Below, piece after piece: positions 1 through 64,000 of a stretch of 64,000 bases of DNA; the stretch's first letter is position 1, and each line of letters begins with the position of its first letter. A model generated the notes under the pieces. The model made no database searches. It was given only the letters and a program-made list of their open reading frames with translations, and had not been told where the DNA came from. This DNA comes from Tenacibaculum adriaticum (GTDB lineage Bacteria > Bacteroidota > Bacteroidia > Flavobacteriales > Flavobacteriaceae). The stretch spans positions 186,001 to 250,000 of the forward strand of contig NZ_VNIA01000002.1 in assembly GCF_008124875.1 (NCBI RefSeq), given 5' to 3'. A program made the translations under genes and the position numbers.

Positions 1-405
1 TTCTTTAAAAGCTACTGTAGTTGTATCGTTTATAATTTTTTGAAAACTCTTACTTTTAATACTTACCGAAGTAATAACTTCGTGCACTTTACCTGATAAT
101 CTTCGTAGCGTTTCAAATGCTTCTTGATAATTTTTAGGTTTACCCAATGCTTCATTTTCGAACCAAACTATGGTATCGGAGGTGATTAATATATCCTTAT
201 CTGTCAATTCGTTGTTAAAAGGTTTCGATTTTAAATCCGCGAGGAAATCTGTTATTTCTGAAGCTTTTAATTGTTTTGGATATACTTCATCAACTTCTTT
301 TAGTCGAATTTCAAAATCGATATCTAATTCTTTGAAGAATTGTTGTCTTCTAGGTGAACCTGAAGCTAAAATAAGATGGTAATTAGTAAGTTTAGAGGAT
401 AACAT
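1..405 (-). CDS. maf: Maf-like nucleotide pyrophosphatase (3' end cut by window)
   Basis: The first 135 codons of a Maf/HAM1-type nucleoside triphosphate pyrophosphatase, read from the ATG at 403-405 to the left edge. The N-terminal LILASGSPRR motif and the downstream ITSDTIVW segment are the family's nucleotide-binding loop and catalytic acidic motif. Family members hydrolyse non-canonical or modified dNTP/UTP and are linked to septum inhibition. The start overlaps the end of the upstream UbiA-like gene by 14 bases, so the two are probably co-transcribed. The C-terminal third lies outside the window. Confidence 0.93.
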   Translation of the reverse strand, partial: MLSSKLTNYHLILASGSPRRQQFFKELDIDFEIRLKEVDEVYPKQLKASEITDFLADLKSKPFNNELTDKDILITSDTIVWFENEALGKPKNYQEAFETLRRLSGKVHEVITSVSIKSKSFQKIINDTTTVAFKE

Positions 406-1288
406 GTTTTATGTAATAAGAGATTAAAGGCATTGATAATATTCCTAGAAATAAAATAAAATCTATTCCTTTAATTAAATATTTATAATCTTTTTTAGTT
501 TTTGCTTTTTTTAGTTTTAAAAAGCAATAAATTTGAGGAATACATATGAGAAGTAAAATAATTATAGAGATGTATATATTGTTAATGAAGTAAAACATCA
601 TCATAGTGGTAGTTAATATAATAACTAAAGAAATTCTTAAAATTATTGTTTTAGCTTTTTCTTCCCCAAAGACAATAGGTAAAGTTTCCTGATTATTATA
701 ATTATCTACTTTAATATTCTTTAAATCTACAACAATACTTTTAATAAAATTTCCTGCAAAAGAAACTGCTATATAGTAGATTATAATTAACTCAAGATTT
801 AAAAAAATTTCCCATTCTGCAGAGCTTAAGGAAACAGGTGAGTCAATCCACCAAACTAAAACAATAGAACTAGATTTTAAAAAAGAAGGAATAATATTAT
901 TCATAAGTGTTTTTCTTGTTGAATCCATCGCATAAAATAATGTGGATAGACTAAGAAAAACAAAAATAAATGAATAACTAGGTTTCTCAATTTCAAAAGA
1001 AATATAAGTTCCTGCTGTTATTCCTAATAAAGAGAGAATAGAGTACCAAAAAAAAAGTTGTTTTTTAGTAATTACTTTTAAACTATTTTTTTTTATGAAG
1101 TAAAAAGTTATAAAAAAACTTCCTAAAACAATTAGAAGAGTAGAAAGAACTAACAGAAAAAAGTTACCACAAGTTAATGAGGTTTCGAAACCAAAACCTC
1201 TTAAAAAAAAGCATTTTACAAAGAATTGAATTAACGCGATAGAAATTAAATCTTTCCAATTAATAATTTTGTTAATATCAATAAGCAT
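392..1288 (-). CDS. UbiA-like polytopic membrane protein with degenerate first Asp motif
   Basis: A 298-residue, very hydrophobic protein with about eight or nine membrane segments. Residues 188-195 (DLKNIKVD) followed by TLPIVFG at 202-208 match the second Asp-rich motif and following loop of UbiA prenyltransferases. Flavobacterial relatives next to maf are often annotated as geranylgeranylglycerol-phosphate geranylgeranyltransferase-like. The first motif (NDxxDxxxD), expected after the second helix near residues 60-70, is replaced by a Lys/Phe-rich stretch, so diphosphate-Mg binding may be weakened or lost. It sits 1 bp downstream of smpB and overlaps maf. Family assignment is moderately sure; the substrate is unknown. 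Confidence 0.6.
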   Translation of the reverse strand: MLIDINKIINWKDLISIALIQFFVKCFFLRGFGFETSLTCGNFFLLVLSTLLIVLGSFFITFYFIKKNSLKVITKKQLFFWYSILSLLGITAGTYISFEIEKPSYSFIFVFLSLSTLFYAMDSTRKTLMNNIIPSFLKSSSIVLVWWIDSPVSLSSAEWEIFLNLELIIIYYIAVSFAGNFIKSIVVDLKNIKVDNYNNQETLPIVFGEEKAKTIILRISLVIILTTTMMMFYFINNIYISIIILLLICIPQIYCFLKLKKAKTKKDYKYLIKGIDFILFLGILSMPLISYYIKHVIL

Positions 1289-1289
1289 G

Positions 1290-1748
1290 TTATTTAAAAT
1301 CCTTTTTTATACGAGCTAAGTCACGTTTGGTGTCACGATCTTTTATTGTTTCTCTTTTATCATGAATTTTTTTACCAGTAGCTAATGCTATTTCTAATTT
1401 TGCAAATCCATTTTCGTTAATAAACAAACGTAAAGGAATTATTGTATTTCCTTTAGCTTCAACTTCACGTTCTAATTTTTTTAGTTCACGTTTGTTAAGA
1501 AGTAAACGGCGCTCACTTTTTGGTTTGTGATTGTAATGATTGCCAAAAGCATATTCTTCAATATACATATTCACAACAAAGAGTTCTCCTCGGTCGTTAA
1601 ACTCACAAAAACTCTCTGTAATACGTGCTTTACTTTGACGAATTGATTTGATTTCGGTGCCTGTAAGCTGAATACCTGCTGTGTATTTTTCTATAATCTC
1701 GTATTCAAAACGAGCTTTTTTATTTTGGATATTAATGTTTTTCTGCAT
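1290..1748 (-). CDS. smpB: SsrA-binding protein SmpB
   Basis: A 152-residue SmpB of normal length. It binds tmRNA and delivers it to stalled ribosomes for trans-translation. Diagnostic features are the early KKARFEYEI and GIQLTGTEIKSIR segments of the OB-like barrel. The basic C-terminal tail (KKIHDKRETIKDRD and onward) enters the mRNA channel. It is the first gene of a minus-strand group with the UbiA-like gene and maf, with only 1 bp to the next gene. No tmRNA gene was seen in the window. Confidence 0.97.
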   Translation of the reverse strand: MQKNINIQNKKARFEYEIIEKYTAGIQLTGTEIKSIRQSKARITESFCEFNDRGELFVVNMYIEEYAFGNHYNHKPKSERRLLLNKRELKKLEREVEAKGNTIIPLRLFINENGFAKLEIALATGKKIHDKRETIKDRDTKRDLARIKKDFK

Positions 1749-1870
1749 AAATCTTCACTAAAAAATCAGACTGCAAAGATACATTTTTTGGATTTGAAGT
1801 ATCAGTTTAAAGTTTAATAACTCTTGTAGTGTATTATTTTTATTTAATAAAACGAATTTTTCTAAAAAAA

Positions 1871-1900
1871 AAAAGAACATCAAGTATTTGATGTTCTTTT
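1871..1900 (-). terminator. Intrinsic terminator after the histidine phosphatase gene
   Basis: A 13-bp perfect stem (AAAAGAACATCAA with TTGATGTTCTTTT) and a 4-nt loop. On the minus strand it is followed by a long T run (plus-strand A run just before 1871). It lies 26 bp beyond the stop of the minus-strand gene ending at 1926. Confidence 0.85.
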
Positions 1901-1925
1901 TATGATGAATGTAAGATTTATAACC

Positions 1926-2432
1926 TTAATCTATTTTTAACAACACGCATGTTGTTTTATTTTTAGTTACTGTTACTATATATAAATTTCCACTATTATT
2001 CTCTTCTATTGTAGGGTATTTTTCTTCCCCCAACATTATATTAGCTAATTGAGGGGTTGTATCGCTGTGACCAACAATTAAAACCGATTTTCCAGAAGTG
2101 TTATATTTAAAACCAGAATCGTACATTCTAGTCGTATCAAACGCGTAGGTAGGTAATTTTTTACTGTCGGCTGTTGGTTTTGCAGTTTGCTTTGTTCTTC
2201 TAAAATCTGTTGAATAGACAGCATCTAAGTTTACTGGAGCAAAAACTTTTGCCCAGTTTTTAGCACGATCAAGACCTGTTTGGTTTAAATCTGGATTTGT
2301 ATTGGTTGCATCAGAATCATCTTTTTCTGCATGACGGATTAAATAATAGGTAGTAACCTCTTCTCCTTCTTCTTGAGAAAAACCTGAAAATGAACTAAAT
2401 AGTAAAACGAAAATGATTAGATAATTCTTCAT
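1926..2432 (-). CDS. Exported histidine phosphatase family protein (SixA/PGM-like)
   Basis: About 168 residues from the preferred start. A hydrophobic signal peptide (KNYLIIFVLLFSSFSGFSQ) suggests export to the periplasm. The mature part begins with YYLIRHAEKD, where RHA is the phosphohistidine motif of the histidine phosphatase superfamily. The second catalytic His is in IVGHSDTTP. An ORF could start 57 bases earlier at 2489, but a -7 promoter box at 2452-2459 lies inside that extension and the Met at 2432 gives a clean signal peptide. The substrate cannot be told; the length fits SixA-like small phosphatases. Confidence 0.85.
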   Translation of the reverse strand: MKNYLIIFVLLFSSFSGFSQEEGEEVTTYYLIRHAEKDDSDATNTNPDLNQTGLDRAKNWAKVFAPVNLDAVYSTDFRRTKQTAKPTADSKKLPTYAFDTTRMYDSGFKYNTSGKSVLIVGHSDTTPQLANIMLGEEKYPTIEENNSGNLYIVTVTKNKTTCVLLKID

Positions 2433-2451
2433 AAAAAAAATATTTTGAGGG

Positions 2452-2459
2452 CAAATATA
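2452..2459 (-). promoter_or_regulatory. Bacteroidota -7 box for the histidine phosphatase gene
   Basis: TATATTTG on the minus strand matches TAnnTTTG, about 20 bp before the ATG at 2432. It argues against the longer reading frame that begins at 2489. Confidence 0.5.
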
Positions 2460-2467
2460 ATAAAAAT

Positions 2468-2497
2468 AAAAAACGATGCATATATGCATCGTTTTTT
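2468..2497 (-). terminator. Intrinsic terminator after clpB
   Basis: A perfect 30-bp palindrome centred at 2482/2483 (core CGATGCATATATGCATCG) flanked by A and T runs, 33 bp beyond the clpB stop. It can fold on either strand, but only clpB reads into it. Confidence 0.8.
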
Positions 2498-2529
2498 ATT
2501 TAATTTTATCTACTAAACTAATTATTACT

Positions 2530-5127
2530 TTATGTTAAATTAGAAGGATTTCTAAATACTAAATTACCATCAAATTCATCCAGTAAAACTATACTATTTG
2601 ATGTTATTTTACCTCCTAAAATTTCTTTTGATAGTAAATTCATTACTTCTTTTTGAATTACCCTTTTTACAGGTCGTGCTCCAAATTCAGGTTGATAACC
2701 TTTCTTAGCTAAGTAATCTATCGCTTCATCTGTAGCGTCTAAAGTAATGTTTTGTTCTATCAACATTTTTTTAACTCCGTTTAATTGTAATTGAACAATT
2801 TGTTTGATATTATCTTCAGATAGTGGTGTAAACATTATAATATCATCAATACGGTTTAAAAATTCAGGTCTAACAGTTTGTTTTAATAAACCGAGAACCT
2901 CTGTTTTAGCTAACTCCATTGTGGTATCAATATCACCTTTCATATTTTCAAATTTCTCTTGAATAATATGGCTTCCCATATTAGAGGTCATAATAATGAT
3001 TGTATTCTTAAAATCAGCAATACGACCTTTATTGTCGGTTAATCGACCTTCGTCTAATACTTGTAATAAAATATTAAAAGTATCTGGATGTGCTTTTTCA
3101 ATTTCGTCTAACAATACAACAGAATAGGGTTTTCTACGAACGGCTTCCGTTAATTGTCCGCCTTCATCGTAACCTACATATCCTGGAGGAGCACCTACTA
3201 ATCTACTAACAGCATGACGTTCTTGGTATTCACTCATGTCAATACGAGTCATGGCGTTTTCATCGTCAAAAAGATATTGTGCAAGTGCTTTTGCTAATTC
3301 GGTTTTACCAACACCTGTTGTTCCTAAGAATAAGAAAGAACCAATCGGTTTATTAGGGTTTTGTAATCCTGAGCGAGAACGACGAACCGCATCAGAAACT
3401 GCTTCAATAGCTTCTTCTTGTCCAACCACACGCTTGTGTAATTCATCTTCTAGTTTTAATAATTTCTCGCGTTCCGATTGTAGCATTTTAGTTACAGGAA
3501 TCCCCGTCCATTTAGCAACAACTTCCGCTATATTATCATAGGTAACTTCCTCTTTTATTAAAGAGTTTTCATTCTGATTTGCTAAAACTTCTTGTTGTTT
3601 TTCTAATTCTTCTTGAGCATCTTTAATTTTACCGTAACGTAACTCAGCAACTTTACCATAGTCTCCATTTCTTTCTGCTTTTTCAGCTTCTAGTTTGTAA
3701 CTTTCTATATCTGTTTTTAGATTCTGGATACTATCTACAATATTTTTTTCTGATTGCCATTTTGCATTGATTTCATTGCGTTCTTCTTTTAAGTTCGCTA
3801 AATCTGCGTTTAAAGACTTTAGTTTTACTTCGTCGTTTTCTCGTTTAATTGCTTCAATTTCAATTTCTAATTGCATTACTTTACGATCTAGAACATCTAA
3901 TTCTTCTGGTTTTGAATTGATTTCCATTCGTAGTTTAGCAGCAGCTTCATCCATTAAATCAATAGCTTTATCAGGTAAAAAACGATTTGTAATGTAGCGT
4001 TGAGATAATTCTACAGCTCCAATAATAGCTTCATCTTTAATACGAACTTTATGATGTGCTTCGTATTTTTCTTTAATACCACGAAGAATTGAAATAGCAC
4101 TTTCTGTATCTGGCTCATCTACATTAACCTTTTGAAAACGTCGTTCTAAAGCTTTATCCTTTTCAAAATATTTTTGGTACTCGTCTAAAGTAGTTGCACC
4201 AATTGCGCGCAATTCTCCACGTGCTAACGCTGGTTTTAAAATATTTGCAGCATCCATAGCACCTTGTCCGCCTCCAGCTCCGACTAACGTATGAATTTCA
4301 TCAATAAATAAAACAATATTTCCATCAGAAGAAGTAACTTCTTTAATTACCGCTTTTAAGCGTTCTTCAAATTCTCCCTTGTATTTAGCGCCAGCAATTA
4401 GTGCGCCCATATCTAACGAATAAATAACTTTATCTTTTAGGTTTTCTGGAACATCTCCTCGGATGATTCTGTGTGCTAATCCTTCAGCAATCGCCGTTTT
4501 ACCTGTACCTGGTTCTCCTACTAAAAGGGGGTTGTTTTTAGTTCTACGCGATAAGATTTGTAATAATCTACGTATTTCTTCATCACGACCAATTACCGGG
4601 TCTAATTTACCGTCTTGTGCTAATTGATTAAGGTTTTTGGCGTATTTATTTAGTGAATTATACGTTTCTTCAGCACTTTGTGAAGTAACTCGTTCTCCTT
4701 TACGTAATTCGTTTATAGCACTTTCTACTAACTTTTCTGAAGCGCCTTGATCTTTTAAAGCTTGTCCTATAGAACTTTTAGATTTAATAATCGCTAAAAT
4801 TAAATGTTCTATAGAGACATATTCATCATTCATTTTTTTCGCGATGATTGATGCTTCATTAATTGTTTTGCTTGCTTCTCGAGAGAGCATTAATTCAGCG
4901 CCAGAAACTTTAGCAAAACTTTCTAATTGCTTGTCTAATACTTGCTGAACTATATCAATATTAATATTGAGTTTCTTCAAAATAAAAGGAAGAATATTTT
5001 CATCTACTTGAAATAAAGCTTTAAAAATATGCTCGTTTTCTATTTGATTATGGCCATAGCTTTGCGCTAATTGTTGCGCCAACTGAATGGTCTCTTGTGA
5101 TTTTATAGTGAAATTGTTTAAATTCAT
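2530..5127 (-). CDS. clpB: ATP-dependent disaggregase ClpB (Hsp100)
   Basis: An 865-residue protein of full family length. It rescues aggregated proteins in the cytoplasm together with DnaK. In order: Clp N-terminal repeats (residues 1-145); AAA+ domain 1 with Walker A GEPGTGKT and Walker [15 protein letters not shown]; a coiled-coil middle domain (about 400-530, rich in E/K/L); AAA+ domain 2 with GTTGVGKT and [12 protein letters not shown]; and a C-terminal D2-small domain with [10 protein letters not shown]. It has its own terminator and is divergent from ytxJ. No CIRCE-like element was seen in the 160-bp upstream region. Confidence 0.98.
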
Positions 5128-5287
5128 AATAATTTTATTTCTTTTGTTAGCAGAAAGACAAAATCGATACCATTTTGTTTTGTTGTTTTAAAACCGTCAT
5201 TTTGTCTTTAAAAGCTTTGTTTTGCTGACTTTTTGACTTGTTTTAAAGATTAATGATGTAAAAAAGACATATTTATAAAAACATTCT

Positions 5288-5692
5288 ATGGGAATATTTG
5301 AAAACATCTTCGGAAAAACTTCTAACTCTTCAGAAAATAAAGAACATGAAGAGTCAAAAATTAAATGGATTCCATTAACAAGCATTCAACAAATTAAAGA
5401 GATTAAAAATCTTTCTAAAACAAATTTAGTAGGAATTTTTAAACATTCAACACGTTGTGTTATTAGTAGGACGGTGTTAGACAGATTTCAACAAGTTTTT
5501 CCAGAAAACAATAGTATTAAAATGTATTATTTAGATTTGTTAAATTATAGAGACGTTTCTAATGAAATAGAAGTTGCTTTTCAGGTATTACATCAATCTC
5601 CTCAATTTCTATTAATTAAAGAAGAAAATCCTATTTTACATGCTTCACATTACGACATAACACAAATTAATTTTCAAAAAATAATTAAATAA
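5288..5692 (+). CDS. ytxJ: Bacillithiol-system redox protein YtxJ
   Basis: A 134-residue thioredoxin-fold protein. The IFKHSTRCVIS segment (about residues 50-60) is the YtxJ signature with its single redox Cys. Family members are proposed monothiol bacilliredoxins that remove bacillithiol from protein thiols. About 30 residues before the domain are polar and acidic. The gene is divergent from clpB and upstream of the helicase; a link to protein stress is only contextual. The annotation is good by motif, the activity is inferred from the family. Confidence 0.85.
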   Translation: MGIFENIFGKTSNSSENKEHEESKIKWIPLTSIQQIKEIKNLSKTNLVGIFKHSTRCVISRTVLDRFQQVFPENNSIKMYYLDLLNYRDVSNEIEVAFQVLHQSPQFLLIKEENPILHASHYDITQINFQKIIK

Positions 5693-5728
5693 ACTGTTAA
5701 TTTTACTGGGTTTTGTTTAAATAGGTCG

Positions 5729-5736
5729 TATTTTTG
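5729..5736 (+). promoter_or_regulatory. Putative -7 box upstream of the TTG-start helicase
   Basis: TATTTTTG fits TAnnTTTG and ends 21 bp before the TTG at 5758, giving a short leader and supporting that start. No convincing -33 element was seen. Confidence 0.4.
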
Positions 5737-5757
5737 TAATCTTCAAAATTATTAGAC

Positions 5758-7314
5758 TTGAGTACAGTAAACACGAAACAAAACAAAGTAGGTAAGGATT
5801 TATACGATTATCAAAAAGAAGCATTACATAAAATTTTTAAAAGTTTTGAAAATGCACCAGAAGATTATCACTTACTATATCAACTGCCTACGGGAGGTGG
5901 TAAAACTGTTATATTTTCGGAAATTACACGCCAATATATAAAACATTATCAAAAGAAGGTTTTGATAATGACTCATCGTATAGAATTATGCAAGCAAACT
6001 CATAAAATGTTAAACGAGTTTGAAGTTCATAATAAGATTATTAATAGTAAAGCAAGTTTAGATGATCAAGGTGATTATGATTGTTTCGTCGCAATGGTAG
6101 AAACACTTAATAATCGTTTAAATGATGATAAGCTTGATATTTCTGATATTGGTTTAGTGATTATTGATGAGGCTCACTATAATTCGTTTACTAAATTATT
6201 TAAGTTTTTTAATAAGTCTTTTATTTTAGGAGTTACGGCGACACCGTTAAGTTCTAATATGAAATTACCAATGAAAGACAATTATAATGAGTTAATTACA
6301 GGAGAAAGTATTAACACATTAATAGAGAATGAGTATTTAGCGAAAGCAAATATTTATTCTTACAACGTTGGCTTAACTTCGTTAGAAGTAGGAGCAAACG
6401 GAGATTATACTGTAAAGTCATCTGAAGATTTATATACAAATTCAGATATGCTTTCTAAATTATTACAATCTTATGAAGAGCGTGCAAAAGGAACTAAAAC
6501 TTTAATATTTAATAATGGAATTAATACTTCCTTACATGTTTTTGATACTTTTAAAAGAGCAGGATACCCCATTGCGCATTTAGATAATACCAATACAAGA
6601 AAGGAACGTGATTTTATTTTAAAGTGGTTTAAGAAAACACCCAATGCAATTATTACTTCGGTAAGTATTTTAACGACCGGTTTTGATGAACCAACAGTTG
6701 AATCTATTATTCTGAATAGAGCAACAAAGTCGTTAACCTTATACTACCAAATGATTGGTCGTGGATCTCGAATTTTGTCAGGAAAATCAGAATTTAATGT
6801 AATTGATTTAGGAAACAACTTTCATCGTTTTGGACCTTGGGGAGCTGATCTAGATTGGCAGCGCATGTTTAGAGCGCCTAATTTCTATTTGGATAATCTA
6901 TTAACAGATGAAGAAATAGAAAATGATTTTAGATATGAATTACCTCCAGAAGTAAAAAGTGAATTTGCCAATACAAAAGAAGACGATCTTTATTTTGATG
7001 TAAAGAAAGTTTATATTAGTGCTATTCAAGCAGGGGAGAGTTCAAAAAAAGTTTTAGAACGTTCTATTGAGCATCATACTAGAATGTGTGTAGAAAATAG
7101 TGAAGATATGTTTGATGCTTTAATTTTAGCTAAAAAACTGGGTGGGGATATAGATGATAGAATTCATCGTTATTCTAAATGTATTTGTAAATCTACTCAT
7201 AACTTTATTGATTGGCTACAAGATGATTATCGCAAAAAATTAAATTCTAACATACGTAATAACTTTGATGAAGTATTTGAGGATATTTTTGGACATCCAC
7301 CAATAGAAGAATAA
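5758..7314 (+). CDS. Superfamily 2 DEAD/DEAH-box helicase
   Basis: A 518-residue SF2 helicase of the SSL2/RadD-like type. The N terminus carries a Q-like motif (LYDYQKEALHKIF), Walker A LPTGGGKT (motif I), IIDEAH (motif II) and GVTATP (motif III). The second RecA domain has TTGFDEPTVESIILNR and QMIGRGSR (motifs V and VI). The C-terminal 130 residues are less conserved. Translation must begin at TTG (5758): there is no ATG before motif I and the domain starts only about 15 residues in. The substrate (DNA or RNA) is unknown. It is single-gene, with its own terminator. Confidence 0.88.
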   Translation: MSTVNTKQNKVGKDLYDYQKEALHKIFKSFENAPEDYHLLYQLPTGGGKTVIFSEITRQYIKHYQKKVLIMTHRIELCKQTHKMLNEFEVHNKIINSKASLDDQGDYDCFVAMVETLNNRLNDDKLDISDIGLVIIDEAHYNSFTKLFKFFNKSFILGVTATPLSSNMKLPMKDNYNELITGESINTLIENEYLAKANIYSYNVGLTSLEVGANGDYTVKSSEDLYTNSDMLSKLLQSYEERAKGTKTLIFNNGINTSLHVFDTFKRAGYPIAHLDNTNTRKERDFILKWFKKTPNAIITSVSILTTGFDEPTVESIILNRATKSLTLYYQMIGRGSRILSGKSEFNVIDLGNNFHRFGPWGADLDWQRMFRAPNFYLDNLLTDEEIENDFRYELPPEVKSEFANTKEDDLYFDVKKVYISAIQAGESSKKVLERSIEHHTRMCVENSEDMFDALILAKKLGGDIDDRIHRYSKCICKSTHNFIDWLQDDYRKKLNSNIRNNFDEVFEDIFGHPPIEE

Positions 7315-7334
7315 TAAAGAATTTAAATTAATAA

Positions 7335-7366
7335 TACAAAAAGTGGTTTTAAAACCACTTTTTGTA
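7335..7366. terminator. Bidirectional terminator between helicase and corA
   Basis: A perfect 32-bp palindrome (half-site TACAAAAAGTGGTTTT), A/T-rich at both ends, between the convergent stops at 7314 and 7349. It overlaps the last codons of corA. Confidence 0.88.
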
Positions 7367-8446
7367 TTTAAAATATCCAAGCATTGAAAATGCTGTGAGA
7401 AGTATCACTCCCCACATTATATAATATCCATTTTGGTATTCTAACTCTGGTATGTGTTTAAAGTTGGTACCGTAAATACCAGCTATAAAAGTTATTGGAA
7501 TAAAAACAGCAGAAAAAATAGTAAGAATTTTCATAATGTCATTTAAACGATTATTAACGTTGGTAGAATATACTGTTAGTTGCTCACTTAACATGCTTTT
7601 ATAATGATCTACAGAGTCACTAGCTCTTTGTATTAAATCAATTAAATCATTAAAAAATAATTGATCTTCTTTGTCTATCAGATTGGTTTTAAACTCTTTA
7701 AAAGAGAAAAGAACTTCTCTTGCTGGTTTAATTGCCTTTCTAAAATAATTTAACTCAATTTTTGTTAAATTAATCTCTTGTAAGGTGTCTTTACTTGGTT
7801 GCAATAAAATTTTATCTTCTAACTCTTCAACTTTAGCGCCAAAAATTTCCATTAAAAAGTTATAATTATCAACTATAGCATCTAAGAGACTGTATTTTAA
7901 ATAAGTTAGACTTAGTTTACGAACTCTGGTATTGCTTTTACTAATCCTTTCTCTAACAGGCTCAAAAATATCTCCATCTTTTTCTTGAAAAGTCAATAAA
8001 ATATTTTTAGTCAAATACATGGAAACTTGTTCAGCATCTAGCATGTGTGTACTAACATCTAAACTCATCATTTTAATAATGGTAAAAATATGATTTTCGT
8101 CGACATCTACTCTAGGACGTTGTCCTGTATGCACAATATCTTCTAAAATTAAAGTATGAATATTAAAATACAGACCTATAGAGTTAATCAGTTTTACATC
8201 ATGTAATCCATCTATATTAATCCAAATATTTTTATATTCATTTTTATAATTTTCTATCTCCTTTATAGATGATAGATTTGTTTTAATAAATTTATTCTCA
8301 TCATAAGCAATAAGTTCAATAGTAGCTTCTTGTTGTTTTTGTTCACCAATAAAAATAAGTTTCCCAGGAGCCTGTCCAGCAGTTTGCTGCTGTTGTTTGG
8401 TTATAAATCTGACTTTTTTTAATATCTGCGGTTTTTTACGCTTCAT
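7349..8446 (-). CDS. corA: CorA-family divalent cation transporter with GTN instead of GMN
   Basis: A 365-residue CorA-type Mg2+/Co2+ channel from the preferred start. It has a long cytoplasmic N domain, then TM1 (about 303-324) followed by the pore signature and TM2 near the end. The family signature YGMNF reads YGTNF here (residues 325-327 are GTN). Two charged residues end the chain (KKWF), as usual. A longer frame could start at 8476, but the Met at 8446 (KRKKPQIL) is the typical flavobacterial start and reduces overlap with the upstream TerB-like gene to 11 bp. The two are probably one transcript. Confidence 0.88.
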   Translation of the reverse strand: MKRKKPQILKKVRFITKQQQQTAGQAPGKLIFIGEQKQQEATIELIAYDENKFIKTNLSSIKEIENYKNEYKNIWINIDGLHDVKLINSIGLYFNIHTLILEDIVHTGQRPRVDVDENHIFTIIKMMSLDVSTHMLDAEQVSMYLTKNILLTFQEKDGDIFEPVRERISKSNTRVRKLSLTYLKYSLLDAIVDNYNFLMEIFGAKVEELEDKILLQPSKDTLQEINLTKIELNYFRKAIKPAREVLFSFKEFKTNLIDKEDQLFFNDLIDLIQRASDSVDHYKSMLSEQLTVYSTNVNNRLNDIMKILTIFSAVFIPITFIAGIYGTNFKHIPELEYQNGYYIMWGVILLTAFSMLGYFKYKKWF

Positions 8447-8822
8447 TTGTTTGTAATAATTTATGAATTCTGGCAAGTAATATTAATTCAGATTTATTTT
8501 TACTTGCAAAAGCTTCACAAATACTATGCGAAGCTTTAATTATTTTTTTTGCGGTGTCGTTAGTAAAATATTCTTTGTTAGCAATAACAAAAGCTTTAAA
8601 TTTTTGAAATGCTTCTTCAGATGTAATTTTTTCTTTTATTAAACTTCTAAGAGTTTCATATATAACCTCTTTGTTTTCTATGGTTTCTAGCCAACTTCTT
8701 TCAACAATAGCAACGATTTTGCGTTTCTCGTCAATTTCTATTTTTTTGTCTACCATTGCTAGTGAATAAAATAAATATGCTATGTGGATGTAAAAATGTT
8801 TAGAAAATTTTTTCTCAGTCAT
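8436..8822 (-). CDS. TerB-like alpha-helical protein
   Basis: A 128-residue, all-helical soluble protein. The segment YLFYSLAMVDKKIEIDEKRK resembles the conserved acidic helix pair of the TerB/DjlA-N superfamily (pattern aDGxIdexE), which can bind metal. It overlaps the start of corA, so the two are translationally coupled, suggesting a role with metal transport or stress. No enzyme motif is visible. A second TerB-like gene lies at 9756-10181. Confidence 0.6.
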   Translation of the reverse strand: MTEKKFSKHFYIHIAYLFYSLAMVDKKIEIDEKRKIVAIVERSWLETIENKEVIYETLRSLIKEKITSEEAFQKFKAFVIANKEYFTNDTAKKIIKASHSICEAFASKNKSELILLARIHKLLQTNEA

Positions 8823-8850
8823 TTTTTTTAAATTAAGAATTTAAATTTAC

Positions 8851-8858
8851 TAAATTTG
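8851..8858 (+). promoter_or_regulatory. -7 box for the universal stress protein gene
   Basis: TAAATTTG, a perfect TAnnTTTG match, 23 bp before the ATG at 8882. Confidence 0.5.
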
Positions 8859-8881
8859 ATAGAAACAAAACTGTTTAGATT

Positions 8882-9718
8882 ATGAAAAACATTTTAATTC
8901 CATATGATTTTTCTGAAACAGCAATAAACGCTTTAAATTACACAAAAAAACTGTTCGAAAACCATAGGGCTAATATATATGTATTAGGAGTATATATAAG
9001 TACACCTTCAGAAATTTTAAATACAGAATATAATGATAGATGGTTTAATGAAATAGATGATTCTATTGAAGATGAATTAAATTATCTTATAGAAGTTTTA
9101 AATAATAATAAAGAAAGTAACCTTAATTTTTCAGCGATTGTTAAATCTGAATCTATAATAAATGCAATAAAATCAGCAATAAAAGAAAAACAAATAGATT
9201 TAGTTGTAACAGGAACCAAAGGAGCTCATAGTTTGGTAGAAACATTTATAGGAACTAATACTATAAATATGATTAACCATATTAATGAATGCTCAATACT
9301 TGTGGTACCAACTAATTACAAATACAAATCTTTACATCAAATTGTATTTTCAACGAATTATAAAAGACCCTTTAATTTAAAAGAGTTAAAAACGTTAATT
9401 GAGTTAAGTATTATTAAAGGTTGTTCTATAGAAGTAGTTAATTTGTCTGTAGAAGATTTTTTTACGGATAATCAAAGAAAGAATAAAGTTAAATTAAGAG
9501 AATTATTTCAAGATCTGAATGTTGATTATAAAAAAATAGATTGGCAAGATTCTGAAACAAAAACTTTAGAAAATCATATTGAAGAAATAGAAAGTGAATT
9601 GTTGGTATTAATTAATCATAAGCACAATTTTTTTAATAGGCTTATAGAAGAAAATGTTATTAAAAAATCAGCTTTCCACAGTAAAATACCTTTGTTAATT
9701 TTACCAGAACAAGAATAA
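8882..9718 (+). CDS. Universal stress protein, tandem UspA domains
   Basis: A 278-residue protein with two Usp domains. The first (1-145) is complete, starting NILIPYDFSETAINAL and ending with the nucleotide-binding loop VTGTKGAHSLVETFIGTNT and SILVVPT. The second (about 150-278) keeps the beginning (HQIVFSTNYKRP) and end (IPLLILPE), but the GxxGxG(S/T) loop is replaced by INHKHNFFNRLIEEN, so only the first half should bind ATP. Tandem Usp proteins of this length are common in Bacteroidota and respond to starvation or redox stress. Monocistronic with its own -7 box and terminator. Confidence 0.9.
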   Translation: MKNILIPYDFSETAINALNYTKKLFENHRANIYVLGVYISTPSEILNTEYNDRWFNEIDDSIEDELNYLIEVLNNNKESNLNFSAIVKSESIINAIKSAIKEKQIDLVVTGTKGAHSLVETFIGTNTINMINHINECSILVVPTNYKYKSLHQIVFSTNYKRPFNLKELKTLIELSIIKGCSIEVVNLSVEDFFTDNQRKNKVKLRELFQDLNVDYKKIDWQDSETKTLENHIEEIESELLVLINHKHNFFNRLIEENVIKKSAFHSKIPLLILPEQE

Positions 9719-9724
9719 GAATAA

Positions 9725-9752
9725 AAAAAGGCTGTGATTTCACAGCCTTTTT
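9725..9752. terminator. Bidirectional terminator
   Basis: A 13-bp perfect stem (AAAAAGGCTGTGA with TCACAGCCTTTTT) and 2-nt loop between the convergent stops at 9718 and 9756, with A and T runs on either side. Confidence 0.88.
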
Positions 9753-9755
9753 GCG

Positions 9756-10181
9756 TTATAAAACGTTTAAAACAGACTTATACTCATCAAAATCTATATT
9801 AGCACTAAATAATTTAACAGATTTTGCTATTAGGGTTTTTGCCGTTTCTTCAGGATATCCTAATTGAATGGCATATCTTAAAATCAATTTTGTTTCAGTT
9901 TCATCAATTTTATGATCAGAATAAATTGTTTTAAACAAATCTAGAAGACGTTCTAATCTATTATCTGATATGTTCTGAGGTACAATTGGATATTTTTTAG
10001 GATTTTTAATGATATCATCATACTCAGCAGGAGTAATGTCAAGTTTTTTTACAAACCTATCAATTAACTTTTGCTCATTCTCATTTATTTGCCCGTCTAT
10101 AGTTGCAATACTAACAATAGCCGAAAAGTGGGCTACATTATTTCTGTGTTTACTAGATTCGTATAAGTCTACAATACTCAT
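9756..10181 (-). CDS. TerB family protein
   Basis: A 141-residue all-helical protein. IVSIATIDGQINENEQKLI (about 22-42) and DLFKTIYSDHKIDETETKLI form the two repeated acidic helix pairs typical of the TerB fold. The family is associated with tellurite or metal stress and membrane-linked signalling, without a known reaction. It lies 7 bp downstream of the small exported protein gene (minus strand) and probably shares its transcript. Clearer TerB than the 8436-8822 protein. Confidence 0.75.
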   Translation of the reverse strand: MSIVDLYESSKHRNNVAHFSAIVSIATIDGQINENEQKLIDRFVKKLDITPAEYDDIIKNPKKYPIVPQNISDNRLERLLDLFKTIYSDHKIDETETKLILRYAIQLGYPEETAKTLIAKSVKLFSANIDFDEYKSVLNVL

Positions 10182-10188
10182 TTTAAAA

Positions 10189-10512
10189 TTATATTTTTTT
10201 AATAGCCATTAACACAAAGGTAGGGTCGCTATCTTCATCATTAGGCGCTTGTGTTTTATAAGTTAATTCAAATTCTTCTCCTATCAATTCATCTGACTTT
10301 AGATCATATTTTTTTAACAAATCACTAGAAATTGTTTCAAAAATAATAGTTTCATTTTCATCGTCATCATTAGTAAAAGAGAAAGAGAACCCATCTTCAT
10401 CAAAACCATCAAAAGTTGCTTCAATAGTTATAGGGTCATTTTGTATCGTTTCTTTTTTTGTTGTAAAACTAACAAATGTAAGTAGTAAAAATAATTGCAA
10501 AATTGTTTTCAT
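10189..10512 (-). CDS. Small exported acidic protein, paralogue of the 16078-16338 gene product
   Basis: A 107-residue protein with a signal-peptide-like N terminus (KTILQLFLLLTFVSFTT) without a lipobox Cys. The mature part is acidic (DDDENETIIFE). The segment KKYDLKSDELIGEEFELTYK followed by an acidic loop and FVLMAIKKI aligns with LAEFDLKSNSLKSKAFEITYK and FIVFKIDKLIL of the cytoplasmic 86-residue protein at 16078-16338. The two therefore look like one small beta-rich fold, here exported. Function unknown. Upstream of the TerB gene on the same strand. Confidence 0.7.
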   Translation of the reverse strand: MKTILQLFLLLTFVSFTTKKETIQNDPITIEATFDGFDEDGFSFSFTNDDDENETIIFETISSDLLKKYDLKSDELIGEEFELTYKTQAPNDEDSDPTFVLMAIKKI

Positions 10513-10584
10513 TTTTTTAATAGTATAAAAATTAATAATAAATTTTTATTGGATTTTAACCACAACAAGTCCAATTTTCTTTTA

Positions 10585-10609
10585 GTAAATCTATGCCTAA
10601 TAGATTTAC
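10585..10609. repeat. Inverted repeat of unknown role
   Basis: A 10-bp perfect stem (GTAAATCTAT with ATAGATTTAC) and 5-nt loop, between divergent genes (10512 minus and 10746 plus). There is no T run on either side, so it is not a typical terminator; an operator or RNA element is possible. Nothing else is seen in 10513-10745 except A/T-rich sequence. Confidence 0.35.
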
Positions 10610-10745
10610 CCGTGGAATTAAAAAAATGTTTTACATAAGCACTAATTTGACTAGGATAAAAGTACATATTTTTTTAATATGTAATAAAAAAAATAATAAT
10701 AATTAAAAGTTTTTAATATTAAATTTGCTGTAAAAATAAATTAAA

Positions 10746-11252
10746 ATGGTAGGTATTTTTACAAACAAATACACTTTTATTATTTACTTATTGATAAGTT
10801 TAATAATAGCAATTAATATAACTAAAAAACTAACAAAGTCGTATATTATTAAAAATGCTATAGAGCCACATAGAAGAAAATTAATATTAAAGATTAGTTA
10901 CTTTATTTATTATACTATTTTTCTGTTTTCTTTGCCAATAACATTGGGTATTAATTTAGAAGAAGTGGCTGTTTTTGCTTCTTCTGTTTTAGCTGTTTTA
11001 GGTGTTGGTTTTTTTGCACAATGGTCTATACTGTCTAACTTAACGGCTAGTATCATTTTATTTTTTTATCATCCTATGCGTATAGGTGACACTATTAGAA
11101 TTATTGATAAAGATTATGACTTAACAGGAAAAATAAAAAATATTACAGGTTTTTATGTGCTTTTACATGTTTCTGAAGGAAATAGAGACATTACAATCCC
11201 TAATACAGTTATATTATATAAAGGGATTGAATTAATTAAAGAAGAAAAATAA
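10746..11252 (+). CDS. Short MscS-type mechanosensitive channel
   Basis: A 168-residue membrane protein. An N-terminal helix and a second TM (about 45-65) precede the MscS pore helix (VAVFASSVLAVLGVGFFAQW, about 72-92). The beta domain follows with the family's FFYHPMRIGDTIRI and GKIKNITGFYVLL. It ends after the beta domain (PNTVILYKGIEL) and lacks the alpha/beta C-terminal cage of E. coli MscS. Such short forms exist in Flavobacteriia, so it is probably a complete gene. It should gate on membrane tension; not obviously in an operon. Confidence 0.85.
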   Translation: MVGIFTNKYTFIIYLLISLIIAINITKKLTKSYIIKNAIEPHRRKLILKISYFIYYTIFLFSLPITLGINLEEVAVFASSVLAVLGVGFFAQWSILSNLTASIILFFYHPMRIGDTIRIIDKDYDLTGKIKNITGFYVLLHVSEGNRDITIPNTVILYKGIELIKEEK

Positions 11253-11406
11253 AATAAACATCTGTTTATCAAATATTTGTATCTTTATTTTTTTTATTAA
11301 AAAAAAACATAAAAAATAATTTATTTTAAAAAATAGTTTACATTTACCACATCTTATTATGTAAGTTAAATGTTTCGTTTTACTTATTTCGTAAATAATT
11401 TTTGCA

Positions 11407-11516
11407 GGAAGATGGGAAATTATTTAGTGTTTAAGAAACACAACGAAAAAATTAAGGTTTCTTCCCTTTCTAATCTTTTTTATTCTTTACCACTGAATTT
11501 TTATAAACAGTGTGGT
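11407..11516 (+). ncRNA. Candidate structured leader RNA upstream of the polyamine operon
   Basis: The 421-bp space before the arginine decarboxylase holds no gene. A promoter-like TTTTTGCAGG ends near 11408, so a leader of about 265 nt is likely. Visible helices are GGAAGA (11407-11412) with TCTTCC (11460-11465), enclosing GTGTTT-AAG-AAACAC (11427-11441), and CACTG (11491-11495) with CAGTG (11508-11512), extended by ACC/GGT. No terminator or leader peptide was found. It could be a polyamine-responsive element or a separate small RNA. The rest, 11253-11400 and 11520-11673, is A/T-rich with nothing recognised. Confidence 0.3.
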
Positions 11517-11673
11517 GATTGTTTGGCTTTAAGAGTCTGATATTATATTCATTTTATTTTCAACAAATAAACTATAGAGTAGTTTTGATTTTCTTACAGA
11601 TATATAAAAACAGCAGTAATTTGCATGAAGTTTTGAAATATTTGTGGTATATATAAATGCGATTAAATAAAAA

Positions 11674-13065
11674 ATGAATACTAAATACAAAGACTTAATA
11701 GAACAAACATTTGATTTTCCTCAAGAGGAATTTCGTACAGAAAACAATAATTTATTTTTTCATGATATAAATATGATGGAATTGGTAAAAGAATATGGAG
11801 CTCCATTGAAGTTTACCTATTTACCTAAAATATCTGAAAATATCACCAAAGCAAAAAAATGGTTTGCAAATGCAATAGAAAAACATAACTATAAAGGAAC
11901 CTATAATTATAGTTATTGTACTAAAAGTTCACATTTTAAATATGTGTTAGACGAAGCATTAAAGAATGATATTCATATAGAAACATCATCAGCTTTTGAC
12001 ATTGATATTGTAAAATCATTAAAAAAAGAAGGAAAGTTAAAAGACAATGCATTTGTTTTGTGTAATGGTTTTAAACGTGATCAATACATTGCAAATATTG
12101 TAAGTTTAATAGATGGAGGACATACAAACTGCATTCCTATAATAGATAATTATGAAGAACTTAATCTTCTTTTAGAGGAAACTAAAAGTAAGTTTAAAGT
12201 AGGAATTCGTATTGCTTCAGAAGAAGAGCCAAAATTTGAATTTTATACAAGTAGATTAGGTATTGGTTATAAAAATATAGTTTCTTTTTATGAGCGTGAA
12301 ATAGCTGAAAATCCTCAGGTTGAGCTTAAAATGTTGCACTTTTTTATTAATACAGGTATTAAAGATAATGCGTATTATTGGAACGAATTATCTAAATGTT
12401 TAAGTGTATATATAAAACTTAAAAAAGTATGCCCAACTTTAGATAGTTTAAACATTGGAGGCGGTTTTCCAATTAAAAATTCATTAGCTTTTGAATATGA
12501 TTATGAGTATATGATTGATGAAATCATAAGTCAAATCAAAGCGATTTGTGATAAAGAAGGAGTAGATGTTCCTAATATTTTTACTGAATTTGGAAGTTTC
12601 ACAGTAGGAGAGGCTGGAGGAGCAGTATACGAAGTTTTGTATCAAAAAAAGCAAAATGATCGTGAAAAGTGGAATATGATAAACTCATCTTTTATTACAA
12701 CGTTACCAGATTCTTGGGCAATAAATAAACGTTTTATAATGTTACCTATTAATAAATGGAATCATAGATATGAGCGTGTTTTATTAGGCGGATTAACATG
12801 TGATAGTGATGATTATTATAATTCAGAACAACACATAAACGCAATTTATTTACCAGTTTACGAAAAAGATAATCCTTTATATGTAGGGTTTTTTAATACA
12901 GGAGCCTATCAAGAAACTATAGGTGGTTTTGGAGGATTACAACACTGTTTAATTCCAACCCCAAAACACATTTTAATAGATAGAGACTCAGAAGGTAAGA
13001 TCATTACAAAACTATTTAAAGAACAACAAAAAAGCGAAGAATTTTTATCAATTCTTGGATATTAA
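11674..13065 (+). CDS. speA: Arginine decarboxylase (PLP fold type III, short form)
   Basis: A 463-residue decarboxylase that should convert arginine to agmatine, the first step of putrescine synthesis. The fold-III (alanine racemase-like) barrel carries the PLP lysine in YSYCTKSSHF (about residues 88-97), the glycine loop LNIGGGFPIKN, the phosphate-binding TEFGSFTVGEAGG, and the catalytic Cys region GGLTCDSDDYYN near 370. It is shorter than E. coli SpeA (about 660) but typical for Bacteroidota. The assignment as arginine rather than ornithine or diaminopimelate decarboxylase rests mainly on the agmatinase 18 bp downstream. Confidence 0.85.
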   Translation: MNTKYKDLIEQTFDFPQEEFRTENNNLFFHDINMMELVKEYGAPLKFTYLPKISENITKAKKWFANAIEKHNYKGTYNYSYCTKSSHFKYVLDEALKNDIHIETSSAFDIDIVKSLKKEGKLKDNAFVLCNGFKRDQYIANIVSLIDGGHTNCIPIIDNYEELNLLLEETKSKFKVGIRIASEEEPKFEFYTSRLGIGYKNIVSFYEREIAENPQVELKMLHFFINTGIKDNAYYWNELSKCLSVYIKLKKVCPTLDSLNIGGGFPIKNSLAFEYDYEYMIDEIISQIKAICDKEGVDVPNIFTEFGSFTVGEAGGAVYEVLYQKKQNDREKWNMINSSFITTLPDSWAINKRFIMLPINKWNHRYERVLLGGLTCDSDDYYNSEQHINAIYLPVYEKDNPLYVGFFNTGAYQETIGGFGGLQHCLIPTPKHILIDRDSEGKIITKLFKEQQKSEEFLSILGY

Positions 13066-13083
13066 AAAGAATAAAAACAAAAA

Positions 13084-14025
13084 ATGAAAAATAGAAATTA
13101 CGCAGGTATACCTGATAGTAACGCGAAATTAGAAAACGCAAACATTGTATTAATTCCAGTTCCTTATGACGGAACTAGTACATGGCAAAAAGGAGCAGAT
13201 AAAGGTCCTGAAGCATTTTTAAACGCTTCAGAAAACATGGAGCTTTATGATATTGAAACAGATAGTGAAGTTTATAAAGAAGGTGTTTATTTAGCAGAAG
13301 CAATTACAGAAAACTCATCTCCAGAAGCAATGGTAGATGCAGTACATGCTGCTACAAAAAAATATATTAATAAAAAGAAATTTGTAACTATTGTTGGAGG
13401 AGAACATTCTGTATCTATAGGTACTATTCGTGCTTTTGATGAATGTTTTAATAATGTTACTGTATTACATATTGATGCGCATGCAGATTTACGTAAAGAA
13501 TACGAAGGTTCTAGTTGTAATCATGCTTGTGCTGTTTATGAAGCTAGTCAAAACATGAATTTAGTTCAAGTGGGGATTCGTAGTATGGATATTTCTGAGA
13601 AAAGTGTAATGAACTTAGATAAAGTATTCTTTGCACACGATATGGCTGTTAACGAATACTGGATGGATGATGTTTTAGATCAATTAACAGGGAATGTTTT
13701 TATTACATTCGATTTAGATGCTTTAGATCCGTCTATTATGCCAAGTACAGGTACACCAGAACCAGGAGGATTATTTTATTACGAGACTTTAGAGTTTTTA
13801 AAGAAAGTATTTTCTGAAAGAAATGTAGTTGGTTTTGATATTGTTGAATTATGTCCGAATGAACAAGAAAAATCATCAGACTTTTTAGCAGCAAAATTAT
13901 ATTATAAAATGTTAAGTTATAAGTTTTCTTCTGATATGGAAGATGAAGAAGATTATGATGAAAAAGGAAGTTCAAATCATAATTCTGTTTCTAAATTTAA
14001 AGAAGAAATAGACGAAGAATACTAG
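13084..14025 (+). CDS. speB: Agmatinase
   Basis: A 313-residue ureohydrolase converting agmatine to putrescine and urea. The binuclear Mn site is visible: GGEHSVSIG, HIDAHADLRKEYEG with the following Asn-His, and FDLDALDPSIMPSTGTPEPGG. An extra acidic tail (MEDEEDYDEKG and onward, about 25 residues) follows the domain. Second gene of the polyamine operon; its stop is 2 bp before the RMD1-family gene. Confidence 0.93.
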   Translation: MKNRNYAGIPDSNAKLENANIVLIPVPYDGTSTWQKGADKGPEAFLNASENMELYDIETDSEVYKEGVYLAEAITENSSPEAMVDAVHAATKKYINKKKFVTIVGGEHSVSIGTIRAFDECFNNVTVLHIDAHADLRKEYEGSSCNHACAVYEASQNMNLVQVGIRSMDISEKSVMNLDKVFFAHDMAVNEYWMDDVLDQLTGNVFITFDLDALDPSIMPSTGTPEPGGLFYYETLEFLKKVFSERNVVGFDIVELCPNEQEKSSDFLAAKLYYKMLSYKFSSDMEDEEDYDEKGSSNHNSVSKFKEEIDEEY

Positions 14026-14027
14026 AG

Positions 14028-14801
14028 ATGAGTATTAAGGCGAAAGCGTATCATCTCGAAAGGAGGATTTCGCTAAGTGTATTTCGTAATAATTTTAGTA
14101 GCTATAAGTTAGTAAAAAGAGAGCATTCATATTTATTATATAAAATTGATGTTAATTCTTACCTATACTTAAAAGATTACGGAAGTTTAGTTTTTATTAA
14201 TTGTGAACAAGATTTTATTAATACTGTATTAGGTAATTTAATTAACGAAAAAAAAATAATTAAAAATTTACCTTCAGAAGAATATGAAATCGTTTTTGAT
14301 GATAAAATTGAAGTAGATTTTGAACGTATTCAAATTACAGAATTAAATGATAATGTAGCACATATTATTATGCTAAATTTATCACAGTCAGTTGCCTTAA
14401 TGAATTATGTTAATAAGACGTCTGATTTGCATGATAAAACGTTAGTGTATTCAAAACAACTAGAAAGAACGGGTAGTTTTAAGCTCTCTAAAGTACAAAT
14501 GAGAAAGTTTATTGGTAAAACAATGAACCTGAAAAATAACATCGCCGAAAATTTATTTGTCTTTGATTCGCCTGATTTAGCATGGAACAATAAAGATTTA
14601 TCAACGTTAGACTATAAATTAAAAGACGAATTGGATGTGGTAAAACGACACCAAGGAATTGAAAATAGTTTAAACGTAATAAAAGAAAATTTAGATTTAT
14701 TTAACGACATATTACAACACAGGTACAGTAGCATGTTAGAATGGATTATTATCATTTTAATCCTCTTTGAAATTGTACAAGTTATTATAGAAAAAATATA
14801 A
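14028..14801 (+). CDS. RMD1/YagE (DUF155) family membrane-anchored protein
   Basis: A 257-residue protein with a soluble N domain and one C-terminal membrane helix (LEWIIIILILFEIVQVII, about 238-255). DUF155 features are the IMLNLSQSVAL segment, the helix around FIGKTMNLKNNIAENLFVFDSPDLAW, and RHQGIENSLNVIKENLDLFNDILQHRYS before the TM. The family includes yeast RMD1 and mitochondrial RMND1; its bacterial role is unknown. Its place between speB and a deoxyhypusine-synthase-like gene, with gaps of 2 bp, implies a role tied to polyamines or the membrane translation machinery they support. Family assignment is fairly sure. Confidence 0.75.
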   Translation: MSIKAKAYHLERRISLSVFRNNFSSYKLVKREHSYLLYKIDVNSYLYLKDYGSLVFINCEQDFINTVLGNLINEKKIIKNLPSEEYEIVFDDKIEVDFERIQITELNDNVAHIIMLNLSQSVALMNYVNKTSDLHDKTLVYSKQLERTGSFKLSKVQMRKFIGKTMNLKNNIAENLFVFDSPDLAWNNKDLSTLDYKLKDELDVVKRHQGIENSLNVIKENLDLFNDILQHRYSSMLEWIIIILILFEIVQVIIEKI

Positions 14802-14803
14802 AA

Positions 14804-15772
14804 ATGAACAAACCAATTACCAATTTTATAGAAAAATATTTTTTGCATTTTAATGCTGCAGCATTAGTAGATGCCGCAAAAGGATACGAAGCACAATTAG
14901 AGCAAGGATCTAAAATGCTAGTGTCTTTAGCAGGGGCAATGAGTACTGCTGAATTAGGAAAGATTTTTGCAGAAATGATTCGTCAAGATAAAGTACATAT
15001 TATATCATGTACGGGAGCTAACTTAGAAGAAGATGTAATGAATTTAGTAGCGCATTCTCATTACAAACGTGTACCTAATTATAGAGATTTAACACCTGCA
15101 GATGAATGGGAGTTATTATTAAAAGGTTTAAATAGAGTTACGGATACTTGTATTCCTGAAGAAGAAGCTTTTAGACGTTTACAAAAACACGTGGTTAAGA
15201 TTTGGAAAGATGCAGAAGATGAAGGAGAACGCTTTTTCCCTCATGAATTTATGTATAAATTATTATTGTCGGGTGTGTTAGAAGAATATTATGAAATTGA
15301 TATTAAAGATTCTTGGATGTATGCTGCTGCTCAAAAAAACTTACCAATGGTCGTTCCAGGGTGGGAAGATTCTACAATGGGTAATATTTTTGCTTCCTAT
15401 GTGTTAAAAGGAGAATTAAAAGCTTCTACAATGAAATCAGGTATTGAATACATGACATTCCTTGCAGATTGGTATACAGATAATTCTGAAAACGGAATTG
15501 GATTCTTTCAAATAGGAGGTGGAATTGCAGGTGATTTCCCTATTTGTGTAGTACCGATGTTGTATCAAGATATGGAAAGACAAGAAACTCCATTTTGGAA
15601 CTATTTCTGCCAAATTTCAGATTCAACGACCAGTTACGGATCTTATTCAGGAGCTGTGCCTAACGAAAAGATTACTTGGGGTAAATTAGATATTGATACC
15701 CCTAAATTTATTATAGAAAGTGACGCAACTATTGTTGCGCCATTAATTTTTGCTTATTTATTAGAAATGTAA
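14804..15772 (+). CDS. Deoxyhypusine synthase-like protein (probable homospermidine synthase)
   Basis: A 322-residue NAD-dependent DHS-fold enzyme. Bacteria lack hypusinated eIF5A, and bacterial homologues are known or proposed to join aminobutyl groups to polyamines, for example making homospermidine from putrescine. The NAD-binding region includes LVSLAGAMSTAELG and HIISCTGANLEEDV. The intermediate-forming Lys of DHS is kept in WGK (Lys about 294), and FFQIGGGIAGDFPI is conserved. Fourth gene of the polyamine operon, using putrescine from SpeB. The exact product cannot be fixed from sequence. Confidence 0.85.
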   Translation: MNKPITNFIEKYFLHFNAAALVDAAKGYEAQLEQGSKMLVSLAGAMSTAELGKIFAEMIRQDKVHIISCTGANLEEDVMNLVAHSHYKRVPNYRDLTPADEWELLLKGLNRVTDTCIPEEEAFRRLQKHVVKIWKDAEDEGERFFPHEFMYKLLLSGVLEEYYEIDIKDSWMYAAAQKNLPMVVPGWEDSTMGNIFASYVLKGELKASTMKSGIEYMTFLADWYTDNSENGIGFFQIGGGIAGDFPICVVPMLYQDMERQETPFWNYFCQISDSTTSYGSYSGAVPNEKITWGKLDIDTPKFIIESDATIVAPLIFAYLLEM

Positions 15773-15775
15773 GTT

Positions 15776-16066
15776 ATGAATCGAGTTATTGTAGAGTATT
15801 CTAAATTAACAACTGATATTTTAGATTTATTAGTTGAAAAATACCCAGATGGGTATGATTATGAAGATGTAATTTCCTTTAAAAATGGAAAAGGGGAAAC
15901 AATAAAAGCGGTAGAAGTAAGAACAGAAGATACTATTTATTTAGTGAAAATTAGTTCGAAACTAGAGCAAACAATGGAAGATTATTCTGAAGATGAAAGT
16001 TCTTTTGAAGATGATGATTTTAGTTTCTCAGATAATATTGAAGAAGACGAAGAAGACGATTTTTAA
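15776..16066 (+). CDS. Small protein with acidic tail, function unknown
   Basis: A 96-residue protein that starts 3 bp after the DHS-like gene. The first 60 residues form a short alpha/beta unit (DILDLLVEKYPDGYDYEDVI, then VEVRTEDTIYLVKI). The last 35 are almost only Asp, Glu, Ser and Phe. Such tails act as nucleic-acid mimics or partner-binding arms, but no family was recognised. Location suggests a polyamine operon accessory; the negative tail could bind polyamines (speculative). Confidence 0.75.
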   Translation: MNRVIVEYSKLTTDILDLLVEKYPDGYDYEDVISFKNGKGETIKAVEVRTEDTIYLVKISSKLEQTMEDYSEDESSFEDDDFSFSDNIEEDEEDDF

Positions 16067-16077
16067 TCTTTTTTATC

Positions 16078-16338
16078 ATGCCTTATTATAACGATCAACA
16101 ATTGGTTACAACTGTAGGTACATTTAAGGAATATGCCAATGGTTATTTTACATTTAAGTTAGAAAATGGAGATTTAATAGATTTCGAACAAATCAATAAA
16201 AATGTATTAGCAGAGTTTGATTTGAAGTCGAATTCTTTAAAATCAAAAGCCTTTGAAATTACTTATAAAGAAATTCTCGATGATACAGATGATGAAGACT
16301 TTATAGTATTTAAAATTGATAAACTTATTTTACTTTAA
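16078..16338 (+). CDS. Small cytoplasmic beta-rich protein, paralogue of the 10189-10512 gene product
   Basis: An 86-residue protein 11 bp after the acidic-tail gene and the last gene before a terminator. No signal peptide. TTVGTFKEYANGYFTFKLEN suggests a small beta barrel. The EFDLKSNSLKSKAFEITYK segment and acidic loop match the exported 107-residue protein of 10189-10512. Function unknown; part of the polyamine transcript by spacing. Confidence 0.75.
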   Translation: MPYYNDQQLVTTVGTFKEYANGYFTFKLENGDLIDFEQINKNVLAEFDLKSNSLKSKAFEITYKEILDDTDDEDFIVFKIDKLILL

Positions 16339-16342
16339 CATA

Positions 16343-16368
16343 AAAACCATTTCGAAAGAAATGGTTTT
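16343..16368 (+). terminator. Terminator of the polyamine operon
   Basis: An 11-bp perfect stem (AAAACCATTTC with GAAATGGTTTT) closed by a GAAA tetraloop and followed by a T run, 4 bp past the stop at 16338. Confidence 0.88.
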
Positions 16369-16415
16369 TTGTTGCCATATTACTGTATATTAATAAAACT
16401 TTAATTTAAATTAAG

Positions 16416-16829
16416 ATGAATTCAGCTTTTCACTTATCACTTCCTTGTAAAAATATTGTTACGACAGAGAAATTTTACTCGGATGAATTAGGGTTTGAAT
16501 TAGGACGAAAAACGACTGAATGGATAGATGTAAACTTATGTAACCATCAAATTACGTTTGTTTTAGTAGATAAATTTAAATTTGATTATCCTAATTATGA
16601 TTTTGATGAAGGAAATTTACCTTCATTTCATTTTGGAGTTATTTTAGATATTGATTCTTGGGAGGAGATGTATAATAGAATTAACTATTGGTCTTCCGAT
16701 ATAATAACTAAAAAAACATTTTTAAAAGGTAAGAGTGGAGAACATAGTTCTTTTTTTATCAAAGATCCTAATGGATATTTTATAGAATTTAAAAGTTTTA
16801 TAAAAGAGGATAATATGTTTCTTATGTAA
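16416..16829 (+). CDS. VOC/glyoxalase-bleomycin resistance family protein
   Basis: A 137-residue single-domain VOC protein. The first half has FHLSLPCKNIVTTEKFYSDELGFELG, and the second half has SFFIKDPNGYFIEFKSF with the usual C-terminal metal Glu. Putative metal ligands are His6, the His of FHFGVIL and Glu near 127. It is probably a lyase or dioxygenase-like enzyme; the substrate is unknown. Divided from the polyamine operon by a terminator and convergent with fahA. Confidence 0.8.
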   Translation: MNSAFHLSLPCKNIVTTEKFYSDELGFELGRKTTEWIDVNLCNHQITFVLVDKFKFDYPNYDFDEGNLPSFHFGVILDIDSWEEMYNRINYWSSDIITKKTFLKGKSGEHSSFFIKDPNGYFIEFKSFIKEDNMFLM

Positions 16830-16855
16830 AAAGAATATTTAAATAAAAACTAATT

Positions 16856-16905
16856 ACTTATAAACAAAAAAACATTTCTTTCGAAATGTTTTTTTGTTTA
16901 TAAGT
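16856..16905. terminator. Bidirectional terminator with 23-bp perfect stem
   Basis: Arms 16856-16878 and 16883-16905 are perfectly complementary, with a TTTC loop and A7/T7 stretches inside the stem. It separates the convergent genes ending at 16829 and 16918. Unusually long for a terminator of this window. Confidence 0.85.
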
Positions 16906-16917
16906 TGAATATAATCT

Positions 16918-18201
16918 TTAAAGTTCTTTTGCAGGTAACACTTTACCTGTACATTCACCAAAACCAATACGTATTTTTTCATTTTCACAATAGCCACGCA
17001 TAATTACAGTATCGTTATCGTTTATGAATTTACGTTCTGTTCCATCATTCAATTTTATTGGATTTTGTCCTCTCCAAGTTAATTCTAACATAGAGCCAAA
17101 ACTATCTTTGGTTGGTCCAGAAATAGTTCCACTTCCCATCATATCACCAGCTTCTACAGGACAGCCATTTACCGTATGATGTGCTAATTGCTGTGCCATC
17201 GTCCAATACATATATTTAAAGTTCGAATTACAAACAACGGTTTCTTTTTCATTCTCTGGTTGAATCGCCATTTGTAAATTTATATCAAAACTATGTTTTC
17301 CTTTTTGTTGTAAATAAGGCAATGGCTCAGGTTTTTGCTTCGGATTATCGACTCTAAAAGGCTCAAGAGCATCTAAAGTAACAATCCAAGGAGAAATAGT
17401 AGAAGCAAAATTTTTACCTAAAAAAGGCCCTAAAGGGACATATTCCCAAGCTTGTATATCGCGAGCGGACCAATCGTTAAATAAAACCAATCCAAAAATA
17501 TGTTCTTCAGTTTCCTCAATAGGAATTCTATCTCCTAAATCATTAGCATCCGTAGTTATAAAGGCCATTTCTAATTCAAAATCTAATAATTTTGAAGGAC
17601 CAAAACCAGGTGTGTTACTTCCTTCTGCAGGTTTAGTTTGACCAATTGGTCTACGTATTGGTGTTCCAGAAGGTACTATAGAAGAACTTCTTCCATGGTA
17701 ACCAATAGGAATATGCAACCAGTTTGGTAATAATGCATTTTTAGGATCTCTAAATAAGGAACCAACATTAGTTGCATGCTCTTTACTTGCGTAAAAATCG
17801 GTATAATCACCAACACTTACAGGTAAAAGCATTTCCACTTCATCCATTCTAAAAATAACTTTGTCTTTATGTTCTGGGTTGTCACGTAATTTACCATTGG
17901 TAACATCAAAAATATCTGCAATTCTATTGCGAACTAAACGCCATGTTTTACGTCCGTCAGCTATAAAGTCATTTAAAGTGTCTTGTAAGAAAATATCATC
18001 TGTCAACGGAATTCCTTCAAAATATCCTAATTGATGTAAAGCTCCTAAATCAATGGCAAAATCACCTATACGAGTACCGATAGTAATGATGTCATCGCGA
18101 GTTAAAAACACACCAAATGGAATATTTTGGATGGGAAAATCAGAATTATTTTCAACTTTCAACCAAGATTTTCTATTCGGATTATTAGCAGTTATTTTCA
18201 T
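16918..18201 (-). CDS. fahA: Fumarylacetoacetase
   Basis: A 427-residue enzyme that hydrolyses fumarylacetoacetate to fumarate and acetoacetate, the last step of tyrosine and phenylalanine breakdown. It has an N-terminal SH3-like domain, then the catalytic beta-roll domain: DFYASKEHATNVG holds the catalytic His, PIGYHGRSSSIVPSGT the substrate loop, and DFELEMAF and LFNDWSARDIQAWEYVPLGP the metal and active-site residues. Length matches the eukaryotic-type family. Single gene, start at the only N-terminal Met. Confidence 0.97.
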   Translation of the reverse strand: MKITANNPNRKSWLKVENNSDFPIQNIPFGVFLTRDDIITIGTRIGDFAIDLGALHQLGYFEGIPLTDDIFLQDTLNDFIADGRKTWRLVRNRIADIFDVTNGKLRDNPEHKDKVIFRMDEVEMLLPVSVGDYTDFYASKEHATNVGSLFRDPKNALLPNWLHIPIGYHGRSSSIVPSGTPIRRPIGQTKPAEGSNTPGFGPSKLLDFELEMAFITTDANDLGDRIPIEETEEHIFGLVLFNDWSARDIQAWEYVPLGPFLGKNFASTISPWIVTLDALEPFRVDNPKQKPEPLPYLQQKGKHSFDINLQMAIQPENEKETVVCNSNFKYMYWTMAQQLAHHTVNGCPVEAGDMMGSGTISGPTKDSFGSMLELTWRGQNPIKLNDGTERKFINDNDTVIMRGYCENEKIRIGFGECTGKVLPAKEL

Positions 18202-18394
18202 TTAGCTTTTTTGTTTAATTTTTATCAAACCTACATATTTTTTCTATTCACTACAAACTTGAAGCTTAAAAAAAGGAGATAAATTTAAAAATGATTGTTA
18301 ATTTAAAAATAAACACTATTTAAGAGGTTGAATGTGTGGATAAAAAAACAATAAAATAAATAGATCTTCATTAGTGCAATTGGCAGTTAAACAT

Positions 18395-18402
18395 TACTTT
18401 TG
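18395..18402 (+). promoter_or_regulatory. -7 box of typA
   Basis: TACTTTTG, a perfect TAnnTTTG match, ends 22 bp before the ATG at 18425. It lies inside a longer possible reading frame starting at 18374 and rules that start out. Confidence 0.55.
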
Positions 18403-18424
18403 CGCCAAAATTAATAAGGCAAGA

Positions 18425-20194
18425 ATGCAATCAATTAGAAACATCGCAATTATAGCGCACGTTGACCACGGTAAAACAACGTTGGTAGACAAAATTATTG
18501 ACCAGGCTAAAATACTAGACGATCGTAAAGAACGTACTGATTTATTATTAGATAACAACGATTTAGAACGTGAAAGAGGAATTACCATTCTTTCTAAAAA
18601 CGTATCTGTAAACTATAAAGGTGTCAAAATTAATGTTATTGACACTCCTGGTCACGCCGATTTTGGTGGAGAAGTAGAACGTGTACTTAAAATGGCAGAC
18701 GGTGTTTTGTTATTAGTTGATGCCTTTGAAGGTCCCATGCCACAAACACGTTTCGTTTTAGGAAAAGCAATCGAATTAGGATTAACTCCTATTGTAGTTG
18801 TTAATAAAGTAGATAAAGAAAACTGTACACCAGATTTAGTACACGAAAAAGTTTTCGATTTAATGTTTGCTTTAGAAGCTACAGAAGAGCAACTAGATTT
18901 TGTTACTATTTACGGTTCAGCTAAAAATGGTTGGATGAGTACCGATTGGCAAGAGCCTAAAGAAAATATTTTAGATTTATTAGATGCTGTTGTAGAGTCT
19001 ATTCCTGAAGCACCTTATAGAGAAGGATCTCCACAAATGCAAATTACATCGTTAGATTTTTCTGCATTTACAGGTCGTATAGCTATCGGACGTGTGTTTA
19101 GAGGAGATTTAGAAGAAAATAAAGATTACATGTTATGTAAAGCAGATGGAACGACTAAAAAAGTTCGTATCAAAGAATTACATGTTTTCGAAGGAATGGG
19201 TAAAGTTAAAGTTGAAAAAGTAAGAAGTGGAGATATTTGTGCAATTACAGGTATTGAAGGTTTTGATATTGGAGATACTATAGCAGATTTAGAAAATCCA
19301 GAAGCTTTACCAAGAATTGAAGTAGATCAACCTACGATGAGTATGTTATTTACGATTAACAATTCACCTTTCTTTGGTAAAGAAGGAAAATTTGTAACAT
19401 CTCGTCACTTACGTGATCGCTTGTTCAAAGAAATGGAGAAAAATTTAGCTTTACGTGTTGATGAAACGGATACTGAAGATAAATTTAATGTTTTTGGACG
19501 TGGAGTCTTACACTTATCGGTTTTAATTGAAACAATGCGTCGTGAAGGTTATGAATTACAAGTAGGGCGACCTCAAGTAATTTTTAAAGAAATTGATGGT
19601 AAGAAGCACGAACCAATGGAAACATTATCTATTGATGTTCCTGAAGATGTTGCATCTAAAGCCATTAACTTAGTGTCTTTACGTAAAGGAGATCTATTGG
19701 TAATGGAACCTAAAGGAGATTTACAACACTTAGAGTTTTCAATTCCATCTAGAGGACTAATTGGATTACGTAATAAAATTTTAACAGCTACTGCGGGTCA
19801 AGCAATTATAAACCACAGATTTAGTGAATACGGACCGTTTAAAGGTGAGTTTTCTGAAGAATTAAAAGGAGCTATTATTGCTTCTGAAGCAGGTAAAGCT
19901 ACTGCTTATGCTATTGACAGATTACAAGATAGAGGTAAATTTTTTATCGACCCTAACCAGGAAATTTACAAAGGTCAAGTAGTTGGAGAAAACAGTAAAT
20001 CTGATGATATGGCTGTAAACTTAATTAAAGGAAAAAAATTAACCAACGTTCGTTCTTCAGGAACTGATGATAGTGTTAAAATTGCTCCTAAAATTGATTT
20101 TTCTTTAGAGGAATGTATGGAATACATTAGAGCTGATGAGTATTTAGAAGTTACTCCAGAAAGTTTACGTATGCGTAAAATTAATTTTAGATAG
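18425..20194 (+). CDS. typA: Ribosome-associated GTPase TypA/BipA
   Basis: A 589-residue translational GTPase. G1 is IIAHVDHGKTTL, followed by ERERGITILSKN (switch I), IDTPGHADFGGEVERV (G3) and VVVNKVDKENC (G4). EF-G-like domains III and V and the BipA-specific C-terminal domain (KTTK-free, NLIKGKKLTNVRSSG) follow. It helps ribosome assembly and stress adaptation. An upstream Met at 18374 exists, but the promoter box at 18395-18402 and family alignment place the start at QSIRNIAIIAHVDHG. Confidence 0.97.
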   Translation: MQSIRNIAIIAHVDHGKTTLVDKIIDQAKILDDRKERTDLLLDNNDLERERGITILSKNVSVNYKGVKINVIDTPGHADFGGEVERVLKMADGVLLLVDAFEGPMPQTRFVLGKAIELGLTPIVVVNKVDKENCTPDLVHEKVFDLMFALEATEEQLDFVTIYGSAKNGWMSTDWQEPKENILDLLDAVVESIPEAPYREGSPQMQITSLDFSAFTGRIAIGRVFRGDLEENKDYMLCKADGTTKKVRIKELHVFEGMGKVKVEKVRSGDICAITGIEGFDIGDTIADLENPEALPRIEVDQPTMSMLFTINNSPFFGKEGKFVTSRHLRDRLFKEMEKNLALRVDETDTEDKFNVFGRGVLHLSVLIETMRREGYELQVGRPQVIFKEIDGKKHEPMETLSIDVPEDVASKAINLVSLRKGDLLVMEPKGDLQHLEFSIPSRGLIGLRNKILTATAGQAIINHRFSEYGPFKGEFSEELKGAIIASEAGKATAYAIDRLQDRGKFFIDPNQEIYKGQVVGENSKSDDMAVNLIKGKKLTNVRSSGTDDSVKIAPKIDFSLEECMEYIRADEYLEVTPESLRMRKINFR

Positions 20195-20215
20195 ACTTCA
20201 AAAACATAAATATAT

Positions 20216-20240
20216 AAAACCACCATTTTATGGTGGTTTT
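20216..20240 (+). terminator. Terminator of typA
   Basis: A 10-bp stem (AAAACCACCA with TGGTGGTTTT), 5-nt loop and T-rich tail, 22 bp after the typA stop. Confidence 0.85.
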
Positions 20241-20249
20241 TCTTTTTAA

Positions 20250-20257
20250 TATCTTTG
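20250..20257 (+). promoter_or_regulatory. -7 box almost touching the start codon
   Basis: TATCTTTG matches TAnnTTTG and ends only 4 bp before the ATG at 20262, so the transcript would start at or within a few bases of the start codon (leaderless or nearly so). Confidence 0.45.
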
Positions 20258-20261
20258 CAAA

Positions 20262-21416
20262 ATGAACACATTTAAAGAATTAATAGACACTTTAAAAGAA
20301 AGTGTTGCACAAAGTGAGTTTGTTAAACTTACATTAAGTAAACCTGTTCGTAAAAGTGATGAATTACCTAATGTGTATGTTCGTCAAATTCAGTTAAAAG
20401 AGGAGGAGTGTTTTCAATTCACCTATAGATATACTACGAATGATCAAGTAAAAAATTACACTTTAGAAGAAGCTATTATTGAGTTGGAAAGTTTGTTGTT
20501 AGAAAAATTTAGAGCAGCAAGTTTGTTTACATTAACTCATGATTTGTTGGTATTCGTATCAAAGAAAAAGAAAGTAAGCTATAAAAAATCGACTCCAAGT
20601 TTTAAAAATAAATTGCCAGAAACTCACGACAAGTTAAAAGAGAAAAGAGTTGAATTAAGCGAATATTTAAAACACCTTGGAATTACTGATTCAAATAATC
20701 AAATAATTCCTAAAATGGCGGATAAATACCGCCAAATAAACAAATACCTCGAAATTATCGAAGGTTTGTTAAGTTCGGTGAATACTTCTAAGCAACTTCA
20801 TATTGTAGATATGGGCTCAGGAAAAGGATATTTAACTTTTGCTCTGTATGATTATTTAGTTAATCGAAAAAAATACAATGTAACAGTTACCGGAATAGAG
20901 TTACGTCAAAGTTTAGTAGATTATTGTAATGGTGTAGCTGATAAATGTGGATTTCAAAAGCTGAGTTTTATAGCAAAACCAATTCAAGAATATGATAACG
21001 AAAGAATAGATATTTTAATTGCCCTTCATGCCTGCGATACGGCAACAGATGATGCTATTTATAAAGGATTAGTTGCAAAATCAGAATTAATTATTTGTGC
21101 ACCATGTTGTCATAAACAAGTGCGTCAGCAAGTAAAAGGAGTAGAGCAGGAGAGTCCGTTATTAAAATATGGTATTTTTAAAGAGCGTCAATTTGAAATG
21201 GTTACAGATACCATCAGAGCATTAATTCTTGAAAAAAACAACTACAATACGAAGGTTTTCGAATTCATTAGCAACGAGCATACTCGTAAAAACGTGATGT
21301 TAGTAGGTTCTAAATCAAAGAAAATAAAGGATGTTGATTCAATAAATGAAAAAATAACGGACTTAAAAAAAGAATTTCATATTGAAGAACATTATTTAGA
21401 AACTTTAATTAAATAA
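20262..21416 (+). CDS. SAM-dependent methyltransferase (Methyltransf_32-like)
   Basis: A 384-residue protein with a lysine-rich N-terminal extension (1-150) and a Rossmann methyltransferase domain. HIVDMGSGKGYLTFALYDYL (about 184-203) is the SAM motif I, TGIELRQSLVD motif II. IALHACDTATDDA and ICAPCCHKQVRQQ are the hallmarks of the METTL25/RRNAD1-type Methyltransf_32 family. The substrate is unknown; the basic N domain suggests RNA. Its stop shares one base with the next gene's ATG, so the Crp-like regulator is translationally coupled. Confidence 0.8.
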   Translation: MNTFKELIDTLKESVAQSEFVKLTLSKPVRKSDELPNVYVRQIQLKEEECFQFTYRYTTNDQVKNYTLEEAIIELESLLLEKFRAASLFTLTHDLLVFVSKKKKVSYKKSTPSFKNKLPETHDKLKEKRVELSEYLKHLGITDSNNQIIPKMADKYRQINKYLEIIEGLLSSVNTSKQLHIVDMGSGKGYLTFALYDYLVNRKKYNVTVTGIELRQSLVDYCNGVADKCGFQKLSFIAKPIQEYDNERIDILIALHACDTATDDAIYKGLVAKSELIICAPCCHKQVRQQVKGVEQESPLLKYGIFKERQFEMVTDTIRALILEKNNYNTKVFEFISNEHTRKNVMLVGSKSKKIKDVDSINEKITDLKKEFHIEEHYLETLIK

Positions 21417-21991
21417 TGAAACCTCTTTTCTTACCAATTTTTAAAACCATTAATCTTAGTTTAGAAGAAATTGAAATTTTAAAAGACAATTTTACAGAGG
21501 TTCATTTTAAAAAAGGAGATATTATACTGCATAGTAATGAAAGCGTATTGTATCAATATTATGTTATAAAAGGTTGTTTACGTACTTTTTATATTGATAA
21601 AAATGGAAAAGAGCATACAATTCAATTTGCTATTAATGATTGGTGGATTAGTGATTATATTGGGTATTTCTCTGAAACAAAATCAGTATTAAATATAGAA
21701 TGTATTGAAGATGCTGTTTTATTAAAGGTAGCCAAAACAACTATCGAAAACACTTACGATAAAATCCCTAAGCTAGAACGTTTTTTTAGAAAGAAAATGG
21801 AACGATCGTTTGTTAGTTTTCAAAAAAGAATATTGGCAAACTTATCACAAACAGCAAAGGAAAGGTATCAAAACTTTATTAAAACATACCCTAATATAGA
21901 ACAACATGTAAAAAACTACCATATAGCTTCATATTTAGGAATTACTACTGAAAGTTTAAGCAGAATACGAAAAGGAATAGCTCAAAAATAA
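21416..21991 (+). CDS. Crp/Fnr-type transcriptional regulator
   Basis: A 191-residue regulator. Residues about 25-115 form the cNMP-binding-like beta barrel (VHFKKGDIILHSNESV, YYVIKGCLRTFYIDKNGKEHTIQFA). A C-terminal helix-turn-helix follows (YHIASYLGITTESLSRIRKG). There are no Fnr Cys residues and the cAMP phosphate pocket is not conserved, as in most Bacteroidota members. It overlaps the methyltransferase stop by one base and precedes a DJ-1 family lipoprotein gene it may control. Confidence 0.88.
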   Translation: MKPLFLPIFKTINLSLEEIEILKDNFTEVHFKKGDIILHSNESVLYQYYVIKGCLRTFYIDKNGKEHTIQFAINDWWISDYIGYFSETKSVLNIECIEDAVLLKVAKTTIENTYDKIPKLERFFRKKMERSFVSFQKRILANLSQTAKERYQNFIKTYPNIEQHVKNYHIASYLGITTESLSRIRKGIAQK

Positions 21992-22061
21992 TTTATTACC
22001 ATACATCAATTTCTTTCTAAATGTATTCGTCTAATTTTGTTAAAAATTAAAAACATTTAAG

Positions 22062-22847
22062 ATGAAAAAATTAGCAGCTTCAATTTTAGTGCTCACATTA
22101 TTTGCTTCTTGTGGCAATAAAAAAGAAACAAAAAAAGAGGTTAAAATAACAGAAGTTAAATCAGAAGTAAAAAAAGTATTATTTGTATTAACAAGTCATG
22201 AAGATTTAGGTAATACAGGAAAAAAAACTGGTTTTTGGATAGAAGAATTTGCAACACCTTATTATTTTTTAAAAGATAAGGGAGTAGAAATAACATTAGC
22301 ATCCCCCAAAGGAGGGCAACCACCAATAGATCCTAAAAGTTCTGCCAAAGATTTTCAAACACCATCAACTCTGCGATTTAAAGAAGATAAAGAAACACAG
22401 GCTACTTTAGCAAATACAATAAAATTAGCTAATGTTAAGGAAGTAGATTATGATGCGGTATTTTACCCAGGAGGTCATGGACCGTTATGGGATTTAGCAG
22501 AGGATAAAAGCTCAATAGCTCTTATTGAATCTTTCTATAGAAACAACAAACCTGTAGCTGCGGTTTGTCATGCTCCAGGTGTTTTAAAGCATGTTAAAGA
22601 TTCAAATGGTAAATTTTTGGTTAATGGAAAAAAAGTAACGGGTTTTACAAATACTGAAGAAGCTGCTGTACAACTAACAGATGTTGTACCTTTTCTGGTA
22701 GAAGATATGTTAAAAACGAATGGAGGTATTTATTCTAAAGCGGAAGATTGGAATCCTTATGCTGTAGTAGACGGATTATTAATTACGGGGCAAAACCCAG
22801 CATCTTCAGAGCTAGTAGCAGAAAAATTGTTTTCAAAATTAAAATAA
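22062..22847 (+). CDS. DJ-1/PfpI family lipoprotein (Hsp31-like)
   Basis: A 261-residue protein with a lipoprotein signal (LVLTLFASCGNKK; lipobox Cys near residue 17) and then a Lys-rich linker. The class I amidotransferase-like domain has FYPGGHGPLWDL and the nucleophile elbow AAVCHAPGVL. Hsp31/YajL-type relatives are glyoxalases or deglycases and chaperones in the cytoplasm; here the lipobox puts it on the periplasmic or surface side, which is unusual. Encoded after the Crp-like regulator with a 70-bp gap. Confidence 0.87.
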   Translation: MKKLAASILVLTLFASCGNKKETKKEVKITEVKSEVKKVLFVLTSHEDLGNTGKKTGFWIEEFATPYYFLKDKGVEITLASPKGGQPPIDPKSSAKDFQTPSTLRFKEDKETQATLANTIKLANVKEVDYDAVFYPGGHGPLWDLAEDKSSIALIESFYRNNKPVAAVCHAPGVLKHVKDSNGKFLVNGKKVTGFTNTEEAAVQLTDVVPFLVEDMLKTNGGIYSKAEDWNPYAVVDGLLITGQNPASSELVAEKLFSKLK

Positions 22848-22858
22848 TGGTATTTTTA

Positions 22859-22891
22859 TTTGGATATTAAAAAAAATATCACATAAATTTG
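22859..22891 (+). promoter_or_regulatory. Promoter of the histidine operon
   Basis: A -33 TTTG (22859-22862) and a perfect -7 TAAATTTG (22884-22891), spaced by 21 bp, match the Bacteroidota consensus. Transcription would start near 22897, about 17 nt before the leader peptide. Confidence 0.6.
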
Positions 22892-22913
22892 TAGTGTTAA
22901 AAAAAACAACAAA

Positions 22914-22970
22914 ATGACATTCATTCAATTACATCATCATCATTCTCATATTTGCACTCAGGCGAAGTAA
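22914..22970 (+). CDS. hisL: Histidine operon leader peptide
   Basis: An 18-codon ORF, ATG to TAA, reading MTFIQLHHHHSHICTQAK. Five of six consecutive codons at 22932-22949 are CAT (His). It sits between a promoter and a terminator in front of the full his operon, which is the arrangement of a classical amino-acid attenuator. The ribosome should stall on the His codons when charged tRNA-His is scarce. No protein function is expected beyond regulation. Confidence 0.9.
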   Translation: MTFIQLHHHHSHICTQAK

Positions 22971-23037
22971 GAATGTTATGTAATTAATTCATCATAAAAT
23001 TTAAAATCCGTTTGAGTAAATCAAACGGATTTTTTTT
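22956..23037 (+). promoter_or_regulatory. Histidine attenuator: terminator and competing antiterminator
   Basis: The terminator stem is AAAATCCGTTTGA (23003-23015) with TCAAACGGATTTT (23021-23033), a 5-nt loop and a run of T to 23037. A competing helix can form between ACTCAGGCG (22956-22964, just after the His codons) and CGTTTGAGT (23009-23017): seven Watson-Crick pairs and two G-T wobbles, destroying the terminator. A ribosome that reaches the stop codon at 22970 covers the first strand and restores termination; a ribosome stalled on His codons leaves it free. Confidence 0.85.
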
Positions 23038-23092
23038 GTTCTTCATTGTAATAAAATTATTTCTCAAGGTTTACTCAACAATACAAACAAAA

Positions 23093-23950
23093 ATGAGTAA
23101 ACTAAAACTAGCAGTACAAAAATCAGGCAGACTTAATGAAGATTCTTTAAGTCTTTTAAAAGCCATCGGAATTTCTATCGATAATGGTAAAGATCAGCTA
23201 AAAGCTTCTGCTCGAAACTTTCCGTTAGAAGTATTCTTTCTTCGAAACGGAGATATTCCACAGTATTTAAGAGATGGAGTCGTTGATGTCGCTATTATTG
23301 GCGAGAACGTGTTGGTTGAAAAAGGAAACAGTATTTCTGTTGTAGAAAAATTAGGGTTTTCTAAATGTAGAGTTTCGATAGCGGTTCCGAAGGGTTCATC
23401 AGCAAAATGCTTACAAGATTTAGAAGGAAAAAGAATTGCAACTTCCTACCCAAATACTGTTGAGAAATTCTTAAAACAGGTAAATATTTCTGCAAATCTT
23501 CACATGATTAATGGTTCGGTTGAAATTGCACCAAACATAGGTTTAGCAGATGCTATTTGTGATATCGTTTCAAGTGGTAGTACCTTATTTAAAAATAATC
23601 TAAAAGAAATTGAAGTGCTCTTAAAATCGGAAGCGGTTTTAGTAAAATCTCCTAAAATTTCAAAAGAAAATCAAGCTATTTTAAATAAAGTTCAATTCCG
23701 ATTACAATCCGTTTTATCAGGAAGAGAAAACAAATACGTGTTGTTAAATGCTCCAAACACTAAAATTGATAATATTATTAAAATACTCCCAGGAATTAAA
23801 AGTCCTACGATTTTACCCTTAGCAGAATCAGGGTGGAGCTCTTTACATTCTGTAATTAATAAAAATGATTTTTGGGAAATTATAGATGAACTCAAATTAG
23901 CAGGAGCTGAAGGTATTTTAGTATGTCCAATCGAAAATATGATCCAATAA
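23093..23950 (+). CDS. hisG: ATP phosphoribosyltransferase, long form
   Basis: A 285-residue HisG(L), the first step of histidine synthesis (ATP plus PRPP to PR-ATP). It begins KLKLAVQKSGRLNEDSL and carries the PRPP loop DAICDIVSSGSTL. The C-terminal ACT-like regulatory domain ends LKLAGAEGILVCPIENM, so it should be feedback-inhibited by histidine. An earlier in-frame ATG at 23012 lies inside the attenuator terminator stem, so the start at 23093 is chosen. The stop overlaps the hisD ATG by one base. Confidence 0.97.
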   Translation: MSKLKLAVQKSGRLNEDSLSLLKAIGISIDNGKDQLKASARNFPLEVFFLRNGDIPQYLRDGVVDVAIIGENVLVEKGNSISVVEKLGFSKCRVSIAVPKGSSAKCLQDLEGKRIATSYPNTVEKFLKQVNISANLHMINGSVEIAPNIGLADAICDIVSSGSTLFKNNLKEIEVLLKSEAVLVKSPKISKENQAILNKVQFRLQSVLSGRENKYVLLNAPNTKIDNIIKILPGIKSPTILPLAESGWSSLHSVINKNDFWEIIDELKLAGAEGILVCPIENMIQ

Positions 23951-25239
23951 TGAAAACTTATAATTATCCACCGAAAGCGGAATGGGAATCACTTTGTAAA
24001 CGTGCACAAATTGATACTAATCGTTTAAATGAATCTGTAGCGATTATTCTTGACGATGTAAAAAGGAATAAAGACGAGGCTTTATATAAATATACTCAAT
24101 TGCTTGATAATGTTATTTTATCAAATATTCAGGTTTCTGAAGAAGAAATTAATGATGGAATAGCGTTAGTTTCAGAAGAACTAAAAAATTCGATTCAATT
24201 AGCCCAAAAAAACATTAATATTTTCCACGCTTCACAAAAGATAGAAGAAAAGGAGATTGAGACGACACAAGGAGTTAAATGTTGGCGAAAAAGTATTGCT
24301 ATTGAAAAAGTGGGTTTATATATTCCTGGAGGTTCTGCGCCTTTATTTTCAACAATTTTAATGTTGGGAGAACCTGCAAATATTGCAGGATGTAAAGAAA
24401 TTATCTTGTGTACACCTCCAAGCAAAGACGGAACTATAAATCCAGCTATTTTATATACTGCTAATTTGGTAGGTGTTACTAAAATTTATAAAGTAGGAGG
24501 AGCACAAGCTATTGCTGCTATGGGATACGGAACAGAAACAATTCCGCAAGTTTATAAAATATTTGGTCCTGGTAATCAATTTGTAACGAAGGCGAAAGAG
24601 TTAATTCAACAACAAGGAATAGCTATAGATATGCCTGCCGGCCCAAGTGAAGTGTTAGTAATTGCTGATAAAACGTGTAATCCAAGTTTTGTGGCTGCGG
24701 ATTTATTATCGCAAGCAGAACATGGAGCAGATAGCCAGGTAATTTTACTTTCTGATGATAAAAATATTGTTACAGAAGTTTTAGAAGAAGTAGATAAACA
24801 ACTTCAAGAATTACCAAGAAAGGAAATTGCTTCGAAAGCCTTAGAGAACAGTAGCGCAATTGTTTTAGATTCTATAGAAAAATGCATTGAATTTAGTAAT
24901 AAATATGCTCCAGAACACTTAATCATAGCTTCAGAAACTGCTGAAAATTATGTTTCTAGAATTATGAATGCAGGATCTGTTTTTCTTGGGAATTATAGTT
25001 GCGAAAGTGCAGGAGATTATGCTTCTGGAACCAATCACACGTTACCAACGTATGGATATGCAAAGAATTATAGTGGTGTTTCTTTAGATAGTTTTGTAAA
25101 GAAAGTAACTTTTCAAAAATTATCTAAAACGGGAATTATAAATATAGGGAATGCGATTGAAGTTATGGCGGAAGCAGAAGGTTTACAAGCTCACAAAAAT
25201 GCTGTAACTATCCGATTAAAAACCTTACAAAATGATTAA
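23950..25239 (+). CDS. hisD: Histidinol dehydrogenase
   Basis: A 429-residue Zn/NAD enzyme oxidising histidinol to histidine, the last two steps. Conserved stretches include KVGLYIPGGSAPLFSTILM, VGGAQAIAAMGYGTE, FGPGNQFVTKAK, IDMPAGPSEVLVIAD and the Zn ligands in LLSQAEHGADSQ. ATG at 23950 shares a base with the hisG stop; a start at 23923 would force a 28-bp overlap. Overlaps hisC by 8 bp. Confidence 0.97.
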   Translation: MKTYNYPPKAEWESLCKRAQIDTNRLNESVAIILDDVKRNKDEALYKYTQLLDNVILSNIQVSEEEINDGIALVSEELKNSIQLAQKNINIFHASQKIEEKEIETTQGVKCWRKSIAIEKVGLYIPGGSAPLFSTILMLGEPANIAGCKEIILCTPPSKDGTINPAILYTANLVGVTKIYKVGGAQAIAAMGYGTETIPQVYKIFGPGNQFVTKAKELIQQQGIAIDMPAGPSEVLVIADKTCNPSFVAADLLSQAEHGADSQVILLSDDKNIVTEVLEEVDKQLQELPRKEIASKALENSSAIVLDSIEKCIEFSNKYAPEHLIIASETAENYVSRIMNAGSVFLGNYSCESAGDYASGTNHTLPTYGYAKNYSGVSLDSFVKKVTFQKLSKTGIINIGNAIEVMAEAEGLQAHKNAVTIRLKTLQND

Positions 25240-26260
25240 TTTAAAAAATATTGTACGTAAAAATATTTGGCATTTAAAACCATATGCATCGGCAAGAGAT
25301 GAATTTAAAGGAAGTGCTGATGTTTTTTTAGATGCAAATGAAAATCCTTTTGGTAAGTTGAATCGATATCCAGATCCACAACAAAAACTCATTAAAGAAA
25401 AGCTTTCTGAATTGAAGAAGGTAAAAACCAATCAAATTTTTATTGGAAACGGAAGTGATGAAGTTATTGATTTGGCTTTTAGAATATTTTGTGAACCAGG
25501 AAAAGACAAAGCTTTAACCTTTTCACCAACTTATGGGATGTATGATGTTTCAGCAAATATTAATAACATAGAATTGATTAAACAACCTTTAATTAGAGAT
25601 TTCCAGATTGATATTGAGCGTTTAAAGCCATTTTTAAAAGATGAAAAACTGAAAATAATTTTTATTTGTTCTCCTAATAACCCGACAGGAAATAGTATAA
25701 ATACGACAGAAATAGAGTTTATCCTTCAAAATTTTAAGGGAATTGTAATTATAGATGAAGCTTATATTGATTTTAGCTCAAAAGAATCTTTCATCAAAAA
25801 GATAAATAAATATAATAACTTAATTGTAAGTCAAACTTTTAGTAAAGCTTGGGGATTAGCGGGAGTTAGAATAGGAATAGCTTACACAAATGTAGAAATT
25901 ATCAATCTATACAATCGAGTGAAACCTCCGTATAATGTGAGTATTTTAAATCAGCAAGCGGTATCAAAATTATTAGAAAATAAAAAAGAAGTTAAAAAGA
26001 ACATAGAAATAATTCTTAGAGAAAGAGATCGATTAAGAGAGCGACTTGCCACTGTAAAAGTTGTTAATAAAATTTACCCGTCTGATGCTAATTTTTTATT
26101 AGTTGAAGTTGATAATGCCAATGATGTATATAATTATCTGATTGATGAAAAAATCATTGTTAGAAATCGAAATATACAGGTTAAAAACTGCATTCGTATT
26201 ACGGTAGGTACTCTTCAAGAAAACGAAAAATTAATTAACGCGCTACAAAACACATTATGA
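25232..26260 (+). CDS. hisC: Histidinol-phosphate aminotransferase
   Basis: A 342-residue fold-I PLP aminotransferase making histidinol phosphate from imidazole acetol phosphate. The motifs are DANENPFG at the N terminus, SPNNPTGN (PLP ring stacking region), IDEAYIDF and the PLP lysine in [16 protein letters not shown]. Third gene of the operon, overlapping hisD by 8 and hisB by 4 bases (ATGA). Confidence 0.97.
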
Positions 26261-27396
26261 AACAAAAAGTATTATTTATAGATAGAGACGGAACGTTGGT
26301 TTTAGAGCCACCAATTGATTTTCAATTAGATAGTTTTGAAAAGCTAGCGTTTTATCCAAAAGTATTTCAATATCTCAGTAAAATAGTAAATGAATTAGAT
26401 TACGAATTGGTTATGGTAACGAATCAAGACGGATTAGGGACCAAGAGTTTTCCAGAAAATACTTTTTGGCCAGTTCAAAACTTCATTTTACAAGCATTCA
26501 AAAATGAAGGAATTGAGTTCAAAGAGCAATGTATAGATAGAACCTTTGCAAAAGACAACGCGCTAACAAGAAAACCAAATACAGGTTTGTTAACGCAATA
26601 TTTTTCAGAAGAATACGACTTAAAAAACTCATTTGTAATTGGAGACAGGTTAACGGATATAGAATTGGCTAAAAACTTAGATAGTAAAGGTATTTACATA
26701 GTTAATGAAAGTGACGCGGGAGATGATGAAATTACTGTAAAGAAAGAGGAATTAAATTTCTTTATTTCTTTAGAAACTTGTGATTGGAAAGATATTTACG
26801 AGTTTTTAAAATTAAAAGACAGAACAGCTTCCATAGAAAGAAAAACCAATGAAACGAACATCAAAATTGATTTGAATTTAGACGGAACTGGTAAAAACAG
26901 AATAGATACAGGCATTGCTTTCTTCGATCATATGTTAGAGCAAATTGCACGCCACGGTCAGTTAGACTTAGATATTATAGTAAAAGGAGATCTAGAAGTA
27001 GACGAACATCATACCATTGAAGACACAGCAATAGCTTTAGGCGAAGTTTTTAATCAAGCATTGGGAAACAAATTAGGTATTGAGCGTTATGGATTTTGTT
27101 TACCTATGGATGATTGTTTAGCACAAGTAGCTATTGATTTTGGTGGACGAAATTGGCTGGTTTGGGAAGCTGATTTTAAACGAGAAATGATTGGTAAAAT
27201 GCCAACGGAAATGTTTATGCATTTCTTTAAATCATTTACAGATGGAGCACGATGTAATTTAAATATTAAAGCAGAAGGGATCAATGAACACCACAAAATT
27301 GAAGCGATTTTTAAAGCCTTTGCTAAAGCTATAAAAGCAGCCAATAAAAGGGACACAGAAAAAATGATTTTACCTTCAACAAAAGGAATGTTATAA
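26257..27396 (+). CDS. hisB: Bifunctional histidinol-phosphatase / imidazoleglycerol-phosphate dehydratase
   Basis: A 379-residue fusion. Residues 1-165 form a HAD phosphatase ([12 protein letters not shown], then [14 protein letters not shown]). Residues 185-379 form IGP dehydratase with [28 protein letters not shown] and [14 protein letters not shown]. Fusion of the two activities matches the gammaproteobacterial and Bacteroidota HisB. Stop TAATGA overlaps hisH. Confidence 0.97.
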
Positions 27397-27977
27397 TGAA
27401 AATAGCAATTATTAAATACAATGCAGGTAATATTCGCTCAGTACAAAATGCAATAAAACGCTTAGGTTTTGAGAGTATAATAACAGATAATACTGAAGAA
27501 ATTAAAAAAGCAGATAAAGTTATTTTCCCAGGTGTAGGTGAAGCGAGTTCGGCAATGAAATATATTAAAGAAAAAGGTCTAGATGTAGTTATTTGTTCAC
27601 TCAAACAACCTGTTTTAGGCATTTGTTTAGGATTACAATTAATGTGTAGGTCATCTGAAGAAAATAAAACGGAATGCTTAGGTATTTTTGATTCGAAAGT
27701 TAAATTATTTCCACCTGAAGAAAAGGTTCCACACATGGGGTGGAATAATTTTGATAGTGTAAGCGGAAGTTTATTTAAAAACATAAATGATGAAGATGAC
27801 GTGTATTATGTACACAGTTATTATGCAGAAATTTGTGAGCAAACATTAGCTATTTGTAATTACATTTTACCATTTAGTGCAGCGATGCAAAAAGATAATT
27901 TTTATGCAACGCAGTTTCATCCAGAAAAATCAGCAAGTATAGGTGAGAAAATCCTGAAAAACTTTTTAGAATTATGA
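27396..27977 (+). CDS. hisH: Imidazole glycerol phosphate synthase, glutaminase subunit
   Basis: A 193-residue class I glutamine amidotransferase feeding ammonia to HisF. It has the nucleophile elbow [10 protein letters not shown], the oxyanion strand region PHMGWNNF, and [11 protein letters not shown] with the catalytic His and Glu. One-base overlap with hisB and 4 with hisA. Confidence 0.97.
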
Positions 27978-28687
27978 GAATAATACCAGCAATAGATATT
28001 ATAGAAGGTAAATGTGTTCGTTTAACCAAAGGTGAGTACAGCACCAAAAAAATATATAATGAAAATCCGTTAGAAGTTGCCAAACAATTTGAAGACAATG
28101 GAATTCAATTTTTACATTTAGTTGATCTAGATGGAGCAAAGTCTAAAAACATCGTAAATCATAAAATTTTAGAGCAAATCGCAACTAAAACCAGTCTAAA
28201 AATAGATTTTGGAGGTGGTTTAAAGTCAGATCAAGATTTAGAAATAGCTTTTAGCAGTGGAGCTTCACAAATAACAGGAGGAAGTATTGCTGTTAAAAAT
28301 CCAGAAACTTTCATTAATTGGATAGAAAAATACGGAGCTGAAAAAATTATTTTAGGTGCAGATTGTAAAGATCGTAAAATAGCAACCAACGGATGGTTGC
28401 AAACATCTCTAGCAGATGTGGTTGATTTTATTATTGATTACGAAGAAAAAGGTGTTAAAAATGTAATTTGTACAGATGTAGCTAAAGATGGGATGCTACA
28501 AGGTACTTCGAATGTATTGTATAAAGAGATTATTAAAATTACAGCTATTAATTTAATAGCTAGTGGAGGAGTTTCTTCCATTAGAGATCTACAACTTTTA
28601 AAAGAAATAGGTTGTGAAGGTGCAATTCTTGGAAAAGCTATTTATGAAGGTAAAATCCCCTTAAAAGAATTACAAAAATTATGCTAA
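27974..28687 (+). CDS. hisA: ProFAR isomerase
   Basis: A 237-residue TIM barrel that isomerises ProFAR to PRFAR. It begins [16 protein letters not shown] (catalytic Asp in AID), with a phosphate site [11 protein letters not shown], catalytic [14 protein letters not shown] and the second phosphate loop [11 protein letters not shown]. Overlaps hisF by 7 bases. Confidence 0.97.
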
Positions 28688-29433
28688 AAAAGAGAATAAT
28701 ACCCTGTTTAGATATTAAAGAAGGAAGAACGGTTAAAGGTGTTAATTTCATTGATATTATTGATGCTGGTGATCCTGTTGAATTAGCTAAACTATATGCA
28801 GAACAAGGTGCGGACGAATTGGTGTTTCTTGATATTACAGCTACGATAGAAAACCGAAAAACATTAATTAATTTAGTTGAAAAAGTAGCTAGAGAAATCA
28901 ATATTCCATTTACTGTTGGTGGTGGCATTAATTCAGTAAAAGATGTTTCAGCTTTAATAAAGGCGGGTGCAGATAAAGTAAGTGTTAATTCATCCGTGGT
29001 AAAAAGACCAGCGTTAATTTCTGAATTAGCAAATGAATTCGGAAGTCAATGTGTGGTAGTAGCTATTGATAGCAAGTTTGTTAACAATGAATGGAAAGTA
29101 TTTGTAAAAGGAGGAAGAGAAGAAACCTCTCTACTAACAACAGATTGGGCAAAAAAAATTGAAGAATTAGGAGCAGGAGAAATTTTGTTAACTTCTATGA
29201 ATAACGATGGCACTAAAGCAGGTTTTGCTTTAGATATTACAAATGAAGTAAGTAAATTGGTGAATATCCCTGTAATTGCTTCGGGTGGTGCTGGAAAAAA
29301 AGAACATTTTTCAGATGTTTTTACAAAAACAGCAGCAAGCGGAGGTTTAGCAGCAAGTATTTTTCATTTTGGAGAAATTCCAGTTCCAATATTAAAAGAT
29401 TATTTAAAAACAGAAAACATAGCTATACGATGA
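28681..29433 (+). CDS. hisF: Imidazole glycerol phosphate synthase, cyclase subunit
   Basis: A 250-residue TIM barrel related to HisA. It has [17 protein letters not shown] (catalytic Asp11 region), [27 protein letters not shown] and [13 protein letters not shown]. With HisH it makes IGP and AICAR. Overlaps hisIE by 4 bases. Confidence 0.97.
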
Positions 29434-30014
29434 ATATAGATTTTAATAAATCAGACGGCTTAATACCCGTAATTATTCAAAACGAAGCGACTTTACAAGT
29501 ATTGATGCTTGGTTATATGAATGAAGATGCTTTAGCTAAAACACAGTTAGAAGAAAAAGTTACTTTTTTTAGCAGAAGTAAAAACAGACTATGGACGAAA
29601 GGAGAGGAGAGTGGTAATTTTTTATGGGTAAAAGAAATTCTGGTAGATTGTGATAATGACACTATTTTAATTAAAGTGAAACCAGAAGGAAATACTTGCC
29701 ATAAAGGGACTACTTCTTGTTTTGCAGAAGAAACTCCGAAAGGCTTTGTGTACGAATTAGAAAAAACCATTTCTAATCGAATTGATGATAATGTAGAAGG
29801 ATCCTATACAAATCAACTGTATAAAAGAGGAATAAATAAAGTAGCGCAAAAAGTAGGAGAAGAGGCTGTAGAGTTAGTGATTGAAGCTAAAGATGATAAT
29901 GATAATCTATTTAAAGATGAAGCTGCAGACCTATTATATCACTATTTAATTTTATTAAAAGCCAAAGGGTTTTCATTCTCAGAAATAGAAGAAGTTTTAA
30001 AAGAAAGAAAGTAA
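29430..30014 (+). CDS. hisI: Bifunctional PR-AMP cyclohydrolase / PR-ATP pyrophosphatase
   Basis: A 194-residue HisIE fusion. The cyclohydrolase half (1-105) has [29 protein letters not shown] and the metal Cys/Asp cluster around [10 protein letters not shown] and GNTCHKG. The pyrophosphatase half (110-194) has [17 protein letters not shown] and [13 protein letters not shown]. Last gene of the operon; the eight genes cover the full pathway. Confidence 0.97.
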
Positions 30015-30018
30015 CTTT

Positions 30019-30075
30019 AGTTATATTTGTTTAAAAATCGATAGGTAACATAAATTGTTTCTTATCGGTTATTTT
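30019..30075 (+). terminator. Hairpin and T run after the his operon (with possible EamA promoter)
   Basis: CGATAGGTAAC (30036-30046) and GTTTCTTATCG (30054-30064) form a stem with one mismatch and one wobble, followed by a T run (to about 30073). It is likely the his operon terminator. A -7-like TATATTTG at 30019-30026 lies just before it, so part of it may also be the 5' leader of the EamA gene. Which role dominates cannot be told. Confidence 0.5.
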
Positions 30076-30109
30076 TTTACTAAACAAAGAACCCTAAAAA
30101 TAAATTATT

Positions 30110-31033
30110 ATGAGAAAATCTAAACTACTAATTGTTATTGCATTTTTTTCAATTTATGTAATTTGGGGATCTACTTATTTGTTGAATAAAGTTGCGGTAA
30201 CAGAAATATCTCCTTTATTACTAGCTTCTATACGTTTTTTCATTGCCGGAATTTTAATTATGGTAATAGCAAAAGTTATGGGTAAATCTCTAACGATAAC
30301 TAAAAATCAGTTTGTAAACTCTATCATAGCAGGTTTTCTTTTTCTAGTGTATGGAAACGGAATTTTTGTGTGGGCTTTAAAATATGTTGATAGCGGTTTT
30401 GGAGCTCTTTTAGCAGCTACACAACCCTTATTTGTACTGTTTTTAATGCGCTTGATAGATGGAAAAAGAATGCAAAAAAAATCGATTATTGGAGTATGTT
30501 TAGGTGTTTTTGGAATGTATTTGCTAGTAAGTCAAAAAGAAATTTCAACTTCAGAAGGAAGTATTTTAGGGATTTTTATGATTTTTAGTAGTGTACTAAG
30601 TTGGAGTTATGGTAGTGTATTTGTCTCAAAAGCCAATTTACCTAAAAATCATCTAGTTAGTACTGGCTATCAAATGTTAATAGCAGGTGTACTTTTAACT
30701 GTTTTTAGCTTACTTTTAAAAGAAACATGGTCGTCTCCTTTAAATTGGTCAGTAAAAACTCAAACTTCTATGTTATTACTTATTCTTTTTGGAAGTATTG
30801 TAGCTTTTACTGCATTCAACTATTTATTAAAAGCTGTTTCAACAGAAAAAGTGGCTACTTCTGCGTATGTAAACCCGGTAATAGCATTGTTTTTAGGTTG
30901 GTATGTATTGGATGAGAAATTAACGTTACAATCTATTATTGCATCTGTAATTTTATTAACAGGCGTTTATTTTATCACTTCAAGGAAAAAAATCTCAAAA
31001 CTGAAAGTTACCACCAAACCACAAAAAATTTAA
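30110..31033 (+). CDS. EamA family (DMT superfamily) transporter
   Basis: A 307-residue inner-membrane protein with ten predicted helices, made of two EamA repeats: first around YVIWGSTYLLNKVAV, second around SWSYGSVFVSKANLPKNH. The second repeat keeps PVIALFLGWYVLDEKLT, the usual end motif. Family members export amino acids or metabolites (RhaT/YedA type). Position after the his operon could hint at amino-acid export, but this is weak. Its 3' end overlaps the convergent DUF1853 gene by 26 bp. Confidence 0.9.
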   Translation: MRKSKLLIVIAFFSIYVIWGSTYLLNKVAVTEISPLLLASIRFFIAGILIMVIAKVMGKSLTITKNQFVNSIIAGFLFLVYGNGIFVWALKYVDSGFGALLAATQPLFVLFLMRLIDGKRMQKKSIIGVCLGVFGMYLLVSQKEISTSEGSILGIFMIFSSVLSWSYGSVFVSKANLPKNHLVSTGYQMLIAGVLLTVFSLLLKETWSSPLNWSVKTQTSMLLLILFGSIVAFTAFNYLLKAVSTEKVATSAYVNPVIALFLGWYVLDEKLTLQSIIASVILLTGVYFITSRKKISKLKVTTKPQKI

Positions 31034-31796
31034 TAAGTTCTCCATTTGGCTTTTTTAACCAACATAAAGGTGAGCTTTCATTTTCTATAAAAGGGGTAAG
31101 TTTTGAAGTAAAGTTTTCAAGACTCAACCAATCTATCGAAACATGAGGTTCTACAAGCCAATTGTGTTTTGTAGGAATGTAAAATTTACAATCAGAAAAC
31201 TGATTTAATTCCTTTACTGTAATGTAAAAACCTTTGATGCAATCGTTATTTATAAGATCAAATTCTTTTCCGAAGTCTTTTAAAGGAACAAATAATTGCG
31301 CTTTAAAATACACTTGCTGTTTTATGTCTTTAACAGACAATTTTAACTGGTTTAGAATTGGTTTAGTTAGAGAATGATAGAGCAGTGGTAGTTGCTTTTC
31401 TTTCAGTTTGTTTATTTTTTGTACAAAACTATCACGTCGGTTTGGACCAATCCAATGTTCAATTTCAGAATTTCCAGCTTTAGGATCGTATAAGTAGAAT
31501 TTGTAAATGATTTCTAAATGAATTGGAATTCCATTTTTTAATAATAAACAATCAAGTTCTCCAAGGGTAATTTTATGATCTTGAACTTGAATATTTTCCG
31601 CTAAAATTTTAATAGCTTTATCTTGCTCTAATTGATTGGAAACAAACCGTTCTACCAGTTTTTCTAAACGAGGATTACCTTCAATTTTTAAGTTAAATGA
31701 AGTGCTGTAAGTTATTTGTAAATCAAACTGTTGCAAATTATTGATTCTATTCGAACGCCATAAAAAAGGGGTTTTTAAAAACCCTTGATATTGCAA
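31008..31796 (-). CDS. DUF1853 family protein
   Basis: A 262-residue soluble protein. The segment TLGELDCLLLKNGIPIHLEI followed by KFYLYD and EHWIGPNRRDSFVQKINKL matches DUF1853, a family with a PD-(D/E)xK nuclease-like core (GELDxLL and LE.xxKFYL). Activity is unproven. It is encoded convergent to the EamA gene with tail overlap; no partner on its own strand. Confidence 0.75.
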   Translation of the reverse strand: MQYQGFLKTPFLWRSNRINNLQQFDLQITYSTSFNLKIEGNPRLEKLVERFVSNQLEQDKAIKILAENIQVQDHKITLGELDCLLLKNGIPIHLEIIYKFYLYDPKAGNSEIEHWIGPNRRDSFVQKINKLKEKQLPLLYHSLTKPILNQLKLSVKDIKQQVYFKAQLFVPLKDFGKEFDLINNDCIKGFYITVKELNQFSDCKFYIPTKHNWLVEPHVSIDWLSLENFTSKLTPFIENESSPLCWLKKPNGELIKFFVVWW

Positions 31797-31919
31797 TTGT
31801 AGTGATTTTGAATTTACCCATAGTATAGCAAAGAAAACATAATAAATCTGAATAAGAAAAATTAACTCCGCTTTGTGTTAAAATTAGTTTTTAGACAATA
31901 ATTATTGTATTTTTAGAAG

Positions 31920-33047
31920 ATGAATTACGAGTTTAAAAAAGGATTACGATTTAAAAACTATGAGGCACCAAATCAGTTGCCTTTTGATAAATTGTTTGAT
32001 ATTTTTAAAGAATTAATTACCTATACTTCGGGCGATTTTGACGAAGCTTTCGAGTGGTTACAACAATTAGATAGAGAGTATAATTTAACTACCGATGAAT
32101 ACACTTTAGATGATTTTTTAGAAGATTTAAAAAAGAAAGGGTATTTACGAGAGGAAATTGATAATCCTAATGGAGGAGGGAAATTAAAAATTACTCCTAA
32201 AACAGAACAAGCCATTCGTCAGAAAGCGTTAAATCAAATTTTTGGAAATTTAAAAAAGAGTAGAGCAGGTAGTCATAGAACAAAGCAAATAGGTAGAGGA
32301 GATGAACATACAGGTGAGTTTAGAAACTATCATTTTGGAGATGCCCTTGATAAGATTTCAATGACAGAAAGCATTAAAAATGCGCAAATTCAACATGGAA
32401 TAGGTGATTTTATATTGAATGAAAGTGATTTGGTCGTTGAAGAAACTAATTTTAAAGCACAAATGAGTACGGTTTTAATGATCGATATTAGTCATAGTAT
32501 GATTTTATATGGAGAAGATCGAATTACACCTGCCAAAAAAGTAGCGATGGCGTTGGCAGAATTAATCACAACACGTTATCCGAAGGATACAATAGATATT
32601 CTTGTTTTTGGGAATGATGCATGGCCAATATCTATTCAAGAATTACCGTATTTAAAAGTAGGTCCTTACCATACAAATACCGTTGCAGGATTACAATTAG
32701 CATTAGATTTATTGAGACGAAAGCGAAATACAAATAAACAAATTTTTATGATTACAGACGGTAAACCAAGCTGTCTTCGACTCCCTGACGGAACGTATTA
32801 TAAAAATAGTAATGGATTAGATAGTTATATTGTTGAAAAATGTTACAATATGGCGAGTCAAGCCAGAAAACTACACATACCAATTACAACATTTATGATT
32901 GCTCAAGACCCGTATTTAATGCGATTCGTAGAACATTTTACCAAAGCAAACCAAGGAAAAGCATTTTATACAGGTTTAAAAGGGCTAGGAGAAATGATTT
33001 TTGAAGATTACGAACAAAATAGAAAGAAAAGAATTAGAGGAATATAA
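31920..33047 (+). CDS. von Willebrand factor A domain protein
   Basis: A 375-residue cytoplasmic protein. The N-terminal half is helical and polar with a basic segment near 115-130 (KSRAGSHRTKQIGRGDEHTG). The vWA domain (about 180-375) has a complete MIDAS: DISHS (DxSxS), a Thr in HTNTVAGL and the Asp in MITDGKPS. It stands directly before an AAA+ ATPase gene. MoxR/vWA and Mg-chelatase-like pairs act as metal-insertion or remodelling chaperones; the target here is not known. Confidence 0.85.
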   Translation: MNYEFKKGLRFKNYEAPNQLPFDKLFDIFKELITYTSGDFDEAFEWLQQLDREYNLTTDEYTLDDFLEDLKKKGYLREEIDNPNGGGKLKITPKTEQAIRQKALNQIFGNLKKSRAGSHRTKQIGRGDEHTGEFRNYHFGDALDKISMTESIKNAQIQHGIGDFILNESDLVVEETNFKAQMSTVLMIDISHSMILYGEDRITPAKKVAMALAELITTRYPKDTIDILVFGNDAWPISIQELPYLKVGPYHTNTVAGLQLALDLLRRKRNTNKQIFMITDGKPSCLRLPDGTYYKNSNGLDSYIVEKCYNMASQARKLHIPITTFMIAQDPYLMRFVEHFTKANQGKAFYTGLKGLGEMIFEDYEQNRKKRIRGI

Positions 33048-33048
33048 T

Positions 33049-34512
33049 ATGAATTATTCAGCAATAACAACATTAGGCGAGTTAAAAGCAGCAGGATATC
33101 AATCAATTTCTATTAAAGATGAATTGAGAAATAATTTAATTGAAAAATTAAAAAATAATAAAACTGTTTTCGAAGGTGTTTGGGGATATGAAAACACGGT
33201 AATTCCAGAATTAGAAACCGCTATTTTATCACGTCATAATATTAATTTATTAGGTTTACGAGGACAAGCAAAAACACGTTTAGCACGCTTAATGGTTAAC
33301 TTGTTAGATGAATATATTCCAATAGTTAAAGGCTCAGAAATTAACGACGATCCTTTTCAACCTTTGTCTCGTTATGCAAAAGAATTAATTAAGGAGAAAG
33401 GAGATAAAACCCCTATAACTTGGTTGCATAGAAATGATCGTTTCTTTGAAAAATTAGCAACCCCAGACGTTACAGTAGCTGATTTAATTGGTGATGTGGA
33501 TCCTATAAAAGCAGCAAATTTAAAATTAAGTTATGCTGATGATCGGGTTATTCATTTTGGAATGATTCCTAGAGCTAACAGTTGCATATTCGTGATTAAT
33601 GAAATTCCAGACTTACAGGCACGTATTCAAGTTTCGTTATTTAATATTTTACAAGAAGGTGATATTCAAATTAGAGGATTTAAGTTACGACTACCTTTAG
33701 ATATTCAGTTTGTATTCACCGCAAATCCTGAAGATTACACTAATAGAGGAAGTATTGTAACACCGTTAAAAGATAGAATTGGTTCACAAATATTAACACA
33801 TTATCCTGAAAATGTAGCTATTGCACAAAAAATAACGAATCAAGAAGCTAATTTATTAGAAAGTCAGAAAGCAACTATTTATGTTCCTGAACTTGCAAAA
33901 CGTTTGGTAGAACAAATTAGTTTTGAGGCGCGTAAAAGTGAATTTATAGATACTAAAAGTGGTGTGAGTGCACGAATGAGCATTTCAGTTTTCGAAAACT
34001 TGTTAAGTACCGCAGAACGTAGAAGTATGCTAACTGGCGATGAATCAACGAGTGTACGTTTGTTAGATTTTTTAGGAACGATTCCGGCCATTACAGGAAA
34101 AGTTGAATTGGTCTATGAAGGTGAGCAGGAGGGAGCTTCTGCTGTAGCACAGATATTGATTGGAAATGCTATTAAATCTATTTTCTTAGAAAATTTCCCT
34201 GAAGTTAAAAAGCTAAAGAAAGCGGAAGATATATCTCCATACGATGAAATTGCTCAGTGGTTTTACAAACAAGATGCTGTAGAGTTGCTAGATGACATGG
34301 ATGATGGTTATTTTCAAAACCAATTAGATGAAATTAAACCTTTAAACAACTTAATAAAAAAATACTACTCAGAATACACAGAAAAAGACATATACTTCTT
34401 AAAAGAGCTTATTTTATGGTCTTTAGTAGAATTAAAAGTATTAAACAAAGAACGTTTTACAAAAGGATTTCAATTTAACGATCCGTTAGCTAATTATATA
34501 AGAGGTATTTAA
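33049..34512 (+). CDS. AAA+ ATPase (Mg-chelatase/MoxR-like), vWA partner
   Basis: A 487-residue ATPase. Walker A is GLRGQAKT (about 68-75), with Ala where Gly is usual before the Lys. Walker B is CIFVINEIPDL (NE rather than DE), sensor region FVFTANPEDYTNRG and arginine finger near PLKDRIGSQ. A helical C-terminal half has no other motif. The start at 33049 (1 bp after the vWA stop) is preferred over 33001, which lies within the vWA gene. Forms a chelatase-like pair with the vWA protein. Confidence 0.87.
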   Translation: MNYSAITTLGELKAAGYQSISIKDELRNNLIEKLKNNKTVFEGVWGYENTVIPELETAILSRHNINLLGLRGQAKTRLARLMVNLLDEYIPIVKGSEINDDPFQPLSRYAKELIKEKGDKTPITWLHRNDRFFEKLATPDVTVADLIGDVDPIKAANLKLSYADDRVIHFGMIPRANSCIFVINEIPDLQARIQVSLFNILQEGDIQIRGFKLRLPLDIQFVFTANPEDYTNRGSIVTPLKDRIGSQILTHYPENVAIAQKITNQEANLLESQKATIYVPELAKRLVEQISFEARKSEFIDTKSGVSARMSISVFENLLSTAERRSMLTGDESTSVRLLDFLGTIPAITGKVELVYEGEQEGASAVAQILIGNAIKSIFLENFPEVKKLKKAEDISPYDEIAQWFYKQDAVELLDDMDDGYFQNQLDEIKPLNNLIKKYYSEYTEKDIYFLKELILWSLVELKVLNKERFTKGFQFNDPLANYIRGI

Positions 34513-35408
34513 GATAATTCAGCTATCTTTTTTATAATTTCTGAAACATCATCCTTGTAATCAAACCATACAATTTCTGGGTCTTTACGAAACCAAGTTA
34601 GTTGTCGTTTTGCAAATCTCCTACTATTTTTTTTGATTTCTGAAATAGCAAAATCTAGCGTACAGTTTCCATCAAAATACTCGAATAACTCACGGTAACC
34701 AACCGTTTGAAGTGCATTTAATTCTTTATGTGGATATAATGCTTTTGCTTCTTCTAACAAGCCATTTTTCATCATAATATCTACTCTTCGGTTTATTCGA
34801 TCGTAAATTATCTCGCGATCTGCATTTAAACCAATTTTAATGGATTTAAAATTGCGAGGAACTTTTTCTTTGTTTTTGAAAGAAGAATAGGTTTTACCAG
34901 TACCGATACAAATTTCTAGAGCACGAATTAATCGATGTGGATTCTCAATAGCTATGGTTTCATAAGCATCTAAATCGAGTTCTTTAAGTTGTTCTTGAAG
35001 ATATTCAATTCCTTTTATTTCTAATTCTTGGGTTAGTTTTTCTCTTATTTCTGAAGGAACATCTGGAAAATAATCGAGTCCTTTTAAAACAGCATCGACA
35101 TACAATCCGCTACCACCGACCATAATTTGAATAGAATTTTCAAGAAAAAGTTTCTCTAAGATTTTAAGTGCATCTTTTTCAAAACTTCCTACATTATAAT
35201 CTTCAAAAACACTTCTATTTTGTATAAAATGGTGTGTTGCTGCAGCTAGTTCATTTTTATCAGGAACTGCTGTCCCAATTGTCATTTCTTTATAGAACTG
35301 ACGTGAATCACACGATAAAATATCACTTTTAAAATGCTGTGCTAATTTAATACTCAAGGCTGTTTTGCCGATGGCAGTTGGACCAACAATAGTAATAAGT
35401 GTATTCAT
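34509..35408 (-). CDS. miaA: tRNA dimethylallyltransferase
   Basis: A 299-residue MiaA, which adds dimethylallyl to A37 of tRNAs reading UNN codons. P-loop GPTAIGKTALSIKLA at the N terminus, then LSCDSRQFYKEMTIGTAVP, MVGGSGLYVDAVLKGLD, and near the end the tRNA-binding NSRRFAKRQLTWFRKDP. Convergent 4-bp overlap with the AAA+ gene. Its first base coincides with the stop of the channel gene upstream, so the two are co-transcribed. Confidence 0.96.
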   Translation of the reverse strand: MNTLITIVGPTAIGKTALSIKLAQHFKSDILSCDSRQFYKEMTIGTAVPDKNELAAATHHFIQNRSVFEDYNVGSFEKDALKILEKLFLENSIQIMVGGSGLYVDAVLKGLDYFPDVPSEIREKLTQELEIKGIEYLQEQLKELDLDAYETIAIENPHRLIRALEICIGTGKTYSSFKNKEKVPRNFKSIKIGLNADREIIYDRINRRVDIMMKNGLLEEAKALYPHKELNALQTVGYRELFEYFDGNCTLDFAISEIKKNSRRFAKRQLTWFRKDPEIVWFDYKDDVSEIIKKIAELS

Positions 35409-36232
35409 TAAGTGTGTAGTTTATTTCCGCAATGAAAACAAAATTCAGCATCATCTTTATGTCCTTCATAACCACAATTAGTGCAAGATTGTGTATTGGT
35501 ATGAATTTCCCCAGTTTTTGTAATTTCTGAAGTTACAATACCTGTCGGAATTGCAATAATTGCATAACCTAAAATCATAATTGCACTTGCTATAAATTGG
35601 CCCAAAGGAGTATGAGGAGCAATATCTCCATAGCCCACAGTAGTTAAAGTTACAATCGCCCAATAAACACTTCTAGGAATACTTGTAAATCCATTGTCTG
35701 CACCCTCTACCAAGTACATAATTGTGCCCAAAATAACACATAGAATCAAAACAAAAAATAAGAAAACAGCAACTTTAGCTCTACTTGCTTTTAAGGCTTT
35801 TAATAGTTGATTGGATTCTCCAATATACCGTGCTAATTTTAAAATTCTAAACACTCTTAATAATCGAAGAGCTCTAAAGGCTACTAAAGTATGTGTGCCA
35901 ACAAAAAATGTAGACAGATACATAGGAATAGTAGATAAAAAATCAATAATTCCGTAAAAACTGAAAATGTACTTGGTTGGTTTGTTAATAGAAATAATTC
36001 TTAAAACATATTCTATTGAAAATAAAATCGTAACAATCCATTCTGCTATGTAAAGCTGATCATGGTATTTTTCATCAATAGTACCAACACTTTCAAGCAT
36101 TACTAAGACTATACTTATTAATATGAGTATTAATAAAGCGACATCAAACAGCTTTCCAGCAAAAGTGTCAGCCTCATAAATAATCTCATGAAGTTTTTCC
36201 TTCCAGTTTTTTTGTAATTGGATTTTGTTCAA
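35408..36232 (-). CDS. Voltage-gated K+ channel with C-terminal zinc ribbon
   Basis: A 274-residue Kv-type channel subunit with six TM segments. S4 is the regular Arg ladder LRLLRVFRILKLARYI. The pore has the selectivity filter TVGYGD (198-203), and S6 contains IPTGIVTSEI. After S6 a four-Cys zinc ribbon follows: C250-x2-C253-x11-C265-x2-C268. Assembles as a tetramer in the inner membrane. The ribbon is typical of zinc-ribbon domains (DUF/zf-ribbon_3) and may be a soluble binding module. Next to miaA by 1 bp; gene pair without obvious functional link. Confidence 0.92.
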   Translation of the reverse strand: MNKIQLQKNWKEKLHEIIYEADTFAGKLFDVALLILILISIVLVMLESVGTIDEKYHDQLYIAEWIVTILFSIEYVLRIISINKPTKYIFSFYGIIDFLSTIPMYLSTFFVGTHTLVAFRALRLLRVFRILKLARYIGESNQLLKALKASRAKVAVFLFFVLILCVILGTIMYLVEGADNGFTSIPRSVYWAIVTLTTVGYGDIAPHTPLGQFIASAIMILGYAIIAIPTGIVTSEITKTGEIHTNTQSCTNCGYEGHKDDAEFCFHCGNKLHT

Positions 36233-36255
36233 AATAGAGTTTTATAAAAACAATA

Positions 36256-37353
36256 TTACAAATTATTTTCTACTTGAAACCTTACTATTCTTTGAACAGT
36301 GTTACTGAGTAGGTAGTTTTTAATAATGGTTTTAGCTAACAATTTATTTTCTATAGGAGTAATGATGTTTTTTAAAACGTGTAATTCATTTTCTTGATAA
36401 GATAAATTGGTATAAGCATACCCTACGACTTCATTATTTTCTATTAAAATAACTGCATGCTCTTCGGGAATACGCCCTTTATCAATTAGTATTAAATGAT
36501 CGTGACTGAAATCTCTATCAGTCATTTTACGTTTTCTAATAGTATTATATTTAGGACGTAAACTTTCTAACTCAATATAGTACTTAAGTTTTGTTAGTAG
36601 TTGATTACCTGTTTCTTCAAAGCTAACTGAGTTAACTTTTGAATTGATAATTTGTGCTTTTCTGCTATCTTTTAAAAAGAGTTTATTTACTTCTTTTTTA
36701 ATGTTCTTACCTCTTCCTAAAAAAATTACATTTCCAACTTCATTATGGATATAAAAGAGACCTTCTTTTTCAGGTAAAGAATCTAATATTTTAACTATTT
36801 TTCTCTTGTGATGTCTATTATCAGAATATTTGATCGTATTTTTAATAATATCTTTTTGAATATCTTTTTCTAATAAAAGTTTGAATAGTTGAACAGTAGC
36901 GATGGCATCTCCATTCGCTCTATGCCTGTCAGTAGTTGGAATACCCAAACCTCTGCATAATTTACCTAAACTATATGAGGGTTGATCTAAAATTAGTTTT
37001 TTACTTAAAGTAACAGTACATAGAGTATTACGCTCATATTTATACCCTAAACGATTGTATTCTGTTCTTAAAATACGGTAGTCAAAAGCAGCATTATGAG
37101 CAACAACAATACAATCTGTTGTAATTTCTATAATGCGTTTAGCAATTTCATGAAACTTTGGGGCATTCTTAAGCATATTGCTGTTTATACCTGTTAGTTT
37201 AACAACAAATTCTTGAATTTCCCTTTCTGGATTTACTAAAGTAATAAATTGATCGATAACAGTGTGCCCATCAAATTTGTAGATAGCAATTTCTGTAATT
37301 CCTTCTTCATTAAATTTTCCACCAGTAGTTTCGATGTCTAAAATCGCGTACAT
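36256..37353 (-). CDS. DnaQ-type 3'-5' exonuclease fused to degenerate GIY-YIG domain
   Basis: A 365-residue fusion of the PolC/Cho type. The exonuclease has all DEDDh residues: D6/E8 in LDIETTGG, D91 in HNAAFDY, H144 and D149 in HRANGDAIA. The GIY-YIG part starts at LPEKEGLFYIH (193) and IFLGRGKNIKKEV (210-222), but the catalytic Arg of NIKKRV is Glu221, and the Glu of the SELEALLLE-like helix reads NQLLTKLKY. The nuclease half is therefore probably inactive and serves in binding. Monocistronic; C-terminal 80 residues match no recognised domain. Confidence 0.88.
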   Translation of the reverse strand: MYAILDIETTGGKFNEEGITEIAIYKFDGHTVIDQFITLVNPEREIQEFVVKLTGINSNMLKNAPKFHEIAKRIIEITTDCIVVAHNAAFDYRILRTEYNRLGYKYERNTLCTVTLSKKLILDQPSYSLGKLCRGLGIPTTDRHRANGDAIATVQLFKLLLEKDIQKDIIKNTIKYSDNRHHKRKIVKILDSLPEKEGLFYIHNEVGNVIFLGRGKNIKKEVNKLFLKDSRKAQIINSKVNSVSFEETGNQLLTKLKYYIELESLRPKYNTIRKRKMTDRDFSHDHLILIDKGRIPEEHAVILIENNEVVGYAYTNLSYQENELHVLKNIITPIENKLLAKTIIKNYLLSNTVQRIVRFQVENNL

Positions 37354-37457
37354 GCAGTAATTAGCCTGTTTGTTTTTAAGTAAATATGAAAAACAGGGGG
37401 TATTTTTCTTCTTCGCTACAAAGATATGAAAATTATATCTAGAAGCTTTTACATTTG

Positions 37458-38117
37458 TTAAGCAATATAATTTCTACTGCCAAAAATAGAACTGCCAATT
37501 CGCACCATGTTACTACCACAAGCAATAGCTAATTGGTAATCACCACTCATTCCCATTGACAAAATAATGAGTTCTTCATTTGTTTTTTGTAATTCTGAAA
37601 AAAGACTGTTTAATGATAAAAATTCCTTTTTTAATTGCTTTTCATTATCAGTAAAAGTGGCCATCCCCATTAAGCCAACAATTTTTATATTTTTTAATTC
37701 TGATAACACTTCCGACGAAAGAATTTCTCTGATTTTCTCAAAAGACAATCCAAATTTAGTTTGTTCTTCTGCAATATGGGCTTGTAAGAGGCAATTAATA
37801 ATTCTATTATGTTTTTTAGCCTGTTTATTTATTTCTTGTAAGGTTTTAAAACTATCAACTCCATGAATTAAATCTACAAAATGGGCCATATACTTCACTT
37901 TATTGCGTTGCAAATGGCCAATCATATGCCACTCTATATCTTTTGGCAAAGCATCATACTTCATAACCATTTCCTGAATTTTATTTTCTCCAAAAATACG
38001 TTGACCGGCATCATACGCTTCTTGGATATCAATAATAGGTTTAGTTTTAGAAACAGCAACTAAAGTTACATTTTCTGGAAGTTGAGATTTAATATCGTTA
38101 AGATTATTAGTAATCAT
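37458..38117 (-). CDS. yggS: YggS-type PLP-binding protein
   Basis: A 219-residue PLP homeostasis protein. The PLP lysine is in LVAVSKTKPI, and IGHLQRNKVKYM, LMGMATFTDNE and LSMGMSGDYQLAIACGSNMVRIGSSIFG are all conserved. A Met at 38144 would add nine residues but overlaps the DUF1015 stop; MITNNLNDIKSQLP is the typical start. 26 bp downstream of DUF1015, in a serine-biosynthesis neighbourhood where PLP is required (SerC). Confidence 0.95.
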   Translation of the reverse strand: MITNNLNDIKSQLPENVTLVAVSKTKPIIDIQEAYDAGQRIFGENKIQEMVMKYDALPKDIEWHMIGHLQRNKVKYMAHFVDLIHGVDSFKTLQEINKQAKKHNRIINCLLQAHIAEEQTKFGLSFEKIREILSSEVLSELKNIKIVGLMGMATFTDNEKQLKKEFLSLNSLFSELQKTNEELIILSMGMSGDYQLAIACGSNMVRIGSSIFGSRNYIA

Positions 38118-38143
38118 AGTTTTAAATAGTTGTTTGTACAACA

Positions 38144-39382
38144 CTAGAATTCATAAATGGTTAATCCACTGCGTAATTTTGGTTCTATATATGTTGTTTT
38201 TGGAGGCATCAATAAGCCTGAATCTACAATTTTTTTTAGTTCGTTAATACTTGTTGGAAGCATTCCGAAAGAAACTTTATAAGCACCACTATCTACTTTT
38301 GTTTTTAATTCTAAACCATCAGACTTATTTTGAGAATATACAATTTTTGAATCATTTCTAATATCCTCAATTCCTAAAATAGGTTTTAAAACAGTTTGTC
38401 GTAAGATTTCTGAATCTAATTCACTTAGAGCATCGGTAAATTGATATGCTGATTTTCGTAAACTCAACGCATAAAAATCTCCATTTAAATACATGCTAAA
38501 CTGATGTTTTTCTTTGGGTTTGTATAATCCCTGTCCTTTGTTTTCTATTTTAAAGAATGCATCTAATTCAATTAAGAATTCATCTACAGATAATCCGTTT
38601 AAATCTTTTATGAAGCGATTAAATTCATAAATATCTAATTGACTTTCAGGAAGTAAATAACTCATAAAGAAGTTGTAATTTTCTTTTCCAGTATGCTCAG
38701 GGTTTTGTTTAGCTATATTTTCAGCCAATAAACACGAAGAAGTTGAACGATGATGACCATCAGCAATGTACAGCGTGTTTATTTTTTTAAATACAGCTAT
38801 AATTTTTTCAATGTCTTCTATATCATTAACTATCCAAAGAGAATGTGAGTCTTTATCTGTAGTAGAAAACTCATATTCTGCTCTCTTTTGCTTATATTCT
38901 TGAATGATGGTTTTTATTTCATCATTATCAGGGTAGGTAAGAAGCACAGGTTCTGCATTAAAACCAGTGTTTTTTAAGTAGTTTTCAAATAATAATTCTC
39001 TTTTATGTAAAGTGCCTTCGTGTTTTTTAATAACATTATTATAATAATCTTCAACCGAAGTTGCCGCTATAATACCGCAGAAAGAACTTATTGTAGTTAT
39101 TTTTTGATAGATGTAAAAACTAGGATTGTTATCTTGTGTGAAAACAGCATCTTCCTTAAACTCTAAATACCTATTATGGACCAATTTAAAACGCTGTTCA
39201 TCTGAAATTTCCTGTTTATGATATTTATATCCAGGATTAATGATATGTAAAAACGAATACGGATTAAATTTCAATTTCGATTCTAACTCTTCGGTAGCGT
39301 AGATATCGTATGATTTTGAGGATACCAACGCTACTTTATCACGTGTTGGACGTACCGCTTTAAAAGGTTTTACAATTGCCAT
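38144..39382 (-). CDS. DUF1015 family protein of the serine cluster
   Basis: A 412-residue soluble protein. It begins VKPFKAVRPTRDKVALVSS, with an early NPYSFLHI, and has the IADGHHRSTSS motif near 205. DUF1015 genes regularly sit beside serA and serC. The DGHHR motif resembles the ParB/sulfiredoxin superfamily loop, which in the archaeal/SbnI serine kinases binds nucleotide. A role in serine or phosphoserine chemistry is plausible, not shown. No serB-like gene is present in this cluster. 7 bp downstream of serA. Confidence 0.8.
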   Translation of the reverse strand: MAIVKPFKAVRPTRDKVALVSSKSYDIYATEELESKLKFNPYSFLHIINPGYKYHKQEISDEQRFKLVHNRYLEFKEDAVFTQDNNPSFYIYQKITTISSFCGIIAATSVEDYYNNVIKKHEGTLHKRELLFENYLKNTGFNAEPVLLTYPDNDEIKTIIQEYKQKRAEYEFSTTDKDSHSLWIVNDIEDIEKIIAVFKKINTLYIADGHHRSTSSCLLAENIAKQNPEHTGKENYNFFMSYLLPESQLDIYEFNRFIKDLNGLSVDEFLIELDAFFKIENKGQGLYKPKEKHQFSMYLNGDFYALSLRKSAYQFTDALSELDSEILRQTVLKPILGIEDIRNDSKIVYSQNKSDGLELKTKVDSGAYKVSFGMLPTSINELKKIVDSGLLMPPKTTYIEPKLRSGLTIYEF

Positions 39383-39389
39383 ATACTAT

Positions 39390-40340
39390 TTATGAAAGTA
39401 ATGCGATTATTTGAGATGCTAATTCAAGTCCAATTCTATCTTGTGCCTCTAAAGTAGTAGCACCAATATGCGGAGTGAATGAAATTTCTGGATTCATTAA
39501 TAATTGAATTTCAGGATTAGGTTCGTTTTCAAATACATCTAAAGCTGCATATTTCACTTTTTCTTCCTCTATGGCACTCACCAAGGCAACTTCATCTATG
39601 ATTCCTCCGCGTGCAGTGTTTATAATACCAACTCCTTTTTTCATGCTATCGAATTGTTTTTTACCAATAACATATTCATCTTGATAAGGTATATGAACTG
39701 TAATAAAATCCGCTTGTTTTAATACTTCGGAAGTTGCTTCAGTTTCAATTTCAATAGCAACCGATTGTCCGTTAAAAAAAGGAATATTAATCATTGCGCT
39801 TTTCACTTCAGCATCACTAGCAATAACTTTCATTCCAATACCTAAAGCTAGTTTAGCAACCTCACGTCCAATATTTCCAAAACCAATAATCCCTAATGTT
39901 TTTCCTCTTAATTCAGTTCCTTTAGAATAATTTTTCTTTAAATCTTTAAAATAAAGATCGCCTTCTAAAGGCATTTCTCTATTTGATTGATGTAAAAAAC
40001 GTACCATACCAAATAAGTGGGCAAAAACTAATTCTGCTACAGCATTCGAAGATGCATCTGGTGTATTAATTACATGTAATCCCTGGTCTTGTGCATATTG
40101 AACATCAATATTATCCATTCCAACACCGCCACGTCCAATTAATTTTATGCTTGGACAAGCATCTATTAATTCTTGACGAACTTGCGTTGTACTTCTTACT
40201 AACAGTACATCAATAGTATGTTCGTTTATAAAATTTTCTAATTGCTCTTGAGCAACTTTTGTTGCAATTACTTCAAATCCTCCTTTTTCCAAAGCATCAA
40301 TTCCGCTTTGAGAAATTCCATCGTTTACTAATATTTTCAT
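39390..40340 (-). CDS. serA: D-3-phosphoglycerate dehydrogenase (short form)
   Basis: A 316-residue NAD-dependent 2-hydroxyacid dehydrogenase. NAD site GIIGFGNIGREVAKLA (about 148-163), GRGGVGMDNID, and catalytic INTARGGIIDEVALV and FTPHIGATTLEAQ. It lacks the C-terminal ACT regulatory domain of E. coli SerA, as in other Flavobacteriia. Assignment to serine synthesis rests on serC and DUF1015 beside it. Between serC and serA lies a 70-bp repeat. Confidence 0.9.
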   Translation of the reverse strand: MKILVNDGISQSGIDALEKGGFEVIATKVAQEQLENFINEHTIDVLLVRSTTQVRQELIDACPSIKLIGRGGVGMDNIDVQYAQDQGLHVINTPDASSNAVAELVFAHLFGMVRFLHQSNREMPLEGDLYFKDLKKNYSKGTELRGKTLGIIGFGNIGREVAKLALGIGMKVIASDAEVKSAMINIPFFNGQSVAIEIETEATSEVLKQADFITVHIPYQDEYVIGKKQFDSMKKGVGIINTARGGIIDEVALVSAIEEEKVKYAALDVFENEPNPEIQLLMNPEISFTPHIGATTLEAQDRIGLELASQIIALLS

Positions 40341-40354
40341 TTATTTATAATCTT

Positions 40355-40424
40355 GTCATTAAGAGGAGTGAAATGACATACTAATCTTTTTTTATTAAGA
40401 TTTCTTCACTTCGTTCTTAATGAC
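40355..40424. repeat. REP-like palindromic intergenic repeat
   Basis: Terminal inverted repeats GTCATTAAGA (40355-40364) and TCTTAATGAC (40415-40424), extended by GTGAA/TTCAC, enclose a second hairpin AATCTT/AAGATT (40383-40402). The pattern, with CTTCACTTCGTTC-like sequence, looks like the short dispersed GTCATT palindromes of Bacteroidota. Only one copy is in the window, so being dispersed is inference. Confidence 0.5.
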
Positions 40425-40432
40425 GTTAAAAT

Positions 40433-41497
40433 TTACCCTTTTCTTTCTAATTCTTGCATTACATCTACCAACGCTTGAACACTATACAATGGTAATGCGT
40501 TATACATACTTGCACGATAACCACCCACAGAACGATGTCCGTTTAAACCGTTTATATGTGCTTCTTTCCACATGGTATCGAATGTTGCTTGAAGTTTATT
40601 GTCTACCAAGTTAAAAGTGGCATTCATAATACTTCGATCTTCTTTATTTGCATACCCTTTAAAAAGAGGATTTCTATCAATCTCTGTATACAACAAGGAT
40701 GCTTTTTGATTGTTTACTTTCTCTATAAATTCAATACCACCTAATTTTTTTAACCATTCTAATGTTAACATAGAAACATATACAGGAAATACAGGAGGTG
40801 TATTAAACATACTTTCTTTTTCTAGATGAACTTGGTAATTTAACATTGAAGGAATTTGCCTCTCGACTTTACCTAAAATATCTTCTTTTATTACAACTAA
40901 AGTCGTGCCAGCGGGTCCCATATTTTTTTGAGCTCCTGCATAAATCAAATCAAATTTTGAAAAATCTAATTGACGAGAGAAAATATCAGAGCTCATATCG
41001 CAAATCATAGAAACTGAAGTTTTAGGAAAACTTTTCATTTGCGTCCCATAAATGGTGTTGTTACTTGTACAGTGAAAATAATCTACACCTTTTGGCATTT
41101 CATAACCTTTAGGAATGTACGAGAAGCCTTTATCTTTAGAAGAAGCCACCTCAATCGAGTCCCCGAATAATTTAGCTTCTTTTATTGCTTTACTACTCCA
41201 AGTTCCTGTATTTAAGTAAGCTGCTTTTTTATTCAATAAATTATAAGCGACCATTAAAAACTGAGTGCTAGCCCCACCATGTAAAAACAGTGCTTTATAT
41301 CCTTTGTTTTCTAAGCCAAGAAGTTCTAGGGCTAAACATCTGGCATTTTCCATAACATCAACAAAAGGCTTACTACGGTGAGAAATTTCTAGTAATGATA
41401 AGTCATCATCATTAAAATTAAGTATCGCTTCAGAAGCTTTTTGTAAAACTTCTTCAGGTAAAATGCATGGACCTGCGCTAAAATTATGTTTCTTCAT
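40433..41497 (-). CDS. serC: Phosphoserine aminotransferase
   Basis: A 354-residue class V PLP aminotransferase. Features: KHNFSAGPCILPEEVL, LFLHGGASTQFLMVAYNL, the PLP lysine in YAGAQKNMGPAGTTLVVI and the C-terminal HRSVGGYRASMYNALP. Makes phosphoserine from phosphohydroxypyruvate. First gene of serC-serA-DUF1015-yggS; the spacing to serA is 92 bp, holding the REP-like repeat. Confidence 0.97.
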   Translation of the reverse strand: MKKHNFSAGPCILPEEVLQKASEAILNFNDDDLSLLEISHRSKPFVDVMENARCLALELLGLENKGYKALFLHGGASTQFLMVAYNLLNKKAAYLNTGTWSSKAIKEAKLFGDSIEVASSKDKGFSYIPKGYEMPKGVDYFHCTSNNTIYGTQMKSFPKTSVSMICDMSSDIFSRQLDFSKFDLIYAGAQKNMGPAGTTLVVIKEDILGKVERQIPSMLNYQVHLEKESMFNTPPVFPVYVSMLTLEWLKKLGGIEFIEKVNNQKASLLYTEIDRNPLFKGYANKEDRSIMNATFNLVDNKLQATFDTMWKEAHINGLNGHRSVGGYRASMYNALPLYSVQALVDVMQELERKG

Positions 41498-41536
41498 GTT
41501 TTGAATAGTATGGTAAATTACAAAAGTAGGGTATTA

Positions 41537-42598
41537 TTATATTTCCGAAAGGAATTTTAAGGTATTTACACCATCTGCATAGTCCCATAATTGTGGATGT
41601 TGTGTTTGCCCGAATTTTATCTCGTTATCGATGAAGTTGTTAGCGACTATACACTGAATTCGTTCTCTATCTTCGTATAACTTGATTTTTAAATCATCAG
41701 CATTGTCATAATATTCATAAAATACAGAAGCAATAGGAGAGGCATAACTTGCATCTTCTTTGATCATTAAAAATCCGTTTTCAAGAATATCAAATTCACT
41801 CATTAAATACACGGCTTTGTTGTAATCGTAATTATTAGCATATTTAGCATTATTTATAATTTCCTGCTTGTTATATAGTCCGCGAAAAAAGTTATCGAAA
41901 TCATAATTTCTTGGAACAAATAATTTTGAAACTGAACGACAACCTAATCCAAAATATCGAAATACATCTTCACTCAAGCTTTCAAAGTCTTGTTCTGTTT
42001 CATTCCCCGTAAGAACCGCTACAGAATTTCTATTTTTTCTTATAATATTCGGTTTACCTTTAAAATAATACTCAAAATAACGAGCAGTATTGTTACTTCC
42101 TGTGGCAATTACAGCATCAAAACCTTCTAATTTTTCTTCAGTAAATGATATTTTTCCTTTAAAATTTGGATTTACATATTCTAAATACTTTGCTAAATAG
42201 GGAAGGAGGTGTTTATCGTTAGATGATTGTTTTACTAAGACTGAATGTCCTGAAATTAAAACAGATAAAAAATCATGAAAACCAACCAACGGAATGTTTC
42301 CAGCCATAATTATAGCAACTATTTTAGGTTCATTTTCATTTAAATATTTTGTAGAAATCCATTTTTTAATATTTTCTTCAGATAAAGCTTCAGCCCAATT
42401 TTCGCAAGCAAACATTAAATTCTCTTTGGTAAACCAAGAATTATACTCTTCTGCTACTTTTAACTGATGTTTGAATCCGTCGAAAAATAAATCGTTAAAC
42501 TCAATATTTTCTTTTTTCTCTATTGATTCTCTGGAAAACTGACTTAAAAATTGACCTAGTTTTACAAAAGCGTCTATGCGATGTTGGATTTTACCCAT
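41537..42598 (-). CDS. LuxC-like acyl-CoA reductase
   Basis: A 353-residue aldehyde-dehydrogenase-fold acyl-CoA reductase (LuxC family). IVAIIMAGNIPLVGFHDFL is the nucleotide-binding start, AVIATGSNNTARYF follows, and the catalytic Cys is in FGLGCRSVSKLF. In Flavobacteriia this gene is commonly next to serC and divergent from a ferredoxin gene, as here. The natural acyl substrate is unknown; no other lux gene is present. Confidence 0.88.
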   Translation of the reverse strand: MGKIQHRIDAFVKLGQFLSQFSRESIEKKENIEFNDLFFDGFKHQLKVAEEYNSWFTKENLMFACENWAEALSEENIKKWISTKYLNENEPKIVAIIMAGNIPLVGFHDFLSVLISGHSVLVKQSSNDKHLLPYLAKYLEYVNPNFKGKISFTEEKLEGFDAVIATGSNNTARYFEYYFKGKPNIIRKNRNSVAVLTGNETEQDFESLSEDVFRYFGLGCRSVSKLFVPRNYDFDNFFRGLYNKQEIINNAKYANNYDYNKAVYLMSEFDILENGFLMIKEDASYASPIASVFYEYYDNADDLKIKLYEDRERIQCIVANNFIDNEIKFGQTQHPQLWDYADGVNTLKFLSEI

Positions 42599-42603
42599 TT
42601 AAA

Positions 42604-42634
42604 TTGGTTATAAATTAATTTGGCTTTATTTTTG
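42604..42634 (+). promoter_or_regulatory. Promoter of the ferredoxin gene
   Basis: TTG (42604-42606) and TATTTTTG (42627-42634) with a 20-bp spacer match the Bacteroidota -33/-7 consensus; 35 bp before the ATG. Confidence 0.6.
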
Positions 42635-42669
42635 CATCCGCAAAGTTACAAAACTGAAAGAGATTAATT

Positions 42670-43020
42670 ATGGCAATTATTATAACAGATGAATGTATAA
42701 ATTGTGGTGCATGTGAACCAGAATGCCCAAATACTGCAATTTATGAAGGTGCTGATGATTGGAAATACTCGGATGGAACCGATTTAAGCGGAAATATTGT
42801 TTTACCAAACGGTAAAAAAGCGAATGCAGATGAAGATCAAGAGCCAATTTCTGATGAAATCTATTACATCGTAGCAGACAAATGTACAGAATGTAAAGGT
42901 TTTCACGAAGAACCACAATGTGCAGCTGTTTGTCCTGTAGATTGTTGTGTTCCTGATGATGATAATGTTGAAACAGAGGAGGAGTTGTTAGCAAAACAAC
43001 GTTTTATGCATAACGACTAA
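42670..43020 (+). CDS. 4Fe-4S dicluster ferredoxin
   Basis: A 116-residue ferredoxin. The first cluster motif is [12 protein letters not shown] (residues 9-20). The second has CTEC, then a longer loop with [17 protein letters not shown], as in the Allochromatium-type 2[4Fe-4S] ferredoxins. A 40-residue insertion lies between the two. Divergent from the LuxC-like reductase, which it may serve as an electron donor (inference). Confidence 0.95.
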
Positions 43021-43035
43021 TTTATATTAAAAGAT

Positions 43036-43064
43036 AAAATCCCGAGTTTTTAACTCGGGATTTT
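43036..43064. terminator. Bidirectional terminator
   Basis: A 13-bp perfect stem (AAAATCCCGAGTT with AACTCGGGATTTT), TTT loop and T run, between convergent stops at 43020 and 43066. Confidence 0.9.
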
Positions 43065-43065
43065 T

Positions 43066-43809
43066 TTATTTCTTCTGTGCTACAACAACATAGGTGTCGA
43101 AAGCATAACTTTTTCTATCGATAAATTCAATTAATTTAAAATTACAAAGTTCTAAAAAAATTTCCCACTCATTTTTTGTGAAGGCTCTAACTGTAGAGTT
43201 GTCTTCTGTTACCTTAACTAGTGTTCCATTTTCATTTTTAAAATAGGTAGCATTCCAGTTAAACATAAAATTATCAGCTTGTTTGTCTGGTTTCATATAA
43301 CTTTCTCTGTTATAAAACATATCGTTTATGGTAGCTTTATGTTGAAAAAATTTTCCTTCTTTAATTTCTAAAAAAAATCTAGAGGCATCAATAAAATCAA
43401 AGCTTAAAACCCCATCCGAAGTTAAATTTTTATAAATTGAATTCAAAGCTTTGTAAACACTGTTGTTAGATAAAAGATAGCTTGTCGTTCTTCCTGTAAT
43501 AATAACTGAATCTACTTTGTTTTCAAGTTTAAAATTGGTAATATCTCCTTGTATAAAATTACCTTTAGGATTTTTTCTTTTTGATAAAGCAATCATATCA
43601 TAACTTAAATCTAGACCTGTATAATTGAAATGAGAATTAATGAACTTCTTTGCTAGATTACCAGTGCCTGAACCAATTTCTAAAACGTTTGTTTTACCAT
43701 GTTCGTCAATAATTTTTGAATAAAACTCATATTCATCCTCATAATTAATAAAGGTTTTATACATAGCATCGTATATGTGTTCAAATCCATTGGAGTAGAG
43801 ACTTTGCAT
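43066..43809 (-). CDS. Class I SAM-dependent methyltransferase
   Basis: A 247-residue Rossmann methyltransferase. SAM motif I is VLEIGSGTGNLAKKF (about 39-53), motif II YTGLDLSYDMIALSKRK and a D-x-V acidic loop in NKVDSVIITGRT. The C-terminal part carries aromatic-rich strands (FMFNWNATYFKNENG). The acceptor is unknown. Single gene between terminators. Confidence 0.88.
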   Translation of the reverse strand: MQSLYSNGFEHIYDAMYKTFINYEDEYEFYSKIIDEHGKTNVLEIGSGTGNLAKKFINSHFNYTGLDLSYDMIALSKRKNPKGNFIQGDITNFKLENKVDSVIITGRTTSYLLSNNSVYKALNSIYKNLTSDGVLSFDFIDASRFFLEIKEGKFFQHKATINDMFYNRESYMKPDKQADNFMFNWNATYFKNENGTLVKVTEDNSTVRAFTKNEWEIFLELCNFKLIEFIDRKSYAFDTYVVVAQKK

Positions 43810-43848
43810 TATCTTGAAATTTAAAGGAGTAATTTACTACAAAAAATA

Positions 43849-43880
43849 AAAACACTCAAATCTATGGATTTGAGTGTTTT
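43849..43880 (-). terminator. Terminator of the TonB receptor gene
   Basis: A 14-bp perfect stem (AAAACACTCAAATC with GATTTGAGTGTTTT), TATG loop, and on the minus strand a T-rich tail, 34 bp after the stop at 43914. Confidence 0.88.
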
Positions 43881-43913
43881 CGTTTCAAATAATTATCTTA
43901 AAGTTATTTAAGC

Positions 43914-46910
43914 TTAAAATTGATAATTTACTGATAAACTAAACATAGTACCTAATTGACTAAAATGATAACCATCGTATGTCATTTGAGAATAACGCTG
44001 GTTGAAAGTAATTAAGTTTGATTGTTCTTGAATAGGAGTAATACCGTACCAATTCGGTGTTGTATCATTTATTAGAGCTTGACCAGCTGCATTTTCTGCT
44101 TTGAATTCCCATTCTGGTAATACATTTAATAAATTATTTACGTTCAATGCAATTGTTAATTTATCAGTTGCATTATAATTGATTCCTAAATCAGTCACAA
44201 CTTTAGGTATAAATTCTGTTCTTAAATCACTACTCATACCTTGTTGTTTAAAGGTAGTTTTACCGAAATACGTGTTATTTAAAGATAAGCCGAACTTACC
44301 AATATCATAAGTAGTTCCTAAAATCCACTTTGTTTTTGGTCTAGAAGTGAAAAATAAAGCCTCTTGTGTTTCGTTAACAACAGATTGATCTGCATCAGCA
44401 ACTATTTTAGGGTTTTTAACCTCTCCATCTCTTTCGTTTTGAATAGTATAGTTACCAGATAGATTAAAACCTAATTGACCAGACCCTATAGCAATATCTT
44501 TATAACCTAAAACGACATCTAATCCAGAAGTTTTAGTATCTAAGGCATTAACAAAAAAGCTTAAATCACTTAAATTATTTGCATTTAGTACTTGATCTAA
44601 AGCAGTGTTACCAATACTATTTCCAACAGCATCAGTAGCCGTTTTACCAATTTCTGTACTTAAAACGATTCTATCTTTTACAGCAATATTATAGTAGTCT
44701 ACTGTAAAACTTACATGTTTATTTACTTTCCCTCCAAAACCTACAGTAAAGTTAGTAGATTCTTCTGCATCTAATTTAGGGATTCCTAAAAGTTGTGCTT
44801 GAGATGATACATTATTTATCAATCCACCAACTTGTATTCCTTGTCCTGGCACAAAACTGTATTGGGCTTTTTGTGTATAAATTTGGTGTAATGTTGGTGC
44901 TCTAAATCCTGTTGACAGAGATCCTCTTAAAGTGTATTTATCTGATAACTTATATCTAGAACTTAACTTCCAAACAAAAGTGCTACCAAAATCAGAATAA
45001 TTTTCAGCCCTTGCTGTTCCGCTAACTAAGAAAGCTTTACTAATATCCCAATCTAGACTAAAATATCCACCTAAATTATAACGGCTAAATTTTCCTGAAT
45101 TTTCTGGGCTATTTCCAGCAAAAGAATCGGCACCTCCACCATCGTAAGAACTCAATTCACCTTCAATAATTTCAAAAAGTTCTGATCTAAATTCAGCACC
45201 AAATCCAATACTTACTTTTTCTGAAAGTATTCTAGAAATATCTAGGTTCCCTACGTTATGTGAAAAAGCAGTTCCTCCTGGATCAAAAGAGCGTTTACTG
45301 TTTTCTCTATATAATTCAGATCCTTCTGTTAATTCTCCTGGGTCAACAGTACCATTATTATTTGCATCAATCCATGTTGAAGGGGAATAAACGACATTTC
45401 TATTGTGAGAATTATTTACTTTATACGTTTGTGAATTACCACCTGTTGTAAAACTTACATCAACATTCCAGTCATTTATTTTTGATCTTATACCTAGAGT
45501 AGCATTATAATCACTCAAGTCTCCTTCAAAAGTTGGTACATAACCATCGTAACCACCATCTGTGTTAGGATTACCACCAGGAAAGAAATCAGCTAAATAT
45601 GGCATACTCTCTACAGTTCTCCAATAAGGCGTTCTATAATTAGCATAACTATTTACCTTTTTATATACATAAGCAGCATTAAAATATACTTGTGATTCAT
45701 CACTTACATCATAACCTCCGTTTATAGAAAACTTGGCAGCTGCTGTTTTTGGAGAACCATTTATATTATTTGCATCTGGATTACGACTTAAAAATTCATC
45801 TACAAAAGGTTTCCCTGCTGCATTTCCCGCATTAATAGCTGCTAAATTAGTAGCATATTCTGGAGTGTTCATATAATTATTTTCAAATTCTGCTACAGCT
45901 TGAGGTACAGTAAATCCGGTTAAATCTACTCCTCCCAATGTTCTTCCATCAGCATCTAAATAACTTGAATATGACGTTGGGTTAGTATATACAAAATCAG
46001 CTGCTTCACCATCTGCATTAACAGTACCTGGTCTATTAGATAATGCTACTTTAGAAAAATCAGCAGTATAGTTTATAAACCCCTTATCTTCACCAATTGT
46101 AGTTCCATTATTAATACTAACACCAAGCATTTCACCATCACCTTCACTGGTAATTCCAGATCTAAAAGTAGCAGATCCGTTTTTAGTGTCTTCTTTTAAA
46201 ATAATGTTAATTACACCCGCAATGGCATCTGAACCATATTGAGCAGAAGCTCCATCTCTTAAAACTTGTACTGTTTTAATTGCGTCTGTTGGTATTCCAG
46301 AAATATCAGCACCTGTTTCCCCTCGACCTGGAGAAGTTTGTGTATATAATAAAGCACTTAAATTTTTACGTTTACCATTAACTAATATCAACGTTCTACT
46401 TGGTCCCATATTTCTAATTTCATACGGATCCAATAAAGAAGTAGCATCATTTACTGGTGTTTGTACTGTGTTAAAAGATGGTATTTTGTATTGTAATGCT
46501 TTGTCAAATGTAGCCTGACCAGTTGATTGCAAATCTTTTGAAGATACAATATCTACAGGTAACGGACTACTGGTATTACTCCTTGCAGGTGTTCTAGACC
46601 CAGTAATAACAACTTCTTCTAATTCTAATCCTTCTTTTAAAACAATATTAAAACTAGTTTTTCCGTTTACAGCAATTTCTTGTGTTTCAAAACCAGAGAA
46701 GCTAACAATTAATGTAGCTCCATCTTCAACAGTTAAGCTAAAATTACCATTAAAATCAGATGTTGTACCATTTGTTGTTCCTTTTTCGAGGACATTGGCA
46801 CCTGGTAAAGGCTCGTTACTCGTGTCTTTAATTGTACCTGTTATTTTTGTTTGTGCCCACATAAAACTACTGCACATAGTCAAAAATAATAGAAGTGTAA
46901 GTTTTTTCAT
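43914..46910 (-). CDS. TonB-dependent receptor with carboxypeptidase-like N domain
   Basis: A 998-residue outer-membrane receptor. Signal peptide (KKLTLLLFLTMCSSFMWAQ), then a CarboxypepD_reg-like domain (about 20-100, GTIKDTSNEPLPGANVLEKG), the plug domain (about 110-240, EEVVITGSRTPAR and LRDGASAQYGSDAIAGVINIIL), and a 22-strand barrel ending NYQF. No STN signalling domain and no SusD partner. Paralogue of the adjacent 977-residue receptor (same plug). The substrate is unknown; the plug resembles iron or vitamin receptors rather than SusC. Confidence 0.9.
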   Translation of the reverse strand: MKKLTLLLFLTMCSSFMWAQTKITGTIKDTSNEPLPGANVLEKGTTNGTTSDFNGNFSLTVEDGATLIVSFSGFETQEIAVNGKTSFNIVLKEGLELEEVVITGSRTPARSNTSSPLPVDIVSSKDLQSTGQATFDKALQYKIPSFNTVQTPVNDATSLLDPYEIRNMGPSRTLILVNGKRKNLSALLYTQTSPGRGETGADISGIPTDAIKTVQVLRDGASAQYGSDAIAGVINIILKEDTKNGSATFRSGITSEGDGEMLGVSINNGTTIGEDKGFINYTADFSKVALSNRPGTVNADGEAADFVYTNPTSYSSYLDADGRTLGGVDLTGFTVPQAVAEFENNYMNTPEYATNLAAINAGNAAGKPFVDEFLSRNPDANNINGSPKTAAAKFSINGGYDVSDESQVYFNAAYVYKKVNSYANYRTPYWRTVESMPYLADFFPGGNPNTDGGYDGYVPTFEGDLSDYNATLGIRSKINDWNVDVSFTTGGNSQTYKVNNSHNRNVVYSPSTWIDANNNGTVDPGELTEGSELYRENSKRSFDPGGTAFSHNVGNLDISRILSEKVSIGFGAEFRSELFEIIEGELSSYDGGGADSFAGNSPENSGKFSRYNLGGYFSLDWDISKAFLVSGTARAENYSDFGSTFVWKLSSRYKLSDKYTLRGSLSTGFRAPTLHQIYTQKAQYSFVPGQGIQVGGLINNVSSQAQLLGIPKLDAEESTNFTVGFGGKVNKHVSFTVDYYNIAVKDRIVLSTEIGKTATDAVGNSIGNTALDQVLNANNLSDLSFFVNALDTKTSGLDVVLGYKDIAIGSGQLGFNLSGNYTIQNERDGEVKNPKIVADADQSVVNETQEALFFTSRPKTKWILGTTYDIGKFGLSLNNTYFGKTTFKQQGMSSDLRTEFIPKVVTDLGINYNATDKLTIALNVNNLLNVLPEWEFKAENAAGQALINDTTPNWYGITPIQEQSNLITFNQRYSQMTYDGYHFSQLGTMFSLSVNYQF

Positions 46911-47038
46911 AAATAAGTATTTAATTAATAATAAATTACCTTTCTTAATTGTTTATTTATAACAAAAAAGATTTAAGCTTATATTATTAATAAGATTAGT
47001 TATGAAATTTTATACTCCTTTTATTAACGTTTTTTTAA

Positions 47039-49972
47039 CTAAAACTTAAATTGTAGCTTAGAATAGTAGAATGAGCCACTACTGCCCATTTGAACAGCAT
47101 CCCATAATCCACCACTATCTGTATCATTTCCTTGAATAGTAGGGTAGGTGTTAAATAGGTTGTTAACTCCAATTTGGAAAGTTATATTTTTTGAAATTTT
47201 ATGACCAAAATGTAGATCTAAAGTATATTTAGCTTTATAAAAGTCAGTCGCGGCATTTATTCTTTCTAAAGGAGAATTATTAAAATTAATTAGATCTTCA
47301 CTAATTTGCCAGTCGATTAATTCTACACTACTAAACCTTGTTAAATTAAGATTGATGTTAAACATCTCTTTTTGAAAGTTAGTGTTTAACGTGAATTTAT
47401 GTTTTGGAGCTGAGGCTATTAAAAAATAACGTTCTCTAGTACCAAAAAAAACTTCTTGATTTAAATTTTGATTGTTAATTTTATCAATAGTCATTTCATT
47501 TATATTACCATAAAAACCAATAGATAATTTAGATTTATTGAATTGTTTTTCCCAGTTAGTCTTAAAATCTATTCCGTAGGTTGAAGTATTAACTCCATTT
47601 GCAAAAAATTGTACGTTTTGTATATCTAAATTCAAAGTGGTAGCATCAAAATTACCGCTAAGAATAATTCTGTCTTTTATAGCAATATGATAAGAATCTA
47701 TAGTAATGTTTAAGTTTTTATTCAGATTAAGAGCTAACCCCAAACTATAATTAAAAGCTTTTTCTTCTTTTAATTGATGAATACCAAATTGTTCTGTAAT
47801 AGGATCATTATTGGCAATTAAAAAAGATTCTACAGGTTCATTACCTATATAATTAGTAAATTTTAAATTATAATAAATTTGAGCCAGGGAAGGAGCTCTA
47901 AAACCCGTACTAAAAGAGCTTCTAATATTTGCGTAAGGTAATATTTTAAAACGAGTTGCTAGTTTACTGTTTAAAGTGCTACCAAAATCGCTATAGTGTT
48001 CGTATCGTAGAGCGGTAGCTAGCATCCATTTTTCAGAAAAATCAAATTCACTGTCTAAATAAAAACTAAAATTGGTTCTACTTTCATTCACTTCGTTTGA
48101 AGGAGAATATCCTGGAAAACCTTGTGAGCCTCTTGGTCTTACAACAGAATTTAAGGTTATAAGATCTGATACAGGTGTTAGAGGAGTGACGACATCTCCA
48201 TTTATATCGTAAGATGAATAAGAAGCTTCTTCACCCGAAAAAATTTGATAATTTTCTTTTCGATGCTCTAATCCGAAGGCAATATTCATCCCTTTGAGAA
48301 TATAAGAGAAGTTTTTTTGGAAATCAAGATTTACAGTATTCTGACTTAGTTGATGTCCACCAGCATCAAATTCGGTAGGAGAGTTTTCGAGTAACGTTGC
48401 ATTGAGTGTGTTTTTAATAAAATAATGGAAGTTATTAACACCATAGGTATTACTAAAATCAACATTCCAATTTTTATAATTTCCTTTAATTCCTGCGGAA
48501 ATAGATTTGTCAGAAATATCAGAGGTTATTAAAGGATTAAAACCATTAGGATAAATATCAATCACATTACGCTCACTCTCTTTTTTTCTAGTAAAAGCAA
48601 AAGCTTCTGTATTTCTGTCACTGTATCCTCCATTAGCATAAAATTTAATTTTAGGAGAGATAGGGATTTCTGAATTAAGAAATATGCTATTACTTTTTAA
48701 AGCAGCATCCCCGTAATTTTGCCTTGTGTTAGTTCCTTGCCTAAAAGTATGATCTTTAGATATGATTTCTGTAGAAATGTTGACAAATCCATTTTTTAAA
48801 ATTTTAAGACCATAATTAAGATCTGTTTTATAAGTTAATCCATCTACCCCTTTTTTAGAAGAATCTTTGTTATTACTTGCATTGTAAAAACCGAAGGTTG
48901 TATTTATATCAACAAGATCTGTTGTATCTTTTAATACAAGATTAATCACTCCTGCTATAGCATCAGACCCATATTGAGCAGAAGCCCCGTCTTTTAATAC
49001 TTCAATGCGTTTAATAGCTGAAGTAGGTATGGTATTTAAATCAGTTCCTGAATTTCCTCTTCCCCTTGTTCCATACAAATTAACTAAAGAAGCCTGGTGC
49101 CTACGTTTACCATTAATTAATACTAATGTTTGATCTGGACCTAAGCCTCTGTAACTAGCAGGAACAATATGGTCAGCACCATCTGAACCAGATTGTTTGG
49201 TAGCATTAAACGAAGGAATACTGTATTGTAATAATTGATTTACATCTATTAAATCACTTTTATTGGTCACTTTATTTATATTAACAATATCTGTTGCAAC
49301 TGGAGAGTCTGCTTTTTTTCTATGATTATTTCTAGATCCTATTATTTGGACTTCATCCAACTGAACCCCAGATTTTAAAATAATTTTTAAAAACTCTTTT
49401 TGAGATTTTATTATTTGAGCATCATAACCAATATAAGTAACGGTTATCGGATTGTTTTTGATTAACTTAAGAGTAAAAGAACCATCGTTTGAAGTAGTAG
49501 TACCGTTTTTAGTATCATTTTCTAGAATAGTAGCTCTTTTTAATGGAAAATTCTCTGAAGCTAAAACAATACCTTTTAAAGTAATATAGTTTTCCGTATC
49601 TATTTTCTGCTTTATTCTTGTAGTTGTGGTGTCAATTATAAATTTCTCTTTGTTTTTTGATGCTATATTGGTTTGAGGTTTGTATAATACATAGTAACTA
49701 TTTCCTAAATAATCTATCTCATAAGAAGTGAGCGTTTTGATTTTTTGTATTGAAGCCTGTAAAGAAGTAGTGCTAAAAATAACACTATTGATTTTTTTTC
49801 CTTTTACGATTGTAGGATTGTAAGTAAAAAAAACATCATATTTTTTACTTATAGAATCAAGCGCTTTTGAAAGCAAAACTGTTTTATTTTTCTCTTGACT
49901 GTAAGAAGATGTAAAGAAATACAGAGAAAAAAATAATAATATTTTATGTACAACCGTATTCTTTAAAAACAT
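47039..49972 (-). CDS. TonB-dependent receptor with STN signalling domain
   Basis: A 977-residue outer-membrane receptor. Signal peptide, then an STN domain (about 30-100, SKALDSISKKYDVFFTYNP). A CarboxypepD_reg-like domain (about 130-205) and plug (from LDEVQIIGSRN to DGASAQYGSDAIAGVINLVL) precede the barrel ending LQFKF. The STN domain contacts the anti-sigma factor FecR in the periplasm, and fecR lies 18 bp upstream. This is thus the transducing receptor of the system; the second receptor downstream has lost or never had STN. Confidence 0.92.
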   Translation of the reverse strand: MFLKNTVVHKILLFFSLYFFTSSYSQEKNKTVLLSKALDSISKKYDVFFTYNPTIVKGKKINSVIFSTTSLQASIQKIKTLTSYEIDYLGNSYYVLYKPQTNIASKNKEKFIIDTTTTRIKQKIDTENYITLKGIVLASENFPLKRATILENDTKNGTTTSNDGSFTLKLIKNNPITVTYIGYDAQIIKSQKEFLKIILKSGVQLDEVQIIGSRNNHRKKADSPVATDIVNINKVTNKSDLIDVNQLLQYSIPSFNATKQSGSDGADHIVPASYRGLGPDQTLVLINGKRRHQASLVNLYGTRGRGNSGTDLNTIPTSAIKRIEVLKDGASAQYGSDAIAGVINLVLKDTTDLVDINTTFGFYNASNNKDSSKKGVDGLTYKTDLNYGLKILKNGFVNISTEIISKDHTFRQGTNTRQNYGDAALKSNSIFLNSEIPISPKIKFYANGGYSDRNTEAFAFTRKKESERNVIDIYPNGFNPLITSDISDKSISAGIKGNYKNWNVDFSNTYGVNNFHYFIKNTLNATLLENSPTEFDAGGHQLSQNTVNLDFQKNFSYILKGMNIAFGLEHRKENYQIFSGEEASYSSYDINGDVVTPLTPVSDLITLNSVVRPRGSQGFPGYSPSNEVNESRTNFSFYLDSEFDFSEKWMLATALRYEHYSDFGSTLNSKLATRFKILPYANIRSSFSTGFRAPSLAQIYYNLKFTNYIGNEPVESFLIANNDPITEQFGIHQLKEEKAFNYSLGLALNLNKNLNITIDSYHIAIKDRIILSGNFDATTLNLDIQNVQFFANGVNTSTYGIDFKTNWEKQFNKSKLSIGFYGNINEMTIDKINNQNLNQEVFFGTRERYFLIASAPKHKFTLNTNFQKEMFNINLNLTRFSSVELIDWQISEDLINFNNSPLERINAATDFYKAKYTLDLHFGHKISKNITFQIGVNNLFNTYPTIQGNDTDSGGLWDAVQMGSSGSFYYSKLQFKF

Positions 49973-49990
49973 TAAATGTGGATGTATAAG

Positions 49991-50986
49991 TTATTTGTTA
50001 TAAACCACTAATTTAGTATTTTCTTTTATTATTCTAACATTTGTAGATTTTTCTATTGCTTTTAGACAAATATCAATATTCGTAGTAGGTACGGCTCCTG
50101 TGATTAAAATATTTTTACTTTCAGAGTTCTCATATACGACTTCACAGCCATAAGTTTCCGTTACCTTACTTAATGCCTTATCTAAGGAGTAGTTGTTAAA
50201 AATAAGTTTTCCATCTTTCCATGAGGTTTGTTCTGTTCCTAAAATAGATTTTTTTTCCTCTAAAATTTTATCTTGTTCTGCAGAATACACAATAAAATTA
50301 CCTGGTTTCATTTTCTTAGAAGTACCATTTTTTAATGACAACCAAATATTCCCTTCTTCTAAATATACTTGTGTTTTTTGTTTTTTGGCATTTACATTGA
50401 ATAATGTACCATAAACTTCAACTTCTAAATCGTTCGTTATAACCCAAAATTTAGCATTACTAACTTCTTTTTTATCGACTGTAAAAAAAGCTTCTCCTTT
50501 TAACCAGACCTTTCTGGTTTCCTTTTCATTATATGAGATACTAGAATTAGAATTTAACGTAACTAAACTCCCGTCTTTTAATTTTAAGTCTAATACCTCA
50601 CCATAAGCAGTTTTATAGGTAATCATATTAGGCTTAGTAAAAAAATAAATGCTTATAGACAATAACAACAAAATACTAGCAGCAAGACCAATCCAAGTTT
50701 TATAATTATTTTTTTTGTTATCTATTTGCTGGTTTTTAGAAGCTTTTATTTTTGCTTCTAATTTATTCCACTCAAAATTAATTTTATCTTCAGAAACAGG
50801 TGTGGGTTTAAATTTGATTCCTAATAAAATATCTTTAGCTTCATTGGCAATTTGTTTTTTATCAGGATTGTTTTCTAACCAATAATTCCAAAAAGTAACA
50901 TCTGATAGTTGTTTGTTTAAAGCCCAATTAGAAAATGAAGTGTCATTTAAAAAATCGTGAATAGAATTATAGGTGTTTTTTTTCAT
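49991..50986 (-). CDS. FecR-type anti-sigma factor
   Basis: A 331-residue membrane protein. Cytoplasmic N domain (1-92), one TM helix (about 93-115, TWIGLAASILLLLSISIYFF) and a periplasmic FecR domain with TAYGEVLDLKLKDGSLVTLNSNS and GTLFNVNAKKQKTQVYLEEG. A C-terminal DUF4974-like part ends the chain (NYSLDKALSKVTETYGCEVV). It holds the adjacent ECF sigma factor until the STN receptor is loaded. Confidence 0.92.
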   Translation of the reverse strand: MKKNTYNSIHDFLNDTSFSNWALNKQLSDVTFWNYWLENNPDKKQIANEAKDILLGIKFKPTPVSEDKINFEWNKLEAKIKASKNQQIDNKKNNYKTWIGLAASILLLLSISIYFFTKPNMITYKTAYGEVLDLKLKDGSLVTLNSNSSISYNEKETRKVWLKGEAFFTVDKKEVSNAKFWVITNDLEVEVYGTLFNVNAKKQKTQVYLEEGNIWLSLKNGTSKKMKPGNFIVYSAEQDKILEEKKSILGTEQTSWKDGKLIFNNYSLDKALSKVTETYGCEVVYENSESKNILITGAVPTTNIDICLKAIEKSTNVRIIKENTKLVVYNK

Positions 50987-51090
50987 TTCTTAATTGAGAA
51001 GGGGAGTTTATAAGAATAAGAGCCATATTTATTTATTATACTCTTTTTAAATGCACAAATTTAAGAATTTTACAATTTAACGCAACAAAT

Positions 51091-51660
51091 TTAAGAATTT
51101 AATAATTGTATAATAGCAACATCTTCCCTTAAGTTTTTAATAGCTTTGTGTATGGTGTTATTTACACTTTGGTAGTTTATATCCATTACTTCAGCTATTT
51201 CTGTCGCTTTAAGGTTGCAGTTGTATTTTAAATAGATAACTTCTCGTTGCCTTTTGGGTAGTTTATTAAGTAATTTTGGTAAATTTTGATTTTGAAATGT
51301 TTTAGATTCTTGATGAGTAATTAATTCTTCAGGAGTAAAATGAATATCAATTATATTTTCATTAATATCTCTAACAAAAGTATTTTTTTTAGATTTTTTT
51401 ATAATATGAATAATAAATCGTCTAAAAGAAGAAAATAGGTATGGAGCAATCGTGTTTAAATCACTTAAATTTTCTCGGTGTTCATATATGTATATAAAGA
51501 AATCTTGTAAAGAGTCCTCTGTAATAGTTTCATTTTTTGAGATTTTCAGACCATAATTATACAAAGAAGCATAATACGTCTTGAAAAGGATAGAAAAAGC
51601 TTCTACATTTCCTTTTTTTAAAGAGTCCCATAAAATTTCATCCGATAAGTTTTTCTTCAT
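51091..51660 (-). CDS. ECF sigma factor (FecI-like)
   Basis: A 189-residue sigma-70 family factor. Region 2 is around LYNYGLKISKNETITEDSLQDFFIYIYEH (about 35-63). Region 4 is LPKRQREVIYLKYNCNLKATEIAEVMDINYQSVNNTIHKAI. It should direct RNA polymerase to the receptor genes downstream. Order sigma, anti-sigma, STN receptor, second receptor makes a complete cell-surface signalling unit. Confidence 0.92.
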   Translation of the reverse strand: MKKNLSDEILWDSLKKGNVEAFSILFKTYYASLYNYGLKISKNETITEDSLQDFFIYIYEHRENLSDLNTIAPYLFSSFRRFIIHIIKKSKKNTFVRDINENIIDIHFTPEELITHQESKTFQNQNLPKLLNKLPKRQREVIYLKYNCNLKATEIAEVMDINYQSVNNTIHKAIKNLREDVAIIQLLNS

Positions 51661-51787
51661 TAAAAATAGCTAAAAATATTTCTAAAAGTAATGAAAAATA
51701 ATAAACTCAATAAGAGTAAGGTTAAAAATATCGTTTAAAGGGACAAATCATATAGTAATAATTAAGGTATATTAGAAAGCAAAGCAC

Positions 51788-51795
51788 TATATTTG
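51788..51795 (+). promoter_or_regulatory. -7 box of ychF
   Basis: TATATTTG, a perfect TAnnTTTG match, 20 bp before the ATG at 51816. Confidence 0.5.
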
Positions 51796-51815
51796 CACCG
51801 CTAAAAATTTAATTA

Positions 51816-52907
51816 ATGAAAGCTGGAATTGTAGGATTACCAAACGTAGGAAAATCGACGTTATTTAATTGCTTATCGAATGCGAAAGCACAAAGTGCAA
51901 ACTTTCCGTTTTGTACTATAGAACCAAACTTAGGTGTTGTAAACGTGCCAGATTCGCGTTTAGAAAAGTTAGAAGAATTGGTAAACCCAGAAAGAGTAAT
52001 GCCTGCAACTGTAGAGATTGTAGATATTGCTGGTTTAGTTCGTGGAGCTAGTAAAGGAGAAGGATTAGGAAATCAGTTTTTAGCAAATATTCGTGAAACG
52101 GACGCTATTTTACATGTATTACGTTGTTTTGACAATGACAATATTATTCATGTAGATACTACAATAGATCCGATTCGAGATAAGGAAACAATCGATATTG
52201 AATTACAATTAAAAGATTTAGAAACAGTTCAAAAACGTTTAGAACGTGTAAAAAGAACGGCTAAAACAGGAAATAAAGAAGCGCAAGTAGAATTAGAAAT
52301 TCTTTTAAAAGTAGAAAGTACTTTATTAGAAGGAAAATCTGTACGTGCTATTAGTTTTTCAGAAAAAGAACAAGAGTTTATTAAACCTTTACAGTTTATT
52401 ACAGCAAAACCTGTTTTATATGTATGTAATGTTGACGAAGGATCTGCGGTTTCTGGAAATGCGTATGTAGAAAAGGTAAAAGAAGCAGTAAAAGACGAAA
52501 ATGCTGAAGTTATTGTTTTGGCTGTAGGTACTGAAGCAGATATTACAGAGTTAGAAGATTATGAAGAGCGTCAAATGTTTTTAGCAGATATCGGTTTAGA
52601 AGAAGCTGGTGTTGCACGTTTAATTCGTTCTGCATACAAATTATTAAATTTACAAACTTATTTTACGGCGGGTGTTAAAGAAGTTCGAGCTTGGACCATT
52701 CCTATAGGAGCTACAGCACCACAGGCAGCTGGAGTTATTCATACAGATTTTGAAAAAGGTTTTATTCGTGCTGAAGTAATCTCTTATAATGATTATGTAC
52801 AATTTGGTACAGAAGCAAAAGTAAAAGAAGCTGGTAAAATGCGAGTAGAAGGGAAGGAATATGTAGTCGTAGATGGCGATGTAATGCACTTTAGATTTAA
52901 TGTATAA
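51816..52907 (+). CDS. ychF: Redox-regulated ATPase YchF
   Basis: A 363-residue Obg-family P-loop protein preferring ATP. G1 is GIVGLPNVGKSTLFN, then DIAGLVRGASKGEGLGNQFL (G3), and the NKxE-type G4 is NVDE (YVCNVDEGSAV). The C-terminal TGS domain starts near LQTYFTAGVKEVRAWTIP. It binds ribosomes and affects oxidative stress responses. Single gene with its own promoter and terminator. Confidence 0.97.
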   Translation: MKAGIVGLPNVGKSTLFNCLSNAKAQSANFPFCTIEPNLGVVNVPDSRLEKLEELVNPERVMPATVEIVDIAGLVRGASKGEGLGNQFLANIRETDAILHVLRCFDNDNIIHVDTTIDPIRDKETIDIELQLKDLETVQKRLERVKRTAKTGNKEAQVELEILLKVESTLLEGKSVRAISFSEKEQEFIKPLQFITAKPVLYVCNVDEGSAVSGNAYVEKVKEAVKDENAEVIVLAVGTEADITELEDYEERQMFLADIGLEEAGVARLIRSAYKLLNLQTYFTAGVKEVRAWTIPIGATAPQAAGVIHTDFEKGFIRAEVISYNDYVQFGTEAKVKEAGKMRVEGKEYVVVDGDVMHFRFNV

Positions 52908-52933
52908 AAGCATTTAATTAACATAAAATAGTT

Positions 52934-52966
52934 AGCCCAAATTCATCATGAGTTTGGGCTTTTTTG
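52934..52966 (+). terminator. Terminator of ychF
   Basis: AGCCCAAA (52934-52941) pairs with TTTGGGCT (52953-52960) across an 11-nt loop, followed by TTTTTT, 27 bp after the ychF stop. Confidence 0.8.
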
Positions 52967-52994
52967 TACTTTTAAAATTCAAAAGAAGAAAGAA

Positions 52995-53669
52995 ATGCAA
53001 ATAGAAAAAGCAACACTTCAATATTTAAAAGATTTAAAAGAAAACAATAATCGTGATTGGTTTGCAGAAACTAAACCCAATTTTTTAAAGGCACAAACGA
53101 ATGCTAAAGAATTTTATGCCGCGATTAGAAAAACGCTAGAAAAACACGATACTATAGATAAATTTAAATTATTTAGAATCTATAGAGATGTTCGTTTTTC
53201 TAAAGATAAAACTCCTTACCAACCACATTTTGCAGGGTCTTTTTCTCGATTAGGAAAAGAATTAAGAGGTGGTTATTATTTACGTATTCGTCCGGGAGAA
53301 AGTTTCTTAGCAGGCGGATTTTGGGAACCCAACAAAGAAGATTTATTACGTATTCGAAAAGAAATAGAAATGGATGATGCTAAAATACGTGAAATTTTAA
53401 AAAATAAAAACTATGTACACTATTTTGGAGGTAAATTTGAAGGAGCCGAATTAAAATCAGCTCCAAGAGGGTTTGACAAAACACACCCGGCTGTAGATTT
53501 ATTGAGAAAAAAAGGATTTATAGCGGTACGTAATTTTACAGATAAAGAAGTGTTAGCTCCTGATTTTTTATCTGAAATAGACAAATCATACAAAGCATTA
53601 CGTCCTTTTTTTGACCTAATGAGTGATATTTTAACCACCAACTTAAACGGAGAAAGTTTACTAGATTAA
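52995..53669 (+). CDS. DUF2461 family protein
   Basis: A 224-residue soluble protein of the widespread DUF2461 (TIGR02453) family. Conserved stretches: LKDLKENNNRDWFAETKP, FRIYRDVRFSKDKTPYQPHF, GGYYLRIRPGESFLAGGFW and the late LLRKKGFIAVRNF. No activity is known. Its stop TAA shares a base with the thioesterase ATG (TAATG), so the two are coupled. Confidence 0.9.
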   Translation: MQIEKATLQYLKDLKENNNRDWFAETKPNFLKAQTNAKEFYAAIRKTLEKHDTIDKFKLFRIYRDVRFSKDKTPYQPHFAGSFSRLGKELRGGYYLRIRPGESFLAGGFWEPNKEDLLRIRKEIEMDDAKIREILKNKNYVHYFGGKFEGAELKSAPRGFDKTHPAVDLLRKKGFIAVRNFTDKEVLAPDFLSEIDKSYKALRPFFDLMSDILTTNLNGESLLD

Positions 53670-54064
53670 TGGAAACTACATTTGAATCAACAAGAATTGT
53701 ACAACCCAATGAAATTGATGAGTACAACCACGTAAACAATGTTGTTTATGTACAATGGATACAAGAAATAGCAGATGAACACTGGAAATTTTTAACTAAA
53801 GACATCGAGAAAATAGCATATGTTTGGTTTGTAGTTCGACACGAAATCGATTATAAGAATCAAGCTAAACTAGGTGATTTAATAACGGTTAAAACTTGGG
53901 TTGGTAAAACAGAGGGCGTTAAATCTGTTCGTCATGTAGAAATAAAACGTGGAGAAACTCTCTTAGTAAAATCTGAAACCACTTTTTGCATGCTTCATGC
54001 AAAAACATTAAGGCCAACTCGTATTACAGAAAGTATTTTAAACACATTACTTCCCAAGAAATAA
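53669..54064 (+). CDS. Acyl-CoA thioesterase (hotdog fold, 4HBT/YbgC-like)
   Basis: A 131-residue hotdog protein. NEIDEYNHVNNVVYVQWIQE (about 14-33) contains the Asp/His-Asn catalytic pattern of 4-hydroxybenzoyl-CoA-type thioesterases. Later VRHEIDYKNQAKLGDLI and LVKSETTFCMLHAKTLRPTRI are typical. The acyl substrate is unknown. Translationally coupled to DUF2461. Confidence 0.9.
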   Translation: METTFESTRIVQPNEIDEYNHVNNVVYVQWIQEIADEHWKFLTKDIEKIAYVWFVVRHEIDYKNQAKLGDLITVKTWVGKTEGVKSVRHVEIKRGETLLVKSETTFCMLHAKTLRPTRITESILNTLLPKK

Positions 54065-54067
54065 AAG

Positions 54068-54075
54068 TATCTTTG
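54068..54075 (+). promoter_or_regulatory. -7 box of the DEAD-box helicase gene
   Basis: TATCTTTG matches TAnnTTTG, 20 bp before the ATG at 54096. Confidence 0.5.
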
Positions 54076-54095
54076 CAACTTATTTAAAGAGAAAT

Positions 54096-55217
54096 ATGTC
54101 AACATTTTTAGACTTAGGAGTTCATAAAGATTTTATAAAAGGATTAAAAGAATTAGGTATTCAAAATCCTACAGAAATTCAAGAAAAAACGATTCCGTTT
54201 TTATTAGAAAATAGATCCGACTTTATTGGTTTGGCACAAACAGGAACTGGTAAAACAGCAGCTTTTGGTTTGCCAATTCTTCAGCAAATAGACCCTAAAA
54301 AAGACGAAGTACAAGCATTAATTTTATCACCAACGCGCGAATTAGTTCAGCAGATAAAAAAACAACTGTTTAAGTTTACGAAGTATGTAGATGGTAAAAT
54401 TTTTATAGAAGGAGTTTATGGAGGAGAGAAAATTGAACGTCAAATAAAAAATTTAAAAAGAACCACGCATATAATCGTTGCTACTCCTGGTAGGTTAATC
54501 GACCTAATTGAAAGGGGAGAAGTAGACCTAAAAAACATTAAAACATTGGTGTTAGATGAAGCTGATGAAATGTTGAGTATGGGCTTTAAATTGGATATTA
54601 ATCGAATTTTAAAATACACTTCTGGTGAGCGTAATACATGGTTATTTTCGGCAACAATGCCAGAAGAAATTAAACGTATTGTAAAAACCTACATGAATAT
54701 TAATGCAAAACGAGTTGAAATAAATCCAGAATCTTTAGTAAACTCGAATATTTCACATTTGTATGTAAAAACAACCTTGAAAGAGAAAATGGATGCCATT
54801 ATTTCTTTCTTAGAAAAAAGAAGTACAGAAAGAGGTATTATTTTTTGTAGAACTAAAGCCGGAGCACGTAAATTAACGGCAGAATTACAAGAAGAGGGGT
54901 TTTCTGTAGATGTTTTAGAAGGCGATATGAAACAAATTGAGCGCGATAAAGTAATGCGTGCTTTTAAAAACCAAAACTTACAATATTTGGTTTCTACAGA
55001 TGTTGCGGCTCGTGGTATCGATGTAAGAGACTTAAACTTTGTGGTACACCATCAATTACCAGAGCAATTAGAGTATTTTACACACCGAAGCGGGCGTACA
55101 GCCAGAGCAGGAAAAAAAGGCGTATCTATAGCGTTTATTCTACCTAATGAATTGGAAAAAATTCATCAATTGCAAAAACAATTACATATTAAGTTCGTAG
55201 AAACTACATTAAAATAA
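54096..55217 (+). CDS. DEAD-box RNA helicase (RhlE/CsdA-like core)
   Basis: A 373-residue helicase with only the two RecA domains and no C-terminal extension. Q motif LGIQNPTEIQEKTIP, motif I AQTGTGKT, Ia SPTRELVQQ, II VLDEADEML, III FSATMP, V STDVAARGIDV and VI HRSGRTARAG. It should unwind RNA in ribosome or mRNA processing. The lack of an RNA-binding tail suggests a minimal helicase. Followed by the TRIC gene after 3 bp. Confidence 0.94.
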   Translation: MSTFLDLGVHKDFIKGLKELGIQNPTEIQEKTIPFLLENRSDFIGLAQTGTGKTAAFGLPILQQIDPKKDEVQALILSPTRELVQQIKKQLFKFTKYVDGKIFIEGVYGGEKIERQIKNLKRTTHIIVATPGRLIDLIERGEVDLKNIKTLVLDEADEMLSMGFKLDINRILKYTSGERNTWLFSATMPEEIKRIVKTYMNINAKRVEINPESLVNSNISHLYVKTTLKEKMDAIISFLEKRSTERGIIFCRTKAGARKLTAELQEEGFSVDVLEGDMKQIERDKVMRAFKNQNLQYLVSTDVAARGIDVRDLNFVVHHQLPEQLEYFTHRSGRTARAGKKGVSIAFILPNELEKIHQLQKQLHIKFVETTLK

Positions 55218-55220
55218 GCA

Positions 55221-55853
55221 GTGAGTATTATTTATGTTTTAGATTTAGTAGGAACTTTTGCTTTTGCGGTTAGTGGTGCCTTGGTGGCTTCTAAAAAACA
55301 ATTCGATTTGTTTGGTGTTATTATTATTGCCTTTGTAACCGCCGTAGGAGGAGGAATGCTACGCGATATTTTAATAGACGCACATCCAATAAATTGGATT
55401 GGTGATTTAAATTATATCTGGACCATCTTAATTGCTGTTGTTTTTACTTTTTTGTTTAAAAGCAAAATAGAACCTTTGCGCAAAACTTTCTTTTTGTTTG
55501 ATACCATTGGTATTGGAGTGTTTACTTTATTAGGCCTTCAAAAAGGATTAAATTTTAATTTGCATCCATTTGTCGCTTTAATTATGGGAATGATTTCTGC
55601 TGTTTTTGGAGGGGTAATTAGAGATGTATTAACAAGAAAAGTTCCATTGATATTTAAAAAAGAAATTTATGCTTCTGCTTGTTTAGCGGGCGGAGTTGTA
55701 TATTTACTATTAAACTACCTTGCCATTCAAGAAGATATTCAATTTATAATTTCTGCTGCGGTAATTGTACTCATTAGAACAGTTTCTGTAAAATTTAAAT
55801 TAGAGCTTCCGAAGGTAGAAGATGATTTATTCAGTAAAAAAGAACTACAATGA
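55221..55853 (+). CDS. TRIC-type cation channel (YicG/UPF0126)
   Basis: A 210-residue membrane protein with seven helices made of two UPF0126 repeats: VLDLVGTFAFAVSGALVASKKQ with GGGMLRDILID, then LFDTIGIGVFTLLGLQKG with FGGVIRDVLTRKVP. Prokaryotic TRICs are trimeric K+-permeable channels. Starts with GTG (55221), 3 bp after the helicase stop; no better ATG is near. Its stop overlaps the MaoC start (ATGA). Confidence 0.9.
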   Translation: MSIIYVLDLVGTFAFAVSGALVASKKQFDLFGVIIIAFVTAVGGGMLRDILIDAHPINWIGDLNYIWTILIAVVFTFLFKSKIEPLRKTFFLFDTIGIGVFTLLGLQKGLNFNLHPFVALIMGMISAVFGGVIRDVLTRKVPLIFKKEIYASACLAGGVVYLLLNYLAIQEDIQFIISAAVIVLIRTVSVKFKLELPKVEDDLFSKKELQ

Positions 55854-56314
55854 ACCCACTTATTTTTAATTCTATTGAAGAGTTTCGTACGATGGAAGGA
55901 AAAGCCTTACCAGACGGACAATGGTATACCGTAACTCAGCAAATGATTAATGATTTTGCAAATGCTACTTTAGACAAACAATGGATTCATGTTGATGAAA
56001 AAAGAGCAGAGAAAGAGTCGCCATTTAAAAGTACGGTAGCCCACGGATTTATGTCTGTTTCGATGCTTTCTAAGTTATTAGAAGATGTTTTTAGCATAAA
56101 AAGCTTACAAATGGGCTTAAATTATGGTTTAAACAAAGTTCGTTTTCCGAACCCAGTTCCTGTTAATAGCGAGTTAAGATTGCTTAGTTTGGTAAAAGAA
56201 ATTGAAAATTTAGGCGAAAACGGAATTAAAGTAACATTTTTATGTACCGTAACCATAAAAGGCCAAGAAAAACCAGCATGCGTTGCTGAATTTATAGCAG
56301 CCTTATTTGAATAA
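55850..56314 (+). CDS. MaoC-family hydratase/dehydratase
   Basis: A 154-residue hotdog protein of the R-hydratase type. QWIHVDEKRAEKESPFKSTV and AHGFMSVSMLSKLL (about 60-75) contain the catalytic Asp and His pattern. It should hydrate enoyl-CoA-like substrates; the real one is unknown. ATGA overlap with the TRIC gene; last gene before a terminator. Confidence 0.92.
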   Translation: MNPLIFNSIEEFRTMEGKALPDGQWYTVTQQMINDFANATLDKQWIHVDEKRAEKESPFKSTVAHGFMSVSMLSKLLEDVFSIKSLQMGLNYGLNKVRFPNPVPVNSELRLLSLVKEIENLGENGIKVTFLCTVTIKGQEKPACVAEFIAALFE

Positions 56315-56342
56315 AAAAACACTGCAAAAGCAGTGTTTTTTT
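56313..56342. terminator. Bidirectional terminator
   Basis: A 13-bp perfect stem (AAAAAAACACTGC with GCAGTGTTTTTTT) and AAAA loop between convergent stops at 56314 and 56362. Confidence 0.9.
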
Positions 56343-56361
56343 TATGTAGTTTAAAAAGAGA

Positions 56362-56796
56362 TTAAGATAACCATCCTTTAGCATCTGCTTTTTGAGTATA
56401 CCAAATTAAGAATACACCAAAAAGCAATACTACAATAGGCATTACAACAGCGCTAGTACCTACTATTTCTATAGAATTACTAATAAAAACATTGTAGAAT
56501 ACTTGTACTACGATACCTACAATTGAGACTATAAAAACAGGTTTAGCTAATTTTTTACGAAGTAATAATAATATACTTCCAAATAATCCTGCAAAAACAG
56601 CAATAGCAAAAGCAGCCATTACCCAAGAAGGAGTGTTTAAAACCATTTCTAAAACTTTTTCGTCTGTATACATAGCTTTAAAAGAATCTGTTCCATATGC
56701 TTGTTGTAGGTACATATTTACCCCAGAAGCGTTCCATAAAAGCGCTACAACAGCAATAATCCAGAATACAGCGGTAGGTTTGTTTGTGTTTGACAT
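56362..56796 (-). CDS. Small four-helix membrane protein, function unknown
   Basis: A 144-residue protein with four TM segments (about 10-25, 58-80, 85-105, 115-135). Between helices 1 and 2 is an amphipathic segment YLQQAYGTDSFKAMYTDEK. Similar flavobacterial proteins are sometimes annotated as sugar transporter-like without proof. No signature motif is seen. Divergent from the LysM gene (103-bp spacer). Confidence 0.75.
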   Translation of the reverse strand: MSNTNKPTAVFWIIAVVALLWNASGVNMYLQQAYGTDSFKAMYTDEKVLEMVLNTPSWVMAAFAIAVFAGLFGSILLLLRKKLAKPVFIVSIVGIVVQVFYNVFISNSIEIVGTSAVVMPIVVLLFGVFLIWYTQKADAKGWLS

Positions 56797-56899
56797 AGTT
56801 TATGAATTAGTTGATGAAATATTAAATTTAATAAAAATAATTTTAACTGTTTTTTGTGGTTGTATTTTTATCCTTTAAATTGCTATCAAAAATGAATAA

Positions 56900-57454
56900 A
56901 TGAAAAGAATTATTGCTTTTTGTGTTTTATTATTTTGTTTTACGGCATTTTCTCAAGAAAGAGAATTGCCAGAAGGTTGGGATAAAATTCTCTTAGAAGG
57001 TAAAATTGCGTATATGAATCTAGTAACAGGAGATGTTTCTACTATGTTTCCTGAACATGCAGCTAAGAAACCTGAAACAATAGTAGAGTATGACCCGACC
57101 GTTTTTCATAAGGTAGAAAAAGGGGAGACCTTAAGTACCATTGCTAGGAAATACAATATGAATCTTGCCGAACTATACAAACTGAATAATCTAGAAAACT
57201 TTGATACGATTGAAGTTGGACAAGAAATTGTTTTGGGATACGAAGATGAAAAAGACTCTCAAAATAAAGTGCATAAAACGGAAGGAAATACATTTACAGA
57301 TACTTCAAGTCGTAAACTACATTCTGTAAAAAGCGGAGAAACGCTGTTTAAAATTTCTAAAAAATACAATATACCCGTTTCTAAACTGAAGCAAATCAAT
57401 AATTTACAAACAAATAACATCTTCGTTGGACAGCAATTAAAAGTTCAATTTTAA
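56900..57454 (+). CDS. Exported protein with two LysM domains
   Basis: A 184-residue exported protein. Signal peptide (KRIIAFCVLLFCFTAFSQ), then a WW-like segment GWDKILLEGKIAYMNLVTG, and two LysM repeats at about 72-114 (HKVEKGETLSTIARKYNMN) and 140-184 (HSVKSGETLFKISKKYNIP). LysM binds GlcNAc-containing glycan, so the protein should attach to peptidoglycan. No catalytic domain. 6 bp before the antiporter gene, suggesting co-transcription. Confidence 0.9.
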   Translation: MKRIIAFCVLLFCFTAFSQERELPEGWDKILLEGKIAYMNLVTGDVSTMFPEHAAKKPETIVEYDPTVFHKVEKGETLSTIARKYNMNLAELYKLNNLENFDTIEVGQEIVLGYEDEKDSQNKVHKTEGNTFTDTSSRKLHSVKSGETLFKISKKYNIPVSKLKQINNLQTNNIFVGQQLKVQF

Positions 57455-57460
57455 TTACAT

Positions 57461-58732
57461 ATGGAAATATTTACTTCTTACAACCTCATTATTTTAATTT
57501 CTACCATTATTATTATTTCTTTCTTATTCGATAAAATAGCAAAGAAAACCAATATACCTTCTGTATTAATGCTTATTGGTTTAGGTGTGGTGCTTCAATA
57601 TGCTTTGAAGTTTTTAAATGTAGACAGTGTAGATTTATTTCCTGTTTTAAAAATGCTAGGAATTGTAGGTTTAATAATGATCGTGCTAGAAGGCGCACTC
57701 GAATTAGAATTAAAAAAGGAAAAGATAATTCCTATTTTAAAAGCATTTGGCGTCGCATTTATCGGTTTGCTTTCTGTTACTTGGGCAATAGCCAATATTC
57801 TCGATTTGTCGATTACAGGTATGAGCTCACAAGCAGCTTGGTTGTATGCAACACCTTTAGCCATTTTATCGAGTGCCATTGTAATACCAAGTGTTGCAGG
57901 TTTGTCGGAAGAAAAAAAAGAATTTCATATTTACGAAAGCACCTTTTCTGATATTTTAGGAATTATTCAGTTTTATTTTTTATTAGAACAATTTAATCCG
58001 GAAAAGGAGGTAACCCTAATAGGGTATAGTGGTAGCATTATTTTTACGGTTATTATTTCTTTGATTTTAAGCTATATAATCATACTCGTATTTCAGAATA
58101 TAGAACGAAAAGCAAAACTATTTTTATTGGTTGCGGTATTACTATTACTGTATGCAATTGGAAAAAAAATGCATTTATCGTCTTTAATTATTATCTTAAT
58201 ATTTGGATTGGTTATTGCGAATACGAAACTGTTTTTTAGAGGTTTTTTAAAAGAATATATTAAAAAAGATCAGATAAAAGAGTTATACCACGAGCTTCAT
58301 TTTATTACTGCAGAAGCGGCTTTTGTAGTAAGAACTTTGTTTTTTGTAGTGTTTGGAATAACCATTGTTTTATCGTCTTTGGTAAAGTTAAAAGTGGTCT
58401 TGGTTAGTGTATTGATCTTGGCGATTATTTTCTTATTTAGATATGCACGATTGCGTTTATTCTTCGGTAAAAACATTACTCCGCAATTATGGATTGCACC
58501 AAGAGGTTTAATTACCGTTTTGTTATTTTATGGTATTCCTGAAACGTTTTTGGTGCCAGATTTTGAACCTGGTATTTTATTATTCGTTATTTTGAGCACT
58601 GGAATTATTATGAGCTTTGGTTTAATTAATAATAAACCCGCAATTGAAGATACAGAAGAAGTTTATGATATCACTGAAGACTATGACGATTATTCTGAAG
58701 ATTTCCTAGAAGAAGAGAATACACCAGAATAA
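57461..58732 (+). CDS. Cation/proton antiporter (CPA family)
   Basis: A 423-residue membrane protein with about 12 helices of the Na+/H+ exchanger fold. Helix 5/6 motifs: ATPLAILSSAIVIPSVAGL and FHIYESTFSDILGIIQFYF, placing acidic residues in the membrane. The tail (about 395-423) is highly acidic (DTEEVYDITEDYDDYSED). Probably Na+ or K+ for H+ exchange in the inner membrane. It is the last normal chromosomal gene before the dif-like site and provirus. Confidence 0.88.
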   Translation: MEIFTSYNLIILISTIIIISFLFDKIAKKTNIPSVLMLIGLGVVLQYALKFLNVDSVDLFPVLKMLGIVGLIMIVLEGALELELKKEKIIPILKAFGVAFIGLLSVTWAIANILDLSITGMSSQAAWLYATPLAILSSAIVIPSVAGLSEEKKEFHIYESTFSDILGIIQFYFLLEQFNPEKEVTLIGYSGSIIFTVIISLILSYIIILVFQNIERKAKLFLLVAVLLLLYAIGKKMHLSSLIIILIFGLVIANTKLFFRGFLKEYIKKDQIKELYHELHFITAEAAFVVRTLFFVVFGITIVLSSLVKLKVVLVSVLILAIIFLFRYARLRLFFGKNITPQLWIAPRGLITVLLFYGIPETFLVPDFEPGILLFVILSTGIIMSFGLINNKPAIEDTEEVYDITEDYDDYSEDFLEEENTPE

Positions 58733-58768
58733 TTTGTTTGAGAGGATGTTTAATATTATTTAAATTCT

Positions 58769-58796
58769 ATTTAACATAATATTAATTATAGTACAA
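58769..58796 (-). other. dif/Xer recombination-like site
   Basis: Read on the minus strand: XerC-like arm TTGTACTATAA (58786-58796), 6-bp centre TTAATA, and XerD-like arm TTATGTTAAAT (58769-58779). The XerD arm is identical to the E. coli dif XerD half; the other arm keeps the inner ATAA. It lies 37 bp after the antiporter stop and 338 bp before the first phage gene. Probable dif, or a dif/att hybrid made by phage integration. The rest of 58733-59133 has no gene and holds this site and the hairpin at 58992. Confidence 0.6.
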
Positions 58797-58991
58797 ACAC
58801 CACATTAAAAAAAAAGGCGATTAAACCCCAATTAAAACACTAAAAACAACTTATTTCAAAGACCTTGTAGATTAATAATAGGTCAAATAAAAGAAAAATA
58901 AACCAAATAAACAAATATGAGGTCTAGTGAGTAAATTATTTTAACTTGAAAAGAGACACCGCACGAAAATAAAAGAGAGTCAAAATTCGCC

Positions 58992-59043
58992 CAAATTTTT
59001 TGGGGTTTCCCTCTTACAGGGGAATCCCTCCCAAAAAAATTTG
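58992..59043. other. Nested hairpin at the end of the phage block (origin or terminator)
   Basis: Outer arms CAAATTTTTTGGG (58992-59004) and CCCAAAAAAATTTG (59030-59043) pair over 13-14 bp with one bulge. Within them, TTCCC (59007-59011) and GGGAA (59020-59024) form an inner hairpin with an 8-nt loop. Noncoding, between the last phage gene and the dif-like site. It could end the phage operon or be a single-strand replication or packaging signal. Confidence 0.5.
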
Positions 59044-59133
59044 TTCAAATTCCAACTCCCTTTTGAGCGTTGTTTGTTGTTTCTTTTTAAGCCAAAAAAA
59101 TTTTGATGTTTTTTAGAGAACAACGAAAACAAA

Positions 59134-59562
59134 TTAACTCAAACCACTATCTCCATTCTCAAAATTCCCATCATGGAAAAGAAAATCTTCTTTAGCAGTT
59201 AACTTTAAACCATCAAAAATAACAGACATATAAGGGAAACCCTCATCCATTGGCATATAAGACGACCAACTCTCAAACATTAAAGATTCATCTACATGAG
59301 CCTGATTAAATAAAGCATTTTCTATTTTACGATTTCTATCTGTAATGATATAATCAAAACCAAAAACATGTAATTTCTTTCTCTGATTTCCTAACATAAA
59401 CGGTTGAACATGCTCTCCAGTTACTGAAATATTACCATAAAGTAACTGATTTTCTTTGATAGGCAAGGTCAATCCATTAGGTCCTAAGAAATCCATAAAA
59501 TTAAAATTGACAGGAACAGCCGAATAAGAATAACCATTGATTTGTATTGTATTAGTATTCAT
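59134..59562 (-). CDS. Phage hypothetical protein (possible minor structural)
   Basis: A 142-residue soluble, beta-rich protein without signal peptide or TM. It begins NTNTIQINGYSYSAVPVNF and includes a Gly/Pro-rich FLGPNGLTLPIKENQLLYG. The end is acidic (FHDGNFENGDSGLS). No family was recognised; composition suits a small capsid or vertex component. The ATG lies inside the end of the frameshifted gene upstream (stop at 59552), implying translational coupling. Last gene of the phage block before the nested hairpin. Confidence 0.65.
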   Translation of the reverse strand: MNTNTIQINGYSYSAVPVNFNFMDFLGPNGLTLPIKENQLLYGNISVTGEHVQPFMLGNQRKKLHVFGFDYIITDRNRKIENALFNQAHVDESLMFESWSSYMPMDEGFPYMSVIFDGLKLTAKEDFLFHDGNFENGDSGLS

Positions 59563-59820
59563 AAATAAAATATTTAATCTTTTTTAAAACAGACCAATCC
59601 TCAAAATCATCATAATCAACAAAAGGATTGAACCTATCTAAATTTATTTTTCTTTTATAGAAATTGCTTCTCTTTTTTTTTTCAAATAAGCAATTAACAA
59701 CTTTATTAACTCAACAACCAAAGCAACCAATAAAGGAACTAAGGCCACTTTAAACTCATGGGACACACTCGCAAAAGTGATTGATGTACCCCAATTCAGG
59801 AGATTTAAAAACATTTTCAT
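59552..59820 (-). CDS. Small phage membrane protein with apparent -1 frameshift
   Basis: In the zero frame this is a 58-residue protein (59644-59820) with a TM helix (ALVPLLVALVVELIKLLIAYL) and then Lys codons in a run of ten A (59673-59682). A -1 shift at that run keeps the frame open for 40 more codons, giving KRSNFYKRKINLDRFNPF and an acidic-aromatic end to a TAA at 59552, 89 residues in all. That stop overlaps the next gene's ATG by 11 bases, a normal coupling distance. Either slippage (programmed frameshift or RNA polymerase stutter) or a homopolymer length error explains it. Holin-like size, role unknown. Confidence 0.6.
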
Positions 59821-59944
59821 ATTATTTATGGAATTTTGATTGAGGATGTTTATAGCTTACTAAAGATCTAAAATCAGAAAATAATAAACCAAGAACTACA
59901 CAGTATTTAAAAATTATCATATTATTGTAAAAAATTTAAAAATT

Positions 59945-60031
59945 ATGATTAAAAAGAAAGACTTTATTTTAGGATTTGTGGCAGGAATAATATCAACTCT
60001 AACAATGGCATTAATTATCATTTCAGCATAG
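59945..60031 (+). CDS. Tiny putative membrane peptide, opposite strand
   Basis: A 28-codon ORF, ATG to TAG, with a KKK-rich start and one hydrophobic helix (DFILGFVAGIISTLTMALII). It is the only plus-strand candidate in the phage block and its end overlaps the end of the 145-residue minus gene. The amphipathic pattern is protein-like, but no promoter is clear. Low certainty. Confidence 0.3.
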   Translation: MIKKKDFILGFVAGIISTLTMALIIISA

Positions 60032-60455
60032 GAAAAGACAAACCCTTATTTGTATAGATCAAATCCAATTCTTTTAACTGACCAGTTTCGAATTCCCTTA
60101 AAAGAATGGAATTTAAATCCAAACTTTGAGTAAAGCCACCCCATGACCCTGTATCTAAAATTTTGTAGGTTCCAGTAATTCTATTATGAAATCTACGTCC
60201 AAAATCATGATGCAATTGAATTATCTCTACAGAACTTAAAGAAGAAATAGCTTTAAAAATAGGAAAATGATCATTATTAAAATAACCGATAGAACCTATT
60301 GACTCGTCAATAATTGAAATAACAGAATCTATCTTATTATTTTCAGAATAAGACTTAACATTATTAGAAAAACTAGAAAGATTAAAGACCTTATGTATAT
60401 AATAAATAACAAAAACTAAAAACCCAACTATTAAAATCCAATATTTTTTTAACAT
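60018..60455 (-). CDS. Phage hypothetical protein with N-terminal membrane anchor
   Basis: A 145-residue protein. One TM helix near the N terminus (about 4-22, YWILIVGFLVFVIYYIHKV), then a soluble domain with HHDFGRRFHNRITGTYKI and the end LIYTNKGLSFPMLK. No family recognised. Its ATG is 14 bp after a strong hairpin, so it may be on a separate or attenuated transcript from the upstream structural genes. Anchored orientation fits a virion-membrane or lysis accessory protein. Confidence 0.65.
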   Translation of the reverse strand: MLKKYWILIVGFLVFVIYYIHKVFNLSSFSNNVKSYSENNKIDSVISIIDESIGSIGYFNNDHFPIFKAISSLSSVEIIQLHHDFGRRFHNRITGTYKILDTGSWGGFTQSLDLNSILLREFETGQLKELDLIYTNKGLSFPMLK

Positions 60456-60468
60456 AATTTATTTATTT

Positions 60469-60503
60469 AATAAAGCCTTAACAATATTCGTTAAGGCTTT
60501 ATT
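60469..60503 (-). terminator. Hairpin between phage lysis gene and next gene
   Basis: A 14-bp perfect stem (AATAAAGCCTTAAC with GTTAAGGCTTTATT) and 7-nt loop, 18 bp after the muramidase gene stop. Tail on the minus strand is A/T-rich but has only short T runs; probable partial terminator. Confidence 0.65.
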
Positions 60504-60520
60504 GTTATTAATCTATATAA

Positions 60521-61087
60521 TTATGAGTAAGCTAAAATAAAGCCCTCATCTATATGCTTATTAGCTATATGACGCCCATTTTCATGCTTTATAATTGCCC
60601 TTACCAACTGCTTCTTTGAAACACCATCAGAAAACCACTGAGAAACCTCCCCATCAATATCTTGACCGATAGAACTAGCAACAGCCTGCATATAAGCTTC
60701 AGAATTATTTTCTTTCTCAGGCGCATATTTCAAAATCAATTGTCTAAGTGTCATATTAGGAGATTTACGCAAGTACGTTTCTAATAATCTAAACAAAGCA
60801 CGAACACCAAATTCCATTGTTTTAAATTGCTCGAAAGCACCATCAGTATTCTTACTTCTATCAATAACACCCTGCCAATTATTTACAGGATTTATACGAA
60901 TATTTCCCGGGTTAAAATTTCTAATACCTCTAGGTAAATCTTTATTTGTTCCAACTGGATACATGCTGTAATCATCCACAGCTGTAGCACTATCAATATT
61001 ATCGTTTTTTTTCATCTTTTTTGAAAATAATAAGCCTATCAAACCCAAAGGTATCAAAGCTAAGATTTGTAAAAATTTATTGTTCAT
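60521..61087 (-). CDS. Virion-associated muramidase/transglycosylase-like protein
   Basis: About 188 residues from the preferred start. An N-terminal TM helix (KFLQILALIPLGLIGLLFS) anchors it. The domain (about 55-150) has IRNFNPGNIRINPVNNWQGV, FEQFKTMEFGVRALFRLLETY and LILKYAPEKENNSEAYMQAV. This is the pattern of phage peptidoglycan-degrading proteins often called structural protein P5. It would open the peptidoglycan during entry or exit. Met at 61087 is preferred over 61105 because it lowers overlap with the upstream gene (11 instead of 29 bases). Confidence 0.8.
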   Translation of the reverse strand: MNNKFLQILALIPLGLIGLLFSKKMKKNDNIDSATAVDDYSMYPVGTNKDLPRGIRNFNPGNIRINPVNNWQGVIDRSKNTDGAFEQFKTMEFGVRALFRLLETYLRKSPNMTLRQLILKYAPEKENNSEAYMQAVASSIGQDIDGEVSQWFSDGVSKKQLVRAIIKHENGRHIANKHIDEGFILAYS

Positions 61088-61298
61088 CTGTTTGAGATTT
61101 AACATTCTTTTTGTCTTTTGGTAAAACTGAATCCTCTACGATATCAATATCCCAAATATTTTCTACATCCTTAACAAATAAACCAAGACATTCAATAGCC
61201 GAACCCAAAGTATCAGATACTTTTTTAACTACTCCCGTATATTTAGTAACCTTACTCCCAAGGTTAAAAATAATTGAACCTATTTTTAAAAGTTTCAT
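61077..61298 (-). CDS. Small phage protein, 73 residues
   Basis: Begins with a mildly hydrophobic helix (KLLKIGSIIFNLGSKVTKY), then VSDTLGSAIECLGLFVKDV and a charged tail rich in Asp and Lys (DKKNVKSQTDEQ). No family recognised; it may be a membrane-associated virion protein. Its ATG coincides with the stop of the upstream 137-residue gene, showing tight translational coupling. Confidence 0.65.
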   Translation of the reverse strand: MKLLKIGSIIFNLGSKVTKYTGVVKKVSDTLGSAIECLGLFVKDVENIWDIDIVEDSVLPKDKKNVKSQTDEQ

Positions 61299-61711
61299 TA
61301 GTTATAATTTTTAGAAATATGTTTACCAATATATCCCCCATTACTCGCCTTTGGATTTACTATCCAGTTCAAGTCTTTAAAATAGACTTTATGATTTGAC
61401 AAATCCATTAAACCATTAGCAAATAAAGTCTCTTTAAAAGGTGCTTCCATAGTCATAGTTACTTGTACCCATTTCTTACCAGAACCAGACTTAACAATAT
61501 CACTAGATATCTGTGCCTTTACCGTCTTTCCTTGATAATTTTTACGGTCATTCTTAGTCTGAAAAATTTTTACATTTCTCATTACACCATCAAAAAGCTT
61601 GAAACCCACAATAAAAACGCCCTCACCTTTTTTATAAGGCTCTACAATCTTACAACCACTTTTAGGTTTATAATTACCATTGTTATAAGTGTTATTATTT
61701 CTATTTCCCAT
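61298..61711 (-). CDS. Phage protein with Asn/Gly-rich start, possible ssDNA-binding
   Basis: A 137-residue soluble protein. The first 20 residues are Asn/Gly/Tyr-rich (GNRNNNTYNNGNYKP). Beta-rich core: GEGVFIVGFKLFDGVMRNVKIF, GKTVKAQISSDIV and KKWVQVTMTME, consistent with an OB-like or jelly-roll fold. The positive charge would suit nucleic-acid binding (inference). Overlaps the next gene's ATG at its stop. Confidence 0.6.
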   Translation of the reverse strand: MGNRNNNTYNNGNYKPKSGCKIVEPYKKGEGVFIVGFKLFDGVMRNVKIFQTKNDRKNYQGKTVKAQISSDIVKSGSGKKWVQVTMTMEAPFKETLFANGLMDLSNHKVYFKDLNWIVNPKASNGGYIGKHISKNYN

Positions 61712-61712
61712 A

Positions 61713-61886
61713 TTAAGAACGTTTTTTCGCTTTTACAACTCTTGGTTTACTACTAGTAAATAAAAGAGATAAAACACCAATTATTAACCCCAACAAAGCT
61801 CCAAACCAATACCACAACTGAACACCTTGCCATTCCTTTGACATGAACGCAATAAATTGCGCCCAATATTTTTTTATAGTTTCCAT
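61713..61886 (-). CDS. Small phage membrane protein, 57 residues
   Basis: ATG at 61884-61886 to TAA at 61713. A charged N part (ETIKKYWAQFIAFMSKEWQG) is followed by one TM helix (LWYWFGALLGLIIGVLSLLF) and a basic tail (KPRVVKAKKRS). Position and shape suit a virion membrane protein. Stop is 1 bp before the next gene's ATG, start 9 bp after the previous stop. Confidence 0.7.
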   Translation of the reverse strand: METIKKYWAQFIAFMSKEWQGVQLWYWFGALLGLIIGVLSLLFTSSKPRVVKAKKRS

Positions 61887-61894
61887 ACTATATA

Positions 61895-62608
61895 CTATTT
61901 TTTATATTTATTATAAATGAATACACCTAAACCAGCCACAATCGTAACTAAAAGACCTATTAAAACCCATTTGTTACCTTTTTCCGTAACATTTTCTTCA
62001 ACCACAACAACTTCTCCCGATGGTAAAACGACAGTCTTTTTAACAGCAGTTTTAGGAGGACTAACAGTTTTTACAACTTGTTTAGCCTTATATTTACGAT
62101 ACGCTACATTGCCTTTAACATATGACGTCATACTTTTTCCATTAAAATCACGAAATCCCTTACCATTTACCGTATCAGATAAAGTATCAAAATCGAATTT
62201 TTCAGCCATCAAAGTTCTAAAACGGTTTAAATGATTGGTAACCGCATCTAATTGAATTTTACGCCTTTCTATATATGATGGTCTTTTTCCATCAGATAAC
62301 AAACGCTCTGACAATGCCTTATATACACTAAGAGCAAAATCCATACGTGATGCTTTCTCCAAATCACTAACCCCCTTATTAGCATAATCTTCTGAATAAC
62401 CAACTATAAGCTGGTAAGTTGTATTTGCCTTTTGTGCAATTTCTTCTGGTGAATCATCGAACAAACCTGACACCGCATCAAAAGCCTGACCAATAATTGC
62501 ACCACCAATGTTGCCACCACTAAGAACGCTTCCAAAAATTGAACCTATATTACCTGATGAAGATTGCTTCACAAGCGGTTGAACATCTTTAATATCAAAT
62601 GATAACAT
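61895..62608 (-). CDS. Tail-anchored phage structural protein candidate
   Basis: A 237-residue protein. The N-terminal 55 residues are Gly/Ser/Ile-rich (SSGNIGSIFGSVLSGGNIGG), resembling phage membrane-insertion segments. A helical middle (about 55-165) is followed by a Lys/Pro/Val-rich linker and a C-terminal TM (WVLIGLLVTIVAGLGVFIYN), then KKYKK. This anchors it in a membrane, consistent with a virion with an internal lipid layer. 11 bp downstream of the capsid-like gene. Confidence 0.65.
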   Translation of the reverse strand: MLSFDIKDVQPLVKQSSSGNIGSIFGSVLSGGNIGGAIIGQAFDAVSGLFDDSPEEIAQKANTTYQLIVGYSEDYANKGVSDLEKASRMDFALSVYKALSERLLSDGKRPSYIERRKIQLDAVTNHLNRFRTLMAEKFDFDTLSDTVNGKGFRDFNGKSMTSYVKGNVAYRKYKAKQVVKTVSPPKTAVKKTVVLPSGEVVVVEENVTEKGNKWVLIGLLVTIVAGLGVFIYNKYKK

Positions 62609-62619
62609 ATTATTAGATT

Positions 62620-63357
62620 TTAGTTAAATTTAACCCCGAAGAATTCATAATCTTCTCCCCTTGTATCTTCTATGATTATCTCCTTTGCCTTTCTTACATC
62701 TAAAACATGGCAATAACGAGAACCATACACAGGAACTCCTAAAAGGTGACCTACAACACCATGTGTGGTTGTTTCAAACGCTTCTAAAATTTCAGCATCA
62801 ATAGTTTCTTTTTCTGCATCATAGAAAATAGTTAATTCCTCAGGAATTGAAGCAGCTTCTTTTTTAAAGACTAAATAATTAAACTCAGAAACATCTAATC
62901 TTTGTTCATAGTCTTTTCCTGAATATGGAAAACGTTTTAATTGATACAACGATGTCGCTTTTTGTTTACCACCTAAAGCAAATACTGAAGCTTGAGCATT
63001 ATCTCCAAATTCAGAAATATCTACGTTTAACGTGTCGTCATCTCCAAGTAGAATTTCTCCACCTAAAGCAACCTGAACTATTCCCCTTGTTAACATAGGA
63101 GAACCAGAACCATTGTCTACAAGCTCATAAGTTGGAGCTGTACCCGATAAAAGTCTTTGAATTTTTTGTTGAGCTTCAACTAGCATTCCTAAAGAAACAG
63201 GAGTGGTAATTTTCTGATTATCAACAGTCGCTCTTTCTACTAATGTCTCAACTGTAGCAGTTGGTAAAACATTTTTGAATAACAAATGTTGTGCGCTGTC
63301 TAAATGCTCAAATTTAATTGGCATTTCTGCACCAATAAACAATACTTTTTTTGACAT
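62620..63357 (-). CDS. Candidate major capsid protein
   Basis: A 245-residue soluble, beta-rich protein with no TM or signal. Strand-rich segments include RGIVQVALGGEILLGDDDTL, SVFALGGKQKATSLYQLKRF and EELTIFYDAEKETIDAE. Size is close to the double-jelly-roll capsid proteins of PM2-like phages (about 270) and it is first in the structural block after rep. No sequence motif proves it; a fold prediction would decide. A long 5' gap to rep holds a terminator and likely a strong promoter. Confidence 0.5.
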   Translation of the reverse strand: MSKKVLFIGAEMPIKFEHLDSAQHLLFKNVLPTATVETLVERATVDNQKITTPVSLGMLVEAQQKIQRLLSGTAPTYELVDNGSGSPMLTRGIVQVALGGEILLGDDDTLNVDISEFGDNAQASVFALGGKQKATSLYQLKRFPYSGKDYEQRLDVSEFNYLVFKKEAASIPEELTIFYDAEKETIDAEILEAFETTTHGVVGHLLGVPVYGSRYCHVLDVRKAKEIIIEDTRGEDYEFFGVKFN

Positions 63358-63419
63358 ACTAAAATTTAATTTTAATTATTATTAATTTCAGTACAATAGT
63401 ATGCCGATAAGAAAAAGAA

Positions 63420-63440
63420 CTCTTCGCACTATGCCAAGAG
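63420..63440 (-). terminator. Terminator after the phage rep gene
   Basis: On the minus strand CTCTT pairs with AAGAG and GCA with TGC inside, one mismatch between them, then a T-rich tract (TTCTTTTTC). It lies 24 bp after the rep stop and before the capsid-like gene. Confidence 0.55.
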
Positions 63441-63464
63441 TATTAAATTTATTTTACAGGTAAG

Positions 63465-64000
63465 TTATTTTATATTATGAACCCAAAATGCAGAGCTACC
63501 AAAATCAATACACACCTGATTACTTTCATTAAAAATAAGTGGATCTATTTTTTTTGTTTCTTTGATCAAAGAAACACTTTTTAAAACATCAATGTTTTCA
63601 AGGGCTGTAGAAAATTCATTTATAAGTTTTTTATAATGTTGCTTTATAGATTGCCAAATATCTTTAAATTTTGTTTTTGCAATATCGTGAATTCTCCCAG
63701 CATGTACACTAAAAAAATCATCATAAGCGACTAATTTTAAACCCGATTTACTTATCATAGAAATAACCGCATCAAAAATCGGCTCACTATCTGTTATTTT
63801 AGGATAATCTAATTTTTTGGTATCATTGCTCAAACCCCAAATTTTGCCTAATATAGGACGTTTTCCAACTTCTTGTTTATCCATGTATTTCATAATGTAT
63901 CGTGAAGTTTCTTGCACATTTTCCAAACTTTTGATATCTGTGGTATTAGGATTTTTAAAACCCTGTAATTTTTCAATATTATAAACCTGTTTTTGCTCGT
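63465..64000 (-). CDS. Rolling-circle replication initiator Rep (5' part outside window)
   Basis: The C-terminal 178 codons of an open frame that continues past the right edge (the in-window Met-like codon at 63926 is an internal TTG). YIMKYMDK (63876-63899) carries two tyrosines spaced by three, as in the YxxKY active site of phiX174 protein A-type HUH initiators. GKIWGLSND follows, as in many ssDNA phage Reps. The protein should nick the origin and replicate the phage by rolling circle. Upstream catalytic HUH motif lies outside the window. Confidence 0.8.
   Translation of the reverse strand, partial: EQKQVYNIEKLQGFKNPNTTDIKSLENVQETSRYIMKYMDKQEVGKRPILGKIWGLSNDTKKLDYPKITDSEPIFDAVISMISKSGLKLVAYDDFFSVHAGRIHDIAKTKFKDIWQSIKQHYKKLINEFSTALENIDVLKSVSLIKETKKIDPLIFNESNQVCIDFGSSAFWVHNIK

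Follow-up and report, generated by a model that had tools for sequence, protein, structure and literature searches.

A probable phiCjT23-type temperate phage in the chromosomal dif site of a Tenacibaculum bacterium

The closest described system is the small, lipid-containing phage phiCjT23 (ON067806), which represents a kind of phage known from Flavobacterium (Kejzar 2022). According to PMC9719478, phiCjT23 was propagated as an independent phage of 7,642 nt, and for Flavobacterium, 57 putative prophages resembling phiCjT23 and bearing dif sites were published in 2022. The latter makes partly outdated the statement, in a preliminary description of the present locus, that integrated relatives of such phages are rarely described. 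FLiP (MF361639, Finnlakeviridae) combines a double-jelly-roll (DJR) major capsid protein (MCP), a rolling-circle Rep and a lytic enzyme within the structural block, and does not integrate according to the accessible part of PMC13269007. The MCP of PM2 (Corticoviridae), P2, is also a DJR protein; PM2 is a dsDNA phage, and its group has a packaging ATPase (PMC5894146).

We analysed 64,000 nt of Tenacibaculum adriaticum DNA (NZ_VNIA01000002.1, positions 186,001 to 250,000; hereafter the window) and read the contig past its right end. Two dif-type borders bracket a complete-looking element of 7,570 bp (window about 58769-66367), the larger part of which occupies 58769-64000 while its right end lies 2.4 kb beyond the window (Table 1). 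All element ORFs are open. The element belongs to the already known phiCjT23 kind, and we consider it very probably a temperate phage sitting in the chromosomal dif of a Tenacibaculum-genus bacterium. New relative to phiCjT23 are the host genus, a capsid protein that BLAST does not link to that phage and a Rep of another Pfam family. The minus-strand pieces of the preliminary description (a Rep with Y-x-x-K-Y, a beta-rich 245-aa protein, anchored proteins and a muramidase-like protein) are all present, and its left border coincides with the first base of the 29-nt dif site. To the right of 64000, where it had called for inspection, lie the 5' end of rep, a second border and further element ORFs.

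Table 1. Features of the element in window coordinates.
Feature	Position	Strand	Basis or remark
3' border, complete dif TTTGTACTATAA-ttaata-TTATGTTAAAT (XerC arm, central hexamer, XerD arm)	58769..58797	-	border comparisons
142-aa last gene, candidate vertex (penton/spike) protein	59134..59562	-	position, conservation, weak model
58-aa protein, one hydrophobic segment	59644..59820	-	
145-aa protein, N-terminal hydrophobic segment	60018..60455	-	family in 11/11 elements
194-aa peptidoglycan-degrading enzyme, N-terminal hydrophobic segment	60521..61105	-	phiCjT23 gp10 homologue
73-aa small protein	61077..61298	-	outside any multi-member cluster
137-aa protein	61298..61711	-	phiCjT23 gp07 homologue
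57-aa protein, one hydrophobic segment	61713..61886	-	family in 8 elements
237-aa protein, C-terminal hydrophobic anchor	61895..62608	-	probable phiCjT23 gp06 counterpart
245-aa predicted major capsid protein, double jelly roll	62620..63357	-	AF2 model, profile match
HUH Rep, C-terminal part in window	63465..64000	-	full gene extends to window 64835 (L002 6335)
80-, 84-, 64- and 187-aa ORFs inside element	beyond Rep, up to 66217 (L002 7717)		
5' border with XerC arm, the same hexamer and a degenerate XerD arm	66339-66367 (L002 7839-7867)		outside window

The 245-aa protein is modelled as a beta-rich fold with one long helix per half (AF2 pLDDT 86.3, pTM 0.87; of the five AlphaFold models, two reached no more than 71-72). 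Foldseek matched the model to phiCjT23 MCP (7zzz_A, 6e-14), FLiP (4.6e-9) and PM2 (1.2e-5), and fold comparison with VIA ranked the same three at Z 21.6, 13.7 and 13.1; superposition on 7zzz aligned 229 residues with an rmsd of 2.8 Å. A nine-member family profile searched against all PDB sequences found the phiCjT23 MCP, itself about 240 aa long, as its sole significant match (7.1e-5; next 0.4). On these computations, the 245-aa protein is a predicted DJR MCP of the phiCjT23 type. Profiles were required because single-sequence searches gave little: the 245-aa MCP found nothing in phages by tblastn or in the PDB by phmmer, the G320 MCP returned weak, unrelated PDB matches only, and in two scans of viral contigs neither MCP nor Rep was confirmed. 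The phiCjT23 MCP as single query found nothing in the 166 genomes of the genus, so relatedness to phiCjT23 rests on profile and structure. The earlier label 'FLiP-like' holds for the fold but not for the nearest phage found, which is phiCjT23 by Z score and by the only profile match; the FLiP MCP showed no sequence likeness by profile or hhalign. The FLiP MCP is also longer (311 aa), and eight ORFs separate it from Rep on the circle. Of two features by which we judged membership of Finnlakeviridae, MCP sequence likeness (our choice) and a Phage_CRI Rep, neither is present.

The complete Rep comprises 456 aa (L002 4965-6335, window 63465-64835) and carries the motifs NGNIHFH and Y-x-x-K-Y, both of which recur in 11 of 11 related Reps. 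It matches the Pfam family REP_ORF2-G2P (2.3e-11), whereas the Rep of phiCjT23 matches Rep_trans (PF02486; 2.9e-5, below its cut-off) and that of FLiP is of the M13-like Phage_CRI type. Profile comparison with phiCjT23 gp03 gave no match (bits -2.3; hhalign probability 0.2), nor was one detected with the FLiP Rep (gp15). Homology to gp03, a feature that we added to the definition of phiCjT23-like prophages, was thus not detected; the published definition, as worded in the accessible part of PMC9719478, asks only for a replication initiator. Three other features of the kind are found here: a DJR MCP homologous to P5, dif-type sites at both ends, as in the published prophages (PMC9719478), and a Rep gene closely followed by the MCP gene within a total of about 6-8.4 kb. 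The kind is further marked by a spike with a small-beta-barrel penton domain and by a lipid-containing T = 21 virion with a circular ssDNA genome.

Relatives of the Rep were found at 28 loci in one search, 5 in Tenacibaculum and 23 outside the genus; the search missed three of the eight genus relatives (G423, G453 and G553) and is no census. An MCP match lies near the Rep at two of the 23 outside loci, in Leptobacterium (L044) and Labilibacter (L045). At the other 21 there was none, so this Rep type serves other elements as well; ten proteins from six of the MCP-less loci yielded four with a Pfam family, none of them capsid or Zot. In Labilibacter, the same Rep type lies near an MCP that BLAST ties directly to that of phiCjT23. 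Counting all cases, 11 elements pair this Rep with a nearby DJR capsid gene.

Zot-type assembly ATPases and small coat proteins are markers of Inoviridae. A filamentous, inovirus-like prophage had to be weighed because of the Rep type and the use of dif: the only phage records matching the Rep are four 'Inoviridae sp.' entries (best 23.6% identity over 38% of Rep), and CTX-type filamentous phages use dif together with host XerC/XerD (as cited in PMC9719478). The predicted DJR fold of the 245-aa protein led us to reject this reading, which has a negligible chance, and no Zot-type ATPase, small coat family or other filamentous coat or assembly family appeared at E up to 1 among the 10 of 14 listed element proteins scanned with Pfam and PHROGs. 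The 10 are the 456-, 245-, 237-, 194-, 187-, 145-, 142-, 137-, 84- and 80-aa proteins; the 64-aa protein was covered with Pfam only. In the same 10 proteins there was no packaging ATPase of the kind found in the PM2 group and, in agreement with the preliminary description, no integrase, terminase or tail family with a convincing match; a 'tail assembly chaperone' label on the 237-aa protein (0.25) was counted as noise. Neither the scanned right-hand element proteins nor five flanking proteins showed a conjugation or plasmid family. A plasmid or ICE reading was dropped, since the element stops 2.4 kb to the right of the window and the scanned proteins carry no such family.

The gene order Rep - MCP - gp06 - gp07 - gp10 - vertex gene is shared with phiCjT23, whose gp05, gp06 (weakly), gp07 and gp10 have counterparts here in the same order. 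The family of the 237-aa protein (9 elements) matches gp06 by profile at 0.0021, and the protein is a probable gp06 counterpart. The 137-aa protein matches gp07 at 1.4e-5 (family profile 1.8e-12). The 194-aa enzyme is 42% identical to gp10 over 125 aa (9e-28) and matches phrog_873, 'endolysin', at 2e-36; its extra PHROG labels 'tail' and 'head' stem from the same lytic domain. The 145-aa family was found too in the phiCjT23-type element of G200. The first gene (187 aa) has no match in phages, including phiCjT23 and FLiP. A 100-aa ORF that overlaps the 64-aa frame and has a hydrophobic segment was set aside, since the 64-aa frame has homologues in L030, L033 and L036. During family clustering the overlap filter removed the L033 MCP, which was entered from a separate search.

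The last gene is placed like the gp13 spike gene of phiCjT23, but encodes 142 aa rather than 283 aa and is not alike in sequence; its N-terminal half is conserved in 9 elements. A weak model (pLDDT 65) had the FLiP penton 8a06 as its top VIA match (Z 5.8, 104 residues aligned; next 4.5), below the tool's mark of 8, which gives a mere hint of penton likeness. Foldseek on this model found no significant match, the family profile matched nothing in the PDB, and hhalign matched neither the FLiP penton nor the phiCjT23 spike. The phiCjT23 penton does not appear among the VIA matches listed for the model.

Both ends carry a perfect 22-nt repeat, 7,570 bp apart (window 58776-58797 and 66346-66367), in which the 5' border reproduces the XerC arm of the 3' dif together with its central hexamer. 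The 900 nt preceding gene 1 were shuffled 20,000 times under a first-order Markov model, and no shuffle contained a match of at least 17/18 to this arm and hexamer. The chromosomal dif near the replication terminus forms the 3' border: it is the only exact match to ATAAN6TTATGTTAAAT in its own genome, and GC skew switches sign near it, with the cumulative maximum (C2:220307) 24 kb away. Across the genus, the dif pattern (up to one mismatch) occurs in 127 of 166 genomes, at a single place each except in three with two, against 6 of 166 for the reversed control. Nine of the 166 genomes, our own included, have the element or one of its relatives at dif, and in eight of these carriers the single dif-pattern place is the 3' border. 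All nine elements have the 3' dif-type site, and in eight of them a 5' site sharing the hexamer of their dif (five ttaata, three tttata) lies 94-163 nt before gene 1. The 5' site of L034 is weak (9/12 in the XerC arm), no convincing one was found in L035, and the XerC arm of the G433 dif shows three changes. In G200, the genes run in the opposite direction relative to the att-like sites. Among the host proteins, XerD scores above its cut-off, and there is another one that is XerC-like. Since the two borders have the XerC arm and hexamer in common and one of them is dif, host XerC/XerD is likely the integrase. Empty sites were sought through the flanking genes and none was seen; the left-flank antiporter gene occurs in only three of 166 genomes at 1e-60 and the right-flank 148-aa gene in two of 166 at 1e-20, own genome included in both.

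The sequence immediately beyond the 5' border contains a half-dif copy of 18 nt and, by visual inspection, two stretches resembling dif; these may be traces of earlier integrations. Such traces would also suit a domesticated or defective remnant that keeps its genes at dif while no longer making particles. We regard this as unlikely: the ORFs are open, and the eight genus relatives keep the core genes at 23-34% (MCP) and 38-42% (Rep) identity, which speaks for upkeep by selection. At family level, a single-query MCP search found 2 of 397 genomes, own included. In a set of 378, at least 3 carry the MCP and at least 14 the Rep, own included, both being lower bounds with first-look candidates only partly scored; 11 of those 14 Rep matches are weak and partial.

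The preliminary description proposed an integrated, non-tailed ssDNA phage, possibly FLiP-like; the modelled structure, profile matches, gene order and the two borders now back an integrated phage that lacks a tail and has a DJR capsid and a rolling-circle Rep. That description had also named three findings that would speak against it; instead of conjugation or plasmid families, a non-capsid fold or a plasmid-type Rep, we found no such families in the proteins scanned, a capsid fold and a Rep beside DJR capsid genes. For the Tenacibaculum element, ssDNA packaging, a membrane and activity are predicted. Rep would nick the circular form and start rolling-circle replication, and single strands would be packaged with a membrane in a T = 21-like shell made of the 245-aa protein. 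The anchored 237-, 57-, 145- and 58-aa proteins would reside in or on the membrane, and the 194-aa enzyme, which also has a hydrophobic segment, would open the peptidoglycan on entry or exit. Recombination between dif and the phage site, which consists of an XerC arm, the hexamer and a degenerate XerD arm, would be carried out by the XerC and XerD of the host. Integration would restore the complete dif on the 3' side and thereby keep the resolution of chromosome dimers possible. A Xer-dependent satellite with its own capsid gene and in need of a helper phage would fit the small size (7.6 kb), the lack of a detected integrase and several proteins without assigned role, but seems highly improbable: the element encodes Rep, MCP, anchored proteins and a lytic enzyme, and phiCjT23, with a similar structural order, grows alone as a phage at 7,642 nt (PMC9719478).

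It is an evenly balanced question whether these elements represent a separate family of membrane-type ssDNA Bacteroidota phages that freely combine one fixed capsid core with replication, lysis and vertex modules. The Rep would be a third rolling-circle kind alongside a DJR capsid; the same slot apparently holds three different cell-wall enzymes (gp10-like, M15 or M23 peptidase); and a FLiP-type penton perhaps sits upon a phiCjT23-type shell. A BLAST search with the capsid protein of the isolate overlooks the Tenacibaculum lineage. The regenerated dif opens excision, and the effect on dimer resolution, to direct test. The same capsid core with another Rep, in nine of 166 genus genomes and two more Bacteroidota genera, provides material on how often capsid and Rep are re-paired. 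If these elements do form a separate family, the ssDNA DJR capsid would have gained its replication gene several times.

The sequence to the right of window position 64000, where the preliminary description proposed to look for the rest of Rep, a second border and phage genes, holds the 5′ part of Rep, further ORFs and a second border, all on the same contig. Tenacibaculum is a marine genus, and the host genome comprises 3.2 Mb in 21 contigs. In transcription order, the element encodes proteins of 187 (gene 1), 64, 84 and 80 aa, a 456-aa Rep and the 245-aa major capsid protein (MCP), followed by proteins of 237, 57, 137, 73, 194, 145, 58 and 142 aa. ORFs shorter than 50 aa are omitted from this list, as is one of 100 aa that overlaps the 64-aa ORF.

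Coordinates of the element, its flank and related loci (L002, 19.5-kb host locus spanning the right end of the window, where window coordinate = L002 + 58500 and the window is C2:186001-250000; L048, Odoribacter sp. Z80; L044, Leptobacterium flavescens; L102, G200 genome)
Feature	Locus position	Window position	Strand	Remarks
Perfect 22-nt repeat flanking the whole gene block	L002 276-297 / 7846-7867			copies 7,570 bp apart
Element gene block	L002 7717 down to 634		minus	
Gene 1	L002 7154-7717	65654-66217	minus	187 aa, family in 11/11 elements
Stretch directly outside 5′ border	L002 7898-8563	66398-67063		~700 bp, no ORF >54 aa
Two dif-like stretches, opposite orientation	L002 7898-7931, 8024-8056			by eye; partly found as repeat
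Half dif copy	L002 8546-8563			18 nt, identical to 3′-border sequence
DndB/DpdB-type gene, 188-aa protein, D12 adenine methylase	L002 8579-11080	67079-69580		adjoin prophage
Same-family Rep, D12 methylase downstream	L048 8956-12788			no MCP match
Second dif-like site, second gene-1 homologue behind	L044 17176-17972			homologue at 1.6e-14
G200 element	L102 5827-13685			att-like sites oriented opposite to genes

The 245-aa protein, proposed as the capsid protein in the preliminary description, is supported in that role by structural comparison. Its best AlphaFold model (pLDDT 86.3; range of five models, 70.9-86.3) superimposes on the MCP of phiCjT23, a single-stranded DNA phage of Flavobacterium, with a Z score of 21.6 over 229 residues at 2.8 Å. 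Further matches include FLiP, a known single-stranded DNA phage of Flavobacterium (Z 13.7), PM2 (13.1), PRD1 (up to 12.8) and STIV (12.5), and every one of the best twelve (Z >=12.1) is a double jelly roll (DJR) capsid protein. A profile of nine MCP family members, searched against the whole PDB, retrieved the phiCjT23 MCP at 7.1e-5, the next match lying at 0.4. Profiles of the other structural-block families matched phiCjT23 gp07 (1.8e-12), gp10 (2.1e-35) and, weakly, gp06 (0.0021), and the order of gp06, gp07 and gp10 in phiCjT23 is that of the matching families in the element. The 237-, 57-, 194-, 145- and 58-aa proteins of the block each contain a hydrophobic stretch, which would fit a phage with an inner membrane but is not proof of one.

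Of 166 genomes in the genus, a Rep search picked out nine, the host among them, and an MCP homologue adjoins Rep in all eight other carriers. Together with elements from Leptobacterium and Labilibacter, these nine form a set of 11. Rep and the 145-aa protein each occur in 11/11, as does the MCP when the L033, Leptobacterium and Labilibacter members, added from separate searches, are counted; the 237-aa and 80-aa families each occur in 9/11. Among 378 genomes drawn from the family, at least three, counting the host, gave a match to the MCP profile. The cell-wall enzyme varies: a gp10-like type is found in this element, L034, L035, Labilibacter and phiCjT23, while clustering places those of L013, L030-L033 and L036 in a different type. 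Two of the latter were scanned against Pfam, giving a clear Peptidase M15 in L031 and the same family below cut-off in L013; the Leptobacterium enzyme is M23-like, below the Pfam cut-off. Leptobacterium flavescens probably carries a tandem of two such prophages, because a second gene-1 homologue sits behind a second dif-like site. In the eight Tenacibaculum elements with an identified 5′ att site, gene 1 lies 94-163 nt past it. Searches of Pfam, PADLOC and phage records gave gene 1 no match, its best PHROG value being 0.21, and a role as regulator or Xer-recombination helper is only a guess.

The Rep had been described as a YxxKY type, and both Y-x-x-K-Y and an HUH motif (NGNIHFH) are indeed present, in this and all other related Reps (11/11). 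It matches Pfam REP_ORF2-G2P (2.3e-11), as do the Reps of L034, Labilibacter and Leptobacterium. Its start perhaps lies ~40 codons further in, where 4/8 relatives begin. In contrast, the phiCjT23 Rep falls to Rep_trans (2.9e-5, under the curated cut-off) and that of FLiP to Phage_CRI (8e-8). PHROGs likewise splits the three (phrog_3419, phrog_20614 and phrog_702 for the element, phiCjT23 and FLiP, respectively), and the element's Rep profile did not match the phiCjT23 or FLiP Reps. As classified in current libraries, the three Reps are of different families, and our claim goes no further; a deep common origin is possible. Available text of PMC5894146 describes M13-like Reps in the FLiP group and treats the replacement of modules as a trait of general kind. 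Nor is this Rep family bound to the DJR capsid, since 21 of 23 Rep-bearing loci outside the genus gave no MCP match. At the Odoribacter sp. Z80 locus, it seems to be used by another kind of element.

The 3′ border is a dif-type site in 9/9 elements of the genus. Its XerD arm is intact in 7/9 (one change in L034 and L035); in the XerC arm, L013 and L032 each differ at one position and L033 at three. When 5′ sites were picked by arm score, the hexamer being ignored in the choice, 8/9 elements showed a site with a poor XerD arm and a hexamer equal to that of their own 3′ dif (weak in L034); the arm-score search found none in L035. The pattern TACTATAAN6TTATGTTAAAT (<=1 mismatch) occurs in 127/166 genomes, in one place each except for three genomes with two; a control pattern occurs in 6/166. 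Eight of the nine carriers have it exactly once, in each case at the 3′ border of the element, whereas G433 lacks it. GC skew, computed in 10-kb bins across 399.5 kb of the contig, is positive in 16/20 bins up to dif and negative in 18/19 after it, and dif therefore lies near the terminus; cumulative skew peaks at C2:220307, 24 kb from dif. The host's XerD scores above its curated cut-off, and another protein, resembling XerC, is encoded as well. Integration by host XerC/XerD is the natural reading, and the available text of PMC9719478 already proposes it for Flavobacterium prophages. The dif-like stretches and half dif outside the 5′ border are perhaps scars of earlier integrations. Together with the 188-aa protein and the D12 adenine methylase, the DndB/DpdB-type gene beside the prophage (Pfam DndB 4e-10, PADLOC DpdB 2.5e-19) may form a cluster for defence or modification close to dif.

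A phiCjT23-type element in G200, a genome of another genus, encodes an MCP with 38% identity to that of phiCjT23 and a protein matching both FLiP gp09 (3e-15) and phiCjT23 gp06 (3e-9). The 145-aa family known from the Tenacibaculum elements is represented in it too. By these predicted proteins, it ties the groups together. A 375-aa ORF with no Pfam match occupies the place of Rep, and a 348-aa leucine-rich-repeat protein (PF13306) is also encoded.

Prophages of this kind are described, in the available text of each source, from Flavobacterium (57 putative phiCjT23-like prophages of 6,021-8,407 bp; PMC9719478), Mesoflavibacter (FLiP-like; PMC8682789) and Sphingobacteriia (FLiP-like; PMC13269007). 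The name Tenacibaculum is absent from the main text of PMC9719478, the supplements of which may list some of these elements, and the available text of PMC8776804 gives no such prophage in the genus. The literature searched gave no report of a single-stranded DNA, jelly-roll or Finnlakeviridae prophage in Tenacibaculum, which is not proof that none exists. We conclude that the element is a real, complete-looking prophage of a kind already known, from a lineage with a different Rep family.
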